A stretch of 47,659 nucleotides of DNA from Natronomonas aquatica (GTDB lineage: Archaea > Halobacteriota > Halobacteria > Halobacteriales > Haloarculaceae), in assembly GCF_024449025.1 (NCBI RefSeq), contig NZ_JAHLKM010000005.1, forward strand, positions 1 to 47,659, in the 5' to 3' direction. The position numbers and the translations under genes are program-made. Positions 1 through 47,659 of the stretch are shown here, piece after piece (positions within the stretch are counted from its first letter, which is position 1; every line of letters begins with the position of its first letter). The notes beneath the pieces were generated by a model. It was not told where the DNA came from, did no database searches, and was given only the letters and a program-made list of their open reading frames with translations.

Positions 1-102
1 GTACCCCCGATAGACCAACTCGCCGGCCTCGCCGTCGATCGAACTCAACGACGACTCCGCCACCAACACGCCCTCCAACCCCTTCTTCAGATCCTCGGAC
101 AT
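1..102 (-). CDS. citZ: Citrate synthase, N-terminal fragment
   Basis: The first 34 codons, read leftward from the ATG at 100-102, begin MSEDLKKGLEGVLVAESSLS and continue through a GELVYRGY block at residues 27-34. This matches the amino terminus of archaeal citrate synthase, which condenses oxaloacetate and acetyl-CoA at the entry of the TCA cycle. The rest lies outside the window, so the active-site His and Asp cannot be checked. The gene diverges from the amidohydrolase gene on the right. The family call rests on the N-terminal sequence alone, but that stretch is distinctive in haloarchaea. Confidence 0.85.
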   Translation of the reverse strand, partial: MSEDLKKGLEGVLVAESSLSSIDGEAGELVYRGY

Positions 103-225
103 ACGCTGTCGGTTTCCATGCACGAAAAAAAAGGGTTATCGTTTGCGGGAACGGGAGTCCGTACCCGGCGGAAAACCCGGCGGGTATCAGTAGGTCTAAT
201 AACGCCGACGAGAGCAGTACCGGTA

Positions 226-1182
226 ATGACGACCCTCGGCACCGCGAGCGCATCCCCCGGCGAGATGGCCGTCGGGCGGCTCCCGGTCGGCGAAGCAAGA
301 GACGGATCCGAGGTCGGGCTGCCGGTCGCGGTGATCAACGGCGAGCAGGACGGCAAAACGCTGTACATCCAGGCTGTCTCCGATGGGGACGAACTCAACG
401 GGCTGGGGGTCATCCGCCGGCTCGTTCCACAGCTCGATCCCGAGGAGATCGCCGGCGAACTCCTCATCATCGGGATCGTGAACCACTACGGGTTCCAGGT
501 CGCCGAGCACCGCAACCCGATCGACGACACGAAACTCAACCGTACCTACCCCGGCAACGAGTCCGGGACGGCCTCCGAGCGTATCGCCGCTGCGACGTTC
601 GGCGCCGTCCGACGGGCGGATCTCGTGTTGGACCTCCATCAGGGCTCGACGTCGTGTATGATAAACGAAGTCCGGGTGCGCTGTGGCTCCCGCCACCGAC
701 TGCACCGGGACTGTCTCGAACTGGCAAAGGTGTTCGGCTGCGGGTACATCCTCGACCGCAAGGGACCGGACGGTCAACTCGCCCGCGTGGCTCCCGACGA
801 GGGGATCCCGACGATCGACCCCGAACTCGGCGGATCGGTCGGGTGGAACGAGGAATCGATCCGGAAGGGTGTCAAAGGGGTGTTCAACGTCCTCTACCGG
901 TACGGGTTCCTCGACGGCGAGATCACGACCGCGCCACAGACCCGAGCGACCGGGTTCAGCCAGTACGGTTCGCCTGCCGGTGGGCTCGTCACGTTCAGGG
1001 CCGATCTCGGCGATCGGGTCGACCGCGGCGAGACGCTGTTCGAGATCACCGGTCCGTTCGGGCGGGTAAAAGAGACCGTGACGGCTGACTCGAGCGGGAT
1101 CCTCTGGCGACACCGGCGACTGCCGCAGGTCGCCAGCGGCGAGTACGTCTGTTCGGTCGGGACGAACGTCGACGAGTACTGA
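226..1182 (+). CDS. Succinylglutamate desuccinylase/aspartoacylase family hydrolase
   Basis: A 318-residue protein of the M14-like AstE/ASPA fold, zinc amidohydrolases that remove acyl groups from N-acyl amino acids. I start it at ATG 226 because the upstream in-frame residues are Arg/Lys-rich and lie in the promoter region. Visible family blocks are SDGDELNG (the metal-binding loop, normally GxHGNE), NPIDDTKLNRTYPG (substrate Arg region) and DLVLDLHQGS, which supplies the second zinc His. The first zinc ligand position reads Asp instead of His (SDGDE). The C-terminal third (SPAGGLVTFRADLGDRVDRGE) looks like the beta-barrel seen in this family. The substrate cannot be told; a relation to DoeB-type or AstE-type deacylases is possible. 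It stands alone, divergent from citZ. Confidence 0.8.
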   Translation: MTTLGTASASPGEMAVGRLPVGEARDGSEVGLPVAVINGEQDGKTLYIQAVSDGDELNGLGVIRRLVPQLDPEEIAGELLIIGIVNHYGFQVAEHRNPIDDTKLNRTYPGNESGTASERIAAATFGAVRRADLVLDLHQGSTSCMINEVRVRCGSRHRLHRDCLELAKVFGCGYILDRKGPDGQLARVAPDEGIPTIDPELGGSVGWNEESIRKGVKGVFNVLYRYGFLDGEITTAPQTRATGFSQYGSPAGGLVTFRADLGDRVDRGETLFEITGPFGRVKETVTADSSGILWRHRRLPQVASGEYVCSVGTNVDEY

Positions 1183-1198
1183 GGCCGTCCGCCCGACG

Positions 1199-1207
1199 AT
1201 TTATATA
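1199..1207 (+). promoter_or_regulatory. Orphan TATA box
   Basis: ATTTATATA is a strong archaeal TATA element. About 25 bases downstream is an ATG at 1231 that is followed at once by a stop (ATG ACG TGA). The next real gene starts at 1356, so the box implies either a leader of about 125 bases or a short untranslated transcript. Confidence 0.45.
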
Positions 1208-1355
1208 CGAGCACGGGGCCAGCCCGCCGTATGACGTGACGATCCGCCGACGGTCGACCGGGGCCGGAGCGCGGGAGATCGCCGTCGGGATTCGATTCGA
1301 TCCCGCCTGTTCGCCCGACCGAAACGCATAGGGTGACCGCTGTCGACCTCCGAAT

Positions 1356-2432
1356 ATGTCGCTTCGCTGTCCGGCCTGCGGGGGTACATACGGGGACCGA
1401 TGGCGGTGTCGGTGTGGCAGTCCGCTCCGCTTCGAGGACCGGCCGCTCCCGTCGGCTCCGGACCCGACCGAGGCGGGGATCGATCCCCGGGAGGGCCTGT
1501 GGGCGTTCTCGGATTTCCTGCCGGTCGAGCGCCGCGTCTCGCTCGGCGAGGGGTACACACCGCTCGTCGACGCGCCGATGTGGGACGCGGCGTTCAAACT
1601 CGAATACGTCTTGCCGACGGGGTCGTTCAAGGACCGGGGGGCGACGACGGTTATCTCTCGGGCGCTCGAGGTCGGCGCCGATCGGGTCATCGAGGACTCC
1701 TCCGGCAACGCGGGGGCCGCGATCGCGACCTACGCCGCGCGTGCCGGGACCGACGCCGAGATCTACGTCCCCGCCGACGTCAAAGAGGCGAAGTTGCGGG
1801 CAATCCGTCGCTCCGGGGCGGACATCGTCCGGGTCGAGGGGTCCAGAGGGGACGTAACCGACGCCTGCCTCGACGCCGTCGAAGCGGGCGAGGGATGGTA
1901 CGCGAGCCACGCGTGGAACCCCGCTTTCTTCGCCGGGACGGCGACGATGGCTTACGAAATCGCCCACCAGCGGGGCTGGTCGGCACCCGATGCGGTCGTC
2001 ACCCCGCTCGGGCACGGGACGATGTTTCTCGGCGCATATCGCGGCTTCAGGCAGTTACTCGATGCTGGATGGATCGACCGACTGCCGAAGCTACTCGCTG
2101 CACAGGCGACCGGATACGCTCCCATCGCGACGACGCTGCATAGTGAAACCGACGCTTCCGGCGACAACGAGGCCGCCGATGGGATCCGGATCCGGGAACC
2201 GGTCCAAAGACCGGCGATCCTCGAAGCGATCGAGGAATCCGACGGGGACGCGATCGCGGTTTCGGAGTCCGACACGGAAGCCGAACTGGACCGGCTCCAC
2301 GAGGCGGGGTTCTACACCGAGTCGACCTGTGCTGTCGCACCGGCCGCGCTCCGGACGTATCGGGATCGCGGCGTGATCGACAGCGACGACGACGTCGTCG
2401 TTCCGCTTTCGGGGAGCGGCCTGAAGCAGTAA
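1356..2432 (+). CDS. Threonine synthase-like PLP-dependent enzyme
   Basis: A 358-residue fold-type II PLP enzyme. A zinc-ribbon-like start (Cys5, Cys8, Cys18, Cys20) precedes the catalytic core. TGSFKDRG carries the PLP-binding lysine at residue 92, and EDSSGNAG (113-120) is the phosphate/cofactor loop typical of threonine synthase, which converts O-phosphohomoserine to threonine. The later glycine loop reads LGHGTMFLG rather than the usual GNGT-type. Length and domain order agree with archaeal ThrC, but haloarchaea usually encode several ThrC paralogs and this one has no threonine-pathway neighbour, so a related beta-replacement or dehydratase reaction is possible. It is convergent with tiaS. 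A weak TATA-like ACGCATAG sits about 27 bases before the ATG. Confidence 0.8.
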   Translation: MSLRCPACGGTYGDRWRCRCGSPLRFEDRPLPSAPDPTEAGIDPREGLWAFSDFLPVERRVSLGEGYTPLVDAPMWDAAFKLEYVLPTGSFKDRGATTVISRALEVGADRVIEDSSGNAGAAIATYAARAGTDAEIYVPADVKEAKLRAIRRSGADIVRVEGSRGDVTDACLDAVEAGEGWYASHAWNPAFFAGTATMAYEIAHQRGWSAPDAVVTPLGHGTMFLGAYRGFRQLLDAGWIDRLPKLLAAQATGYAPIATTLHSETDASGDNEAADGIRIREPVQRPAILEAIEESDGDAIAVSESDTEAELDRLHEAGFYTESTCAVAPAALRTYRDRGVIDSDDDVVVPLSGSGLKQ

Positions 2433-2453
2433 CAAGAATCGAACGGAGTCCGC

Positions 2454-3722
2454 TCACCGCTCGGGATGTGTTTCGGCGTCGAAACCGCCCCTGACGAGCG
2501 GCTTTGCGATGTGGCGTCGTGCCCGTGGTGGGACCTCGTACCAGCCACACTCCAGTTCTCGGTCGATCGACTGTTCTATCTTTCCGCCGGCGGTCGTTCC
2601 ACAGTCACGACAGCGATATCCCTGCCCGCGTCCGGCCGATTCCATCGTTCGATCGCAGCCGGGACAGACCGGCGTTTCGCGCGTCGTCCGAACGAGATCA
2701 CGGACGGCAAACTTCTCGAGTTTCAGCGTTCCGTCAGTCACCTCGCCACACGCCGTGATCTGATCCCTGCCCCGGAGATTTCGGACCCGTTTCCGGAAGC
2801 GCTTGGTCGGCTCGAAAGCGGCACACTCGATCGTTTCCGCCCCGTCACCGAGATCGAAAAAGACGTGGCCACCGCGGCGTGTCTCCGGCGAGGAAGCGAC
2901 GACACCATCGAGCCGATAGGCGAATCCGTCCCGGACGCCCTCGACGGTACCCGGACGGAGATGGCCGTCCGTTCCCTGGTTCGTGACGAACAGTCTCGCC
3001 CGATCGATCGGTTCGCTCTCGATACGATTCGTGACCTGTCGACAGGCCGACGGATCATCGCCACGGATACCGAAGAGGACCGGCCCCGGCGTTCGAGGGA
3101 CACAGACGGCTTCCCCGGAACCACGGTCGACGGTGTCCCACACTGCCGGGTAGAAGGTGTCGGCGGCCTCGAACACGCTGTCGAAGTCAACCAGCCGTTC
3201 GGTCCCCCAGCGTTCGGGGGCCCGGTAGCTGATCCGTTCGTACGTCCACTCCTCGAGCGCACGCCAGGCCCCGACCGCCGCGAGGGCGCCGATTATCCCG
3301 CGACCGTTCCCCCAGCCGCGGGTACGGTAGCCGGCCTCCCCGGAGAGCGCCCTGGCGGCCGCTTCGGTGTGGTGGTCGCGGACCGCATCGCGGGCGAAGG
3401 CGGCGATCGGTTCCGGGACCGTTTCGGGCCCCTCGGCCCCGACAACGAGCCCGGGGTTCGTTCGCTCGTCGGCCGTCTCCGCCAGCTCGTCGATCACGGA
3501 TCCGGCGGTGTCGAAGGCCGATTCCGGCGGCGCGTCGGTGTGGATCGCGACAGCGGCGTTCCCCCGGGTCTTGTGTTCGATTGCCGGATTGCAACGGATC
3601 AAAAGGACGCGATAGACGGCCGCGCCGCTGGCTTCGAGCCGTCGGGCAATCGTGTCACCGACGTACGTCGTACACATGCCCCGCGTTCGGGAATCGGTGT
3701 CGTCGACTCCGATGACGGTCAC
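2454..3722 (-). CDS. tiaS: tRNA(Ile2) 2-agmatinylcytidine synthetase TiaS
   Basis: A 422-residue protein with the TiaS order of domains. An N-terminal GVDDTDS block (5-11) sits in the ATP/Mg-binding domain, TRGWGNGRGIIG lies near 134-145, an OB-fold-like nucleic-acid domain spans about 255-330 and a C-terminal zinc ribbon has Cys353, Cys356, Cys371 and Cys374. TiaS attaches agmatine to C34 of the elongator tRNA-Ile2 (CAU anticodon), so that it reads AUA and not AUG. It is essential for faithful decoding in archaea. The gene is convergent with the threonine-synthase-like gene and divergent from the HTH regulator, whose promoter shares the 130-base gap. Confidence 0.93.
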   Translation of the reverse strand: MTVIGVDDTDSRTRGMCTTYVGDTIARRLEASGAAVYRVLLIRCNPAIEHKTRGNAAVAIHTDAPPESAFDTAGSVIDELAETADERTNPGLVVGAEGPETVPEPIAAFARDAVRDHHTEAAARALSGEAGYRTRGWGNGRGIIGALAAVGAWRALEEWTYERISYRAPERWGTERLVDFDSVFEAADTFYPAVWDTVDRGSGEAVCVPRTPGPVLFGIRGDDPSACRQVTNRIESEPIDRARLFVTNQGTDGHLRPGTVEGVRDGFAYRLDGVVASSPETRRGGHVFFDLGDGAETIECAAFEPTKRFRKRVRNLRGRDQITACGEVTDGTLKLEKFAVRDLVRTTRETPVCPGCDRTMESAGRGQGYRCRDCGTTAGGKIEQSIDRELECGWYEVPPRARRHIAKPLVRGGFDAETHPER

Positions 3723-3823
3723 TGTCGTCGGTACGACGGCCGCGGCTAACGGCGTTTCGGTCGAGACTTGTCACCTCGGTGCTTGGAAGTGAAACGGTCG
3801 CCGCGGACGAATTTCGGGGAAAC

Positions 3824-3832
3824 ACATTTAAC
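3824..3832 (+). promoter_or_regulatory. TATA box of HTH regulator gene
   Basis: ACATTTAAC, centred about 27 bases before ATG 3856, places the transcription start at or next to the start codon, so the mRNA is probably leaderless. Confidence 0.6.
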
Positions 3833-3855
3833 CGGGAAAACACTTACATACCCCT

Positions 3856-4815
3856 ATGAGCCGATCCGCACTGGTTGGAAACATCACCGCGATGCTCGAG
3901 GACGCTGGCTTCACGGTGAGTGACCGGTGTGCGATCCGACCGAAGAGCTTCGACATCGCGGCACGACGAAACGACGACGTACTCCTGTTGAAAGTGCTGG
4001 CGAACATCGACGCCTTCGACAGTCACACCGGCGTCGAGATGCGTCGACTGGGGGAGTATCTCGACGCGACGCCGATGGTCATCGGCCTCAGAACGCGCGA
4101 CGAGGAACTCGACCCCGGCGTCATCTACTTCCGCCACGGCGTGCCGGTGTTCTCGCCGGATACCGCGATGGACCTGCTTATCGAGGGCGTCCCGCCCCTG
4201 ATTTACGCCGCACCGGGCGGACTGTACGTCAATATCGACGGCGATCTGCTTTCGGACGTCCGTTCCGAACAGGAGATGTCGCTCGGGAAGTTGGCCAACG
4301 AGCTTGGTGTCTCGCGGCGGACCGTCTCGAAGTACGAGGACGGCATGAACGCCAGCGTCGAGGTCGCGGCCGAACTCGAGGATATCTTCGACCAGCCGCT
4401 TGCCAGCCCCGTAGACGTCCTCGACGGAGCCGAGGAGGTCCGCAACGACATCGAGGAGCCGGACGAACTGGAAGCCGACCCGGACGACGCACACATCGTG
4501 ACCGTGCTCACCCGAGTCGGGTTCGAGGTACATCCCACCCTCCGGGCGCCGTTCAAGGCCGTCAGCGAGGACGAATCCCGTGAACGCAAGATGCTCACCG
4601 GTCACTCCGAATTCAACCGGACGGCCGAAAAGCGCGCCCGAATCATGTCCTCGGTCGGTCGGGTCACTGAAACCCGGTCGGTATACGTCGTCGATCACGC
4701 CGGTCAAGAATCCGTCGACGGAACGGCGCTCATAGAGCGCGAGGAGTTCGAGCGGATCGACGATCCCGAGGAACTCGAGGATCTCATCCGCAACCGCGGT
4801 GAGGTCGAGGCCTGA
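3856..4815 (+). CDS. Conserved archaeal Cro/C1-type HTH regulator
   Basis: A 319-residue protein of the archaeal family of putative HTH-type transcriptional regulators. The first 130 residues form an alpha/beta nuclease-like or sensor domain ([21 protein letters not shown]). A Cro/C1 helix-turn-helix follows at about 141-163 ([20 protein letters not shown]), then an acidic C-terminal domain of about 120 residues. It is one of the regulators found in nearly all euryarchaea, but its target is not known. The gene is single with its own TATA box. Nothing in the sequence suggests horizontal origin. Confidence 0.85.
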
Positions 4816-5110
4816 GCCGGCCGAAATCGTAGAGTCGTTGACTCCCCACCCGCGGGCGGCCCACGCTGACGTTTCTCGACTAGTCGTAGAGAATCAGCGG
4901 TTAGCAGGGCAGTAGCCGAAGCCAGCCTACGACGACCGGCTTCGAGAAAAACGTATCACCCGAGCAAGCCGGGGGCTGGCACCACGGTTTCGTATCGTTT
5001 TATTTGGTTTATACTGAATGCGACGGTCCCACTGTCGCCGCACACGAGCTCCCGACGCACACGCTCCGATAAGCGAAGGGCGTTTCAACCGGCGTCACCG
5101 AAACTTCGGT
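4816..5110. other. Non-coding gap before hemC with dyads
   Basis: No convincing ORF is seen in these 295 bases. They contain the 10-base palindrome CGACTAGTCG near 4879-4888, an inverted repeat CGAAGCC...GGCTTCG near 4918-4945 followed by AGAAAAA, a TATA-like TTTATAC at 5008-5014 and the dyad ACCGAA-AC-TTCGGT (5097-5110) that touches the hemC ATG. The predicted transcript from the TATA box would have a leader of about 75 bases. Confidence 0.5.
5008..5014 (+). promoter_or_regulatory. Putative hem operon TATA box
   Basis: TTTATAC lies in a T-rich stretch that also contains TTTTATTTGG. It is the best promoter candidate before hemC and predicts a start near 5035-5040. Confidence 0.45.
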
Positions 5111-6187
5111 ATGACAGAGACGATCCGGCTGGCGACCCGGGGATCGGATCTCGCACTCCGGCAAACCCAGCGCGTGGCCGACGCACTCGAGGCCCGCCAC
5201 CGGGAGGCCGAGCTGGTCGAGATCGAAACGACCGGCGATGCCGTACGGGACGAGCTGATCCACCGACTCGGAAAGACCGGCGCGTTCGTCAGGAGCCTCG
5301 ACGAGAAGGTACTCGAAGGGGAGATCGACGCGGCCGTCCACTCGATGAAGGACATGCCGACCGAGTTCCCGGCGGATCTCGTCGTCGCCGGTGTTCCCGA
5401 GCGTGCGGCCGCCGCCGACGTGCTCATAACGCCCGAAGGAACGCCGCTTGCAGACCTCCAGAGGGGGGCGACCGTCGGAACGTCGAGCCTCCGCCGGAAG
5501 GCCCAGTTGCTCGCAGCCCGCTCCGATCTCGACGTACAGCCGCTCAGAGGGAACGTCGATACGCGGGTCGAAAAGCTCCTCGCCCCACGACTGCAGGCCG
5601 AACACGAACGGCGGCTCGAAGCCCAAGAGACCGACGCCGCAGAAGACGGGTCGGACACGCCGGAATACGACCGCACACCGGAACAGTGGTTCGACGACCT
5701 CGCGGAGTTCGAACGGGAAGCGCTCGGCCGGGAGATCGGGACGGAGTTCGATGCGATCGTGCTCGCAGAGGCCGGCCTCGTCCGGAGCGGGCTGGCCGAA
5801 GGGATCGAGTACCGGCGGCTCCCGAAACCGTTCGTTCCCGCTCCGGGACAGGGCGCACTGGCGGTGACCACACGGGACGGGGACCTCGCGGAGACGTTGC
5901 GGGACGTGCTCGATCACCCGCGTACCCGGGTCGAAACGACTGTCGAACGGACGATCCTGGGAACGCTCGGCGGCGGCTGTGTCGCCCCGATCGGCATCTA
6001 CGCGATCCTGCAGGGCGAACACGTCCAGACGAGAGTTCGGGTCCTCTCACAGGACGGGAACGAGGAGATCGAAGCGACGCGCGATCTGCCGGTCGGCGAT
6101 CACCCCGGGGCCGCGCGGTCGTTCGCGGAGGATCTGGCCGAGCAGGGGGCCGAGGAACTCGTCCAGCGCGCCCGGAGGGAAGCGTGA
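5111..6187 (+). CDS. hemC: Hydroxymethylbilane synthase (porphobilinogen deaminase)
   Basis: A 358-residue enzyme that polymerises four porphobilinogens into hydroxymethylbilane in the cytosol. IRLATRGSDLALRQT is the N-terminal signature, HSMKDMP (77-83) holds the substrate loop, TSSLRRK and LRGNVDTR are the Arg-rich substrate site, and GGGC places the dipyrromethane-cofactor cysteine at residue 290. An acidic insert at about 155-212 lengthens the protein relative to bacterial HemC; it is probably a haloarchaeal feature. The ATG at 5111 is preferred because upstream in-frame residues do not resemble the family. Its TGA overlaps the GTG start of sumT, so the two are translationally coupled. 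Confidence 0.95.
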   Translation: MTETIRLATRGSDLALRQTQRVADALEARHREAELVEIETTGDAVRDELIHRLGKTGAFVRSLDEKVLEGEIDAAVHSMKDMPTEFPADLVVAGVPERAAAADVLITPEGTPLADLQRGATVGTSSLRRKAQLLAARSDLDVQPLRGNVDTRVEKLLAPRLQAEHERRLEAQETDAAEDGSDTPEYDRTPEQWFDDLAEFEREALGREIGTEFDAIVLAEAGLVRSGLAEGIEYRRLPKPFVPAPGQGALAVTTRDGDLAETLRDVLDHPRTRVETTVERTILGTLGGGCVAPIGIYAILQGEHVQTRVRVLSQDGNEEIEATRDLPVGDHPGAARSFAEDLAEQGAEELVQRARREA

Positions 6188-6957
6188 CGGGGACGGTGTA
6201 TCTCGTCGGGAGCGGCCCGGGCGACCCGGAGCTGTTGACGGTGAAGGCCAGACGGCTCATCGAAACCGCCGACGTCGTCCTCCACGACAAGCTCCCGGGG
6301 CCGGAGCTTTTAGAGTCGATCCCGACGAAAAAGCGCGAAGACGTCGGGAAACGGGCGGGCGGCGAGTGGACGCCACAGGAGTACACGAACCGGCGGTTGG
6401 TCGAACTCGCGGAGGCCGGAAAGACTGTCGTCCGACTCAAGGGCGGCGACCCCTTCGTGTTCGGGCGCGGCGGCGAGGAGGCCGAACACCTCGCCGACCA
6501 CGGGATCGAATTCGAGTACGTCCCCGGCGTGACGAGTGCGATCGCCGGCCCCGGCGTCGCCGGGATCCCGGTCACCCATCGGGATCACGCCTCCTCCGTG
6601 TCGTTCGTCACGGGCCACGAGGACCCCACCAAGGACGAATCCGCGATCGACTGGGCGGCGCTCGCGGACACCGGCGGCACGCTCGTCGTGTTGATGGGCG
6701 TCGGGAAGCTTCCGATGTACACCGATGCGCTGCTGTCGGCCGGGATGGATCCGGCGACCCCGACGGCGTTGATCGAACGGGCGACCTGGCCGGACCAGCG
6801 GATCGCCTGCGGGACACTCGAAACGATCGTCGAGGCGCGGGACGAAGCGGGGATCGAACCGCCGGCGATCACCGTTATCGGCGACGTCGCGGCCACACGC
6901 GACCGGGTTTCGGCGTTTCTCCGGAACGGGGTCGAAACCGAAACCGACGGAGAATAA
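6184..6957 (+). CDS. sumT: Uroporphyrinogen-III C-methyltransferase (SUMT)
   Basis: A 257-residue SAM-dependent methyltransferase that makes precorrin-2 from uroporphyrinogen III. The GTG start at 6184 overlaps the hemC stop (GTGA) and gives an immediate match, VYLVGSGPGDPELLTVKA, the P-loop-like SAM-binding start of the family. VLHDKL and KGGDPFVFGRG (86-96) are further signatures. Many archaea make heme from siroheme, so this enzyme sits on the route to heme as well as to cobalamin. It lies second in hemC-sumT-hemD. It lacks the CysG dehydrogenase/chelatase domain, so those steps must be encoded elsewhere. Confidence 0.93.
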   Translation: MTGTVYLVGSGPGDPELLTVKARRLIETADVVLHDKLPGPELLESIPTKKREDVGKRAGGEWTPQEYTNRRLVELAEAGKTVVRLKGGDPFVFGRGGEEAEHLADHGIEFEYVPGVTSAIAGPGVAGIPVTHRDHASSVSFVTGHEDPTKDESAIDWAALADTGGTLVVLMGVGKLPMYTDALLSAGMDPATPTALIERATWPDQRIACGTLETIVEARDEAGIEPPAITVIGDVAATRDRVSAFLRNGVETETDGE

Positions 6958-7003
6958 AGTGCATGATGCTATATGAAATTGGGCTGACGGTGGTGATGAA
7001 CCG

Positions 7004-7735
7004 ATGAGCCGAACAGTCGCCGTGTTCCGTCCGGACGACGAGCGCGCGAGGGAAGCCGAGACGCTGCTGTCGGCTCTCGGCGTCGAAGCGCTCTCTGACC
7101 CGATGTTGGCCGTCGAGCCGACGGGTGCGATCGCCCGGTCGGACGCCGACTACACCGTCCTGACAAGCAAGACCGGCGCCGAACTCCTCGCCGGGGCCGA
7201 TTTCGAGCCCGCCGGCGAGCTCGTCGCGATCGGCGCCCCGACCGCCGAGGCGATCGAGGCCGCCGGCTACGAGGTCGATCGGCTCCCCGCGGAGTTTTCC
7301 TCCTCGGGGCTCGTCGCGGACCTCGAGGGCGATGTCGGTGGCGGACGGGTCGAGATCGCCCGCTCGGACCACGGCTCGGACGTGCTGTTGGACGGGTTGA
7401 ACGAGGCCGGGGCGTACGTCCACGAGACGGTTCTGTACCGGCTGACCCGTCCGCCGGAAGCCGGACACTCGACGGTCGCCGCGGCCGAGGGCGGCCTCAC
7501 CGGGGCGTGTTTCACGTCGTCTCTGACGGTCGAACACTTCCTCGAGGCCGCCGAGGAGCGCGGCGTTCGCGATCGAGCGATCGCGGGGTTGAACGACGCC
7601 GTCGTCGGCGCGATCGGCGAGCCGACGGAAGCCACCGCCCGATCGAACGGGATCGGCGTCGACGTCGTACCGGACACCGCTTCGTTCGAGGCGCTGGCGA
7701 GGGCCGTCGTCGATCGGATCCGGGCGCCCCGGTAA
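7004..7735 (+). CDS. hemD: Uroporphyrinogen-III synthase
   Basis: A 243-residue protein with the two-lobed HemD pattern: VAVFRPDDERAREAETLL at the start, VLTSKTGAELL, then FTSSLTVEHFLEA in the second lobe and a DAVVGAIGEPT block before the C-terminus. HemD closes hydroxymethylbilane with ring-D inversion to give uroporphyrinogen III. HemD sequences are weakly conserved, so the call leans on position: it follows hemC and sumT on the same strand, with 46 bases after sumT. That short gap, with AT-rich ATGCTATATGAAATT, could hold an internal promoter. Confidence 0.88.
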   Translation: MSRTVAVFRPDDERAREAETLLSALGVEALSDPMLAVEPTGAIARSDADYTVLTSKTGAELLAGADFEPAGELVAIGAPTAEAIEAAGYEVDRLPAEFSSSGLVADLEGDVGGGRVEIARSDHGSDVLLDGLNEAGAYVHETVLYRLTRPPEAGHSTVAAAEGGLTGACFTSSLTVEHFLEAAEERGVRDRAIAGLNDAVVGAIGEPTEATARSNGIGVDVVPDTASFEALARAVVDRIRAPR

Positions 7736-7789
7736 CCGCCCCGGGAACGAGAGAGGTGGGCTTTTGTCGGCGCGGGACCCAGCGACCGT

Positions 7790-8788
7790 ATGGACGCGCC
7801 GCTGTGGACGGAGACCCACGCGCCGGAGCTGTCGGAACTCCCCCAGACGGAGGCTCGCGACCACCTCGAGCGGGCGGTCGAAGAGCCGATGAACCTCCTC
7901 GTCTTCGGCCCCCGTGGCGTCGGGAAGACGGCCGCCGCCGGCGCGCTAGCCGCCGAGACCCACGAGGATCCGGAAAACGACTTCGTCACGATCAACGTCG
8001 CGGACTTCTTCGGGCGGACGAAAAAAGAGATCAGAAACGACGAGCGGTTCGCAAGCTTTCTCGAGGGGCGGTCGGACCTCTCGAAGCGCGGTATGATCAG
8101 CCACGTGCTGAAAGAGCAGGCGGCCTACCAGCCGGTCTCGGGGGACTTCCGGACGATCCTGCTCGATAACGCCGAGACGATCCGCGAGGACTTCCAGCAG
8201 GCGCTGCGCCGGGTGATGGAGAAACACTACGAGGCGACCCAGTTCGTCATCGCGACCCGCCAGCCCTCGAAGCTCATCGCGCCGATCGAATCCCGGTGTT
8301 TCCCGGTCCCGATGCGGGCGCCGAGCCACGGGGAGACCGTCACCGTCCTCGAGCGGGTCGTCGAACGCGAGGGCGTCGCGTACGACGGGGAAGGCCTCGA
8401 GTACGTCGCCGGCTACGGCGACGGGAACCTCCGGCGGGCCATCCTCGGTGCCCAGACGGCCGCCGAGGAAGCCGGCGAAGTGACGATGGACGCGGCCTAC
8501 GAGGCCCTGGGAGAGATCGGGATGGGCGATACCCTCGCGGGGATCCTCGAAGACGCCGAGAACGGGGCCTTCGAGGACGCCCGGAGCGGGATCGACGACC
8601 TCCTCTACGGGGAGGGCTACGAGGGCGAGACGGTCCTTCGGGAACTGCTCGCGGTCGCCCGGGGCCGGTACGGCGGCGACGAACTCGCCCGCATCCACGC
8701 GCTGGCCGGCGAAATCGACCTCGAGATGGCCGAGGGGACGACCGATCGGGTCCACCTCGGACGCTTGCTCGCGGAACTGGGCCGGTAG
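7790..8788 (+). CDS. rfcC: Replication factor C small subunit 2
   Basis: A 332-residue AAA+ clamp-loader ATPase. The Walker A motif GPRGVGKT is at 40-47, a Walker B-like TILLDNAE replaces the usual DEAD, and IESRCFPV carries the SRC arginine-finger motif. A C-terminal alpha-helical collar follows. RFC loads the PCNA sliding clamp onto primed DNA. Haloarchaea carry RfcA, RfcB and RfcC, and the DNAE Walker B with this length fits the RfcC branch. The gene starts 54 bases after hemD and is convergent with the tRNA methyltransferase gene (2-base gap). Confidence 0.9.
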   Translation: MDAPLWTETHAPELSELPQTEARDHLERAVEEPMNLLVFGPRGVGKTAAAGALAAETHEDPENDFVTINVADFFGRTKKEIRNDERFASFLEGRSDLSKRGMISHVLKEQAAYQPVSGDFRTILLDNAETIREDFQQALRRVMEKHYEATQFVIATRQPSKLIAPIESRCFPVPMRAPSHGETVTVLERVVEREGVAYDGEGLEYVAGYGDGNLRRAILGAQTAAEEAGEVTMDAAYEALGEIGMGDTLAGILEDAENGAFEDARSGIDDLLYGEGYEGETVLRELLAVARGRYGGDELARIHALAGEIDLEMAEGTTDRVHLGRLLAELGR

Positions 8789-8790
8789 GG

Positions 8791-9774
8791 CTACCCCAGC
8801 ACGTGGACGTGCCGGACCAGGGAGGCGTGAACGCGCCGCTCGAAGCGGTCGGTGACGTCCCAGCCGGCCGACTCGGCCGCCGAGGTCCACGGGCGATCGG
8901 CGACCAGGACGGCCCGCGGGGCGAGACGGCGGGTCTCACCGAGGGCGTCGGCGACGAGCGCCTCGAGCGACGACCCCTCGATCTTCGATTGTCGGCCGTA
9001 CGGCGCGTCGAAGACGACGCCGTCGAAACTGTCGGCGACGAGCGGAAGCCGGGTGACGTCACCCCGGAGGACCGAGCCGTCCCCGAGATACTGCCGGAGG
9101 TTTCGCCGGGCCCCACGAACCATCTTCCGCTGTGCGTCGACGCCGACGACGGCCGCACCGGCGAGGCCGGCCTCGACGAGGATTCCGCCGGTCCCGCACA
9201 TCGGGTCGAGCAGCCGCGCGCCGGGGGCGGCGCCGGCGATGTTCGCGATCGCGCGGGCGTCCATAGGATCCATGCTCCCGGGCTGGAAGAACGGCTTGTC
9301 GGTCGGCTTGCGCGAAGAGAAATCCCGGACAGTCTCACACGTTAGCCAGCCGAGCGCCGCGAGATCGTCCGAAAACAGCGCGATGAGCGTGTGGTCCGGC
9401 GTCTCGAGGTCGACCTCGTATCCCCGGTCGACGAGGACGCGACCGAGCCGTCGCTCGGCCGCCCGGGTGTCGACCCCCGACAGCCCCCGCACGTCGCGGG
9501 CACGGACGGCGACGGTCCCGGTCCGGTCGATCCTCGCCGCGTCGACGACCGCGACCGCGGCCTCGATCGCCGGCTCGCAGGTACCGAGGAGCCGACAGAC
9601 GCGGCGGGTATACGAGAGCGTCTCCGGATGCTCGATCCCGCGGGCGGTCGCCATCCCCGACGCGATTCGGTCGACCGCCGAGGCGCGGCTCCCGGCCTCC
9701 CGGGCCGCAAAGGCGTCGTCGTCGCCGACGAACTCCAGCAGGTACACGCCGGTGACTGACCGCCCGCAGGGCAT
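8791..9774 (-). CDS. THUMP-type tRNA (guanine-10-N2) dimethyltransferase
   Basis: A 327-residue protein. An N-terminal part of about 150 residues fits a THUMP RNA-binding region, followed by a Rossmann methyltransferase domain. LLDPMCGTGGILVEA is the SAM-binding loop and DAPYGRQS is motif IV (the D/N-P-P-Y type of N2-guanine methyltransferases). These match the archaeal TrmG10 family, which methylates G10 of tRNA. The KPFFQPGSMDPMDAR linker is typical. It converges on rfcC. The ATG at 9774 follows a region that also holds the tbp promoter on the other strand. Confidence 0.88.
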   Translation of the reverse strand: MPCGRSVTGVYLLEFVGDDDAFAAREAGSRASAVDRIASGMATARGIEHPETLSYTRRVCRLLGTCEPAIEAAVAVVDAARIDRTGTVAVRARDVRGLSGVDTRAAERRLGRVLVDRGYEVDLETPDHTLIALFSDDLAALGWLTCETVRDFSSRKPTDKPFFQPGSMDPMDARAIANIAGAAPGARLLDPMCGTGGILVEAGLAGAAVVGVDAQRKMVRGARRNLRQYLGDGSVLRGDVTRLPLVADSFDGVVFDAPYGRQSKIEGSSLEALVADALGETRRLAPRAVLVADRPWTSAAESAGWDVTDRFERRVHASLVRHVHVLG

Positions 9775-9826
9775 AAACGGCCCGGTCGCTGCGGCGGGAC
9801 CGTTCAGGGCGGGTAACGACCACCCA

Positions 9827-9836
9827 TATTTATAAA
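9827..9836 (+). promoter_or_regulatory. TATA box of tbp
   Basis: TATTTATAAA is a near-ideal haloarchaeal TATA box, about 32 bases before the tbp ATG, and predicts a leader of only a few bases. A second AT-rich tract (CTTAAATACG) follows at 9839-9846. Confidence 0.75.
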
Positions 9837-9863
9837 CCTTAAATACGTGTTTTAAGTCGAGTC

Positions 9864-10427
9864 ATGCAGGACCCAAAGGAGACTATCAATATCGAGAACG
9901 TCGTCGCCTCGACGGGCATCGGCCAGGAGCTCGATCTACAGAGCGTCGCGATGGATCTGGAAGGCGCCGATTACGACCCCGAGCAGTTCCCCGGTCTCGT
10001 CTATCGGACACAGGAGCCGAAGTCGGCGGCGCTCATCTTCCGGTCGGGCAAGATCGTCTGTACCGGCGCGAAATCGACCGACGACGTCCACGAGTCGCTC
10101 CGCATCGTCTTCGACAAGCTCCGGGAACTCGAGATCCAGGTCGACGAGGACCCCGAGATCGTCGTCCAGAACATCGTCACCAGCGCGGATCTGGGCCGCA
10201 ACCTCAACCTCAACGCCATCGCGATCGGCCTCGGGCTCGAGAACATCGAGTACGAACCCGAGCAGTTCCCCGGGCTCGTCTACCGGCTCGACGATCCCGA
10301 CGTCGTCGCGCTGCTTTTCGGCTCCGGCAAGCTCGTCATCACCGGCGGCAAGGAGCCCGACGACGCCAAGGAGGCGGTCGACAAGATCGTCTCGCGGCTC
10401 GAGGAACTCGGCCTGCTCGACGGATAA
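9864..10427 (+). CDS. tbp: TATA-box-binding protein
   Basis: A 187-residue general transcription factor made of two direct repeats. The stirrup motif QFPGLVYR occurs at 41-48 and again at 134-141, and each repeat ends in a SGK(I/L)V-TG block (61-68 and the GSGKLVITGG stretch). TBP binds the TATA box and recruits TFB and RNA polymerase. The length equals the usual archaeal TBP with a short acidic tail. Haloarchaea often carry several tbp genes; the strong promoter and full-length repeats suggest that this is a main copy. It is convergent with the CoA-transferase gene. Confidence 0.97.
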   Translation: MQDPKETINIENVVASTGIGQELDLQSVAMDLEGADYDPEQFPGLVYRTQEPKSAALIFRSGKIVCTGAKSTDDVHESLRIVFDKLRELEIQVDEDPEIVVQNIVTSADLGRNLNLNAIAIGLGLENIEYEPEQFPGLVYRLDDPDVVALLFGSGKLVITGGKEPDDAKEAVDKIVSRLEELGLLDG

Positions 10428-10512
10428 CCCGCCCGACGTCTCCGTTCGACCGACCCGAAGCATCGCCGTCCCCGCCCGTCCGTCTCCGCCCACGTACGGC
10501 CGATCGTCCCTT

Positions 10513-11736
10513 CTATCCGATAACGTCCGCCTCGCGGAGCCGCTCGATCTCGCCGTCGTCGTACCCCAGCTCTTCGAGTACGTCTGCGGTGCTCTCGCCG
10601 AGGGTCTCCGGCGGCCGCGACAGCTCCGTCGCCAGCGTCGAGAAGTGGATCGGGTGGTCGATCACCTCGGCGTCCGCCCGGCCGTCGCGTTCGAGCGTAC
10701 GGCGGAGACCGCGCCCTTTGACGTGTTCGTCCTCCCAGACGGATCGGGTGTCGTGGATCGGGCCGGCGGGGATGTTCGCCCCCTGTAGCGCGTCGACCCA
10801 CTCCTCGGCGGACCCGTCGGCGAGGACGGCCTCGATCTCGGTTTTCAGGGCGTCGTGGTGCTCGGCGCGCGTCGAAGCGGTCGAAAAGCGTTCGTCCTCG
10901 CGGAGTTCCTCGAGGCCGAGGACGGCACAGAGATCCCGCCACAGCGAGTCGGTCCCGGCGGCGATGACGATGTCCTCGTCGGCACAGCTGTAGACGCCGA
11001 ACGGCGAAAGTGTCGGGTGCCGCGTGCCGAGCCGCGGGAACGGCTCCCCGAGCCCGAAGGTGTGGCCGGCACGGGCCGAGAGCCACGAGATCGCCGCATC
11101 GAGCATCGGCACCTCGATCCACTCGCCGTCGATGATCCCGCGCTGGCGGGCGTACAGCGCCGCGAGTACGCTCTGTGTGGTGTACATCGAGGTGATGAGA
11201 TCGCCGCTGGGCAGCCCCGACCAAAGCGGCGGCCCGCCCTCCTGGCCGGTGACGCTCATGATCCCGCTCATCGCCTGGACGAGCGCGTCCCAGGCGGGCA
11301 GTTCCCCGTAGGGGCTATCGCGGCCGAACCCGGAGATCGAACAGTAGATCAACGTGGGGTTCTCCGCCGAGAGCCGCTCGTAGGAGAGCCCGAACGCCTC
11401 CATTCGGCCGGGCTTTGCGGACTCGACGAACACGTCGGCCTCGCGGGCCAGTTCCGTGACGATCTCCCGTCCGTCCTCGCTTTTGAGGTCGACCTCGATG
11501 CTCCGTTTGTTCCGGTTGATGGTGTCGAAATACTCCGGGATCGGGTCGATCGATCGCGACCGATCGCCGCGGCCGACCGCCTCGATCTTGACGACGTCGG
11601 CGCCGAGATCGCCCAGGTTCATCGTCGCGAAGGGACCGGCGATGACCTGAGTGACGTCGACGACGGTCACGCCCTCCAGCGGGCGGGCCTCGCGTGGGTT
11701 CGTTGGCATCGCCCGCGGTTGGTCCGACGCCGACAT
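10513..11736 (-). CDS. CaiB/BaiF-type (class III) CoA-transferase
   Basis: A 407-residue family III CoA-transferase, which moves CoA between acids through an aspartyl-CoA thioester. LEGVTVVDVTQVIAGPFATM is the N-terminal signature, LGADVVKIE and NRNKRSIEVDL follow, and PSGDLITSMY places the catalytic Asp at 179. The substrate is not visible; formyl-, succinyl-, mesaconyl- and carnitine-CoA transferases share this fold. ATG 11736 is used, but ATG 11709 (MPTNPREARPL) would remove nine residues without touching the domain. It lies 25 bases after the end of mutL on the same strand and could be read from that unit, although no functional link is evident. Confidence 0.88.
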   Translation of the reverse strand: MSASDQPRAMPTNPREARPLEGVTVVDVTQVIAGPFATMNLGDLGADVVKIEAVGRGDRSRSIDPIPEYFDTINRNKRSIEVDLKSEDGREIVTELAREADVFVESAKPGRMEAFGLSYERLSAENPTLIYCSISGFGRDSPYGELPAWDALVQAMSGIMSVTGQEGGPPLWSGLPSGDLITSMYTTQSVLAALYARQRGIIDGEWIEVPMLDAAISWLSARAGHTFGLGEPFPRLGTRHPTLSPFGVYSCADEDIVIAAGTDSLWRDLCAVLGLEELREDERFSTASTRAEHHDALKTEIEAVLADGSAEEWVDALQGANIPAGPIHDTRSVWEDEHVKGRGLRRTLERDGRADAEVIDHPIHFSTLATELSRPPETLGESTADVLEELGYDDGEIERLREADVIG

Positions 11737-11761
11737 AGAACCACCGCCCGTCCCGGTCGGC

Positions 11762-13834
11762 TCACCGCCGCCGGTCGCCGTGGCCGGGGTAGTCGCGCTC
11801 GAAGCGGGCCTCGATCTCCTCGGTCGGGAGTTCGATCACCGTCGGCCGGCCGTGCGGGCAGGCGTAGGGGTTCTCACAGTCGTCTAGCGCGGCGAGCAGG
11901 CCGCTGACCGTTCCCTCCCGGAGCGAAGTGTTGCCGGTGATCGAGGGGTGACAGGCGAGATCCCCCAGCAGGTCGTCGGTGACCGCCTCGATCGTCCCCT
12001 CGGGGTCGCCGTCGACGAACGCGGCGAGCAGATCTCGGGCGATCTCGGGGGCGTCACCGCCGACGCGCTCGGCGAGCAGCGCCGGGACGGTCGTCACCGA
12101 CAGCGTCCGTTCGTCGGGCTGCTGGACCCGGAACCCGAGCCGCGAGAGCGCTTCGCCGTACGCCTCGAGGAGTTCTGCCTCCCGGGCGGTTAACGCCAGT
12201 TCGACCGGCTCGGCCAGCGTCTGTGTCGTCGTCTCGCCGTCGAAGGCCGCCCGGAGCCGCTCGTAGTTCACCCGCTCGTCGGCGGCGTGTTGGTCGACGA
12301 GGACGAGCCCCTCGTCGGCCTCGGCAACGAGGTAGGTCTCGTCGAACTGCCCGAGGACCGTCATCGGCGGGAGCCGATCGAAGTCCTCGGGCGTGCCGGC
12401 CGTCTCTGCCCCCGAGAGCGTCCGCTGGGTCGGCTCGCGGCGGAACCGTGCATCGTCGTCGCCGGGGTCTGAAGCCTCCGGGCTGGGACGATCGGTCCGG
12501 CCGGCTGTCGGGTCTACGTTCGAACCCCCGGTTCGGTCGGTCGACGGTCCGTCGGCACTCCCGGTTCGATCGGCCCCCGGGGGCGCTCCAGCGTCGGGCG
12601 TCGATCGGGCCCCGTCGGTCGGGGTCGAGGTTGAGGTCGAAGACTCCGCGGTCGAGTCCAACGAGGGCTCGTCTGTCGCCGTGGTCGCCGAAGATGGGTC
12701 CGATACCGATCCCGGCTCGTCGGTCGGCCGGTCACCCTCGGTGGTCGAACCGGCGTCGTCCGTGGCCGTATCGGGCGCCACGTCGGTCTGTTCGGGGGCC
12801 GACCGTCCCCGTGGCGCGCTGGATCGGAGCAGTCCCGCCTCCAGGAGCGCGGTCTCGACCGCCTCCGAGACCTGCCGGCTGACGCCCGCCTCGTCCGCGA
12901 AAAGCACCTCCAATTTGCGGGGGTGTACGTTGACGTCGACACCTCCCGGGGGAACCGAGAGGTCAAGGACGGCAAAGGGGTACCGGTCCGGCGCGAGCTG
13001 GTCGCCGTAGGCGTCGACGATCGCCTCCCGGACGGCCCCGCTGGTCACGTATCGGCCGTCGATCAGCGTCGTCATGTACTCCCGGCCGGCCCGGTTCGTC
13101 TCGGGGTGGCTCACGAGTCCCTCGATCCTCTCGATCGGTCCGCAGTCGCCGTCGTTTTCGACGTCGATCATCGCGTTCGCGACGTTCCGGCCGTAGACGG
13201 CCATGAGGGCGCTCCGGCGGTCGCCGTCGCCGGTCGTCGAGAACGTCTCGCGGCCGTCGTGGACGAGGCTGACGGCGACGTCGGGACGGGCCAGCGCGTA
13301 GCCGGCGACGATCCGCTGGACGTGATCGAACTCGGTCGCCTCTGTCTTGAGGTACTTCCGGCGGGCCGGCACCGCGCCGAAGAGGTCTGTTACCTCGACG
13401 GTCGTCCCTTCCGGACAGCCGGCGGGCTCGCACGTGAGGACTTCGCCGTTCCCGACGGCGATCGCGGTCCCCCGGCTTCCGCCCCGGGGCTTCGTCTCGA
13501 TCCGGAGGCGGGCGACCGAACCGATCGCGTGCAGCGCCTCCCCCCGGAAGCCCAGCGTCCCGATGGCGTCGAGGTCCTCGATCGAGTCGAGCTTGCTCGT
13601 CGTATGCTCCCGGACGGCCATCTCCGCGTCCGACTCGGACATCCCGACGCCGTCGTCGGAGACGACGATCCGTTCGGTCCCGCCGGCCTCGACGGCCACC
13701 TCGATCCGGCCCGCGTCGGCGTCCAGGGCGTTCTCTAGGAGTTCCTTGACGACCGAGGCGGGGCGCTCGATGACCTCCCCGGCGGCGATCCGGTCGCGCG
13801 TCTCGGCGTCGAGTTCCCTGATCTCCGGTGTCAT
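11762..13834 (-). CDS. mutL: DNA mismatch repair protein MutL
   Basis: A 690-residue GHKL ATPase. ELDAETRDRIAAGEVI starts the ATPase domain, then ENALDADA, SDDGVGM and TLGFRGEAL. A hydrophilic Ser/Thr/Asp-rich linker of about 130 residues (from roughly 340) joins the C-terminal dimer domain. That domain has DQHAADERVNYE at about 514-525, the DQHA-x2-E-x4-E metal endonuclease motif, with ACHPSI and CPHGRP (about 659-664). This is therefore an E. coli-unlike, nicking-type MutL. It lies 63 bases downstream of mutS on the same strand and is probably co-transcribed. The linker carries the usual halophilic acidic bias. Confidence 0.96.
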   Translation of the reverse strand: MTPEIRELDAETRDRIAAGEVIERPASVVKELLENALDADAGRIEVAVEAGGTERIVVSDDGVGMSESDAEMAVREHTTSKLDSIEDLDAIGTLGFRGEALHAIGSVARLRIETKPRGGSRGTAIAVGNGEVLTCEPAGCPEGTTVEVTDLFGAVPARRKYLKTEATEFDHVQRIVAGYALARPDVAVSLVHDGRETFSTTGDGDRRSALMAVYGRNVANAMIDVENDGDCGPIERIEGLVSHPETNRAGREYMTTLIDGRYVTSGAVREAIVDAYGDQLAPDRYPFAVLDLSVPPGGVDVNVHPRKLEVLFADEAGVSRQVSEAVETALLEAGLLRSSAPRGRSAPEQTDVAPDTATDDAGSTTEGDRPTDEPGSVSDPSSATTATDEPSLDSTAESSTSTSTPTDGARSTPDAGAPPGADRTGSADGPSTDRTGGSNVDPTAGRTDRPSPEASDPGDDDARFRREPTQRTLSGAETAGTPEDFDRLPPMTVLGQFDETYLVAEADEGLVLVDQHAADERVNYERLRAAFDGETTTQTLAEPVELALTAREAELLEAYGEALSRLGFRVQQPDERTLSVTTVPALLAERVGGDAPEIARDLLAAFVDGDPEGTIEAVTDDLLGDLACHPSITGNTSLREGTVSGLLAALDDCENPYACPHGRPTVIELPTEEIEARFERDYPGHGDRRR

Positions 13835-13897
13835 GTCGGTCGGATACGTGTGGCCGACGGGCGCGAGCGCACTAACCGTTTCGCTACCGGGGGACCC

Positions 13898-16558
13898 TCA
13901 CTCGTCTTCGAGCCGTCGCTGCCACTCGCTGACGCGGTTCATCAGCTCGACCGGCGACGTCTCTGCGAGGTCGGCCGTCCGGAGGTCCTCGAGGACGGCC
14001 TCGGTTTCGGGGTCGGGATCGGAGTCGGAGTCGGACGGTCCGGCGTCGGGCTCTCTGTCCCTTGCGCCGTCCCCGCCGGCCGCATCCCTACCGCCCTCGT
14101 CCGTGCGGAACTCGCCGGCTTCGAGGTCGAACACCGTCTGGACGGGCTCGCTCCCGCCGCCCTTCGCCTCGATCGCTCGCTCCTCGCGGAGCCGGTCCAG
14201 CACGCCGCCCGCCCGATCGACCACCGGCTCGGGGACGCCGGCCAGATCCGCGACGTGGACGCCGTAGGAGCGATCGGTCGGCCCCGGTTCGACGGTCCGG
14301 AGGAAGGTCACGTCGCCGTCGGACTCCGTCGCGGCGACGTGGACGTTCTCGACGCGGGGCAGTTCCTCGGCCAGCGCCGTCAGTTCGTGGTAGTGGGTCG
14401 CAAACAGCGTGAACGCGCCGACCTCGTTGTGGAGGTACTCCGTCGCCGCCCACGCGATCGAGATCCCGTCGTAGGTCGCGGTCCCGCGGCCCACCTCGTC
14501 TAAGACGACGAGCGACTCCTCGGTCGCCGAGTGGAGGATGTTCGAGAGTTCCTCCATCTCGACCATGAACGTCGAGCGGCCCTCGGCGAGTTCATCGAGG
14601 GCGCCGACGCGGGTGTAGATCCCGTCGACGAGACCGACCGTCGCCTCGTCGGCGGGGACGAACGAGCCGATCTGGGCGAGAAGCGTTATCAGCGCCGCCT
14701 GCCGCATGTAGGTCGATTTGCCGGACATGTTCGGCCCCGTGACGAGCAGAAAGCGGCGCTCGCGGTCGAGAAACAGGTCGTTGGGGACGAACTGGGTGTC
14801 GACCTCGACGACGGGGTGTCGCCCGGCCTCGATCTCGAGGGTCCGGTCGTCGGTCAGTTCGGGGCGCGTCCAGCCCCGCTTCGCGGCGTGGGCCGAAAGC
14901 GAACACCGGGCGTCCAGTTCCGCCAGCGTCCGGCCGACCGCCCCCAGGAGGTCCGCGCGCTCGGCGACCGTCTCCCGGAGCCGGCGGAAGGCCTCGTACT
15001 CGCGGTCGCCGCGTTCCTCCTCGAGCCGGAAGAGTTCGCGCTCCCGTTCGCGGAGTTCGTCGAAGACGTACCGCTCGGCGTTCTTCAGCGTCTTGATCCC
15101 CTCGTAGTGCTCCGGGACGCCCCCGGAGTCGGACTTGGGGATCTGCACGTAGTAGCCGTCGGTCTTGTTGCGGCCGACGGTGACACGGGGGAACCCGTGG
15201 CGCTCCCGTTCGCGGTCTTCGAGGGTCTCGAAGTACTCCCGGGCGGCCTCCAGCCGCTCGACCAGCTCGTCGAGTTCTGCGTCGTAGCCGCGCTTTATCA
15301 GCCCGCCCTCGTGGAGCGTCTTCGGCGGGTCGTCGGCCAGCGCCGCCAGTTCCGACCGGAGGTCGGCGATCGCCTCCCGATCGAGATCGGCGAAGAGACC
15401 CGCGACCGGCGAGTCCGCGAGGCGGGGCGACCCCTCGATGCGCTCGGACAGTTCCGGGACGAGCGCGAGCGTCTCGCGGGCGCGCAACAGCGAACCGGCG
15501 TCGGCGCTGCCGGAGACGGCCCGGGCGGCGACGCGTTCGAGATCGGAGGCTTCCCCGAGCGTCTCGACGAGCCCCTCCCGGACCAGGGCGTCCTCGAGGA
15601 GCGCCTCGACCGCCGCCTGCCGTTTCCGGAGCGTCCCGACGTCCCGGAGCGGGCGGGTTACCCACTCCTTCAACAGCCGGCCGCCGGCGCTCGTCGCGGT
15701 GTGATCGATCGTCCCGAAGAGCGTCCGACCGCCGCCGGTCATCGTCGCCGTGAGTTCGAGGTTCCGCCGCGTCGTCGAATCGAGGGTGACGTGCTCGTCG
15801 GGCGTGTACGTCCCGAGCCGCGTCACGGAGGCCAGGGCACCGACGCCGGTCTCGTCGATATAGGCGATCGCCGCCCCGGCCGCCGCGATCGTCGCCTCGG
15901 AGAGCCCGACCGTTCCGGTGGCCTCGCCGAACTGCTCGGAGAGGGTGTGTCGGGCCCGTCCCGGGGCGAAAACGTCCGTCTCGTGTAACGTCAGCCGGGC
16001 CTCGAAATCGGTTCGGAGCGCCGACAGGAAGCCGTCGTCGTTCCGGACGGTCGGCCCCGGCAGCACCTCGACGGGATCGAAGCGATCGATCTCGTTCAGC
16101 GCCCGGTCGGCCGCCGCCTCGCCCGGAAGCGCCGTCGCCCGGAACCGGCCGGTCGTGACGTCGCAGAACGCGAGTCCGTACTCGCCGTCGACGCGCGCGA
16201 TGCTCGCCAGGTACTGTGCGTCGGCGTCGTCGGTCTCCAGAAGCGTCCCCGGCGTGACCGTCCGGACCACCTCCCGGACGATCCCGTCGTCGGTCTCCCG
16301 TTGGTCCGCGATCGCGACACGGTAGCCGCGCTCGACGAGCGCTTTCACGTAGGGCGTGAGATCGTCGACCGGGACGCCGGCCATCGCGTACGGCTCCCCG
16401 CCGGAGGAGCGCTCCGATACCTTCAGATCGAGTTCCTCACCGACGAGTTCGGCGTCCTCGCCGAAGAACTCGTAGAAATCGCCCATCTGCATCGCCAGCA
16501 GGTCGGCCGAGGTCTCGGCCTTCAACTCGAAGAACTCCCCGACGATACCGGATGCCAT
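13898..16558 (-). CDS. mutS: DNA mismatch repair protein MutS
   Basis: An 886-residue MutS1. The N-terminal MQMGDFYEFFGEDA contains the F-x-E mismatch-reading motif. The connector, lever and clamp domains follow, then the ABC-type ATPase with Walker A GPNMSGKS at about 607-614, a VVLDEVGRGT signature region and FATHYHELT. It finds mispairs and recruits MutL. The C-terminal 80 residues include an acidic low-complexity stretch (Asp/Ser/Pro) before a final helical segment, which fits the MutS tetramer or beta-binding tail. Bacterial-type mutS-mutL pairs occur in haloarchaea and are probably an old transfer from bacteria. The gene heads the mutS-mutL unit. Confidence 0.96.
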   Translation of the reverse strand: MASGIVGEFFELKAETSADLLAMQMGDFYEFFGEDAELVGEELDLKVSERSSGGEPYAMAGVPVDDLTPYVKALVERGYRVAIADQRETDDGIVREVVRTVTPGTLLETDDADAQYLASIARVDGEYGLAFCDVTTGRFRATALPGEAAADRALNEIDRFDPVEVLPGPTVRNDDGFLSALRTDFEARLTLHETDVFAPGRARHTLSEQFGEATGTVGLSEATIAAAGAAIAYIDETGVGALASVTRLGTYTPDEHVTLDSTTRRNLELTATMTGGGRTLFGTIDHTATSAGGRLLKEWVTRPLRDVGTLRKRQAAVEALLEDALVREGLVETLGEASDLERVAARAVSGSADAGSLLRARETLALVPELSERIEGSPRLADSPVAGLFADLDREAIADLRSELAALADDPPKTLHEGGLIKRGYDAELDELVERLEAAREYFETLEDRERERHGFPRVTVGRNKTDGYYVQIPKSDSGGVPEHYEGIKTLKNAERYVFDELRERERELFRLEEERGDREYEAFRRLRETVAERADLLGAVGRTLAELDARCSLSAHAAKRGWTRPELTDDRTLEIEAGRHPVVEVDTQFVPNDLFLDRERRFLLVTGPNMSGKSTYMRQAALITLLAQIGSFVPADEATVGLVDGIYTRVGALDELAEGRSTFMVEMEELSNILHSATEESLVVLDEVGRGTATYDGISIAWAATEYLHNEVGAFTLFATHYHELTALAEELPRVENVHVAATESDGDVTFLRTVEPGPTDRSYGVHVADLAGVPEPVVDRAGGVLDRLREERAIEAKGGGSEPVQTVFDLEAGEFRTDEGGRDAAGGDGARDREPDAGPSDSDSDPDPETEAVLEDLRTADLAETSPVELMNRVSEWQRRLEDE

Positions 16559-16618
16559 ACCCGGACCGGAGGGTGCCGTCTGCTAAAACGTGACGGGTCG
16601 TCGGGAGCGTAACGGTCT

Positions 16619-17929
16619 TCAAAGCTCCCCGGCCAACGCGACGGTTCCGTCGACGAGCGCGTCCGGCCCCGAGCCCAGTACGGTCGCCGTTTCGCCGTGA
16701 TCGATCGCGACGATCCCGTCGCCCGGGGAGTCCCCGAGGCCATCCATCGCCGCCGTGTCGTTCGAACCGTCAGAACCGACGACGGTCCAGCCGAGGTCGT
16801 CCATCGCGGCGATGGCCTCCTCGTCGCCCCGACACGCGAGGGCGGCACACAGATCGGGCCGGAACGCCCGGGCCTCGAGCAGCCGGCGCGTTGGTCCCGT
16901 CGAAACGCCGAACCGGGCGGGGCCGTTCGGTTCGAGGCCGCCGGCCGTCCGCTCGAGCCCCCCCTCGATCGCGGCTATCTCCCCGATCCCCTCGGCGTAG
17001 GGGGTCGCCGCGGCGACGTTGGTTCCCTCCGGAGGGACGATCGATCCGGGGTCGGTTCCCCGGAGTCGCCCGACGGCCTCCTCGAGCGAGTCGATCGTCG
17101 CCCCCCGTTCGGCCTCGTTTCGGAGTTCGACGAGGTGATGCACCGCGCCGGGACCTCTCCCGACGTCGTGGTGGTACCTGATCGCCCGCTGCATGAACGC
17201 GACGCTCCGGTCGACGGCGGTCGACATCGACTCCCCGCGAGCGAGCCGCGTCGCGATGGCCGCCGAGAGCGTACAGCCCGAGCCGTGTGTCGCGTCGGTG
17301 TCGATCCGGGGGTGGGTTGCCGTCGCGACCGAATCGGGCGTCACCAGCACGTCGAGTACCGTCTCGCCCGGCATGTGGCCGCCCTTGAGGAGCGCCGCGT
17401 CGGCGCCCATCCCAACGAGCGCCTCGCCGGCGCGGCGCGCGCTCGCCTCGTCGTCGGGTTCGATGTCGGTCAGTACCGCGGCCTCGTCGGCGTTCGGCGT
17501 CACGAGCGTCGCCTCGGCGATAAGGGCCTCGTAGGCCGATTCGGCAGTTTCGGTCAGCAGCCGATCGCCCGTCGCCGCGACCATCACCGGGTCGACGACG
17601 ACCGGGGCCTCCGTATCACGGACGGCCGCCGTCACCGTTTCGACGACCTCGGCGGTCGCGAGCATTCCCGTCTTGACCGCCCGCACGTCGAAGTCCGACC
17701 GGACGGCGTCGATCTGGGCGTCGATCTCCCCGATCGGGAGGACGTGGCTCGATTCGACGCCCGTCGTGTTCTGGGCGGTGACGGCCGTCACCGCCGACGT
17801 TCCGAACCCGCCCGTCGCCTCGATCGTTTTGAGGTCGGCCTGGATCCCGGCGCCGCCGCCGGAGTCGCTGCCGGCGATCGTCAACACGACCGGGCGGTCG
17901 ACCGGCGCGGGAGCGCGTCGTTCGGTCAT
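16619..17929 (-). CDS. thiD: ThiD-ThiN fusion: HMP(-P) kinase / thiamine-phosphate synthase
   Basis: A 436-residue two-domain enzyme for thiamine synthesis. Residues 1-260 form the ribokinase-like HMP/HMP-phosphate kinase: [36 protein letters not shown] and [13 protein letters not shown]. The rest is a ThiN domain ([17 protein letters not shown]), which replaces ThiE for coupling HMP-PP to the thiazole phosphate in many archaea. The ThiN part is diverged, with an Asp/Gly-rich insert before [12 protein letters not shown] 17929 is chosen because the ThiD signature follows after 15 residues; the open frame extends upstream but overlaps the divergent small gene. No TPP riboswitch is seen upstream. 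Confidence 0.92.
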
Positions 17930-18007
17930 GTCGGTGCTACAACCGGAGTATACAAATCGATGATGGTACGCCGAAGCGTCTTCAGTTCGGATCACGAACG
18001 GCCGGGT

Positions 18008-18184
18008 ATGTACCGCGCGATCCTCCCGAACGGACAGCTCGAATGCGAACACTACGAGCGCGGCGAGCAGGGCGTCGATCTGTACGACGGCGACGACGAG
18101 CTACTGGCGTTCGTGCCGTACCAGAACCTCGAGGCGCTGCTCACCGAGGCGGCCTACGAGACCGACGAGCCGTCGGTGATGTGA
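18008..18184 (+). CDS. Small conserved haloarchaeal protein
   Basis: A 58-residue acidic protein (MYRAILPNGQLECEHYE...) with one predicted beta-hairpin and helix and no membrane segment. It resembles an uncharacterised haloarchaeal family that I recognise only by its PNGQLxCEHYE start and VPYxNL core. I choose ATG 18008; an upstream in-frame ATG at 17960 would add 16 residues that do not look conserved. It diverges from the thiD fusion gene, so the 78-base gap holds both promoters. The function is unknown. Confidence 0.6.
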   Translation: MYRAILPNGQLECEHYERGEQGVDLYDGDDELLAFVPYQNLEALLTEAAYETDEPSVM

Positions 18185-18216
18185 CCGGCCGGACGCGACC
18201 CGATCGACGACGGTCG

Positions 18217-18609
18217 TCAGACGTTGTCGGGGGTCTCGGCGTCGTCCTCGACGGCCCGTTTCATCGACTCGCGGCGGGCCTTGGCGTCACGACCCGTACA
18301 CTCGAGCAGGAACTCGTTTTTCGCGGTGTTCGCATCGCCAGCGGCGTCGACCTCGCCGGCCTCCATCAGTTCCTCGAGGCTTTTCTCCTCGAAGTGGACG
18401 GCGAGTTTGTCCTTCTTGTCGGCATACGACATCGTCCCGGCCACGATCCGCTCGAACACCGGGTTGTCTGGCTCCTCGACGACGTGGAGATCGTTTCCTT
18501 TGTATTCCTCGATTCCGGTTATCTCGCCGAAATACCCCTCTATCGTCGCTCTCATGTCGGGAACACGTTCCTCGAGATACTCCCCGCGCCGCATCTTGTA
18601 CTCCTCCAT
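18217..18609 (-). CDS. DUF5611-like small haloarchaeal protein
   Basis: A 130-residue protein beginning MEEYKMRRGEYLEERVPDMR. It has an alpha/beta core (IEGYFGEITGIEEYKGNDLH), a PVFERIVAGTMSYADKKDKLAVHFEE block and a charged C-terminal tail. I match it tentatively to the haloarchaeal DUF5611 family; the function is unknown. ATG 18609 is supported by a TATA-like AGTAAACA about 27 bases upstream. The longer open frame would run into the neighbouring gene. It lies 25 bases after the DUF7093-like gene on the same strand and may share its transcript. Confidence 0.7.
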   Translation of the reverse strand: MEEYKMRRGEYLEERVPDMRATIEGYFGEITGIEEYKGNDLHVVEEPDNPVFERIVAGTMSYADKKDKLAVHFEEKSLEELMEAGEVDAAGDANTAKNEFLLECTGRDAKARRESMKRAVEDDAETPDNV

Positions 18610-18634
18610 ACCAGAGATATCGGAATCCGGGTGT

Positions 18635-19432
18635 TTACTGGTTTCGTTCGGCCTCCAGCCAGCCGTTACACTCGGGACAGGAATCGCCGCCGCGGTACCC
18701 CGACTGGGCATCGATCCGGAACCCACACTCCGGACAGACGATCTCGCCCTCCGGAACGGTGATCCCGGACAGCGACTCGTCCGTCTCCTCCGGTGTCTCG
18801 ACCGGCGCGTCGGTCTCGACGACGCGATCGGTTCCCGCCCCGTCGTCGGACTTCTCTAGGTCGTCGGGCCACTCGCCCGGCTCGCGGTCGGTGTCTTCGT
18901 CGGTGAGGATCTCGGCGTCCTCGGAGTCTGGATCCCGGAGTTCGTCGTCGATCGGTTCCTCGTCCGGCCGGTCGGGCTCGGGATCGATCACTTCACCGCC
19001 GCGCTGTCGGGGGTCGGCGGCGTCGTTCTCGATACCGGGCTCCGGGTCGTCGGCTCTCGCCGTTGTCGGCCGGTCTACGGCGTCCGGGTCGGTCCCTCCG
19101 GCCGCGTCCTCCCCGGCCACGTCAGTGATGGCGTCGTCGGACGCATCCGGACCGTTCCCGGACGCCGGGGCGGTATCCGTCCCGGTGTCCTCGCCGGCCC
19201 CCGCGAGGTTGGCGGCGGACTCGCCGTCCGCGTCGCTCTCGAGGCCGACCGCCTCGCCGTCGACGACGGCCGTGACCTCGGTGCTCTCGGAGACGACGCG
19301 CTCGGCCCCACAGCGTCGACAGCGCTCTATCTCGCGTTCGGTGGTGACGACCTCGTCACCCTCCTCTTCGCTCTCTCGTTCCACACCCGCGGGCTCGAAG
19401 GCGTGGCCCAGTATCGAACACTGTAGTCCCAT
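18635..19432 (-). CDS. Haloarchaeal zinc-ribbon protein with long acidic linker
   Basis: A 265-residue protein that starts MGLQCSILGHAFEPAGVERE, has a first CxxC (RCRRCGAE) near residue 34, a central linker of about 160 residues made mostly of Asp, Glu, Ala, Pro and Thr, and a C-terminal zinc ribbon (ECGF...CPECNGW) of the two-CxxC type. The two ends are conserved in haloarchaeal proteins annotated as DUF7093-like; the linker is low complexity. The architecture suggests an adaptor or nucleic-acid-binding role, but that is inference. GGTATAAAGC at 19457-19466 is a good TATA box for this strand. Confidence 0.65.
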   Translation of the reverse strand: MGLQCSILGHAFEPAGVERESEEEGDEVVTTEREIERCRRCGAERVVSESTEVTAVVDGEAVGLESDADGESAANLAGAGEDTGTDTAPASGNGPDASDDAITDVAGEDAAGGTDPDAVDRPTTARADDPEPGIENDAADPRQRGGEVIDPEPDRPDEEPIDDELRDPDSEDAEILTDEDTDREPGEWPDDLEKSDDGAGTDRVVETDAPVETPEETDESLSGITVPEGEIVCPECGFRIDAQSGYRGGDSCPECNGWLEAERNQ

Positions 19433-19456
19433 TACGCTCACGTGGCCGTGACAGAG

Positions 19457-19466
19457 GTATAAAGCT
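19457..19466 (-). promoter_or_regulatory. TATA box of zinc-ribbon protein gene
   Basis: On the minus strand this reads GCTTTATACC, about 28 bases before the ATG at 19432. It fits a leaderless or near-leaderless transcript. Confidence 0.6.
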
Positions 19467-19532
19467 TGAGCCCCGGTCCCGGAGCGGATTGGTCGCCGAA
19501 CGGTTAAGATGCCGCCGGACGAACCGCCACGT

Positions 19533-19835
19533 ATGCAGGCGAAGCGAGAGTACCGCGACCGCGACGAGACGGAGGTCTCGGTGCTCGACGCGCTCGTCGA
19601 TCGGACCGATGAAGGGATGACCGTCTTCGAACTCCGGACCGACGTCGAGGCGGACATCGACGACCTCGAGACGGCGCTCGCCGAACTGAAAGAGGCCGGG
19701 CTCATCGCGGTCGAAAACGACGACGGGCCGATGCGGATCTATCCGGACGAGCGGGTCGTCCCGGAGTTCGACTCCGGGAATACCGCGGATGAGGCGTCGT
19801 TTATCGACCGGATCAGGGATCGGTTCGGAGTATGA
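19533..19835 (+). CDS. DUF6432 winged-helix-like protein
   Basis: A 100-residue protein, MQAKREYRDRDETEVSVLDALVDR..., that fits a winged-helix fold: helices to residue 30, an EGMTVFELR turn, a recognition-like helix (IDDLETALAELKEAGLI) and a wing (VENDDGPMRIYPDERV). It matches the haloarchaeal DUF6432 family, probably DNA-binding, of unknown target. I start at ATG 19533, because the eight upstream in-frame residues (MPPDEPPR) are not family-like. The stop lies 79 bases before the GcvT-like gene on the same strand. Confidence 0.7.
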   Translation: MQAKREYRDRDETEVSVLDALVDRTDEGMTVFELRTDVEADIDDLETALAELKEAGLIAVENDDGPMRIYPDERVVPEFDSGNTADEASFIDRIRDRFGV

Positions 19836-19914
19836 GACCCGCCGACGGCCGGTTTGTATACCCCGGGAGCCCGACCCGGTGGTTATTCACCGCTCCGGCG
19901 CGTTCACGCCACCA

Positions 19915-20997
19915 ATGACAGTCGCTGCGGAGCTACACGAGTCCCACGACGCGACGTTCACCGAACGCGGCGATCGGCGGGTCGCCGCCCACTACGGCCG
20001 GCCCGAGCGGACCCACCGAGCCGTCAGGAACGTCGTCGGCACGATCGAGATGGGCTACGGGATCGTCGAAGTGGCGGGCGAAGACCGGATCGACTTCGTC
20101 GACAACGCCGTCACGAACCACGTGCCCGGGACCGACGGGCAGGGCGTCTACGCGCTGTTGCTCGATCCCCAGGGGCGCATCGAGAGGGAGCTGTACGTCT
20201 ACAACGCCGACGAACGGCTGCTCTGTTTCGTCCCGCCGGGGACGGCCGAAGAGCTCGCCGCCGAGTGGCGCGAGAAGACGTTCATCCAGGACGTCGAGAT
20301 CCGCGCCGCGACCGATGACTTCGGCGTCTTCGGGATCCACGGGCCGAAGGCGACCGAGAAGGTCGCCTCCGTACTCACCGGGCCGGGATCGCCCGACGAG
20401 CCGCTGTCGTTCGTCCGGGGCACGATCGGCGACTGGGGGGCGACCGTCGTCCGGACCGACGACCTCACCGGCGAGGAGGGCTACGAGGTCATCTGCGCCG
20501 CCGAGGACGCCGAGCGCGTGTTCGACGCGTTGATCAATCACGGGCTCAACGCCGCCCCGTTCGGCTACCGGACGTTCGAGTACCTCCTGCTCGAGGCCGG
20601 CACGCCGCTTTTCGAGACCGAACTGGTCGGGAACGTCCCGAACGTACTGGGGCTCCGGAACGCCCTGGACTTCGAGAAGGGGTGTTACGTCGGCCAGGAG
20701 GTCGTCTCGAAGATCGAAAACCAGGGGCGTCCCTCACGGCGGCTGGTCGGGCTCCGACCCGATGCCGTCCCCGAATCCGGGGCGGCCGTCTTCGACGGCG
20801 ACGGCAACGTGGGGGAGGTGACCCGCGCGGATCACAGCCCCGCGCTCGAAGCACCGATCGCGATGGCGCTCGTCGAGTACGGCCTCGAGGCCGACGCTCT
20901 GACGGTTCGAATCGGCGGCGAGGACACGCCCGCCGAGGTCGTCGAGTTGCCGTTCGTCGAGGGTTCGGCCCGGTCGCGGCGACTGCCGCAGTACTGA
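19915..20997 (+). CDS. GcvT/YgfZ-family folate-binding protein
   Basis: A 360-residue protein of the aminomethyltransferase fold. EKGCYVGQEV at 254-263 (Cys257) is the hallmark of the YgfZ/IBA57 branch, folate-dependent factors for Fe-S cluster assembly or repair, and not of the glycine-cleavage T protein. VFGIHGPKA, GEEGYEV and FGYRTFEYLLLEAG are shared family blocks. No glycine-cleavage genes are near. I favour a YgfZ-like role over GcvT, though haloarchaeal members are usually labelled simply as aminomethyltransferases. ATG 19915 fits the N-terminal conservation. It converges on trpS with a 3-base gap. Confidence 0.8.
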   Translation: MTVAAELHESHDATFTERGDRRVAAHYGRPERTHRAVRNVVGTIEMGYGIVEVAGEDRIDFVDNAVTNHVPGTDGQGVYALLLDPQGRIERELYVYNADERLLCFVPPGTAEELAAEWREKTFIQDVEIRAATDDFGVFGIHGPKATEKVASVLTGPGSPDEPLSFVRGTIGDWGATVVRTDDLTGEEGYEVICAAEDAERVFDALINHGLNAAPFGYRTFEYLLLEAGTPLFETELVGNVPNVLGLRNALDFEKGCYVGQEVVSKIENQGRPSRRLVGLRPDAVPESGAAVFDGDGNVGEVTRADHSPALEAPIAMALVEYGLEADALTVRIGGEDTPAEVVELPFVEGSARSRRLPQY

Positions 20998-21000
20998 AAC

Positions 21001-22656
21001 CTATCGCTTCCTGTCGCTGTCCAACTCGATATCGAGGTCCTCGAGCAGTTCCTTCGCTTCCTCGCGTTTCTCCTGGTGTTCCTCGAGGAACTCTCCCATG
21101 AGTTCGGCCGCCTGCTCCTTGCAGCCCCCACAGAGCCGTTCGCCGCCGACACACTCCTCGTAGACCTCGGTCGCGAACTCGTCGTCGTCGCCCGAAAGCA
21201 GGTACGCATACAGTTCGTACACGGGACACTCGTCGGCCTTCCCGCCGAGTTCGCGCTGCTTCTCGGCGGTCTCGCGGCCGCCGGTCGTCGCGGATTTCAC
21301 TTTGTCGTAGCCCTCCTCGGGATCGTCGAGCAGGCTGATGTGGCTCGCCGGCACCGAGGAAGACATCTTCCCGCCGGTCAGCCCGGTCATAAAGCGGTGA
21401 TAGACCGACGAGGGCGGCAAAAAGCCGTAGCCGCCGTGTTCGAGTTCGATATCGCGGGCCAACTCCTCGGCGGCTTCCCGGTCCATCCCGAAGGCGTCGA
21501 CGTGTCCCTCGTAGACGCGTTTCTCGCCGTCGATGGCCTCGATCAACGCCTCGAACGCGTCGTCGGTGGCGTTGCGGTCGAGAAACCGGACGCGGGGCCG
21601 GAGGGGTTCCTTGCCGGCGTTCTCGAGTTTGTTCGTGACCTTTTGTATGAGAGATTCCAGCGTCGTCTCGTCGTGGAACGCATCACCGCCCATCGCTTCT
21701 GCGGTCTTTTGTTCCGCGAGGAGCCACTGCGCCGCTTCGGCGCATCTCGGCCGTTCAGGATCATCAGCGTACGCCTCCCGTTTCTTGTAGGCACGTCGGA
21801 GGAGTTCGCTTTCAGCACCCTCGCTCTCGAAGCTCGCGTACGCCTCGGTCACACCGAAATACCGCATCCGCCCGGCCAGATCCCGGGCCAGCCGCATGTG
21901 GGGGTCCTGGTCGGGGCCGACGGGGATGACGGTCGGTTTCGGCCCGTCCAGTTGCGGATAGAGGATGTCGGCCATCTGGGTGACGACCGACTGCATGTAG
22001 GAGACCTCGGTCTCGCCGTCGAAATCGTAGATCGCCCCCAGCTCGGAGAAGTTCGCCTTCGTCCCGAGTTCGAAGGCCAGATCCTGCACCTCGCGGTTGG
22101 CAGACTGCCGGTAGAGGGTCCCGTCTTCGGGATCGAAGCCCAAAGCGATGAGCGAAAGCAGATAGCTCTCGGTGTGTTCGTCGATCTCGTCCCACGAGAG
22201 CCCGCGGGCGGCGTGGGCCTCCATGTCGGCGATGAGCCCGTAGGCCTCGCCGCCGCGTTCCTGATGCCAGATCAGCTCGTCGAAGACGAGCTTGTGGCCG
22301 ATGTGGGGGTCGCCGGTCGGCATAAAGCCCGACAGCGCGGCGAACGGTTCGTCGTTTGCCATCGCTTCGGCGACCGGTCGGTAGTCGCGGTGGCCGAAGA
22401 TGACCCCACGCCGCATCAGGTAGTGGGGGCTCGGAATCCGGGGGAGCACTTCCTCGAAGACCTCGATGCCGAACTCCTCGAAGAGCTTCCGGTAGTCGTC
22501 GACGGTCGAAGAACCCCACGGGTCGAGGGCCACGTCGTCGACGGCTCCGCCGTCCGCTCGGAGCGCCGCCGGTGCTCCGGTGTCGGCGCCCTCCGCCCCG
22601 CCATCGCCGCAACCGGCCGGCCCAATCCCTCGGCCGCCCGTTCCGTCGTCTGTCAT
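21001..22656 (-). CDS. trpS: Tryptophan-tRNA ligase
   Basis: A 551-residue class Ic aminoacyl-tRNA synthetase that charges tRNA-Trp. The HIGH motif is DPHIGH (HIGH at 118-121) and the KMSKS motif reads GKMSSS near residue 428. LDPWGSS and DEHTESYLLSLIALG are typical of archaeal TrpRS. The first 45 residues are Gly/Ala/Asp-rich and low in complexity, an unusual extension that could be partly untranslated. The C-terminus has CGGCKEQAAELM, a cysteine-containing helical end, then a charged EEHQEKREEAKELLEDL helix. The insert after the KMSKS loop makes it longer than the bacterial enzyme. Confidence 0.94.
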   Translation of the reverse strand: MTDDGTGGRGIGPAGCGDGGAEGADTGAPAALRADGGAVDDVALDPWGSSTVDDYRKLFEEFGIEVFEEVLPRIPSPHYLMRRGVIFGHRDYRPVAEAMANDEPFAALSGFMPTGDPHIGHKLVFDELIWHQERGGEAYGLIADMEAHAARGLSWDEIDEHTESYLLSLIALGFDPEDGTLYRQSANREVQDLAFELGTKANFSELGAIYDFDGETEVSYMQSVVTQMADILYPQLDGPKPTVIPVGPDQDPHMRLARDLAGRMRYFGVTEAYASFESEGAESELLRRAYKKREAYADDPERPRCAEAAQWLLAEQKTAEAMGGDAFHDETTLESLIQKVTNKLENAGKEPLRPRVRFLDRNATDDAFEALIEAIDGEKRVYEGHVDAFGMDREAAEELARDIELEHGGYGFLPPSSVYHRFMTGLTGGKMSSSVPASHISLLDDPEEGYDKVKSATTGGRETAEKQRELGGKADECPVYELYAYLLSGDDDEFATEVYEECVGGERLCGGCKEQAAELMGEFLEEHQEKREEAKELLEDLDIELDSDRKR

Positions 22657-22841
22657 GCCGAACCGTCCGGGTGGTCCGCCCAAAAACCGTTCGCTTGTGC
22701 CACGGCCGAACGCAGTGTCGATACAGTGTCTCAGGGCGTCGGGGAGGTGGACCGATGACCGGATTCCGTTTCGATCGGTCACGCATTTCGGTAGAATTAA
22801 CTAATATAGGTTTATTATTGGGAAATAGTAACCATATCCAA

Positions 22842-22851
22842 TTATTTATAT
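22842..22851 (+). promoter_or_regulatory. TATA box of DUF2061 gene
   Basis: TTATTTATAT is centred about 28 bases before ATG 22875. The 60 bases around it are AT-rich, unlike the flanking coding DNA. Confidence 0.65.
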
Positions 22852-22874
22852 GGATTCACGTCGACACGTCCCGC

Positions 22875-23120
22875 ATGGATACGCCGCTCCTCTCGCGTTC
22901 GGCGCTCCAGGCCCGGCGGCGGGCGATCGTCAAGACGCTCTGTTATCGGCTGGTCATGGTGCTTATCACCGTCACCATCGCCTTTGCCGTCGTCGGCGAC
23001 GTCGGCGACGCGATAAATATCGGCCTCGCGGCGAACGTACTGAAGACCGGGACCTACTACCTCTACGAGCGGGCGTGGGATCACGTCGCGTGGGGCGTCG
23101 ACCCGTCCCGGTCGGCCTGA
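22875..23120 (+). CDS. DUF2061 small membrane protein
   Basis: An 81-residue protein. A basic N-terminus (RSALQARRRAIVKTLCYRL) leads into one hydrophobic helix (VMVLITVTIAFAVVG), a second amphipathic stretch (INIGLAANVLKTGTYYLYERAW) and the typical DHVAWG end. The KTxxYR...YYxYERxW pattern is that of DUF2061, a predicted inner-membrane family often found with sulfate-assimilation genes in bacteria. Here it is alone, convergent with endA, with a strong promoter. The function is not known. Confidence 0.8.
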   Translation: MDTPLLSRSALQARRRAIVKTLCYRLVMVLITVTIAFAVVGDVGDAINIGLAANVLKTGTYYLYERAWDHVAWGVDPSRSA

Positions 23121-23130
23121 ACCGACAGCG

Positions 23131-24138
23131 TCAGGGCGTCAGCCGCTCGATCGAGCGCCACCGGACCGTTTCGCCGTCGACCAGCGCGAACACCATCCGC
23201 TTGCGAACGCCGTGGGCCAGGCGAACGTCGAGCGCCAGATCACGGGGCGAGCGGGCGGCGTCGGCCGGAAGCACCCGAACCAGGAGTTCGGAGTGGCCGA
23301 GTTCGGCAACGCGGTCGACCTCGGCGTAGGTTCGGAAGTCGGCCCCGAACTTGAACCCGGTCTTGGGGACGACGCCGCGGTCGCGAAGCGCCCGGTAGAC
23401 GGTGAGACGGCGGTCGAACCGCTCGCCCTCGACGGCCCGCCCCCGGGACTCGATCGCCTCCCGGCCGCCGTCGACAGCTAACAACCCGTCACCGACTAGA
23501 TAGGCGGCCTCCAGAAGCGATAGCTGGACCGCGTCGTCGTCGCGATCCATTCGTTGACCGTAGAAGCCACGCTCGTAGAGCGCCGGCGGGGGCGCCCAAC
23601 AGAGCACGCGGTCCTCGAGCAGGTGGCCCTCGATCGGGCCGTCGATCGCGGCCGAACTCGTGCCCGTGATTTCCGGGACGTCGGTCCGGAGGTAGGTGAG
23701 TTCGCTCTCCTCATCGACGACCGCGAGCACGACGTCCCCGAGTGAACCGAGTTCGACTGCGGCCCGTTCGCCGAGCACGCGAACCCGATACTGGACGGTA
23801 CCGTCCCACGGGCCGTCCCCGCGGGGATGGACGACGAAGGCGGCCCCCTCGGGATCGTCGACCCATCTCTCCCGGGCGGGCGAAACGTAGAACCCGCGGT
23901 CCCGGAGGTCCTTGTAGACGAGAAAGGGCACGACGATATCGTCGTTGTCGGCGAGAAAGCCCTCGATCCCCTGTCCGTCGACCGAACCGAGATCGCCCCG
24001 ATAGAGGAGATGGGCCGCCTCGACGCGGGAGAGGACAACCCCGTCGCCGCGCGGGCGGCCGTACCCCCGCGCGTCGTAGTAGCGCTCGCGGGCGTTGGCG
24101 CCGACCGCGACGAGCCCGTCGGTCAGGTGGCCTTCCAT
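23131..24138 (-). CDS. endA: tRNA-splicing endonuclease
   Basis: A 335-residue protein made of two fused EndA-like repeats, as in the archaeal alpha2 type with double-length subunits. The second repeat holds the catalytic triad Tyr271 (FRTY), His282 (LGHSELLV) and Lys313 (VRKRMVF); the Tyr-His spacing of 11 and His-Lys spacing of 31 fit the family. The first repeat lacks the triad and serves structure. It removes introns at bulge-helix-bulge sites in pre-tRNA and pre-rRNA. It is 69 bases downstream of the NucS-like gene on the same strand, so co-transcription is possible. Confidence 0.93.
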   Translation of the reverse strand: MEGHLTDGLVAVGANARERYYDARGYGRPRGDGVVLSRVEAAHLLYRGDLGSVDGQGIEGFLADNDDIVVPFLVYKDLRDRGFYVSPARERWVDDPEGAAFVVHPRGDGPWDGTVQYRVRVLGERAAVELGSLGDVVLAVVDEESELTYLRTDVPEITGTSSAAIDGPIEGHLLEDRVLCWAPPPALYERGFYGQRMDRDDDAVQLSLLEAAYLVGDGLLAVDGGREAIESRGRAVEGERFDRRLTVYRALRDRGVVPKTGFKFGADFRTYAEVDRVAELGHSELLVRVLPADAARSPRDLALDVRLAHGVRKRMVFALVDGETVRWRSIERLTP

Positions 24139-24207
24139 ACCCGACTCTCCCGCTCGGAGTCGTATAGCCCCTGTGGTCGCCCCCTCGGGGCGGGGCCGCC
24201 GCGCCCG

Positions 24208-24927
24208 CTATCCGTCCGGGGCCGCGCAACCGCTGTCGAGACACCGCCGTCCGGACGGCGTCTCGAAGGCCGGCAGCCCACACGCACACGTCCCGTCGAC
24301 CGTCCCCTTGGGCACCACGAAGCCGGTCTCGCAGTCGGGATATCGCTCACAGCCGGCGATGAGCCCGCCGCGTCTGCGGATCCGAAGCTCACCCGCACAG
24401 TTCGGGCAGTCCCACTCGCGGTCGAAGCGCGCCCGGACGGCCTCGAGCAGCGATCCACACTCGTAGTCGAGACACAACTCGAAGCGCTCGCCGCGGTCGA
24501 CGGTGAACGTCGGGAGTCCACACGCACACGCCGAATCGGTCACCGACGCCCCGTCCGGCAGTCCGAACCGCGCCTCGCAGTCGAGACAGACGACGTTGTC
24601 GCCCGTCCGGACCAAGGGCCCGTCACAGCGACACGCGCCGACGGGCGTACCGGCCTCGGTCACGTCGTGTTCGGCGACGGCGACGTCGCCCGTCGCCTCG
24701 ATCCGGAGCGTCTGGTCGCCGTCGCTCGCCAGAAGCCACAGCGGATCGCGGGTGATAGAGAGGTTCTCGGGGCGGGTCAGCCACGCGACGGGCTGGTAGC
24801 CGTCGACGTCGTGGACGAGGACGGTGTTGTCGGGCTTCGTGATCGCGAGGATTCTGCCACGGACGGTCCGCTCGCGGCGCCCCTCGAAGCGGACGAGACA
24901 GTCGCCGGCGATCGTTCGGATCGACAT
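24208..24927 (-). CDS. NucS N-terminal-domain protein with C4 zinc fingers, nuclease-less
   Basis: A 239-residue protein. Residues 1-90 match the N-terminal DNA-binding half of NucS/EndoMS (DUF91): DCLVRFEGRRERTVRGRILAI, KPDNTVLVHD and DGYQPVAWLTRPE. In place of the RecB-like nuclease domain are three or four cysteine modules: CRC...CLDC, CAC, CPNC...CERYPDCETGF (topoisomerase-I-type C4 finger) and CAC...CLDSGC. It could guide or sense single-stranded or mispaired DNA, but it has no visible catalytic centre. ATG 24927 follows a TATA box held in a dyad (24946-24961). It is upstream of endA on the same strand. Confidence 0.75.
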   Translation of the reverse strand: MSIRTIAGDCLVRFEGRRERTVRGRILAITKPDNTVLVHDVDGYQPVAWLTRPENLSITRDPLWLLASDGDQTLRIEATGDVAVAEHDVTEAGTPVGACRCDGPLVRTGDNVVCLDCEARFGLPDGASVTDSACACGLPTFTVDRGERFELCLDYECGSLLEAVRARFDREWDCPNCAGELRIRRRGGLIAGCERYPDCETGFVVPKGTVDGTCACGLPAFETPSGRRCLDSGCAAPDG

Positions 24928-24945
24928 GGGACGGATGCCTCCGTA

Positions 24946-24961
24946 GTAGTATTTAAACTAC
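24946..24961 (-). promoter_or_regulatory. TATA box within a GTAGT/ACTAC dyad
   Basis: GTAGT-ATTTAA-ACTAC is a perfect 5-base inverted repeat around an AT-rich core, centred about 26 bases before ATG 24927. The core is the likely TATA box, so a protein bound to the dyad would compete with TBP. Confidence 0.5.
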
Positions 24962-25083
24962 AGGGGGATCGGGGCTCGGTATACCCGCCGATCTGCGGTC
25001 CGCTCGGAGCAAAAATAGCCAATAATCGACATGAATAGATACGCCAAACAAAGGATATATACGCCCTCTACGGCGCTTAGAAC

Positions 25084-25091
25084 TTTTAGGC
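25084..25091 (+). promoter_or_regulatory. Half iron-box near dpsA promoter
   Basis: TTTTAGGC equals one arm of the palindrome at 26271-26286. No matching second arm is present, so a role in dpsA control is only possible. Confidence 0.25.
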
Positions 25092-25119
25092 GGTACAAAA
25101 AATATACATATATTGATAA

Positions 25120-25127
25120 CTTATAAG
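25120..25127 (+). promoter_or_regulatory. dpsA TATA box
   Basis: CTTATAAG, itself a palindrome, is about 32 bases before ATG 25155 in a long AT-rich leader (25010-25130) that also contains AATATACATATATTG. Confidence 0.6.
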
Positions 25128-25154
25128 TGCGTCGCGCGCATACTAGGGAACGTA

Positions 25155-25700
25155 ATGAGTACCCAAAAAGAAACTCGACAGCAAGCGGGCACCGTCGAGG
25201 AGAACTCGCTTCGGCTCGAGACCGAAAAGGCCGAGCAGATCATCGACGCGCTGAACTCGGATCTGGCGGATGCGTACGTCCTCTATCACCAGCTCCACAA
25301 GCACCACTGGAACATCGAGGGCGCCGAGTATCTCCCAGTCCACGAGTTCCTCCAGGAGATCTACGAGGACGTCGAGGCCGCCGCCGACGAGCTCGCCGAA
25401 CGGCTGCAGTCGCTCGGCGGCGTCCCCCACGCGGGCATGCCGGCGCTTTCGGAGAACGCCACGGTCGAACCGGAGGACGAGGACGTCTACGACATCCGCA
25501 CGTCGCTGTCGAACGACCTGGAGATGATGGGCGATATCATCGAGAGTTACCGCGAACACATCGACCTCGCGGAGGGACTCGGCGATTACGCGACCGGCGA
25601 GATACTCCGGGGACAACTGGAGACGATCGAGGAACACACCCACCACATCGAACACTACCTCGAGGACGACACGTTAGTGATCGAATCCGCGACGAACTGA
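25155..25700 (+). CDS. dpsA: Dps-family ferritin-like protein (DpsA)
   Basis: A 181-residue four-helix-bundle protein that oxidises and stores iron in a 12-subunit shell and protects DNA against peroxide. HKHHWNIEG and the following HEFLQEIYEDVEAAADELAERL form the intersubunit ferroxidase site, and SLGGVP is the usual turn. The last helix carries EHTHHIEHYLED, a His-rich stretch that may help iron entry. ATG 25155 is preferred to an upstream in-frame start because the extra residues are basic and not Dps-like. The gene has a rich AT promoter and converges on the amphi-Trp operon, whose own promoter holds an iron-box-like palindrome. Confidence 0.94.
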   Translation: MSTQKETRQQAGTVEENSLRLETEKAEQIIDALNSDLADAYVLYHQLHKHHWNIEGAEYLPVHEFLQEIYEDVEAAADELAERLQSLGGVPHAGMPALSENATVEPEDEDVYDIRTSLSNDLEMMGDIIESYREHIDLAEGLGDYATGEILRGQLETIEEHTHHIEHYLEDDTLVIESATN

Positions 25701-25727
25701 TCCCGGTTCCGCGCGTTTCTCGTCCCG

Positions 25728-26090
25728 TTACTCGACAGTCGGCGCGCTGTCGTCGGTTCGGCCGGGCAGTTCGAGTTCGATCTCCAGTTCCGGCTCGCCG
25801 ACGCCCTCGAAGTCGATCTCTAGTTCGATCGGCTCGCCGAAGGCGAAGGGAAGTTCCCACTCGTCTGTCACCAGCCGCACCTCGTCGCTTCCGCGGAGCT
25901 GTTCGCCAAGCTCGATCAGGAAGTCGCCGGCCTCGGACGCGTCCAGCCGGTAGTGTTCCTCGAAGTTCCGACCGGAGCGAACCGTCGTCCGATCGGCCGT
26001 CGGTTCCGGGGCGGGATCGATATCGGACTCGGCCTCGACGTCGGCCCCGGCCTCGGGTTCGGCGTCGGCGGGTGGCGATCGGTCGGTCAT
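25728..26090 (-). CDS. Amphi-Trp domain protein
   Basis: A 120-residue protein. A Pro/Glu/Ala-rich N-terminus (about 40 residues) precedes a domain that runs NFEEHYRLDASEAGDFLIELGEQL, then beta strands VRLVTDEWELPFAFGEPIELEIDFEG and LEIELELPG. This matches the amphi-Trp domain, a small haloarchaeal and bacterial module of unknown function. ATG 26090 is supported because the longer frame would overlap the preceding small gene. It lies 4 bases after that gene, so both are one operon behind the iron-box promoter. Confidence 0.75.
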   Translation of the reverse strand: MTDRSPPADAEPEAGADVEAESDIDPAPEPTADRTTVRSGRNFEEHYRLDASEAGDFLIELGEQLRGSDEVRLVTDEWELPFAFGEPIELEIDFEGVGEPELEIELELPGRTDDSAPTVE

Positions 26091-26094
26091 ATCG

Positions 26095-26262
26095 CTACCG
26101 GGGCACGTCGACCGTGAGGTCGCTCGCGATCCACCCGTCGGTGTTTTCGGCTTCGATAAATATAGACGTGCCCGGACAGCTCTCACAGACGGTGATATCC
26201 GGACACTGGTCGGATTCCGGTTCGGATGGGGGGCCGGATCGTGATCTGGTTTCCGCGGGCAT
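26095..26262 (-). CDS. Tiny CxxC-containing protein of the iron-box operon
   Basis: A 55-residue ORF: a polar Pro/Ser/Glu-rich head, then CPDITVCESCPGTSIF with three cysteines (20, 26, 29), and an end reading DGWIASDLTVDVPR. The WIASDLTVDV end resembles small haloarchaeal DUF7331-type proteins. The cysteine cluster could bind a metal. ATG 26262 lies about 27 bases from the minus-strand TATA region, so leaderless expression fits; an in-frame ATG at 26271 would add three residues and overlap the palindrome. It is the first gene of a two-gene operon with the amphi-Trp gene (4-base gap). The function is unknown. Confidence 0.65.
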   Translation of the reverse strand: MPAETRSRSGPPSEPESDQCPDITVCESCPGTSIFIEAENTDGWIASDLTVDVPR

Positions 26263-26270
26263 TAACACCA

Positions 26271-26286
26271 TTTAGGCATGCCTAAA
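26271..26286 (-). promoter_or_regulatory. 16-bp DtxR/SirR-type palindrome in promoter
   Basis: TTTAGGCATGCCTAAA is a perfect 16-base palindrome between the TATA region (26284-26294 on this strand, CTTTTTATTTTAG) and the start of the CxxC gene. It resembles the TTAGG...CCTAA operators of DtxR-family metal regulators (IdeR, SirR, Idr), which bind with Fe2+ and block transcription. A regulator bound here would cover the transcription start. Confidence 0.6.
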
Positions 26287-26450
26287 ATAAAAAGTATGCG
26301 ATCGACGGCGTCGATCGGTCCGACCCGAACCATCCGGTATCCCGACGGCGGAGACGGACGGATTGATCGACAAAGCGGGTCGTTTGGGGGGCCGTACCGG
26401 CCCGATAGCAGAAACTGATTAGTGCGGTCGGCGAACGGGAACGGACACCG

Positions 26451-27587
26451 ATGGAGATCGAAACGATAGAAGCGGTACCGCTCCGGCGCGAGCTGGACGG
26501 GACGTTCGCGAACGCACAGAAGTGGATCGACAGCAGAGAGTACTGTCTCGTCAGGATCGAGACCGTCGACGGAACCGTCGGCTGGGGGGAGTGTTGGGGC
26601 CCCGTCGCCGGCAACCGGGAGCTCATCGAGGAGTACGTCGCCCCGTGGCTGACCGGCCAGCGCGTCGACGACGTAGAGCGGATCCACGACGAACTCGTCT
26701 TCAAGCTCAGGTCGTCGTATCACTCGTTCGTCCCGGTGAGTGTCGTCAGCGGTATCGACATCGCACTCTGGGACGCCTACGGGAAGTCCGTCGACCGGTC
26801 GGTGTCCCGACTCCTGGGCGGGCGGTACCGCGAGGAGGTCCGGGCGTACGCGACCGGACACTTCTTCAGGGACGTCGAGGAGTTCGAGACGTTACAGTCG
26901 ATCATCGCCGACGAGGCCCGCGGCCACGTCGACGCCGGGTTCACCGCACTCAAACAGAAGATCGGCCTGTCCGGACACTTCCCGTGGGGCCCCGAAGAGG
27001 ACATCGAACTCGTCCGGACGGTGCGTGAGGCGGTCGGCGACGAGATCGATCTGATGGTCGATGCGAACCACGCCTACGATATAGCCACCGCGAAACGGGT
27101 CGCATGCGGGATCGAAGACCTCGACGTCCGGTTCTTCGAGGAACCGGTCCGCCCCGAGATCGCGTACTACTCGCGGCTCAAAGAGGACGTGACCGTCCCG
27201 ATCGCGGGCGGGGAGTCGTGGGCGTTCCAACACGAGTTCAACCGGGTGCTCTCGGAGAACGCGGCCGATTACGTCCAGCCCGACGTGACCAGCGCGGGCG
27301 GGATCACCTCGACCGAACGGGTCGCAACGCTCGCCGACAGCGAGAACGTCCAGTGTCTGCCCCACGTGTTCGGGAGTGCGATCGCGCTCGCCGCCAGCCT
27401 CCAGGTCATCGCGACGATCCCCGGCGAGCCGATGTTAGAGTTCGATAGAACCCCGAACCCGATCCGTGAGGACCTCGCGGCGGATCCGATAACCAACGAC
27501 GGCGACGTCGTCCGAATCCGCGACAGACCGGGGCTGGGGATCGAGATCGACGAAGCGGTCCTCGAATCGTTCCGCGCGGACGGGTGA
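26451..27587 (+). CDS. Mandelate racemase/muconate-lactonizing enzyme family protein
   Basis: A 378-residue enolase-superfamily enzyme. The general bases and metal ligands are visible: Lys168-x-Lys170 (KQK), Asp204 (DAN), Glu230 (FEEP), Glu255 (GGES) and His305 (PHVFG). These are the MR-subgroup set, with the second-strand KxK and a His, and so can abstract a proton alpha to a carboxylate. Sugar-acid dehydratases such as galactonate, gluconate or xylonate dehydratase are the usual haloarchaeal roles, but no sugar genes are adjacent, so I give no substrate. It ends 28 bases before the convergent thioesterase. Confidence 0.88.
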   Translation: MEIETIEAVPLRRELDGTFANAQKWIDSREYCLVRIETVDGTVGWGECWGPVAGNRELIEEYVAPWLTGQRVDDVERIHDELVFKLRSSYHSFVPVSVVSGIDIALWDAYGKSVDRSVSRLLGGRYREEVRAYATGHFFRDVEEFETLQSIIADEARGHVDAGFTALKQKIGLSGHFPWGPEEDIELVRTVREAVGDEIDLMVDANHAYDIATAKRVACGIEDLDVRFFEEPVRPEIAYYSRLKEDVTVPIAGGESWAFQHEFNRVLSENAADYVQPDVTSAGGITSTERVATLADSENVQCLPHVFGSAIALAASLQVIATIPGEPMLEFDRTPNPIREDLAADPITNDGDVVRIRDRPGLGIEIDEAVLESFRADG

Positions 27588-27615
27588 ACGGCAAACGGCG
27601 GTTCCGGCCGGGGGT

Positions 27616-28146
27616 TTACTCCCTTTCCGTTCCAGTTCCAGTTCCAGTTCTCGTTTCCGTTTCTTTTTCGGCTTCAGATTCAGCTTCCCCTTCCGCTTCC
27701 GTTTCCGTTCCCGTTTCGGCGTTCGCTTCAGTGTCCTCCGGTTCGAGGAACAGCGCGACGCGGCCGACGGCGATCTCTTTCGGCCCGTCGGGCGTCTCGG
27801 CGGTCACCTCGATCGAAACGACTCCACGGGTCCGCCCCGACCGGACGACCGTCGCCTCGGCGGTCAGATCCGCGGTCGCGGGGCGCAGGTAGCTCACGTT
27901 GAGTTCCGTCGTGGCGTGGGTCTGTGTTCTGGGAGCCTCGAGTGTCGTCCGGATCGCGGCCCCGGCAGCGTGATCGATCAGCGTGGCGACGACCCCACCC
28001 TGGATGACGCCCGAGCCGGGGTTGGTAAGGGAATCCTCGTGTGGCAACGAGAGCCGGACGTATCCCTCCCGCTGTGCTTCGATCGCGATGCCGAGATCCT
28101 GCAGGTGGTCGTGGTTCCCGAGGAACCACTCGTTCGCGTCGGTCAC
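27616..28146 (-). CDS. PaaI-family hotdog thioesterase with repeat tail
   Basis: A 176-residue hotdog-fold thioesterase: HLQDLGIAIEAQREGYVRL, NPGSGVIQGGVVATLIDHAAGAA (the catalytic loop with Asp in the GGVVATLIDHA helix) and TELNVSYLRPA. The start is a GTG at 28146, supported by a TATA-like CAAATACT about 26 bases upstream. After the domain is a tail of about 38 residues made of Thr-Glu, Ala-Glu and Thr-Gly repeats, encoded by tandem hexamers; it is probably unstructured and may vary between strains. It diverges from an enoyl-CoA hydratase, a fitting neighbour for acyl-CoA turnover. Confidence 0.85.
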   Translation of the reverse strand: MTDANEWFLGNHDHLQDLGIAIEAQREGYVRLSLPHEDSLTNPGSGVIQGGVVATLIDHAAGAAIRTTLEAPRTQTHATTELNVSYLRPATADLTAEATVVRSGRTRGVVSIEVTAETPDGPKEIAVGRVALFLEPEDTEANAETGTETEAEGEAESEAEKETETRTGTGTGTERE

Positions 28147-28168
28147 GGCGTCCCGTTCCGGGGGCGAG

Positions 28169-28174
28169 TATTTG
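28169..28174. promoter_or_regulatory. Shared divergent promoter core
   Basis: TATTTG lies about 26 bases from the GTG of the thioesterase on the minus strand and about 29 bases from an in-frame GTG (28201) of the enoyl-CoA hydratase on the plus strand. One AT core may serve both directions. Confidence 0.35.
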
Positions 28175-28224
28175 TGTGCCTCGGTCGGCGGAACACAGAA
28201 GTGGCCGCCAGCGAAACGCCGCAC

Positions 28225-28989
28225 ATGGCATCCGACGGCGTCCTCGTCGACCGCGCGGACGGTCGCATCGACATCACGCTGAACCGTCCGGAGAAATCGA
28301 ACGCGCTGACGGGCGAGATGTTCCTCCGGATCGGGGAGATCTGCGAGGAGGCGGCCGAGGAGGACGCATCGGTCGTCACGATCCGGGGCGCCGACGGGAC
28401 CTTCTCGGCCGGCGTGGACATGTCCGCCGTCCCGGAGTGGGGTGAGATGGACCCCCTCGAAGTTCGCGATCTGCTCGAACCGGTCCACGGGTCGATCCGG
28501 GCCATCGAGTCGCTCGACGTGCCGGTCGTCGCGGCGCTCGAGGGTCACGTCCTCGGCGGGGGGCTCGAACTCGCCGTCGCCTGTGACATCCGGATCGCCG
28601 ACACCACCGCGCGCTTCGGGCTGCCCGAATCGACGATGGGGCTGGCGATGGATCTCGGCGGCGCACAGAAGCTGCCGGGGCTGATCGGCGAGGGGATGAC
28701 GAAGTACCTCATCATGACCGGCGAGCCGATCGACGCCGAACGCGCCCACGAGATCGGGCTGATCGAGGAGCGTCACGACCCCGGCGTGTTCGACGACGCC
28801 CTCGGGGAACTCCTGACGACGCTCGCGGCGAAACCGACCTACGTCCACGGGATGGCGAAACGGCAGGTCCACTCGGTCCGCCCGCCGGACCTCGAGGAGT
28901 CGATGCGGCGCGGCATCTATCACGCGATCGCGGCCTACAACGAACCCGAGACACAGCGGCGGGTCGAGGAGTTCTTCGACGGGGAGTAA
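28225..28989 (+). CDS. Enoyl-CoA hydratase/isomerase family protein
   Basis: A 254-residue crotonase-fold protein. ITLNRPEKSNALT is the N-terminal signature, RGADGTFSAGVDM and EGHVLGGGLELAVACD form the oxyanion hole, and FGLPESTMGLAMDLGG holds one of the usual catalytic glutamates. Beta-oxidation hydratase or isomerase is the likely role. ATG 28225 starts near the domain; an in-frame GTG at 28201 fits the promoter better and adds eight residues. It diverges from the thioesterase. The following 446 bases carry no intact gene. Confidence 0.87.
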   Translation: MASDGVLVDRADGRIDITLNRPEKSNALTGEMFLRIGEICEEAAEEDASVVTIRGADGTFSAGVDMSAVPEWGEMDPLEVRDLLEPVHGSIRAIESLDVPVVAALEGHVLGGGLELAVACDIRIADTTARFGLPESTMGLAMDLGGAQKLPGLIGEGMTKYLIMTGEPIDAERAHEIGLIEERHDPGVFDDALGELLTTLAAKPTYVHGMAKRQVHSVRPPDLEESMRRGIYHAIAAYNEPETQRRVEEFFDGE

Positions 28990-29004
28990 TGCGTCCGATC
29001 GATC

Positions 29005-29039
29005 GTGAAGTACCTCGGGGTCAAGCCCCGAGGCTTCAC
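29005..29039. repeat. Extended hairpin, left end of relic element
   Basis: GTGAAG-TA-CCTCGGGG-TCAAG-CCCCGAGG-CTTCAC: outer 6-base and inner 8-base paired arms with a TA bulge and a 5-base loop. Confidence 0.85.
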
Positions 29040-29231
29040 CGTCTTGGGCCAGCACCGCACCCGCAGGCGAATTTAATTCCTCCCGACCTTCTCCGTGAGG
29101 AGTCGGCTGGAATTAACACCCGAACACGCCGATGTGTCCGTGGGAGTCGGCGGCTTCACTCCGCCCGTTGAAACCCCCGTCGCACCACCATAGTGGCGGG
29201 TTTTGAGAGGGGCCACATTTCCAAACTGTCA

Positions 29232-29293
29232 AACGACCAGCGAAGGAAATGAGGTCTTCATTTCCATACTTTGAGGGGTTATTTCTGGTCGTT
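29232..29293. repeat. Nested two-tier inverted repeat
   Basis: AACGACCAG (29232-29240) pairs with CTGGTCGTT (29285-29293). Inside them GGAAATGA (29245-29252) pairs with TCATTTCC (29258-29265) around a GGTCT loop. The arrangement could fold as RNA on either strand or extrude as DNA. It lies in the middle of the relic element. Confidence 0.7.
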
Positions 29294-29350
29294 GTCACCG
29301 TGTTAACGCTAGAAATACATAAATTTGTGGCATATAGTGACGGCATTCAC

Positions 29351-29371
29351 CCTCGGGGGCAAGCCCCGAGG
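29351..29371. repeat. Hairpin, right end of relic element
   Basis: CCTCGGGG-GCAAG-CCCCGAGG repeats the 8-base stem of the hairpin at 29013-29033 with a one-base change in the loop. Confidence 0.8.
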
Positions 29372-29435
29372 CACTCTGCCTGTTAATCTGTAGATGGGAG
29401 TCGCCCGCCACGCCGATCGAACGAACGCGGCCGGG

Positions 29436-29697
29436 CTACAATCGCCGTCGGGCGAAAAGCGCCGCCGCCAGCAGCGCGACGAGCGCGATCACGGCCCCGA
29501 ACCCGTCCAGATCCTCGGCGTCGCCGGACTGTGCTTGCGGTTCGGGATCGTCGTCGGCCGATCCGGATCCGGAACCTCGATTTGGGTGACCGAAATCGAG
29601 CGACCGGGCGAGGAGCCGGTCGCCGAAGGCTCCGAGTTGTAGTCGGCGACGGTCACCTCGCCGTCGACGTTGGTGTCGTTTGTCACCTCTTTTTTCA
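29436..29697 (-). pseudogene. PGF-CTERM surface protein, C-terminal relic
   Basis: Reading leftward, a frame from about 29697 gives KKEVTNDTNVDGEVTVADYN, then SEPSATGSSPGRSISVTQIE. About two-thirds through it must shift frame to reach EPQAQSGDAEDLDGFG followed by a hydrophobic helix (VIALVALLAAALF), RRR and a stop at 29436-29438. That ending is a PGF-CTERM-type sorting signal: an acidic linker, a short Gly/Phe motif, a membrane helix and basic residues. It is the archaeosortase A target in cell-surface glycoproteins. No N-terminal part, signal peptide or promoter remains, and the frame is broken near 29555-29575, so this is a decayed fragment beside the relic element. Confidence 0.7.
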
Positions 29698-29743
29698 CAC
29701 CGGCCCCAGTGTGTGAGCTATCGGTATGGTTCCGTACTGGTCG

Positions 29744-29753
29744 CTTATTATTG
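29744..29753 (+). promoter_or_regulatory. Putative promoter of GTGCAC-flanked regulator
   Basis: CTTATTATTG predicts a start near 29775, just at the dyad 29776-29790, leaving a leader of about 60 bases before ATG 29835. A repressor on the dyad would block initiation. Confidence 0.4.
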
Positions 29754-29775
29754 ACGATACTACGGTCCGGGAAAC

Positions 29776-29790
29776 GTGCACGGTGTGCAC
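29776..29790. promoter_or_regulatory. GTGCAC-N3-GTGCAC dyad upstream of regulator
   Basis: GTGCACGGTGTGCAC is an inverted repeat of two self-palindromic hexamers. It lies 45 bases before the regulator start. A second copy with a different 3-base spacer follows the gene. Confidence 0.65.
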
Positions 29791-29834
29791 AACCTCTATC
29801 AGTCGCGCAGACGCACGCTCAATAACGAACAGAG

Positions 29835-30665
29835 ATGAATGAACAGGGCACGCCGAGGGTGCGAGGCGACGAAGGAACCGATCCACTCGGTCAGATCCGC
29901 TTTCTGGCACGTGCCGAGTCACGTGTCCGCATCGTAGAGCTGCTCTCGGAATCGGAAGCGATGACACAGCGAGAACTCCGAACGCAACTCGACGCCTCCC
30001 GGACGACGGTTGCGCGGTCGCTTCGATCGCTCGAAGAGCGGGGATGGGTCACGAACGACGACGGCTATCGGCTCACTCGCCTCGGAGCCGCGATCGGCAG
30101 CGAGTTCTCCGGGTTGCTCGATACGGTCCGACAGGTCGAGGAGCTATCCGAGTTCTTGCGGTGGTTTCCGACCGACGAGTTCGCGCCCGACTTTCTGGAC
30201 GTAGACGATGCAGCGGTGATATCGGCAAGCGAGGGGGATCCCTACGCCCCGGCGCGAAAACAGACCGATATTCTCCGGACAGCGGACCGGGTTCGGATGC
30301 TTCTTCCGTCGGTCGATCTGGAAGGAACTAAAACGATCGCAGAGCAGGTCACCGAACACGGACTCGAAGCGGAGACGATCGTCGCTTCGGGTCTCGAAGG
30401 GACGCTCGAATCGGCGGATTTCGCTCCACTGTTGCGGGAGAAGATCGAAACGGGGCGCTCGACGGTGCTGGTGTCCCAAGCGGAACTCCCGTTCTATCTG
30501 GGGCTGGCCGACGACGGACGCGTCCAGATCGGCGTCGAGGACGACGAGGGGTTCCCGCGGGCACTGCTGGAAACGACCGACGACGGCGTCCGGGATTGGG
30601 CGGACGGTCTCTATCGGGAGTACCGGGAGCAGGCTCGACACAAACCGGCCGAGGAGTTCCGGTAG
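29835..30665 (+). CDS. Winged-helix regulator with FilR1-like effector domain
   Basis: A 276-residue haloarchaeal regulator. A winged helix-turn-helix at about 20-85 (SRVRIVELLSESEAMTQRELR...TTVARSLRSLEERGWV) is followed by a domain of about 170 residues. That domain contains DILRTADRVRMLLPSVD, ETIVASGLEGTLES and FYLGLADDGRVQIGVEDDEG, the pattern of the FilR1-type C-terminal domain of archaeal regulators. The effector is unknown. The gene is bracketed by two GTGCAC dyads, which suggests that it binds them: one would control its own promoter, the other the transcription unit to its right. It sits between a decayed surface-protein gene and an amino-acid dehydrogenase gene. Confidence 0.82.
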   Translation: MNEQGTPRVRGDEGTDPLGQIRFLARAESRVRIVELLSESEAMTQRELRTQLDASRTTVARSLRSLEERGWVTNDDGYRLTRLGAAIGSEFSGLLDTVRQVEELSEFLRWFPTDEFAPDFLDVDDAAVISASEGDPYAPARKQTDILRTADRVRMLLPSVDLEGTKTIAEQVTEHGLEAETIVASGLEGTLESADFAPLLREKIETGRSTVLVSQAELPFYLGLADDGRVQIGVEDDEGFPRALLETTDDGVRDWADGLYREYREQARHKPAEEFR

Positions 30666-30675
30666 CGCCGGGTGC

Positions 30676-30692
30676 TGTGCACGCCGTGCACA
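30676..30692. promoter_or_regulatory. Second GTGCAC-N3-GTGCAC dyad
   Basis: TGTGCACGCCGTGCACA lies 11 bases after the regulator stop and just before a TATA element (30710-30715). The two hexamers match those at 29776-29790; only the 3-base spacer differs. Confidence 0.65.
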
Positions 30693-30709
30693 GTTCCCGC
30701 GAGGTACGA

Positions 30710-30715
30710 TTATAC
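30710..30715 (+). promoter_or_regulatory. TATA element downstream of second dyad
   Basis: TTATAC is about 26 bases before an ATG at 30738, the spacing of a leaderless promoter. Confidence 0.4.
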
Positions 30716-30737
30716 CAACGATCCCCGAAACGATCAG

Positions 30738-30839
30738 ATGGGGGTGGGCGGGGTGGGATTCAGCCCTGTGGTCCGTCTCGGAGCGGTCCTAACGGTCGGT
30801 CGAGTACGGGCAGCCTCTCGATCGACCCGATGGGAATAA
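30738..30839 (+). CDS. Candidate 33-residue leaderless ORF
   Basis: The ORF reads MGVGGVGFSPVVRLGAVLTV, then GRVRAASRSTRWE and a stop at 30837-30839. It has a hydrophobic middle and a basic tail, so a small membrane peptide is possible. Its only support is position: dyad, TATA box and ATG with leaderless spacing. Its end overlaps the TATA box of the next gene. It may instead be an untranslated leader. Confidence 0.25.
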   Translation: MGVGGVGFSPVVRLGAVLTVGRVRAASRSTRWE

Positions 30840-30842
30840 ATA
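30836..30842 (+). promoter_or_regulatory. TATA box of ornithine cyclodeaminase-family gene
   Basis: ATAAATA, centred 25 bases before ATG 30864, predicts a leaderless mRNA. Confidence 0.65.
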
Positions 30843-30863
30843 GCGCTCGTGTCAGGTTTCTGT

Positions 30864-31859
30864 ATGGAGACGCTTCTTTTAGACCCTACAGACGTCGACG
30901 ACAACGCCGAGATGGCGGAAGTCATCCTCGCCGTCGAGGAGGCGTTCGCGGCCTACGAGGCCGAAAACGTCCGGATGCCTGCCAAGTCCTACGTCGAGTT
31001 GCCGGAGCATGGCGGCGACTTCCGGTCGATGCCCGCCTACATGGATGCAGGCGAGTGGGACGGCGCCGGGATCAAGTGGGTCAACGTCCACCCGGGGAAC
31101 CCCGACGATCACGACCTCCCGACGGTGATCGGGACGATGATCTACTCGGACCCGGCGACCGGCTTCCCGCTTTCGCTTTTGGACGGGACGACGCTCACCC
31201 GGAAACGGACCGGCGCGGCCGCCGCCGTGGCGACGGATCACCTCGCCGTCGCCGACGCGGCGTCGCTCGGGATCGTCGGTGCGGGCGTCCAATCGTACAC
31301 CCAACTGGAGGCGATCAGCACCGTCAGAGGTATTGAGGAGGTAATCGTCGCCGACACCCGAGAGGCGGCCGTCGAGGCGTTCATCGAGACCTTCGGGGAC
31401 GCCTTCGACGTCCGCGGCGGTTCGATCGCCGAGGCGGCCTCGTGTGACGTCCTCTCGACGGTCACGCCCGTCGAGGATCCGATCGTGAGCGCCGACGACG
31501 TCGGCGACCACACCCACGTCAACGCGATGGGCGCCGACGCGCCGGGAAAGAACGAACTCGCCGACGACGTCCTCACGGCGGCAAAGCTCGTCATCGACGA
31601 CTACGAGCAGTGTACCCACTCGGGGGAGATCAACGTCCCCTGGAGCGAAGGGATCCTCGGGGACCAAGACATCTACGCCGAACTGGGCGAGATCGTCGCC
31701 GGGAAGCGTCCGGGACGGACGGCCGAGGACGGCGTCACCGTCTTCGATTCGACGGGGCTGGCGATCCAGGACGTGGCGGCCGCCCACGCCGTCTACGAGC
31801 GGGCGACGGCGAACGACAGCGGGACCGCCTTCGAACTCGTCGACACACAGGTTCGGTAA
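30864..31859 (+). CDS. Ornithine cyclodeaminase/alanine dehydrogenase family protein
   Basis: A 331-residue mu-crystallin-fold dehydrogenase. AGIKWVNVHPGNP carries the substrate-binding lysine, GTTLTRKRTGAAAAVATDHLA is the NAD-proximal loop, GIVGAGVQS is the Rossmann glycine motif, and VFDSTGLAIQDVAAA holds the catalytic aspartate region. Archaeal members include alanine dehydrogenase (pyruvate plus ammonia to alanine) and ornithine cyclodeaminase; the sequence alone does not decide. ATG 30864 fits the TATA box. The GTGCAC dyad 170 bases upstream suggests control by the neighbouring regulator, possibly in response to an amino acid. Confidence 0.85.
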   Translation: METLLLDPTDVDDNAEMAEVILAVEEAFAAYEAENVRMPAKSYVELPEHGGDFRSMPAYMDAGEWDGAGIKWVNVHPGNPDDHDLPTVIGTMIYSDPATGFPLSLLDGTTLTRKRTGAAAAVATDHLAVADAASLGIVGAGVQSYTQLEAISTVRGIEEVIVADTREAAVEAFIETFGDAFDVRGGSIAEAASCDVLSTVTPVEDPIVSADDVGDHTHVNAMGADAPGKNELADDVLTAAKLVIDDYEQCTHSGEINVPWSEGILGDQDIYAELGEIVAGKRPGRTAEDGVTVFDSTGLAIQDVAAAHAVYERATANDSGTAFELVDTQVR

Positions 31860-31868
31860 GCGGCCGAG

Positions 31869-32075
31869 CTATTCCCAGGAGACGCGCTTTCGGACGCCCG
31901 TAATCGTCCGTGAGATGTACCAGCCGACCGCCAGAAACGGCACCAGCGGGAGCGCAACCAGGAGTAGGACGGCCGCCACCGCGATCTTCGGGTTCGCGAG
32001 CTCCGTCGAGCCGTCGGACTCGCGTACCGACCGTACGACGCCGTCCAGCCGTCCGGATGTCGTCTCTTCGGGCAT
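31869..32075 (-). CDS. Small single-helix membrane protein
   Basis: A 68-residue protein. Polar residues 1-30 precede a hydrophobic helix (VAAVLLLVALPLVPFLAVGW) and a basic end (ISRTITGVRKRVSWE). One membrane pass with the C-terminus probably cytosolic is the only feature. Similar single-helix proteins are common and uncharacterised in haloarchaea. It converges on the dehydrogenase gene (9-base gap) and diverges from leuS. Confidence 0.55.
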   Translation of the reverse strand: MPEETTSGRLDGVVRSVRESDGSTELANPKIAVAAVLLLVALPLVPFLAVGWYISRTITGVRKRVSWE

Positions 32076-32152
32076 ACGTCATCTTGGCGCCCCACTGGCA
32101 TGAGCCTTGGCCCCCAGTCCCATCCCGTGGGAACGCCGACGCGCGGATAGAA

Positions 32153-32160
32153 AGTTTAAG
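32153..32160 (+). promoter_or_regulatory. TATA box of leuS
   Basis: AGTTTAAG is about 40 bases before ATG 32198, giving a leader of roughly 12-15 bases. Confidence 0.5.
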
Positions 32161-32197
32161 GGCCGAACCGTCGGAACGTACGCGTAACTTCCTCTCT

Positions 32198-34861
32198 ATG
32201 TACGACGACGGATACGACCACGCCGCGGTCGAACGACGCTGGCAGGAGGCGTGGGACGACGCCTCGGTGTACCGGACGCCGGACGAGGTCGAGGATCCGA
32301 CCTACGTCCTCGGGATGTACCCCTATCCGTCCGGACAGCTCCACATGGGTCACGTCCGGAACTACACGATCACGGACGCCTACGCCCGGTACCGCCGGCT
32401 CCGGGGGGACGACGTGCTCCACCCGATGGGCTGGGACGCCTTCGGGCTGCCCGCCGAGAACGCCGCCAAAGAGCGGGATACGAACCCCCGCGATTGGACA
32501 TTCGACTGCATCGAGACGATGAAAGACCAGATGGCATCGATGGGGTTCGGCTACGACTGGGACAGGGAGATCGCGACCTGTACGCCCCGCTATTACAAGT
32601 GGAACCAGTGGCTCTTCCGGCGGTTCCTCGAGGAGGATCTCGCGGAGCGTCGGGCCGCCGACGTGAACTGGTGTCCCGACTGCGAGACCGTGCTGGCCGA
32701 CGAGCAAGTCGAGGGCGAGGCGGAGCTGTGTTGGCGGTGTGACACCCCCGTCGAGACGCGCGAACTCGAACAGTGGTTCCTGAAGATCACCGAGTACGCC
32801 GACGAGTTGATCGATTACATCGACGGTCTGGAGGGGTGGCCCGACTCGGTCAGACAGATGCAGCGCAACTGGATCGGCCGCCAGGAGGGTACGCGGCTGG
32901 CGTTCGACGTCTCGGGGCCCGACGAGGAGTACGGCGGTGTCGAGGCCTTTACCACCCGCGTCGACACCGTCTTCGGGGCGACGTTTTTCGCCCTGGCGCC
33001 GGATCACCCGATCAGCGAGGAACTGATCGAGACCGACGAGGCCGTCCACGAGTTCGTCCACCACGAGGCCGACCCCGACGGCGACGAACCCAACGGCGTC
33101 GAGACCGACCTCACGGCGACACACCCCGTCACCGGCGGGGAACTGCCGGTCTTCGTGGCGGATTTCGTCCTCTCGGACGTCGGCACCGGCGCGCTGATGG
33201 GCGTGCCCGGCCACGACGACCGCGACCACGCCTTCGCCTCGAAGATGGGCGTCGACATCGAACCCGTGATCGCACCCGAACCCGAAGACGGCGAACCCGG
33301 GGCGCCCGACGTGAGCGAGGCCGCGTTCGTCGAGGACGGCGTGCTCGTAAACTCCGGCGAGTACTCGGGGCTCGAAAGCGCCGAGGCCCGAGAACGGCTG
33401 ACCGAGGACATCGAAAGCGCCGAGCACGGCACCCAGTACCGGCTGCGCGACTGGGGTATCTCCCGACAGCGCTACTGGGGGACGCCGATACCGATCGTCC
33501 ACTGTCCGGACTGCGGCCCGGTCCTCGTCCCCGAGGACGAACTGCCGGTCGAACTCCCGGAGTTCATCAACACGACGGGAAACCCGCTGGACGCCGCCGA
33601 GGAGTGGAAGCGAACGACCTGTCCGGAGTGTGGCGCCGACGCCGAACGCGAGACGGACACGATGGACACCTTCGTCGACTCCTCGTGGTACTTCCTGCGG
33701 TACGTCTCGCCGGATCTCGAGGAGGCGCCGTTCGACCGCGAGCGGGCGAACGACTGGATGCCCGTCGACCAGTACGTCGGCGGCATCGAACACGCCGTGA
33801 TGCATCTGTTGTACTCGCGGTTCGTCACGAAGACGCTCGCCGACCACGAGGGGCTTCAGCACCGCGAGCCCTTCACCAACCTCCTGGCCCAGGGGATGGT
33901 CCAACTGGAGGGCGAGAAGATGTCGAAATCGAAGGGCAACGTCGTCTCCCCGCAGGCCATCGTCGAGGAGTACGGCGCCGATACCGCCCGCCTGTTCATG
34001 ATGCAGGCCGCCCAACCCGAGCGGGACTTCGATTGGTCCGAGCAGGGCGTCGCGTCGGCCAACGCCTTCCTGGCGCGGCTGAAGGACGTCGTCGAGGTCT
34101 ACGCCGACGGCGAAATCGAGACGACCGACGAACGGGATCCGACCGCCGATTACGTCGAAGGCGAGATCGAGGCCGCCGTCGCCGTCGCGGCCGAGGAGTA
34201 CGACGAGCTCGTGTTCAACACCGCCGTCCGGGAGGCCCAGTCGCTCGTCGGAACGCTCAGACGGTACCGCGAGGCCGGGGACGTCCGGGCCGACACGTTC
34301 GAACGTGGCCTCTCGGTTTCGCTCCGGCTGCTCTCGCCGGTCGCCCCCCACATCTGTGAGGAACTGTGGGAAACGCTCGGCCACGAGGGGTTCGTCGTCG
34401 ACGCCACCTGGCCAGAGGCCGACGCCGACCGCGACACGATCGAGAAGCGCCGCCGCCTCGTCGAGAACACCCGCGAGGACGTCAGACAGATCATCGACGT
34501 GGCCGACATCGAGGACCCCGAGCGGATCGACATCGTCGTCACACCAGAGTGGAAACACGAGGCGCTGGGGGTCGCCATCGACAGCGACGCGCCGAACGTC
34601 ATCGGCGAGTTGATGGAGCACGATTCGATCAAGCGCCACGGCGAGGCTGCCGCCGACTACGGACAGCAACTCCAGGAGAACCGGGAAGCCCTCCAGCGGA
34701 CGCTCGACCCCGAGACCGAACTGGAGGCGCTCCGGGCGGCGGCGTGGCTGATCGAACGGGAGTTCGACACGACGGTCCGGGTGCTGGCCGCCGCCGAGGC
34801 CGGCGACGACGTCGCCGCGAAGGCCGAACCGTCCCGGCCGGCGATCGACATCGTCGAGTGA
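32198..34861 (+). CDS. leuS: Leucine-tRNA ligase (bacterial type)
   Basis: An 887-residue class Ia synthetase. [12 protein letters not shown] (HMGH at 49-52) is the HIGH motif and EKMSKSKG (Lys574 onward) the KMSKS loop. Between them are a zinc-ribbon module ([15 protein letters not shown]...CWRC), the CP1 editing domain ([20 protein letters not shown] and [17 protein letters not shown]) and the [13 protein letters not shown] block. The order and motifs are those of the bacterial LeuRS, which haloarchaea are known to carry. ATG 32198 is used because upstream residues do not match the family. A threonine aldolase gene follows after 67 bases with its own TATA box. Confidence 0.96.
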
Positions 34862-34898
34862 CTGTCTTCGTCTCCTCGTTGCCGACGGGCGCGACACG

Positions 34899-34905
34899 CT
34901 TATAC
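34899..34905 (+). promoter_or_regulatory. TATA box of threonine aldolase gene
   Basis: CTTATAC is about 26 bases before ATG 34929, so transcription starts at or near the start codon. Confidence 0.65.
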
Positions 34906-34928
34906 GCCGATCGCCCCGGCGGTTAGAC

Positions 34929-35933
<1,005 letters not shown>

Positions 35934-35940
35934 CCGCCGA

Positions 35941-36114
35941 CTACTCCCGTTTTCGTTTTCCCTCGCGCATCCCCTTCGAGAAGCTGAGAAGCGTCTTCCG
36001 GATGAACAAAAACAGCGCGAACACGATCAAAAGAAGCACCGCGATGATACCCACGAGGACGGGGTCGACCCCGAAAAAAAGCGGGACGGCGTACGGGGGG
36101 ATCGCGGGGAGCAT
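35941..36114 (-). CDS. Small single-helix membrane protein
   Basis: A 57-residue protein that begins MLPAIPPYAVPLFFGVDPVL and continues into one long hydrophobic helix (VGIIAVLLLIVFALFLFIRK) and a basic tail with SFSKGMREGKRKRE. The (L/F)xKGMREG tail recalls haloarchaeal DUF7859-type proteins. ATG 36114 is chosen because the longer frame crosses the promoter of the divergent winged-helix gene. It converges on the threonine aldolase gene with a 7-base gap. The function is unknown. Confidence 0.6.
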   Translation of the reverse strand: MLPAIPPYAVPLFFGVDPVLVGIIAVLLLIVFALFLFIRKTLLSFSKGMREGKRKRE

Positions 36115-36211
36115 ACCCGATTGGTGCGGGCGCCACGACAAAACCGTTTCGGGGCGTTTCGACCCCGTCAGGTAATAAAACTCATACCGGCGGGGGAAAT
36201 ACACATTCGCG

Positions 36212-36913
36212 ATGAGTCTGCTGCCCTCCACTCCGGAAATCTCCGCGGACAGCGAGCCCCGTGTCGTCGGCCTCGACAGCGAGGAGGCCGACGACCTGAT
36301 GGCCGCCCTCTCCTCGGGGACCGCCCGCCAGGTGCTCTCGGAACTCCACGAGGAGCCGGCCCCGCCGGGCGAACTCGCCGACCGGGTCGATACTTCCTTG
36401 CAGAACGCCCAGTATCACCTCGAGAAACTCGAGGCGGCCGGCGCCGTCGAGGTCGTCGGGACCGCCTACTCCGAGAAGGGCCGGGAGATGTCGGTGTACG
36501 GGCCCGCCGACAGCCCGCTCGTCATCTTCGCCGGCGAGGAGGAGCGCGCTTCGGGGCTCAAGTCGGCTATCTCGCGGCTGTTCGGCGGCTTTCTGGCCCT
36601 CGCCGTCGGCGCGGTCGCAGTACAGACACTCTTCGGCGACACGGCCGAGGAGACGGCTGTCCGGACCGACGGGGACGGCGGTGGCGGTGACGCTGGCGCG
36701 CTCGAAACCGTCGAGGACGAGGCCGCGGACGCCCCCGCCTCGGGGGGCGAGGGTCCCGTTTCGGAGCTTCTCGATGCGGTCGATGCGATCGTCGAAGGGC
36801 TCTTCGGCGCCGGGGTCCCGCCCGGGCTCGCCTTCTTTCTCGGCGGTGCGATCGTTCTGACGGTCCTGATCGCGACCCCGTACGTTAGGGCGTGGATCCG
36901 GACACGACGGTAG
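36212..36913 (+). CDS. Membrane-anchored ArsR-like winged-helix protein
   Basis: A 233-residue protein. An N-terminal winged helix (about 24-95: DDLMAALSSGTARQVLSELHEE...LQNAQYHLEKLEAAG) is followed by a hydrophobic segment (FGGFLALAVGAVAVQTLFG, near 124-142), a Gly/Asp/Ala-rich acidic linker, and a second helix (LAFFLGGAIVLTVLIATPYV, near 206-225) ending in basic residues. The DNA-binding part would lie in the cytosol next to the membrane. This kind of one-piece membrane regulator is frequent in haloarchaea but its signals are unknown. AATAAAA at 36174-36180 is a possible TATA box. Confidence 0.8.
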   Translation: MSLLPSTPEISADSEPRVVGLDSEEADDLMAALSSGTARQVLSELHEEPAPPGELADRVDTSLQNAQYHLEKLEAAGAVEVVGTAYSEKGREMSVYGPADSPLVIFAGEEERASGLKSAISRLFGGFLALAVGAVAVQTLFGDTAEETAVRTDGDGGGGDAGALETVEDEAADAPASGGEGPVSELLDAVDAIVEGLFGAGVPPGLAFFLGGAIVLTVLIATPYVRAWIRTRR

Positions 36914-37189
36914 CGAACTGTCGGGGGTTGTGAAAAGTAAAACGCCGGTTTTAGCCATCGGTGTCGTCTTATTAGTCCCCGCCGTCGGATCGAGTGCGCT
37001 GAACGCTTCGGCCCTCCACCGCCGCCGGTACTGCCCCCACACAGCGTTCGGCGCGTTTTCTCCCCCCTCTGGCCTGCGGTACGTGATCCGACCCGAGCCG
37101 GGCGGTGCGTTGCCGTACCGGCTCGGATGCCCGGAGAGCGACGCTCGAAAGCGAGTCGAGGGGTTATCCGAGGACGACGTCGAGCCGCG
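36914..37189. other. Non-coding gap with signal-peptide relic and hairpin
   Basis: From GTG 36930 a frame reads VKSKTPVLAIGVVLLVPAVG, then SSALNASALHRRR, like the signal peptide of a haloarchaeal exported protein. It then loses any domain and runs into the opposite-strand phosphodiesterase gene, so it is probably a 5' relic. Further right, CCGAGCCGG (37093-37101) pairs with CCGGCTCGG (37118-37126). Confidence 0.35.
37093..37126. repeat. 9-bp inverted repeat
   Basis: CCGAGCCGG and CCGGCTCGG are separated by 16 bases. It stands in the gap after the winged-helix gene and could act as a transcript-end hairpin; no T-run follows. Confidence 0.5.
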
Positions 37190-37708
37190 TTACCGTTCGC
37201 GCGGCTCGACAGTGAAGCGTTCGAAGACGGTCCCCGAGGGTTCGACGAGCCGCCCGCGGGCCAGCCCCGCCGTGTCGTCGTACTCCAGTTCGGCGTGTGC
37301 CGGCCGGTTCCAGCGCGGATCGGCGTGGCTACCGGGGTTCAGCGCCGGGACGACCCCCTCGCGGAACTCCGGGGCGTGGGAGTGACCGAAGACGACGATA
37401 TCGGCGTTCGACTGCCGGCCGAACATCGACAGTTCGACGTCGGTGTGTTCGTGGCCGTGGACGAGTGCGATCCGGAGTCCACGCCACTCGATAACCCGGT
37501 CGGCCGGGAGCCGCTCCCGAACGGCGGGGGGATCGTTGTTCCCGTAGACGGCGTACAGCGGGCCGAGTGATTCGAACGCCTCGAGGACGCCGTCGGTCAT
37601 GAAATCCCCCGCGTGGACGAGGACCGACGCCGATTCGACTGCTTCGGCGGTCCGACCCGAGAGCCGTGTGCCGTCGCGGCTGTGGGTATCCGAAAGGGCG
37701 ACGAGCAT
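37190..37708 (-). CDS. YfcE/MJ0936-type metallophosphoesterase
   Basis: A 172-residue calcineurin-like phosphodiesterase. All metal motifs are present: D-x-H (ALSDTHSRD), GDF (HAGDF), GNND (VYGNNDPP), the HGH block (LVHGHEH) and GHSH (VFGHSHAPE). Related archaeal enzymes hydrolyse model phosphodiesters with Ni2+ or Mn2+; the natural substrate is unclear, with 2',3'-cyclic nucleotides possible. The length is usual for the family. It diverges from pdxT. Confidence 0.9.
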   Translation of the reverse strand: MLVALSDTHSRDGTRLSGRTAEAVESASVLVHAGDFMTDGVLEAFESLGPLYAVYGNNDPPAVRERLPADRVIEWRGLRIALVHGHEHTDVELSMFGRQSNADIVVFGHSHAPEFREGVVPALNPGSHADPRWNRPAHAELEYDDTAGLARGRLVEPSGTVFERFTVEPRER

Positions 37709-37820
37709 GGTTCCGGTACGTCGCTCGTCGGTAAGTGTCCACCGCCACGCCCGGCCCTCCGTACGGTCGATTGCGTTCCCCTACCGAGCCCTTTTTTGGA
37801 TAGAACGGCCAACCGCAGGT

Positions 37821-38399
37821 ATGTACAAAGCGGGCGTCATCGCGGTCCAGGGCGACGTCGCCGAGCACGCCGCGGCGATCCGCCGGGCCGCGGATCGACA
37901 CGGCGAGACGGTCGAGGTCGAGACGATCCGGTCGGCCGGGACCGTCCCCGAGTGTGATCTGCTTCTTTTGCCCGGCGGGGAGTCGACGACGATCTCGCGG
38001 TTGCTGGCCGAGGAGGGGATCGGCGGGGAGATCCGGGCGTTCGTCGCCGACGGAAAGCCGATGCTCGCCACCTGTGCCGGGCTCATCGTCGTCAGCCGCG
38101 ACGCCAAGGACGACCGCGTTCGGACGCTCGATCTCCTCGACGTGAGTGTCGACCGGAACGCCTTCGGCCGACAGAAAGACAGCTTCGAGGCCGCACTCGA
38201 CGTGTCGGGGCTCGACGAGCCGTTCCCGGCGGTCTTCATCCGCGCGCCGACGATCGACGAGGTCGGCCCCGACGTCGAGGTGCTGGCGACGGTCGAGGAC
38301 CGTCCGGTCGCCGTCCGGGAGGGGAACGTCCTCGGAACGTCGTTTCACCCCGAACTGACCGACGACTCGCGGCTCCATGGACTGGCATTCTTCCAGTAG
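37821..38399 (+). CDS. pdxT: PLP synthase glutaminase subunit PdxT
   Basis: A 192-residue class-I glutaminase that feeds ammonia to PdxS for pyridoxal-5'-phosphate synthesis. GVIAVQGDVAEH starts the protein, LLPGGEST forms the oxyanion strand, ATCAGL gives the nucleophile Cys85, and SFHPELT gives His176 and Glu178. All catalytic residues are intact. pdxS is not in the window. ATG 37821 gives the family-typical start MYKAGVIAVQG. Confidence 0.95.
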   Translation: MYKAGVIAVQGDVAEHAAAIRRAADRHGETVEVETIRSAGTVPECDLLLLPGGESTTISRLLAEEGIGGEIRAFVADGKPMLATCAGLIVVSRDAKDDRVRTLDLLDVSVDRNAFGRQKDSFEAALDVSGLDEPFPAVFIRAPTIDEVGPDVEVLATVEDRPVAVREGNVLGTSFHPELTDDSRLHGLAFFQ

Positions 38400-38408
38400 G
38401 ATACGAGG

Positions 38409-38546
38409 CTACCCGGGGCCGTCCCGGCCGGACTCGAGCCGCTGGCGACGTCGCTCGTACTCCTCGTCGGTTCAGCTCCTCGCAGGCGTACGAAGGACGA
38501 CGGACACGAGCAGAACCGTCCGGAGGACCGTATCGGAGTCAACCAT
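38409..38546 (-). pseudogene. Relic of a SHOCT-type small membrane protein
   Basis: From ATG 38546 leftward the frame reads MVDSDTVLRTVLLVSVVLRT, then PARS and a TGA, then in the same frame TDEEYERRRQRLESGRDGPG and TAG at 38409-38411. The two pieces look like the start (membrane helix) and the end (D-E-E-Y-E-R-R) of a haloarchaeal SHOCT-domain protein from which the middle has been lost. Only 46 codons remain, so it is not expected to work. Confidence 0.5.
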
Positions 38547-38590
38547 ACCGCGTACACGCACAGACTGCCTATACCTTCGCGTGACCTCCT

Positions 38591-38610
38591 CCCCGTCGTG
38601 AACGACGGGG
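38591..38610. repeat. IS200/IS605-type end hairpin
   Basis: CCCCGTCG-TGAA-CGACGGGG with flanking CCTCCT and CTTCCCG. Hairpins of this form sit at the 3' ends of haloarchaeal tnpB elements. No transposase remains here. Confidence 0.55.
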
Positions 38611-38783
38611 CTTCCCGAACCGCACCGCAGCGTTGGGATAGATCCGTTGAGATCCTTAGAAGCTGATGCGAACGGGGTACTGAATACAGAGGATGTAATT
38701 AGCAGATCGGTAACGGCAAGATACAGCGTTAACGGTCGGATTCGTGGCCAATAGTAATACCCGTAACCGTGTTACTTCCGTCC

Positions 38784-38954
38784 ATGGTCAAATGTGCTCG
38801 CTGCAGCCTTGATGTGGACGAACTCCAACACATCTCGCCGGATGTTATCTCGGAAGAACTACTCGAGTCGATCGATCACGGCAAAGAAGATTTTTCCGGG
38901 GAAGGTGATCTGAAAGTTTGCGCCGAGTGTATGGAGGAACTGAAAGGAGACTGA
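38784..38954 (+). CDS. Small zinc-binding (two CxxC) protein
   Basis: A 56-residue protein with Cys4-x2-Cys7 (KCARC) and Cys47-x2-Cys50 (VCAEC) around an acidic helix (SEELLESIDHGKEDF). A single zinc site made of the two pairs is likely. Its codons use more A and T than the neighbours, as does the whole 38.6-39.8 kb stretch, which suggests that it was acquired. TAGTAATAC lies about 28 bases upstream. I do not recognise a named family. Confidence 0.6.
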   Translation: MVKCARCSLDVDELQHISPDVISEELLESIDHGKEDFSGEGDLKVCAECMEELKGD

Positions 38955-39110
38955 AAACGAAGCAGGATTCTTGCGGACGGTTTCAGCACGATCTGGATTA
39001 CAAGGTTCGCGCCTTCTATGGGTCTGGATTCAGCAGGGAGATAACGACAGGCGAAGTTTACCTCAGCACAGGCGGTCCAATTTGGGAGTGGAGCGTACTG
39101 GACCGTTGTG

Positions 39111-39443
39111 CTATCGGCCTATGAGTCCCAGTACGCGTCTGCGAACGTCATCGGCTGTGTCATATACTTGGTCATCAGTTGCAGAGAGTACGTCCTCCAG
39201 GGATCTCTTGCCGCCCTGAGTTTCGAGTTCATAATCGCCATAGGCTTCAACTAACTCGTTTGTCGTGGCTGGATAGTCGTGCGATTTGAGCGCTTCATCG
39301 AGATCACCGAGCTCCTCACCAGGGTCGGCGCGCATCGGCTCTTTTTCATCGCTGCGGGTCCGGGTCTCCTCTACCTCCCGCCCTCGCTGGCGTTCCTCTT
39401 TACGATCCGCTTGCTCCTCTCGGCCCTGTTTATCATCCGCCAT
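39111..39443 (-). CDS. DUF5789 family protein
   Basis: A 110-residue, highly charged haloarchaeal protein. The first 35 residues are a Glu/Arg/Lys-rich coiled-coil-like head (MADDKQGREEQADRKEERQR), followed by the domain LDEALKSHDYPATTNELVEAYGDYELE...SLEDVLSATDDQVYDTADDVRRRV. This matches DUF5789. Its function is unknown; the pattern (ATxxELV, then TDxxxxxxADDVR) suggests a small helical fold. The base composition is lower in GC than the average here. The 156 bases to its right end (38955-39110) show no gene. Confidence 0.8.
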   Translation of the reverse strand: MADDKQGREEQADRKEERQRGREVEETRTRSDEKEPMRADPGEELGDLDEALKSHDYPATTNELVEAYGDYELETQGGKRSLEDVLSATDDQVYDTADDVRRRVLGLIGR

Positions 39444-39648
39444 ATACTACGGTAGGGAACCCAGGCGGATAACAGTAGGGCTGTCTCTCAGTAGGACTAT
39501 CTTGAACAACCCGTCCGATCATCCCGCCCGAACTGATGTCGATATATACGTACGACTACCGGACGGCAGATTCATCGAAAAAACATAAGCGCGAAACAGC
39601 AAATCCAAAAAATCATAAGTGCGCTGTATTCAGCATGGGTTCCGAAAT

Positions 39649-39671
39649 CTATCGATTGAGGATTTCGATAG
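39649..39671. repeat. 7-bp inverted repeat
   Basis: CTATCGA and TCGATAG are separated by 9 bases, about 125 bases before the DUF151 start. Confidence 0.5.
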
Positions 39672-39764
39672 AGCCCGTCGTACTACTGCTCGCGTTCTTC
39701 GACGGGCTATACGTTCACATTCTGACGGACCCGGGGCGAGCACCGGAGGCCCCGAGTGACTGGG

Positions 39765-39772
39765 TTTTTATC
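39765..39772 (+). promoter_or_regulatory. TATA box of DUF151 gene
   Basis: TTTTTATC is about 26 bases before ATG 39794, which supports that start over the long upstream extension. Confidence 0.65.
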
Positions 39773-39793
39773 GCCCCGACACCTCCGGACGGT

Positions 39794-40240
39794 ATGGACG
39801 CGTACATAGAGGGCGTCCGCGTCGCCGACTCCCCCTCGGGCGTCGTCGCCGTGGTGACGCTCGGCGTCGAGGGCGGGGACGACGTATTGCCGATCTTCGT
39901 CGGGTTCGAGGAGGCGACGAGTATCGCCCGTGGGCTCGATGCGACGGATATCGGTCGTCCACTCACCCACGATCTCCTCCTCGACGTGATGGAGGAGTTG
40001 GGGAGCCGAATCGAGCGCGTCGTCGTGACGGCGATCGAGGAGGGAACCTACATCGCGGATCTCCACCTCGAGACACCGAGAAACGAGGTCGTCGTCGACG
40101 CCCGTCCGAGCGATTCACTCGCGCTCGCCGCCCGGACGAACGCCGACATCGAGATCTCGGAGGCGGTCTTCGAGGCCGGCCGCGAGCCGAAAGGGAAGTA
40201 CGCAGAACTCGATGACATCCGGGGGCTGATCGAGGCATGA
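39794..40240 (+). CDS. Bifunctional nuclease (DUF151) family protein
   Basis: A 148-residue DUF151 protein. GDDVLPIFVGFEEATSIARGLD, RPLTHDLLLDVMEELG and IADLHLE...VVDARPSDSLALAARTNADI are the three family blocks. Relatives in plants and bacteria are reported to degrade DNA and RNA, but the archaeal role is untested. ATG 39794 is supported by the TATA box. Its TGA overlaps the ATG of hisE (ATGA), so the two are translationally coupled, which is notable because the functions are not obviously linked. Confidence 0.88.
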   Translation: MDAYIEGVRVADSPSGVVAVVTLGVEGGDDVLPIFVGFEEATSIARGLDATDIGRPLTHDLLLDVMEELGSRIERVVVTAIEEGTYIADLHLETPRNEVVVDARPSDSLALAARTNADIEISEAVFEAGREPKGKYAELDDIRGLIEA

Positions 40241-40545
40241 GCGATGGAGCGAACACCGGGGATGAGGAGATCCTCGACGAACTCTTTGCGGTCATCGAAT
40301 CCCGAAAGGAGGAGCTACCGGCGGGCTCGTATACGGCGTCGCTTTTCACCCACGAGAAGGGCGAAAACGCCGTCCTGGAGAAACTCGGCGAGGAGACGAC
40401 CGAACTCGTGTTGGCGGCCAAAGACGACGACACCGAGGAGCTAGCCCACGAGGCTGCCGACATCGTCTATCATCTGCTCGTGTTGCTGTCGATGAAGGGC
40501 ATGACGCTTGCGGACCTCCGTGCGGAGCTCGACGAGCGTCGCTGA
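40237..40545 (+). CDS. hisE: Phosphoribosyl-ATP pyrophosphatase
   Basis: A 102-residue all-alpha MazG-like pyrophosphohydrolase for the second step of histidine synthesis. SYTASLF, GENAVLEKLGEETTELVLAAK (Glu-rich metal helix) and EAADIVYHLLVLL carry the E-x-x-E and E-x-x-D metal sites of HisE. It is not fused to HisI here. It starts inside the end of the DUF151 gene. No other his gene is nearby. Confidence 0.92.
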   Translation: MSDGANTGDEEILDELFAVIESRKEELPAGSYTASLFTHEKGENAVLEKLGEETTELVLAAKDDDTEELAHEAADIVYHLLVLLSMKGMTLADLRAELDERR

Positions 40546-40556
40546 CGCACCGGGGC

Positions 40557-41126
40557 TCACACCGAAAGCAGCGCCTGTACGTCGTCCCAGGAGTCGACGA
40601 TGTGGGCGCCGTCGCAGGCCGCAGGATCGCTGTAGGGCTGTCGCATCAACACGCCGGCCTTGCCGGCGTCGATGGCGTTGGCGACGTTACCGTGGTAATC
40701 GTCGATCAGCGCGTCGCCGGGGACCGACCCCTTGTCCCGGGGAACGGTCTCGTGGAACTCGTCGTAGTAGATACCGTGATCGTCGAGCCACGCCTTCGAG
40801 ACGTCGTGGGTCTCGGGGATCCGGTGGGTCGCGATCTCGATCCGATACTCGGCTCCGAGCGCCGAGAGGGCCTCGCCTACACCCGATCTCGGGTCCATCC
40901 CGCCGAAGTACCACTCGGGATGGTCGGCCATCAGTTCGTGGATGACGTCGCCGATGTGGCCGTCGGTCCCCGGCACGTCGTAGGACCACTCGTCGATCGC
41001 GCCCGGGGAGACGTCGTGGTCGTACTCGCGCCGGAGGTACGTACAGAGACGGGGGAGCTGTTCGGCGACGACCCCGTCGAGGTCGACGAGCAGCGTCGAT
41101 CCGGGGGCGAGCGGGCGGTCGGTCAT
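40557..41126 (-). CDS. HAD-family 5'(3')-deoxyribonucleotidase-like protein
   Basis: A 189-residue HAD phosphatase. LLVDLDGVVAEQLPRL is motif I (DxDG) and DALIDDYHGN is motif IV. IEIATHRIPETHDVSKAWLDDHGI corresponds to the motif II Ser/Thr region, and RDKGSVPGD supplies the motif III lysine area. The layout matches the NT5C-type deoxyribonucleotidase group, which dephosphorylates pyrimidine nucleoside monophosphates, although other small HAD substrates remain possible. It converges on hisE (11-base gap). Confidence 0.8.
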   Translation of the reverse strand: MTDRPLAPGSTLLVDLDGVVAEQLPRLCTYLRREYDHDVSPGAIDEWSYDVPGTDGHIGDVIHELMADHPEWYFGGMDPRSGVGEALSALGAEYRIEIATHRIPETHDVSKAWLDDHGIYYDEFHETVPRDKGSVPGDALIDDYHGNVANAIDAGKAGVLMRQPYSDPAACDGAHIVDSWDDVQALLSV

Positions 41127-41180
41127 CGGAGATTCCTACGCGCTCGAAGGGCTTAAACGGTGTCGGGCGACGACGCCCCG

Positions 41181-42464
41181 TCAGACTTCGTGTACGGCCC
41201 CGATCTCGGGGGCAGCCGCGTCGAAGCCGTCGTCGCACAGTTCCGACGCAAAGCGCCCACAGCGGTCCCCGTGGGTGACCAAGGCCGGAGTATCGCGGTA
41301 CGAGTCGAGAAACGAGAACAGCCCGTCCCGGTCGGCGTGCGCCGAGAAGTCGTACTGCTCGACTTGGGCGCTGACGGGCATCACGCGGCCGTCGATCTCG
41401 GCGCGACCGGTCTCCAGTAGCTGCCGCCCGGGCGTGCCCTCGACCTGGTAGCCGGTCATCGCGATCTTGTTCGTCGGGTTCGACCGGATCTCGGGGATGT
41501 AGGTCATGGCGGGGCCGCCCGAGAGCATCCCGCTCGTCGTTATGATCGCCGTGTTCTGCTCTGCGATCCGCTTGCGCTGGCCGTCCCGTCCGGTGACGAA
41601 CCGTGCGTGAGATTTCGCCCGCCGAAGCGCGTCCGCGTCGCGGACGAACCCGGGATGTCCCCGCAGCATCTCGGTGATCCCTTTCCCCATCCCGTCGACG
41701 TAACAGGGGATGTCGTACGCCTCACAGACTAACAGCAGCTCTTGGGTGCGCCCGATCGCGAAAGCGGGAACGACGACCGTGCCACCCTCCCAGAGCGTCG
41801 TCTCGACGCTCTCTGCGAACCGTTTCTCGACGTCCTCCCGGGGCTCGTGGTCGACGTCGCTGTAGGTACTCTCACAGACGACGACGTCCGCCGTCGGGCG
41901 GGCGGTCGTCCCCGAGACCAACCGCTGGTCGTGGGTGTGGAAATCGCCGGTATACAGGAGCCGGGTGTCGCCGTCGTCGACGACGACGTGGGCGCTGCCG
42001 GGAATGTGTCCGGCGTCGAAGAACGTGACCTCGTGACCCGCCGCCTCGAAGGGCTCTTGGTAGCCGTGGGTCTTCGAGACCTGCGTGACGCGTTTGACGT
42101 CCGTCTCGGTGAACGGACACCGCAGCGTGCCGCCGAAGCGTCTTCGACGCTTCGAGCCTCCGCTCGCTCCGCTCGCGGAGACGCCGTGGAGCTTCAGCGT
42201 GTCACGGGCGAGCCTCATCGCGAGTTCGTAGGTCGGCGGCGTCCAGTGGATCGGCGGCCGTCGATCCCCCGAGAGCAGCGCGGGGATCGCGCCGACGTGA
42301 TCGAGGTGCCCGTGGCTGGCGACGACCGCGTCCGGTTCGGGCCGGCCGACGGGATACTGCGGTGGATCGGCGGCCTTGCTGCCGAAATCGAGCGCGAGCA
42401 CGTCGTTGACAAGGATCGCGCTCCGGCCCACCTCGCCCGCGCCGCCGAGGAACTGCAGTTTCAC
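41181..42464 (-). CDS. Beta-CASP metallo-beta-lactamase RNase (aCPSF2-like)
   Basis: A 427-residue RNase of the metallo-beta-lactamase/beta-CASP class. ASHGHLDHVG is motif 2, DAGHIPGSAH motif 3, LYTGDFHTHD motif 4, VPAFAIGRTQE and TTSGMLSGGP the beta-CASP blocks, and FSAHADRDGL and VTHGD the closing motifs. It lacks the N-terminal KH domains of aCPSF1, so it fits aCPSF2, an endo/5'-exoribonuclease. The start is GTG 42464, directly giving MKLQFLGGAGEVGRS. A Ser/Gly/Arg-rich insert (SASGASGGSKRRRRFGG) at about 100-116 is encoded by palindromic DNA and is unusual for the family. Confidence 0.9.
   Translation of the reverse strand: MKLQFLGGAGEVGRSAILVNDVLALDFGSKAADPPQYPVGRPEPDAVVASHGHLDHVGAIPALLSGDRRPPIHWTPPTYELAMRLARDTLKLHGVSASGASGGSKRRRRFGGTLRCPFTETDVKRVTQVSKTHGYQEPFEAAGHEVTFFDAGHIPGSAHVVVDDGDTRLLYTGDFHTHDQRLVSGTTARPTADVVVCESTYSDVDHEPREDVEKRFAESVETTLWEGGTVVVPAFAIGRTQELLLVCEAYDIPCYVDGMGKGITEMLRGHPGFVRDADALRRAKSHARFVTGRDGQRKRIAEQNTAIITTSGMLSGGPAMTYIPEIRSNPTNKIAMTGYQVEGTPGRQLLETGRAEIDGRVMPVSAQVEQYDFSAHADRDGLFSFLDSYRDTPALVTHGDRCGRFASELCDDGFDAAAPEIGAVHEV
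42134..42154. repeat. Palindrome inside the beta-CASP gene
   Basis: CGAAGCGTC-TTC-GACGCTTCG is a 9-base inverted repeat with a 3-base loop. It is followed by a second GC-rich run (CCGCTCGCTCCGCTCGCGG) and encodes the Ser/Arg-rich insert. Confidence 0.75.
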
Positions 42465-42519
42465 TGCCGGTCGCTACGCACGCCGGACGTTTCCGCCCAT
42501 CGGTTGCCGGTCCGGCGGC

Positions 42520-42702
42520 CTACTCGGCGTTCGAATCGTCCTTCATCTCGTCGAGACGATCGATGAGCGACTCCTCGCTCTCGTCGAACTCGAACTCCAC
42601 GCTCCCCTCGTGGTCGTTCTCGTGGACGTTGACCGCGGCGTCCTCGTCGGTTTCGACGTTCTGGTCCTTCTGTTCGGATTCGTCGTAACTACCGAAGCCC
42701 AT
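42520..42702 (-). CDS. DUF5786 family protein
   Basis: A 60-residue acidic protein, MGFGSYDESEQKDQNVETDE..., ending FDESEESLIDRLDEMKDD. It matches haloarchaeal DUF5786 proteins, which begin MGFGSYDESEQ and have an ENDHEG-VEF core. The function is unknown; the fold is probably small and partly disordered at low salt. ATG 42702 is used because upstream residues in frame are not family-like. It lies 55 bases downstream of the stop of the gene on its right, on the same strand as its neighbours. Confidence 0.85.
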   Translation of the reverse strand: MGFGSYDESEQKDQNVETDEDAAVNVHENDHEGSVEFEFDESEESLIDRLDEMKDDSNAE

Positions 42703-42772
42703 ACACGGAAGCCTACGATCCCAGTGCTGAAAAGGGCGGGGATGTACCGGGATCGCGTCCCCTCGCCTCGGC

Positions 42773-43063
42773 TCATCCGAAACGGCGGACCTGAAACGCC
42801 GTATATCCGCCGTAGGCAGCTTCGAGCGAGCCGATCCACCAGTTCCAGCGGTCCGCGGGGCCGCCGTCGGGGGCGTCCGCGAGTTGATCGAGGACGTGGT
42901 CGGGGGTGAGTTCGATCCCCGCGTCCTCGGCGTACCGGCCGCTATCGGCGAGATCGCTGACACACCGTCCGACCGTCCGACGCTCCAGGGCGGAGCCCCC
43001 GAACCGTTCGAGGCCGGCGACCACCGCTTCGACGTCGAACCCGTCGGTCGGATCGCCGTTCAC
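42773..43063 (-). CDS. Conserved haloarchaeal hypothetical protein
   Basis: A 96-residue protein from GTG 43063: VNGDPTDGFDVEAVVAGLER..., then LERRTVGRCVSDLADSGRY, LTPDHVLDQLADAPDGGPADRWNWWIGSLEAAYGGY and FQVRRFG. The Trp-rich WNWWIGSLE motif and the helical pattern are seen in haloarchaeal proteins of unknown function. An ATG at 43150 would add 29 residues and overlap the start codon of the divergent thioesterase pseudogene; I consider the shorter form more likely because conservation-like sequence begins near the GTG. No promoter is evident. Confidence 0.55.
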   Translation of the reverse strand: MNGDPTDGFDVEAVVAGLERFGGSALERRTVGRCVSDLADSGRYAEDAGIELTPDHVLDQLADAPDGGPADRWNWWIGSLEAAYGGYTAFQVRRFG

Positions 43064-43148
43064 ATCCGCCCTTCGGGCGGGATCGACTTGAGCGACAGGG
43101 ATCGTCCCGACCGGAGCGTACAAGCCGACACCGGCCACAGTGGCGATC

Positions 43149-43608
43149 ATGACGGAGCAGGAACCGGACGAGATCCCTGGGGAAACACTCGAGCTCCTCC
43201 GGACGTACGTCGAAACCGAACACGGGTTTCTCTCGTGGCTCGGGTTTACCGTCGGGACGTTCGAACCCGGCCGGATGGTCGCGACGGTTCCGTTCGACGG
43301 AAAGCCCACGAACCCGACCGATCCACCGACCGTCCACGGCGGCGTCGCCTCGACGCTCATAGACACCGTGGGCGGACTCGTCTTCCGGCCGTACCTCGAG
43401 GATCCGATCGCCGGCGACATCGCTACGATCAACCTCAACCTGAACTACCTCCGGCGGGCTACGGGCGATCTGACCGCGACCGGGGGGGGTCATCCGCGCC
43501 GGCGAAAGCGTCGGGATCGCCACCGTTTAGATCGAAAGCGAGACGCCCGACGGCGGGAAACGACCCGTCGCCGTCGGACAGGGTGCCTACCGGCTGTTTC
43601 AGGGGTGA
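43149..43608 (+). pseudogene. PaaI-family thioesterase pseudogene
   Basis: The first 110 codons encode a good hotdog thioesterase (MTEQEPDEIPGETLELLRTY, HGGVASTLIDTVGGLVF, INLNLNYLRRATGDL). At 43482-43489 lies a run of eight G, one more than needed. After removing one G the frame continues VIRAGESVGIATV, then TAG at 43528-43530 where a Glu is expected, then IESETPDGGKRPVAVGQGAY and RLFQG with a stop at 43606-43608. A frameshift and a nonsense codon therefore break the same gene. As read, the frame after the shift gives an Arg-rich, meaningless tail. It diverges from the hypothetical gene on its left. An intact PaaI paralog is encoded at 27616-28146. Confidence 0.85.
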
Positions 43609-43688
43609 GCTGAAGTGATGGGACGAACGGAACACTCGCGGGGCGTGAAAGATGAAACACCTATCAACGCCGGATGCAAAGCGCCGGT

Positions 43689-44468
43689 ATGAGCACGACA
43701 TCGCCTTTCGTCGGCGGCGGTGATGCGGCGGGAACGATCCTGGCGATCCGGGTCCTCGCACACGCCTCGATCGCCGTCGCGGCCGCAACGTTGCTCGTCT
43801 TTCTCGGGATCTACGTCAGGCGTGTGCTCGCTGAAGGGTTCGAGTACGAGTGGGGATACCTCGCCGTCGGGATCGGCGCGGCCGTCGTGTACGGCGTCAG
43901 CGGCATCGCGACCGATCTCACCGGCGCAGTGTGGATCGGGGCGTTCACCGAGGGGGCGGTGCTTTTTTTCATCCTCTTTGTCGCCCTCGGGATCCGGGCG
44001 ATGTACCACGCCGATCGCTCTCCGGACCGCTCGGGCCGAGTACTGCCGGCGTGGGTCGACGGACTGGTCATCGCGGTCTTCGTCGCCGCGTGGTGGATCG
44101 GCTACTTCGCCGCCGGGGACTGGACCCGTCCGGTCGTCGCCGTCGGGTGGATCGGCGCCTCGGCGTGGGCCGTCTTCTACGGGATCCGGACGACACAGGC
44201 AAACGAGGGCACGACGTTCTCGGCGCTGATCAGACACCTCCTTCCGGCCGTCCTCTGTGTGACCGCGATCACGATGACGGACCTGCTCGGAAGCGTCGCG
44301 AGCATCGACCGTTCGGTGGTGGAGGCGGTCTGGCTCGTCGGGACGGTGCTCGTCGCCGCGTTCCTGTTCAACACCGCCGTCGCGATCCGCCAGCAGGAAG
44401 GGGAGGTCGAACGGATGTACGACCGGACGACCTGGCGACAGCAAGACCTCGAGGGAGACGGCGACTGA
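43689..44468 (+). CDS. Seven-helix membrane protein of unknown function
   Basis: A 259-residue integral membrane protein with seven hydrophobic segments, approximately at 15-44, 54-78, 85-110, 123-145, 153-172, 182-205 and 216-240. The C-terminus is charged (EGEVERMYDRTTW). It has the topology of a rhodopsin but no lysine in helix 7, so it cannot bind retinal in that manner. A Trp/Gly/Ala-rich helix 4-5 pair (AAWWIGYFAAGDW) stands out. ATG 43689 begins shortly before the first helix. The HtrA-like lipoprotein follows after 84 bases on the same strand; a link is possible but unproved. Confidence 0.65.
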   Translation: MSTTSPFVGGGDAAGTILAIRVLAHASIAVAAATLLVFLGIYVRRVLAEGFEYEWGYLAVGIGAAVVYGVSGIATDLTGAVWIGAFTEGAVLFFILFVALGIRAMYHADRSPDRSGRVLPAWVDGLVIAVFVAAWWIGYFAAGDWTRPVVAVGWIGASAWAVFYGIRTTQANEGTTFSALIRHLLPAVLCVTAITMTDLLGSVASIDRSVVEAVWLVGTVLVAAFLFNTAVAIRQQEGEVERMYDRTTWRQQDLEGDGD

Positions 44469-44552
44469 AGCGAAAGCGAGAGAACGAGGGGCAACGACCC
44501 CACGCGTCGCCGGAGTCGAAGACACTTTTCGGACCGCCCCCGTAGCGGGGAT

Positions 44553-45602
44553 ATGACACGGCAGACACGCCGCCGGTTTCTCTCGGCGACGGCAGGGATC
44601 GCCGGCGGCCTGGCCGGCTGTGCGGGTGGCACCCGCGAGACCCCGGATCCGGTCCCCCAGTCGGCATCGTCGCCCGAAAGTGACTCCCCGTACGCGTCGG
44701 TGTACGGCGAGACGATCGGCTCGGTCGCCTTCGTCGGCGACGAGTCCGGCGGCGGGTCCGGGTTCGTTTACCGCGACGTCGTCGTCACCAACCAACACGT
44801 CGTCAGGGACGCCGAGTCGATCGGCGTCCGGTTCGAGAACGGCGAGTGGCGCGAGGCCGGCGTCACCGCGACGGACGTCTACGCCGACCTCGCCGTACTC
44901 TCGACGGACGTCCCGGCGTACGCGACGTCGTTGCCGTTCGTCGATACCATCCCGCGGGTGGGGACGGAGGTTCTCGCGCTCGGCAGTCCGTTCGGGCTCG
45001 AATCGTCCGTCTCGGCGGGGATCATAAGCGGGCGGAACCGATCGGTCCCGAACGAGCAGACCGGGTTTCCGATCCCGAACACGGTCCAGACCGACGCCGG
45101 ACTCGACCCGGGCAACAGCGGCGGGCCGCTCGTGACACTCGAGGGCGCCGTGACCGGGATCAACGTCGCCGGGGCGGGGACGAGCGTCGGCTTCGCCGTC
45201 TCGCCGCTTTTGGCCCGGCGAGTGCTGCCGGAACTGATCGAGACGGGCGAGTACGACCATCCGTTCCTCGGGATCCGGCTGATCGAGGTGACGCCGAACG
45301 TCGCCGAGGCGAACGGGCTCGAGGAAGCGCGGGGGATCTTCGTGGTCGAGACGACCGACGAGGCGCCGGCCGGCGAGACCCTCCAGGGTGCGAGCGAGGA
45401 GACGACCGTTGAGGGGGTCACCGTCCCGGTCGGCGGGGACGTCATCGTCGGGCTGGCCGGCACCCGGATCGACTCGAACGCGGATCTCGGGACGACGCTC
45501 GCGCTGGAGCTGTCGCCGGGCGATCTGGTCGAGGCGACGATCATCCGGGACGGCGAACGGCAGACGGTGCGGGTAGAGATCGGCGCACGGCCCGACCCCT
45601 GA
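44553..45602 (+). CDS. HtrA/DegP-type serine protease, Tat lipoprotein
   Basis: A 349-residue trypsin-fold protease with a PDZ domain. RRRFLSATAGIAGGLAGC is a twin-arginine signal with a lipobox, so Cys23 is probably lipidated and the enzyme works outside the membrane. The triad is visible: His82 (TNQHVV), Asp112 (YADLAVL) and Ser189 (DPGNSGGP). The PDZ domain spans about 230-345 (FLGIRLIEVTP...GDVIVGLAGTRIDSNADL). It has one PDZ domain, as in DegS-like and most haloarchaeal HtrA proteins. It would handle misfolded surface proteins folded and exported through Tat. Confidence 0.93.
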   Translation: MTRQTRRRFLSATAGIAGGLAGCAGGTRETPDPVPQSASSPESDSPYASVYGETIGSVAFVGDESGGGSGFVYRDVVVTNQHVVRDAESIGVRFENGEWREAGVTATDVYADLAVLSTDVPAYATSLPFVDTIPRVGTEVLALGSPFGLESSVSAGIISGRNRSVPNEQTGFPIPNTVQTDAGLDPGNSGGPLVTLEGAVTGINVAGAGTSVGFAVSPLLARRVLPELIETGEYDHPFLGIRLIEVTPNVAEANGLEEARGIFVVETTDEAPAGETLQGASEETTVEGVTVPVGGDVIVGLAGTRIDSNADLGTTLALELSPGDLVEATIIRDGERQTVRVEIGARPDP

Positions 45603-45655
45603 CTGAGTGTGCGCGCTTCAGCAATAGTCGAAACCGGGGCCGTCTCGGCGTCGTG

Positions 45656-46063
45656 TTATTCGTCGTCGCCGTCGTCGGCCGCGTCCTCGAGGGCGCCGCG
45701 GAGTTCGGGGATCGTCGCGGTGAGGTCGCTCACCCGCTCGTGGGCGGTCGTGATGCGTGTCAGGATCGACTCGAGGGACTCGATGTCGGCCTCAAGGTCC
45801 TCGGCGTCCTCGAAGGCGTCGGCCTTCCGTCCCATCGCGAACCACTTCTTCGCATCCCGGAGGTGATCGGCCGCCTCGCCGGTATCGAGGGCGCCTTTCA
45901 GCCCGTTCAACACGCCGAGGGTGTTGTCGGCCTCGGTGTCCCAGACGTCGTCCGGATCGGGGAGCTCCGCCCGGGCCTCGGCGAGGCTGGCTTCGACGTC
46001 CTCGCGCATCTCGGTCGCCGCCTCGTCGAACAGTTCGTCGTCGTCGAGTGTGGCCTGGCTCAT
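45656..46063 (-). CDS. DUF5790 family protein
   Basis: A 135-residue acidic, mostly helical haloarchaeal protein: LDDDELFDEAATEMREDVEASLAEARAELP, then DTEADNTLGVLNGLKGALDTGEAADHLRDAKKWFAMGRKADAFED and a final helical pair (LEADIESLESILTRITTAHERVSDLTATIPELRGALEDA). It matches DUF5790, known almost only from haloarchaea and of unknown role. The helical repeats suggest a bundle or coiled-coil scaffold. It lies 55 bases downstream of the MptD gene on the same strand. Confidence 0.85.
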   Translation of the reverse strand: MSQATLDDDELFDEAATEMREDVEASLAEARAELPDPDDVWDTEADNTLGVLNGLKGALDTGEAADHLRDAKKWFAMGRKADAFEDAEDLEADIESLESILTRITTAHERVSDLTATIPELRGALEDAADDGDDE

Positions 46064-46118
46064 ACCGGCTGTTCCGCGCCGTCGGGGTTAAAAACACGCC
46101 GCAAAGCGGAAGTGAAAC

Positions 46119-46466
46119 TCATCCCTCGACCCGCTGGAGTTCCATCCGGGGGTAGTCGCCGTCCATCGCCATCGTCGCGAGGACCTCGGTTCCCTCGTAG
46201 TCGACGAGGAGTTCGACCTCCATGAACCGCCCCGTGAGTTCGGTGTACTCGACGGAGCGATCTGCGAGCTCCGCCCGGATGGCGTCCTCGAGGATCTCGA
46301 CGGTCACCGACGAGCAGAACGGCTGGTTCTCGATCGCGCCCTCGATGGCCCGCGCGAGGCTGTCGCTGCTTTCCGGAGAGACGGGCGTCCCCGCGAACTG
46401 GTGATAGAGGGTCCCGAACTTGATGCCGGCCTCGAAGCAAGCCGCCTGTGGAGTCGTCGGCGCCAT
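46119..46466 (-). CDS. mptD: Dihydroneopterin aldolase MptD
   Basis: A 115-residue protein: MAPTTPQAACFEAGIKFGTLYHQFAGTPVSP, AIEGAIENQPFCSSVTVEI and FMEVELLVDYEGTEVLATMAMDGDYPRMELQRVE. This is the archaeal MptD family, which converts 7,8-dihydroneopterin to 6-hydroxymethyl-dihydropterin for folate or tetrahydromethanopterin synthesis; haloarchaea use it for folate. ATG 46466 gives the family-length protein; the longer frame runs into the aIF2-beta gene on the other strand. It diverges from the aIF2-beta gene and lies upstream of DUF5790. Confidence 0.87.
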   Translation of the reverse strand: MAPTTPQAACFEAGIKFGTLYHQFAGTPVSPESSDSLARAIEGAIENQPFCSSVTVEILEDAIRAELADRSVEYTELTGRFMEVELLVDYEGTEVLATMAMDGDYPRMELQRVEG

Positions 46467-46596
46467 ACCCGAGTATCGGCGGGCAGGGACAAAAGCCCCT
46501 CCGCTCTTCGGTCCCCGGCGGCACCGCGACCGTCCGGCCGACCGGGAGCGCGGCCGTCTCGGAACGCATTTAGGGCCATCGGCCGTATTTGCGGGT

Positions 46597-47208
46597 ATGG
46601 AATACGGAGATAGCCTCGACCGGGCACTGGATTCGGTCCCCGACATCGGGTCGGCGGGCGACCGGCTCTCTGTCCCCGACCCCGTCGCGCAGACCGACGG
46701 CGCGTTCACGCGGTTTACGAACATCGACGCGGTGGCGGACGCGCTGAACCGCGAGACCGAACACCTCCATCGGTTCGTCCAGCAGACGCTTGCGACTTCG
46801 GGGAAACTCGATGAGGGCGTCGGCCGGTACAACGGCGATTTCGACGAGGACGACTTCCAGCACGTGATCGACGAGTACACAGAGGAGTACGTCCGGTGTA
46901 GCGAGTGTGGGCTCCCGGACACCCGCCTCGTCCAGGAAGATCGGACGCTCATGCTCCGGTGTGATGCGTGTGGGGCGTTCCGGCCGGTCACGAAGAGCAA
47001 CCGCTCGGGGGGCAACCAGCCGGCCGAGGACGACGTCGAGGCCGGCAACACCTACACCGTGAAGGTGACCGACACCGGCCGGAAGGGCGACGGCGTCGCC
47101 CACCGCGGCGACTACACGATCTTCGTTCCCGGCGCCAGCGAGGGTGACGTCGTCGACGTGTACATCGAAAACACCAGCGGCAACCTCGCCTTCGCCCGCC
47201 TCGAGTAA
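46597..47208 (+). CDS. Translation initiation factor aIF2 beta with TRAM domain
   Basis: A 203-residue protein. Residues 1-130 are the aIF2-beta core, with an alpha/beta domain (FTNIDAVADALNRETEHLHRFVQQTLATSGKLDE) and a zinc ribbon of Cys101, Cys104, Cys122 and Cys125. A linker joins a C-terminal TRAM domain at about 148-203 (GNTYTVKVTDTGRKGDGVAHRGDYTIFVPG), an RNA-binding module. aIF2-beta is part of the ternary complex for initiator tRNA. Fusion to TRAM is typical of haloarchaea. ATG 46597 starts MEYGDSLDRAL, the family-like beginning. Confidence 0.92.
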   Translation: MEYGDSLDRALDSVPDIGSAGDRLSVPDPVAQTDGAFTRFTNIDAVADALNRETEHLHRFVQQTLATSGKLDEGVGRYNGDFDEDDFQHVIDEYTEEYVRCSECGLPDTRLVQEDRTLMLRCDACGAFRPVTKSNRSGGNQPAEDDVEAGNTYTVKVTDTGRKGDGVAHRGDYTIFVPGASEGDVVDVYIENTSGNLAFARLE

Positions 47209-47319
47209 CGGGCCAGTATTGTACGATTGTTAATTATATATTAACTGTATCGTCGATAATACAACAAACGTTTTCGGTGAATCTCGCCAAACCGCCGTAC
47301 GTGGGGCAGAACACGCCGG

Positions 47320-47329
47320 ATTTATATCC
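47320..47329 (+). promoter_or_regulatory. TATA box of aconitase gene
   Basis: ATTTATATCC is centred about 29 bases before ATG 47354, so the mRNA leader is very short or absent. Confidence 0.7.
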
Positions 47330-47342
47330 GTGGACAGTCCAC
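47330..47342. promoter_or_regulatory. 13-bp dyad between TATA box and start
   Basis: GTGGAC-A-GTCCAC is a perfect inverted repeat placed directly after the TATA box and 12 bases before the aconitase ATG. This is where a repressor would block initiation. Confidence 0.55.
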
Positions 47343-47353
47343 TAGCGAACGAT

Positions 47354-47659
47354 ATGGGACAAACGCTCACAGAGAAGATCTTGGACGATCACCTCGTCGA
47401 AGGGGAACTGGAGACGGGCGAGGAGATCGGGATCGAGATCGATCAGGTACTCACACAGGACACCACCGGGACGCTGGTGTGGCTGCAGTTCGAGGCGCTC
47501 GGGCTGGACGAGGTCCAGACCGAACTCGCCGCCCAGTACTGTGACCACCAGACCTACCAGTTCGACTTCAAGAACACGGACGACCACCGGTTCCTCCGCA
47601 GCGCGGCGGGCAAGTTCGGGGCCTACTACAGCCGCCCCGGCAACGGGATCTGCCACAAC
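47354..47659 (+). CDS. acnA: Aconitate hydratase, N-terminal part
   Basis: The first 102 residues, MGQTLTEKILDDHLVEGELE..., with DQVLTQDTTGTLVWLQFEALG and YCDHQTYQFDFKNTDDH...RPGNGICH, match haloarchaeal aconitate hydratase, which interconverts citrate and isocitrate in the TCA cycle. The gene runs off the window; the Fe-S cysteines lie outside. DH in LTQDTT and the GNGICH end are conserved family positions. The other end of the window holds citrate synthase, so the two genes frame this region. Confidence 0.93.
   Translation, partial: MGQTLTEKILDDHLVEGELETGEEIGIEIDQVLTQDTTGTLVWLQFEALGLDEVQTELAAQYCDHQTYQFDFKNTDDHRFLRSAAGKFGAYYSRPGNGICHN

Follow-up and report, generated by a model that had tools for sequence, protein, structure and literature searches.

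A conserved DtxR/IdeR-type operator marks a putative iron-responsive small-protein operon facing dpsA in haloarchaea

We describe a haloarchaeal operon, headed by the gene for a small protein, that is likely to be iron-responsive: to judge from the promoters at the locus, a DtxR/IdeR-family regulator would repress it when iron is plentiful, and a degenerate version of the same operator would switch on the iron-storage gene dpsA, which the operon faces. The small protein represents an uncharacterised family, widespread in haloarchaea, that this reading places in iron starvation beside the iron store.

Results

An iron box fills the small-gene promoter

The window analysed here is the whole 47,659-nucleotide stretch of Natronomonas aquatica contig NZ_JAHLKM010000005.1. 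Read on the minus strand, the elements of the locus follow one another in the order TATA-like run, palindrome, small-gene ATG, amphi-Trp gene and stop codon of the facing dpsA. The palindrome, TTTAGGCATGCCTAAA (26271-26286, minus strand), is perfect over its 16 bp, contains the core TTAGGN4CCTAA (26272-26285) and is abutted on its upstream side by the TATA-like run CTTTTTATTT (about 26286-26295, minus strand), which we identify from sequence. Shuffling of the window gave a chance expectation of none for this palindrome, with up to three mismatches allowed. The small gene encodes 55 residues (26095-26262, minus strand) and is assigned the ATG at 26262 rather than the in-frame ATG at 26271 because its relatives keep a 23-nt spacing between box and ATG. 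Four bases separate its stop from the start of the amphi-Trp domain gene (120 residues; 25728-26090, minus strand), which lies 27 bp from the convergent dpsA (181 residues; 25155-25700, plus strand). The dpsA product contains a Dps/ferritin-like domain (Pfam PF00210; E 3.8e-33, 114.8 bits against a cut-off of 24.5). The coordinates thus bear out the architecture of the original prediction, in which a perfect palindrome between a TATA box and the start of a 55-residue ORF was followed by an amphi-Trp gene after 4 bases, in an operon converging on dpsA.

With the 55-residue protein as query we searched 292 Halobacteria genomes, took the best 80 loci with 4-kb flanks and added 40 weaker matches, the resulting 120 related loci representing, by our own count, 107 haloarchaeal genomes (a single-sequence search of named genomes returned only six relatives of the small protein). 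The palindrome had been expected to recur ahead of orthologs and indeed it does: it is perfect and in the same spot in 79 of the best 80 loci and in 33 of the 40 weaker matches, 112 of 120 in all. In nearly all of the best 80 loci the box starts 22-23 nt 5' of the start codon, just past the TATA box, and the box-bearing loci span most of the haloarchaeal families sampled. Among 45 non-redundant promoters each of the ten half-site positions carries 2.0 bits, the flanks being variable save for the TATA run, a BRE-like patch and the start codon; a T-run at −8 to −4 from the box is likewise conserved in the promoter alignment. No other feature of the locus is as conserved as the box.

As for controls, none of 30 canonical DUF7331 loci has a box within 3 kb, and in 649 kb of related loci the TTAGG arrangement occurs 151 times, against 0 or 1 for each of 29 other half-site permutations. 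Moreover, 59 genomes contain 3-28 exact sites each, mostly far above a reversed-pattern control.

The 14-bp core, TTAGGNNNNCCTAA, is the TTAGGN4CCTAA consensus of the IdeR/DtxR iron regulators that was proposed after IdeR-DNA structures (PMC8464063), in agreement with the earlier description of the palindrome as iron-box-like, and we regard the palindrome as almost certainly the operator of a DtxR-family regulator. The link to iron goes beyond the shape of the site, because the consensus match is joined by an adjoining DtxR-family gene in many genomes and by sister sites ahead of iron-uptake-type genes, so that the iron connection originally drawn from operator and neighbour is strengthened by both. 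Given where the box lies in the promoter, repression of the small operon in iron-rich cells is very likely.

Linkage to DtxR-family genes and to dpsA

In 41 of the best 80 loci there is a DtxR-family gene no more than 4 kb away, and 12 of these 41 linked regulators possess a box of their own; the one in Natronomonas sp. CBA1123 (L163) matches both PF01325 and PF02742 above cut-off. No linked DtxR gene is present at the locus in the window genome, and the acting regulator there would therefore have to be an unlinked one. The genome encodes two DtxR-family proteins, L157 (SirR-like) and L158 (Idr-like), with PF01325 scores of 67.6 and 63.5 bits, and these are the candidates. In the window, the place that the linked DtxR gene holds in relatives is filled by an enolase-superfamily gene (26451-27587). 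At L158:1022-1935 a DtxR-type gene directly follows a gene that appears ferritin-like by eye, without a Pfam match.

One alternative is that the small protein, as a co-regulator, feeds back on the DtxR protein encoded next to it, dpsA being a mere bystander of an iron island. The DtxR-type gene is immediately upstream and on the same strand in 35 of the best 80 loci, which along with the boxes that some of these regulators have of their own would fit such a role, but dpsA is convergent in 56 of the 80 and its linkage is thus the commoner, and the box and the dpsA neighbour are kept in many genomes that have no linked regulator, the window genome included. We therefore consider a co-regulator unlikely. 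The convergence noted in the window is accordingly a recurrent one. In L156, L173, L184, L204, L205 and L208, box-less paralogs of the small gene likewise converge on a dps gene; the link to dps thus outlives the iron box.

The distance between the stop codons of the operon and dpsA has a median of 30 bp (53 loci), close to the 27 bp of the window, and this proximity allows the alternative that, under iron starvation, read-through from the operon enters dpsA from the opposite side and lowers its expression. The protein product matters, however: the reading frame is kept in relatives and the gene is under purifying selection, with a median dN/dS of 0.16 (77 pairs), by which we take the small ORF to be a real gene, and the core of the protein is nearly invariant at P30, E37, N40, D42, G43, W44, I45 and D48. 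The genes are moreover more than 100 bp apart in some loci. An effect of the transcript itself is in our judgement quite improbable.

A degenerate iron box upstream of dpsA

None of 61 dpsA genes has a perfect box nearby. Alignment of 47 non-redundant dpsA promoters instead reveals a degenerate iron-box element, TTTAGGYNGTRCGAAAA, in 33 of them, mostly 70 nt 5' of the ATG, upstream of the TATA box and in the register of the iron box, from which it differs by two fixed changes in the second half. In the window this putative activator site reads TTTAGGCGGTACAAAAA (25085-25101, plus strand) and is located ~70 nt 5' of the dpsA ATG, upstream of a TATA-like element, CTTATAAGT (25120-25128, plus strand), recognised from the sequence and the aligned promoters. 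Of the dpsA loci with a linked DtxR gene, 39 of 42 carry the element, versus 11 of 53 among those without one (Fisher p 6e-13, a value that ignores shared ancestry).

Being upstream of the TATA box, the degenerate site has the position expected of an archaeal activator site, and for this reason we propose that it activates dpsA, which we hold to be reasonably probable. IdeR offers a precedent, in that boxes covering a promoter repress and boxes upstream of it activate the ferritin gene bfrB (PMC10317159), and Halobacterium DpsA is reported to be lower in iron deficiency (review, PMC3600143). The element may instead be the site of another factor, since it carries two fixed changes and most dpsA genes that have no linked regulator lack it. 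A dpsA-type element, TTTAGGN5CGAAAAA, is also present 5' of a gene that is NifU-like by eye in L233, L243 and L249, in two of which this gene adjoins a DtxR-type gene; the NifU-like gene is a possible second iron-activated target.

Sister sites in the genome and the metal sensed

A pattern search of the 3.2-Mb genome finds the exact TTAGGN4CCTAA at six sites. One is that of the window and the other five are confined to one stretch of contig C70 (L076), in a cluster with an Fe-type ABC transporter; the genes near these boxes include those for an SBP_bac_8/6-type binding protein that resembles the ferric-iron kind and for an ABC permease. In two other genomes, sister sites are found ahead of siderophore-type Peripla_BP_2 and Fe3+-type binding proteins, ABC ATPases and DUF5059 proteins, so that the iron-type genes behind sister sites include, over the three genomes, those for Peripla_BP_2 and SBP_bac_8/6 binding proteins, an ABC permease and ATPases. 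The L077 island runs in the order regulator, small gene, amphi-Trp gene and facing dpsA, followed by a double box with the gene of a siderophore-type binding protein.

These neighbours bear on the metal to which the operator responds. The DtxR family contains manganese sensors, the metal sensed by a homologue can be Mn instead of Fe, and Halobacterium SirR is reported to repress its own gene in a Mn(II)-dependent manner (PMC3600143), so that with a SirR-like protein (L157) encoded in the window genome the operator could be real and yet serve a SirR/MntR-type protein, the small operon then belonging to manganese homeostasis. Against this, the sister sites of the three genomes lie at siderophore- and Fe3+-type binding proteins and not at known Mn transporters, and the iron store dpsA is linked to the locus, joined in L077 by the gene of a siderophore-type binding protein; we rate a manganese operon as improbable.

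In nineteen cases two iron boxes form a pair with a spacing of exactly 36 bp (L077, L081-L085, L106-L124 and other 8-kb loci). The pairs inspected precede siderophore-type binding proteins, and the upstream box is sometimes degenerate (CCGAAAAA).

The small protein and its amphi-Trp neighbour

The small protein is a distant relative of DUF7331 (PF24018), which it matches weakly over its whole length (21.0 bits, below the cut-off of 27). All seven members of set A2 match DUF7331, the best no better than E 0.00048. In the small-protein alignment the C-terminal 30 residues are conserved and the N-terminus is variable. AlphaFold2, run with few relatives, returned a poor model (pLDDT 57) with one hairpin at residues 23-37.

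The three cysteines of the original prediction, C20, C26 and C29, are indeed present in the window copy, but a CxxC as the defining trait does not survive the alignment: position 26 is Cys in 76 of 81 proteins and His in others, C29 occurs in 32 of 81, C20 is rare, and a lone Cys or His is common among the orthologs. The idea of a CxxC zinc-finger microprotein with an incidental iron box, which the cysteines of the window copy had favoured, is thus left very improbable, for the cysteine pairs needed as metal ligands are not conserved, only position 26 (Cys or His) being kept, and the box that it would dismiss is the best-conserved feature at the locus. A [2Fe-2S] ferredoxin of the Bfd type was also considered and rejected, as the four conserved cysteines are missing from the alignment and there is no profile match.

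The amphi-Trp protein passes the NCBIfam model TIGR04354 (41.9 bits, cut-off 31) and falls below the Pfam PF20068 cut-off (21.2 versus 27 bits); it is the lowest-scoring of four copies in the window genome, and its AlphaFold2 model, again with few relatives, is poor (pLDDT 44). The pair of the earlier view is not an obligate one, because the amphi-Trp gene adjoins the small gene in only 40 of the best 80 loci, which makes it an optional partner. A literature search for amphi-Trp or HVO_0537 found no paper that names either.

Discussion

In the mechanism that we propose, an Fe(II)-loaded regulator of the DtxR/IdeR family would bind the palindrome, which takes up the interval from TATA box to start codon, and under plentiful iron would block transcription of the small operon; iron starvation would release the regulator from the site. 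The same or a sister regulator, bound to the degenerate site upstream of the dpsA TATA box, would turn dpsA on when iron is plentiful, and the small operon and dpsA would thus probably be switched by iron in opposite directions. The small protein, alone or together with the amphi-Trp protein, might then work on DpsA during starvation, one possibility being that it aids the exit of iron; such a low-iron partnership with DpsA is the function that we favour, as a tentative suggestion.

The operator and the regulator family are of known kinds. In the IdeR/DtxR regulon of Actinobacteria uptake genes are repressed and bfrA/bfrB activated through an operator of the same 14 bp as here, and both that regulon and the present locus have a box over the promoter of a starvation-type gene and a storage-gene site upstream, in the activator position (PMC8464063, PMC10317159). 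The haloarchaeal locus differs in its archaeal promoter architecture, in the small-protein operon facing the storage gene and in having one half-degenerate site at dpsA rather than the several boxes of bfrB. The mechanism of activation by IdeR is described as unresolved (PMC10317159), and the locus offers a compact case in which one archaeal metal regulator would repress and activate facing genes through the quality and position of its sites. Among haloarchaea, a role in iron homeostasis is reported for Idr1 and Idr2 of Halobacterium and Idr, SirR and TroR of Haloferax volcanii (as cited in PMC11349517), regulators whose family also supplies the gene that lies beside this operon in many genomes. 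The small protein goes unmentioned in the text of the iron-starvation proteome of Hfx. volcanii (PMC11349517). Our literature search, which did not take in the main haloarchaeal DtxR regulon studies, found no paper on this protein family or on the facing arrangement.

As to the protein itself, it shares with DUF7331 a similar tryptophan-centred C-terminal motif, but scores below the cut-off of that family, whose canonical members are without the iron box (0 of 30). Bfd, the bacterioferritin-associated ferredoxin, is a small low-iron protein encoded beside an iron-store gene. The likeness of the small protein to Bfd is confined to the proposed role, since it has no four-cysteine [2Fe-2S] motif and its sequence is unrelated. 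Should DpsA prove to be its target, the small protein would bear on the retrieval of iron from Dps-type stores. A fuller and less likely version of the model would have a DpsA partner unrelated to Bfd, made at low iron only for emptying the store, and one DtxR-type regulator reading two versions of its operator, a perfect one downstream of the TATA box by which the partner is repressed and a degenerate one upstream of the TATA box by which the store is activated.

Two further observations concern other genes behind iron boxes. In L076:4952-14651, which has five boxes in 10 kb, boxes are also found ahead of genes for an LPG_synthase_TM protein, a reversibly glycosylated polypeptide-like enzyme and a glycosyltransferase, a hint that surface glycosylation may be under iron control. 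DUF5059 proteins are encoded behind iron boxes in L219 and L226, one of them with a plastocyanin domain, suggesting a copper-for-iron switch or a role in iron for DUF5059.
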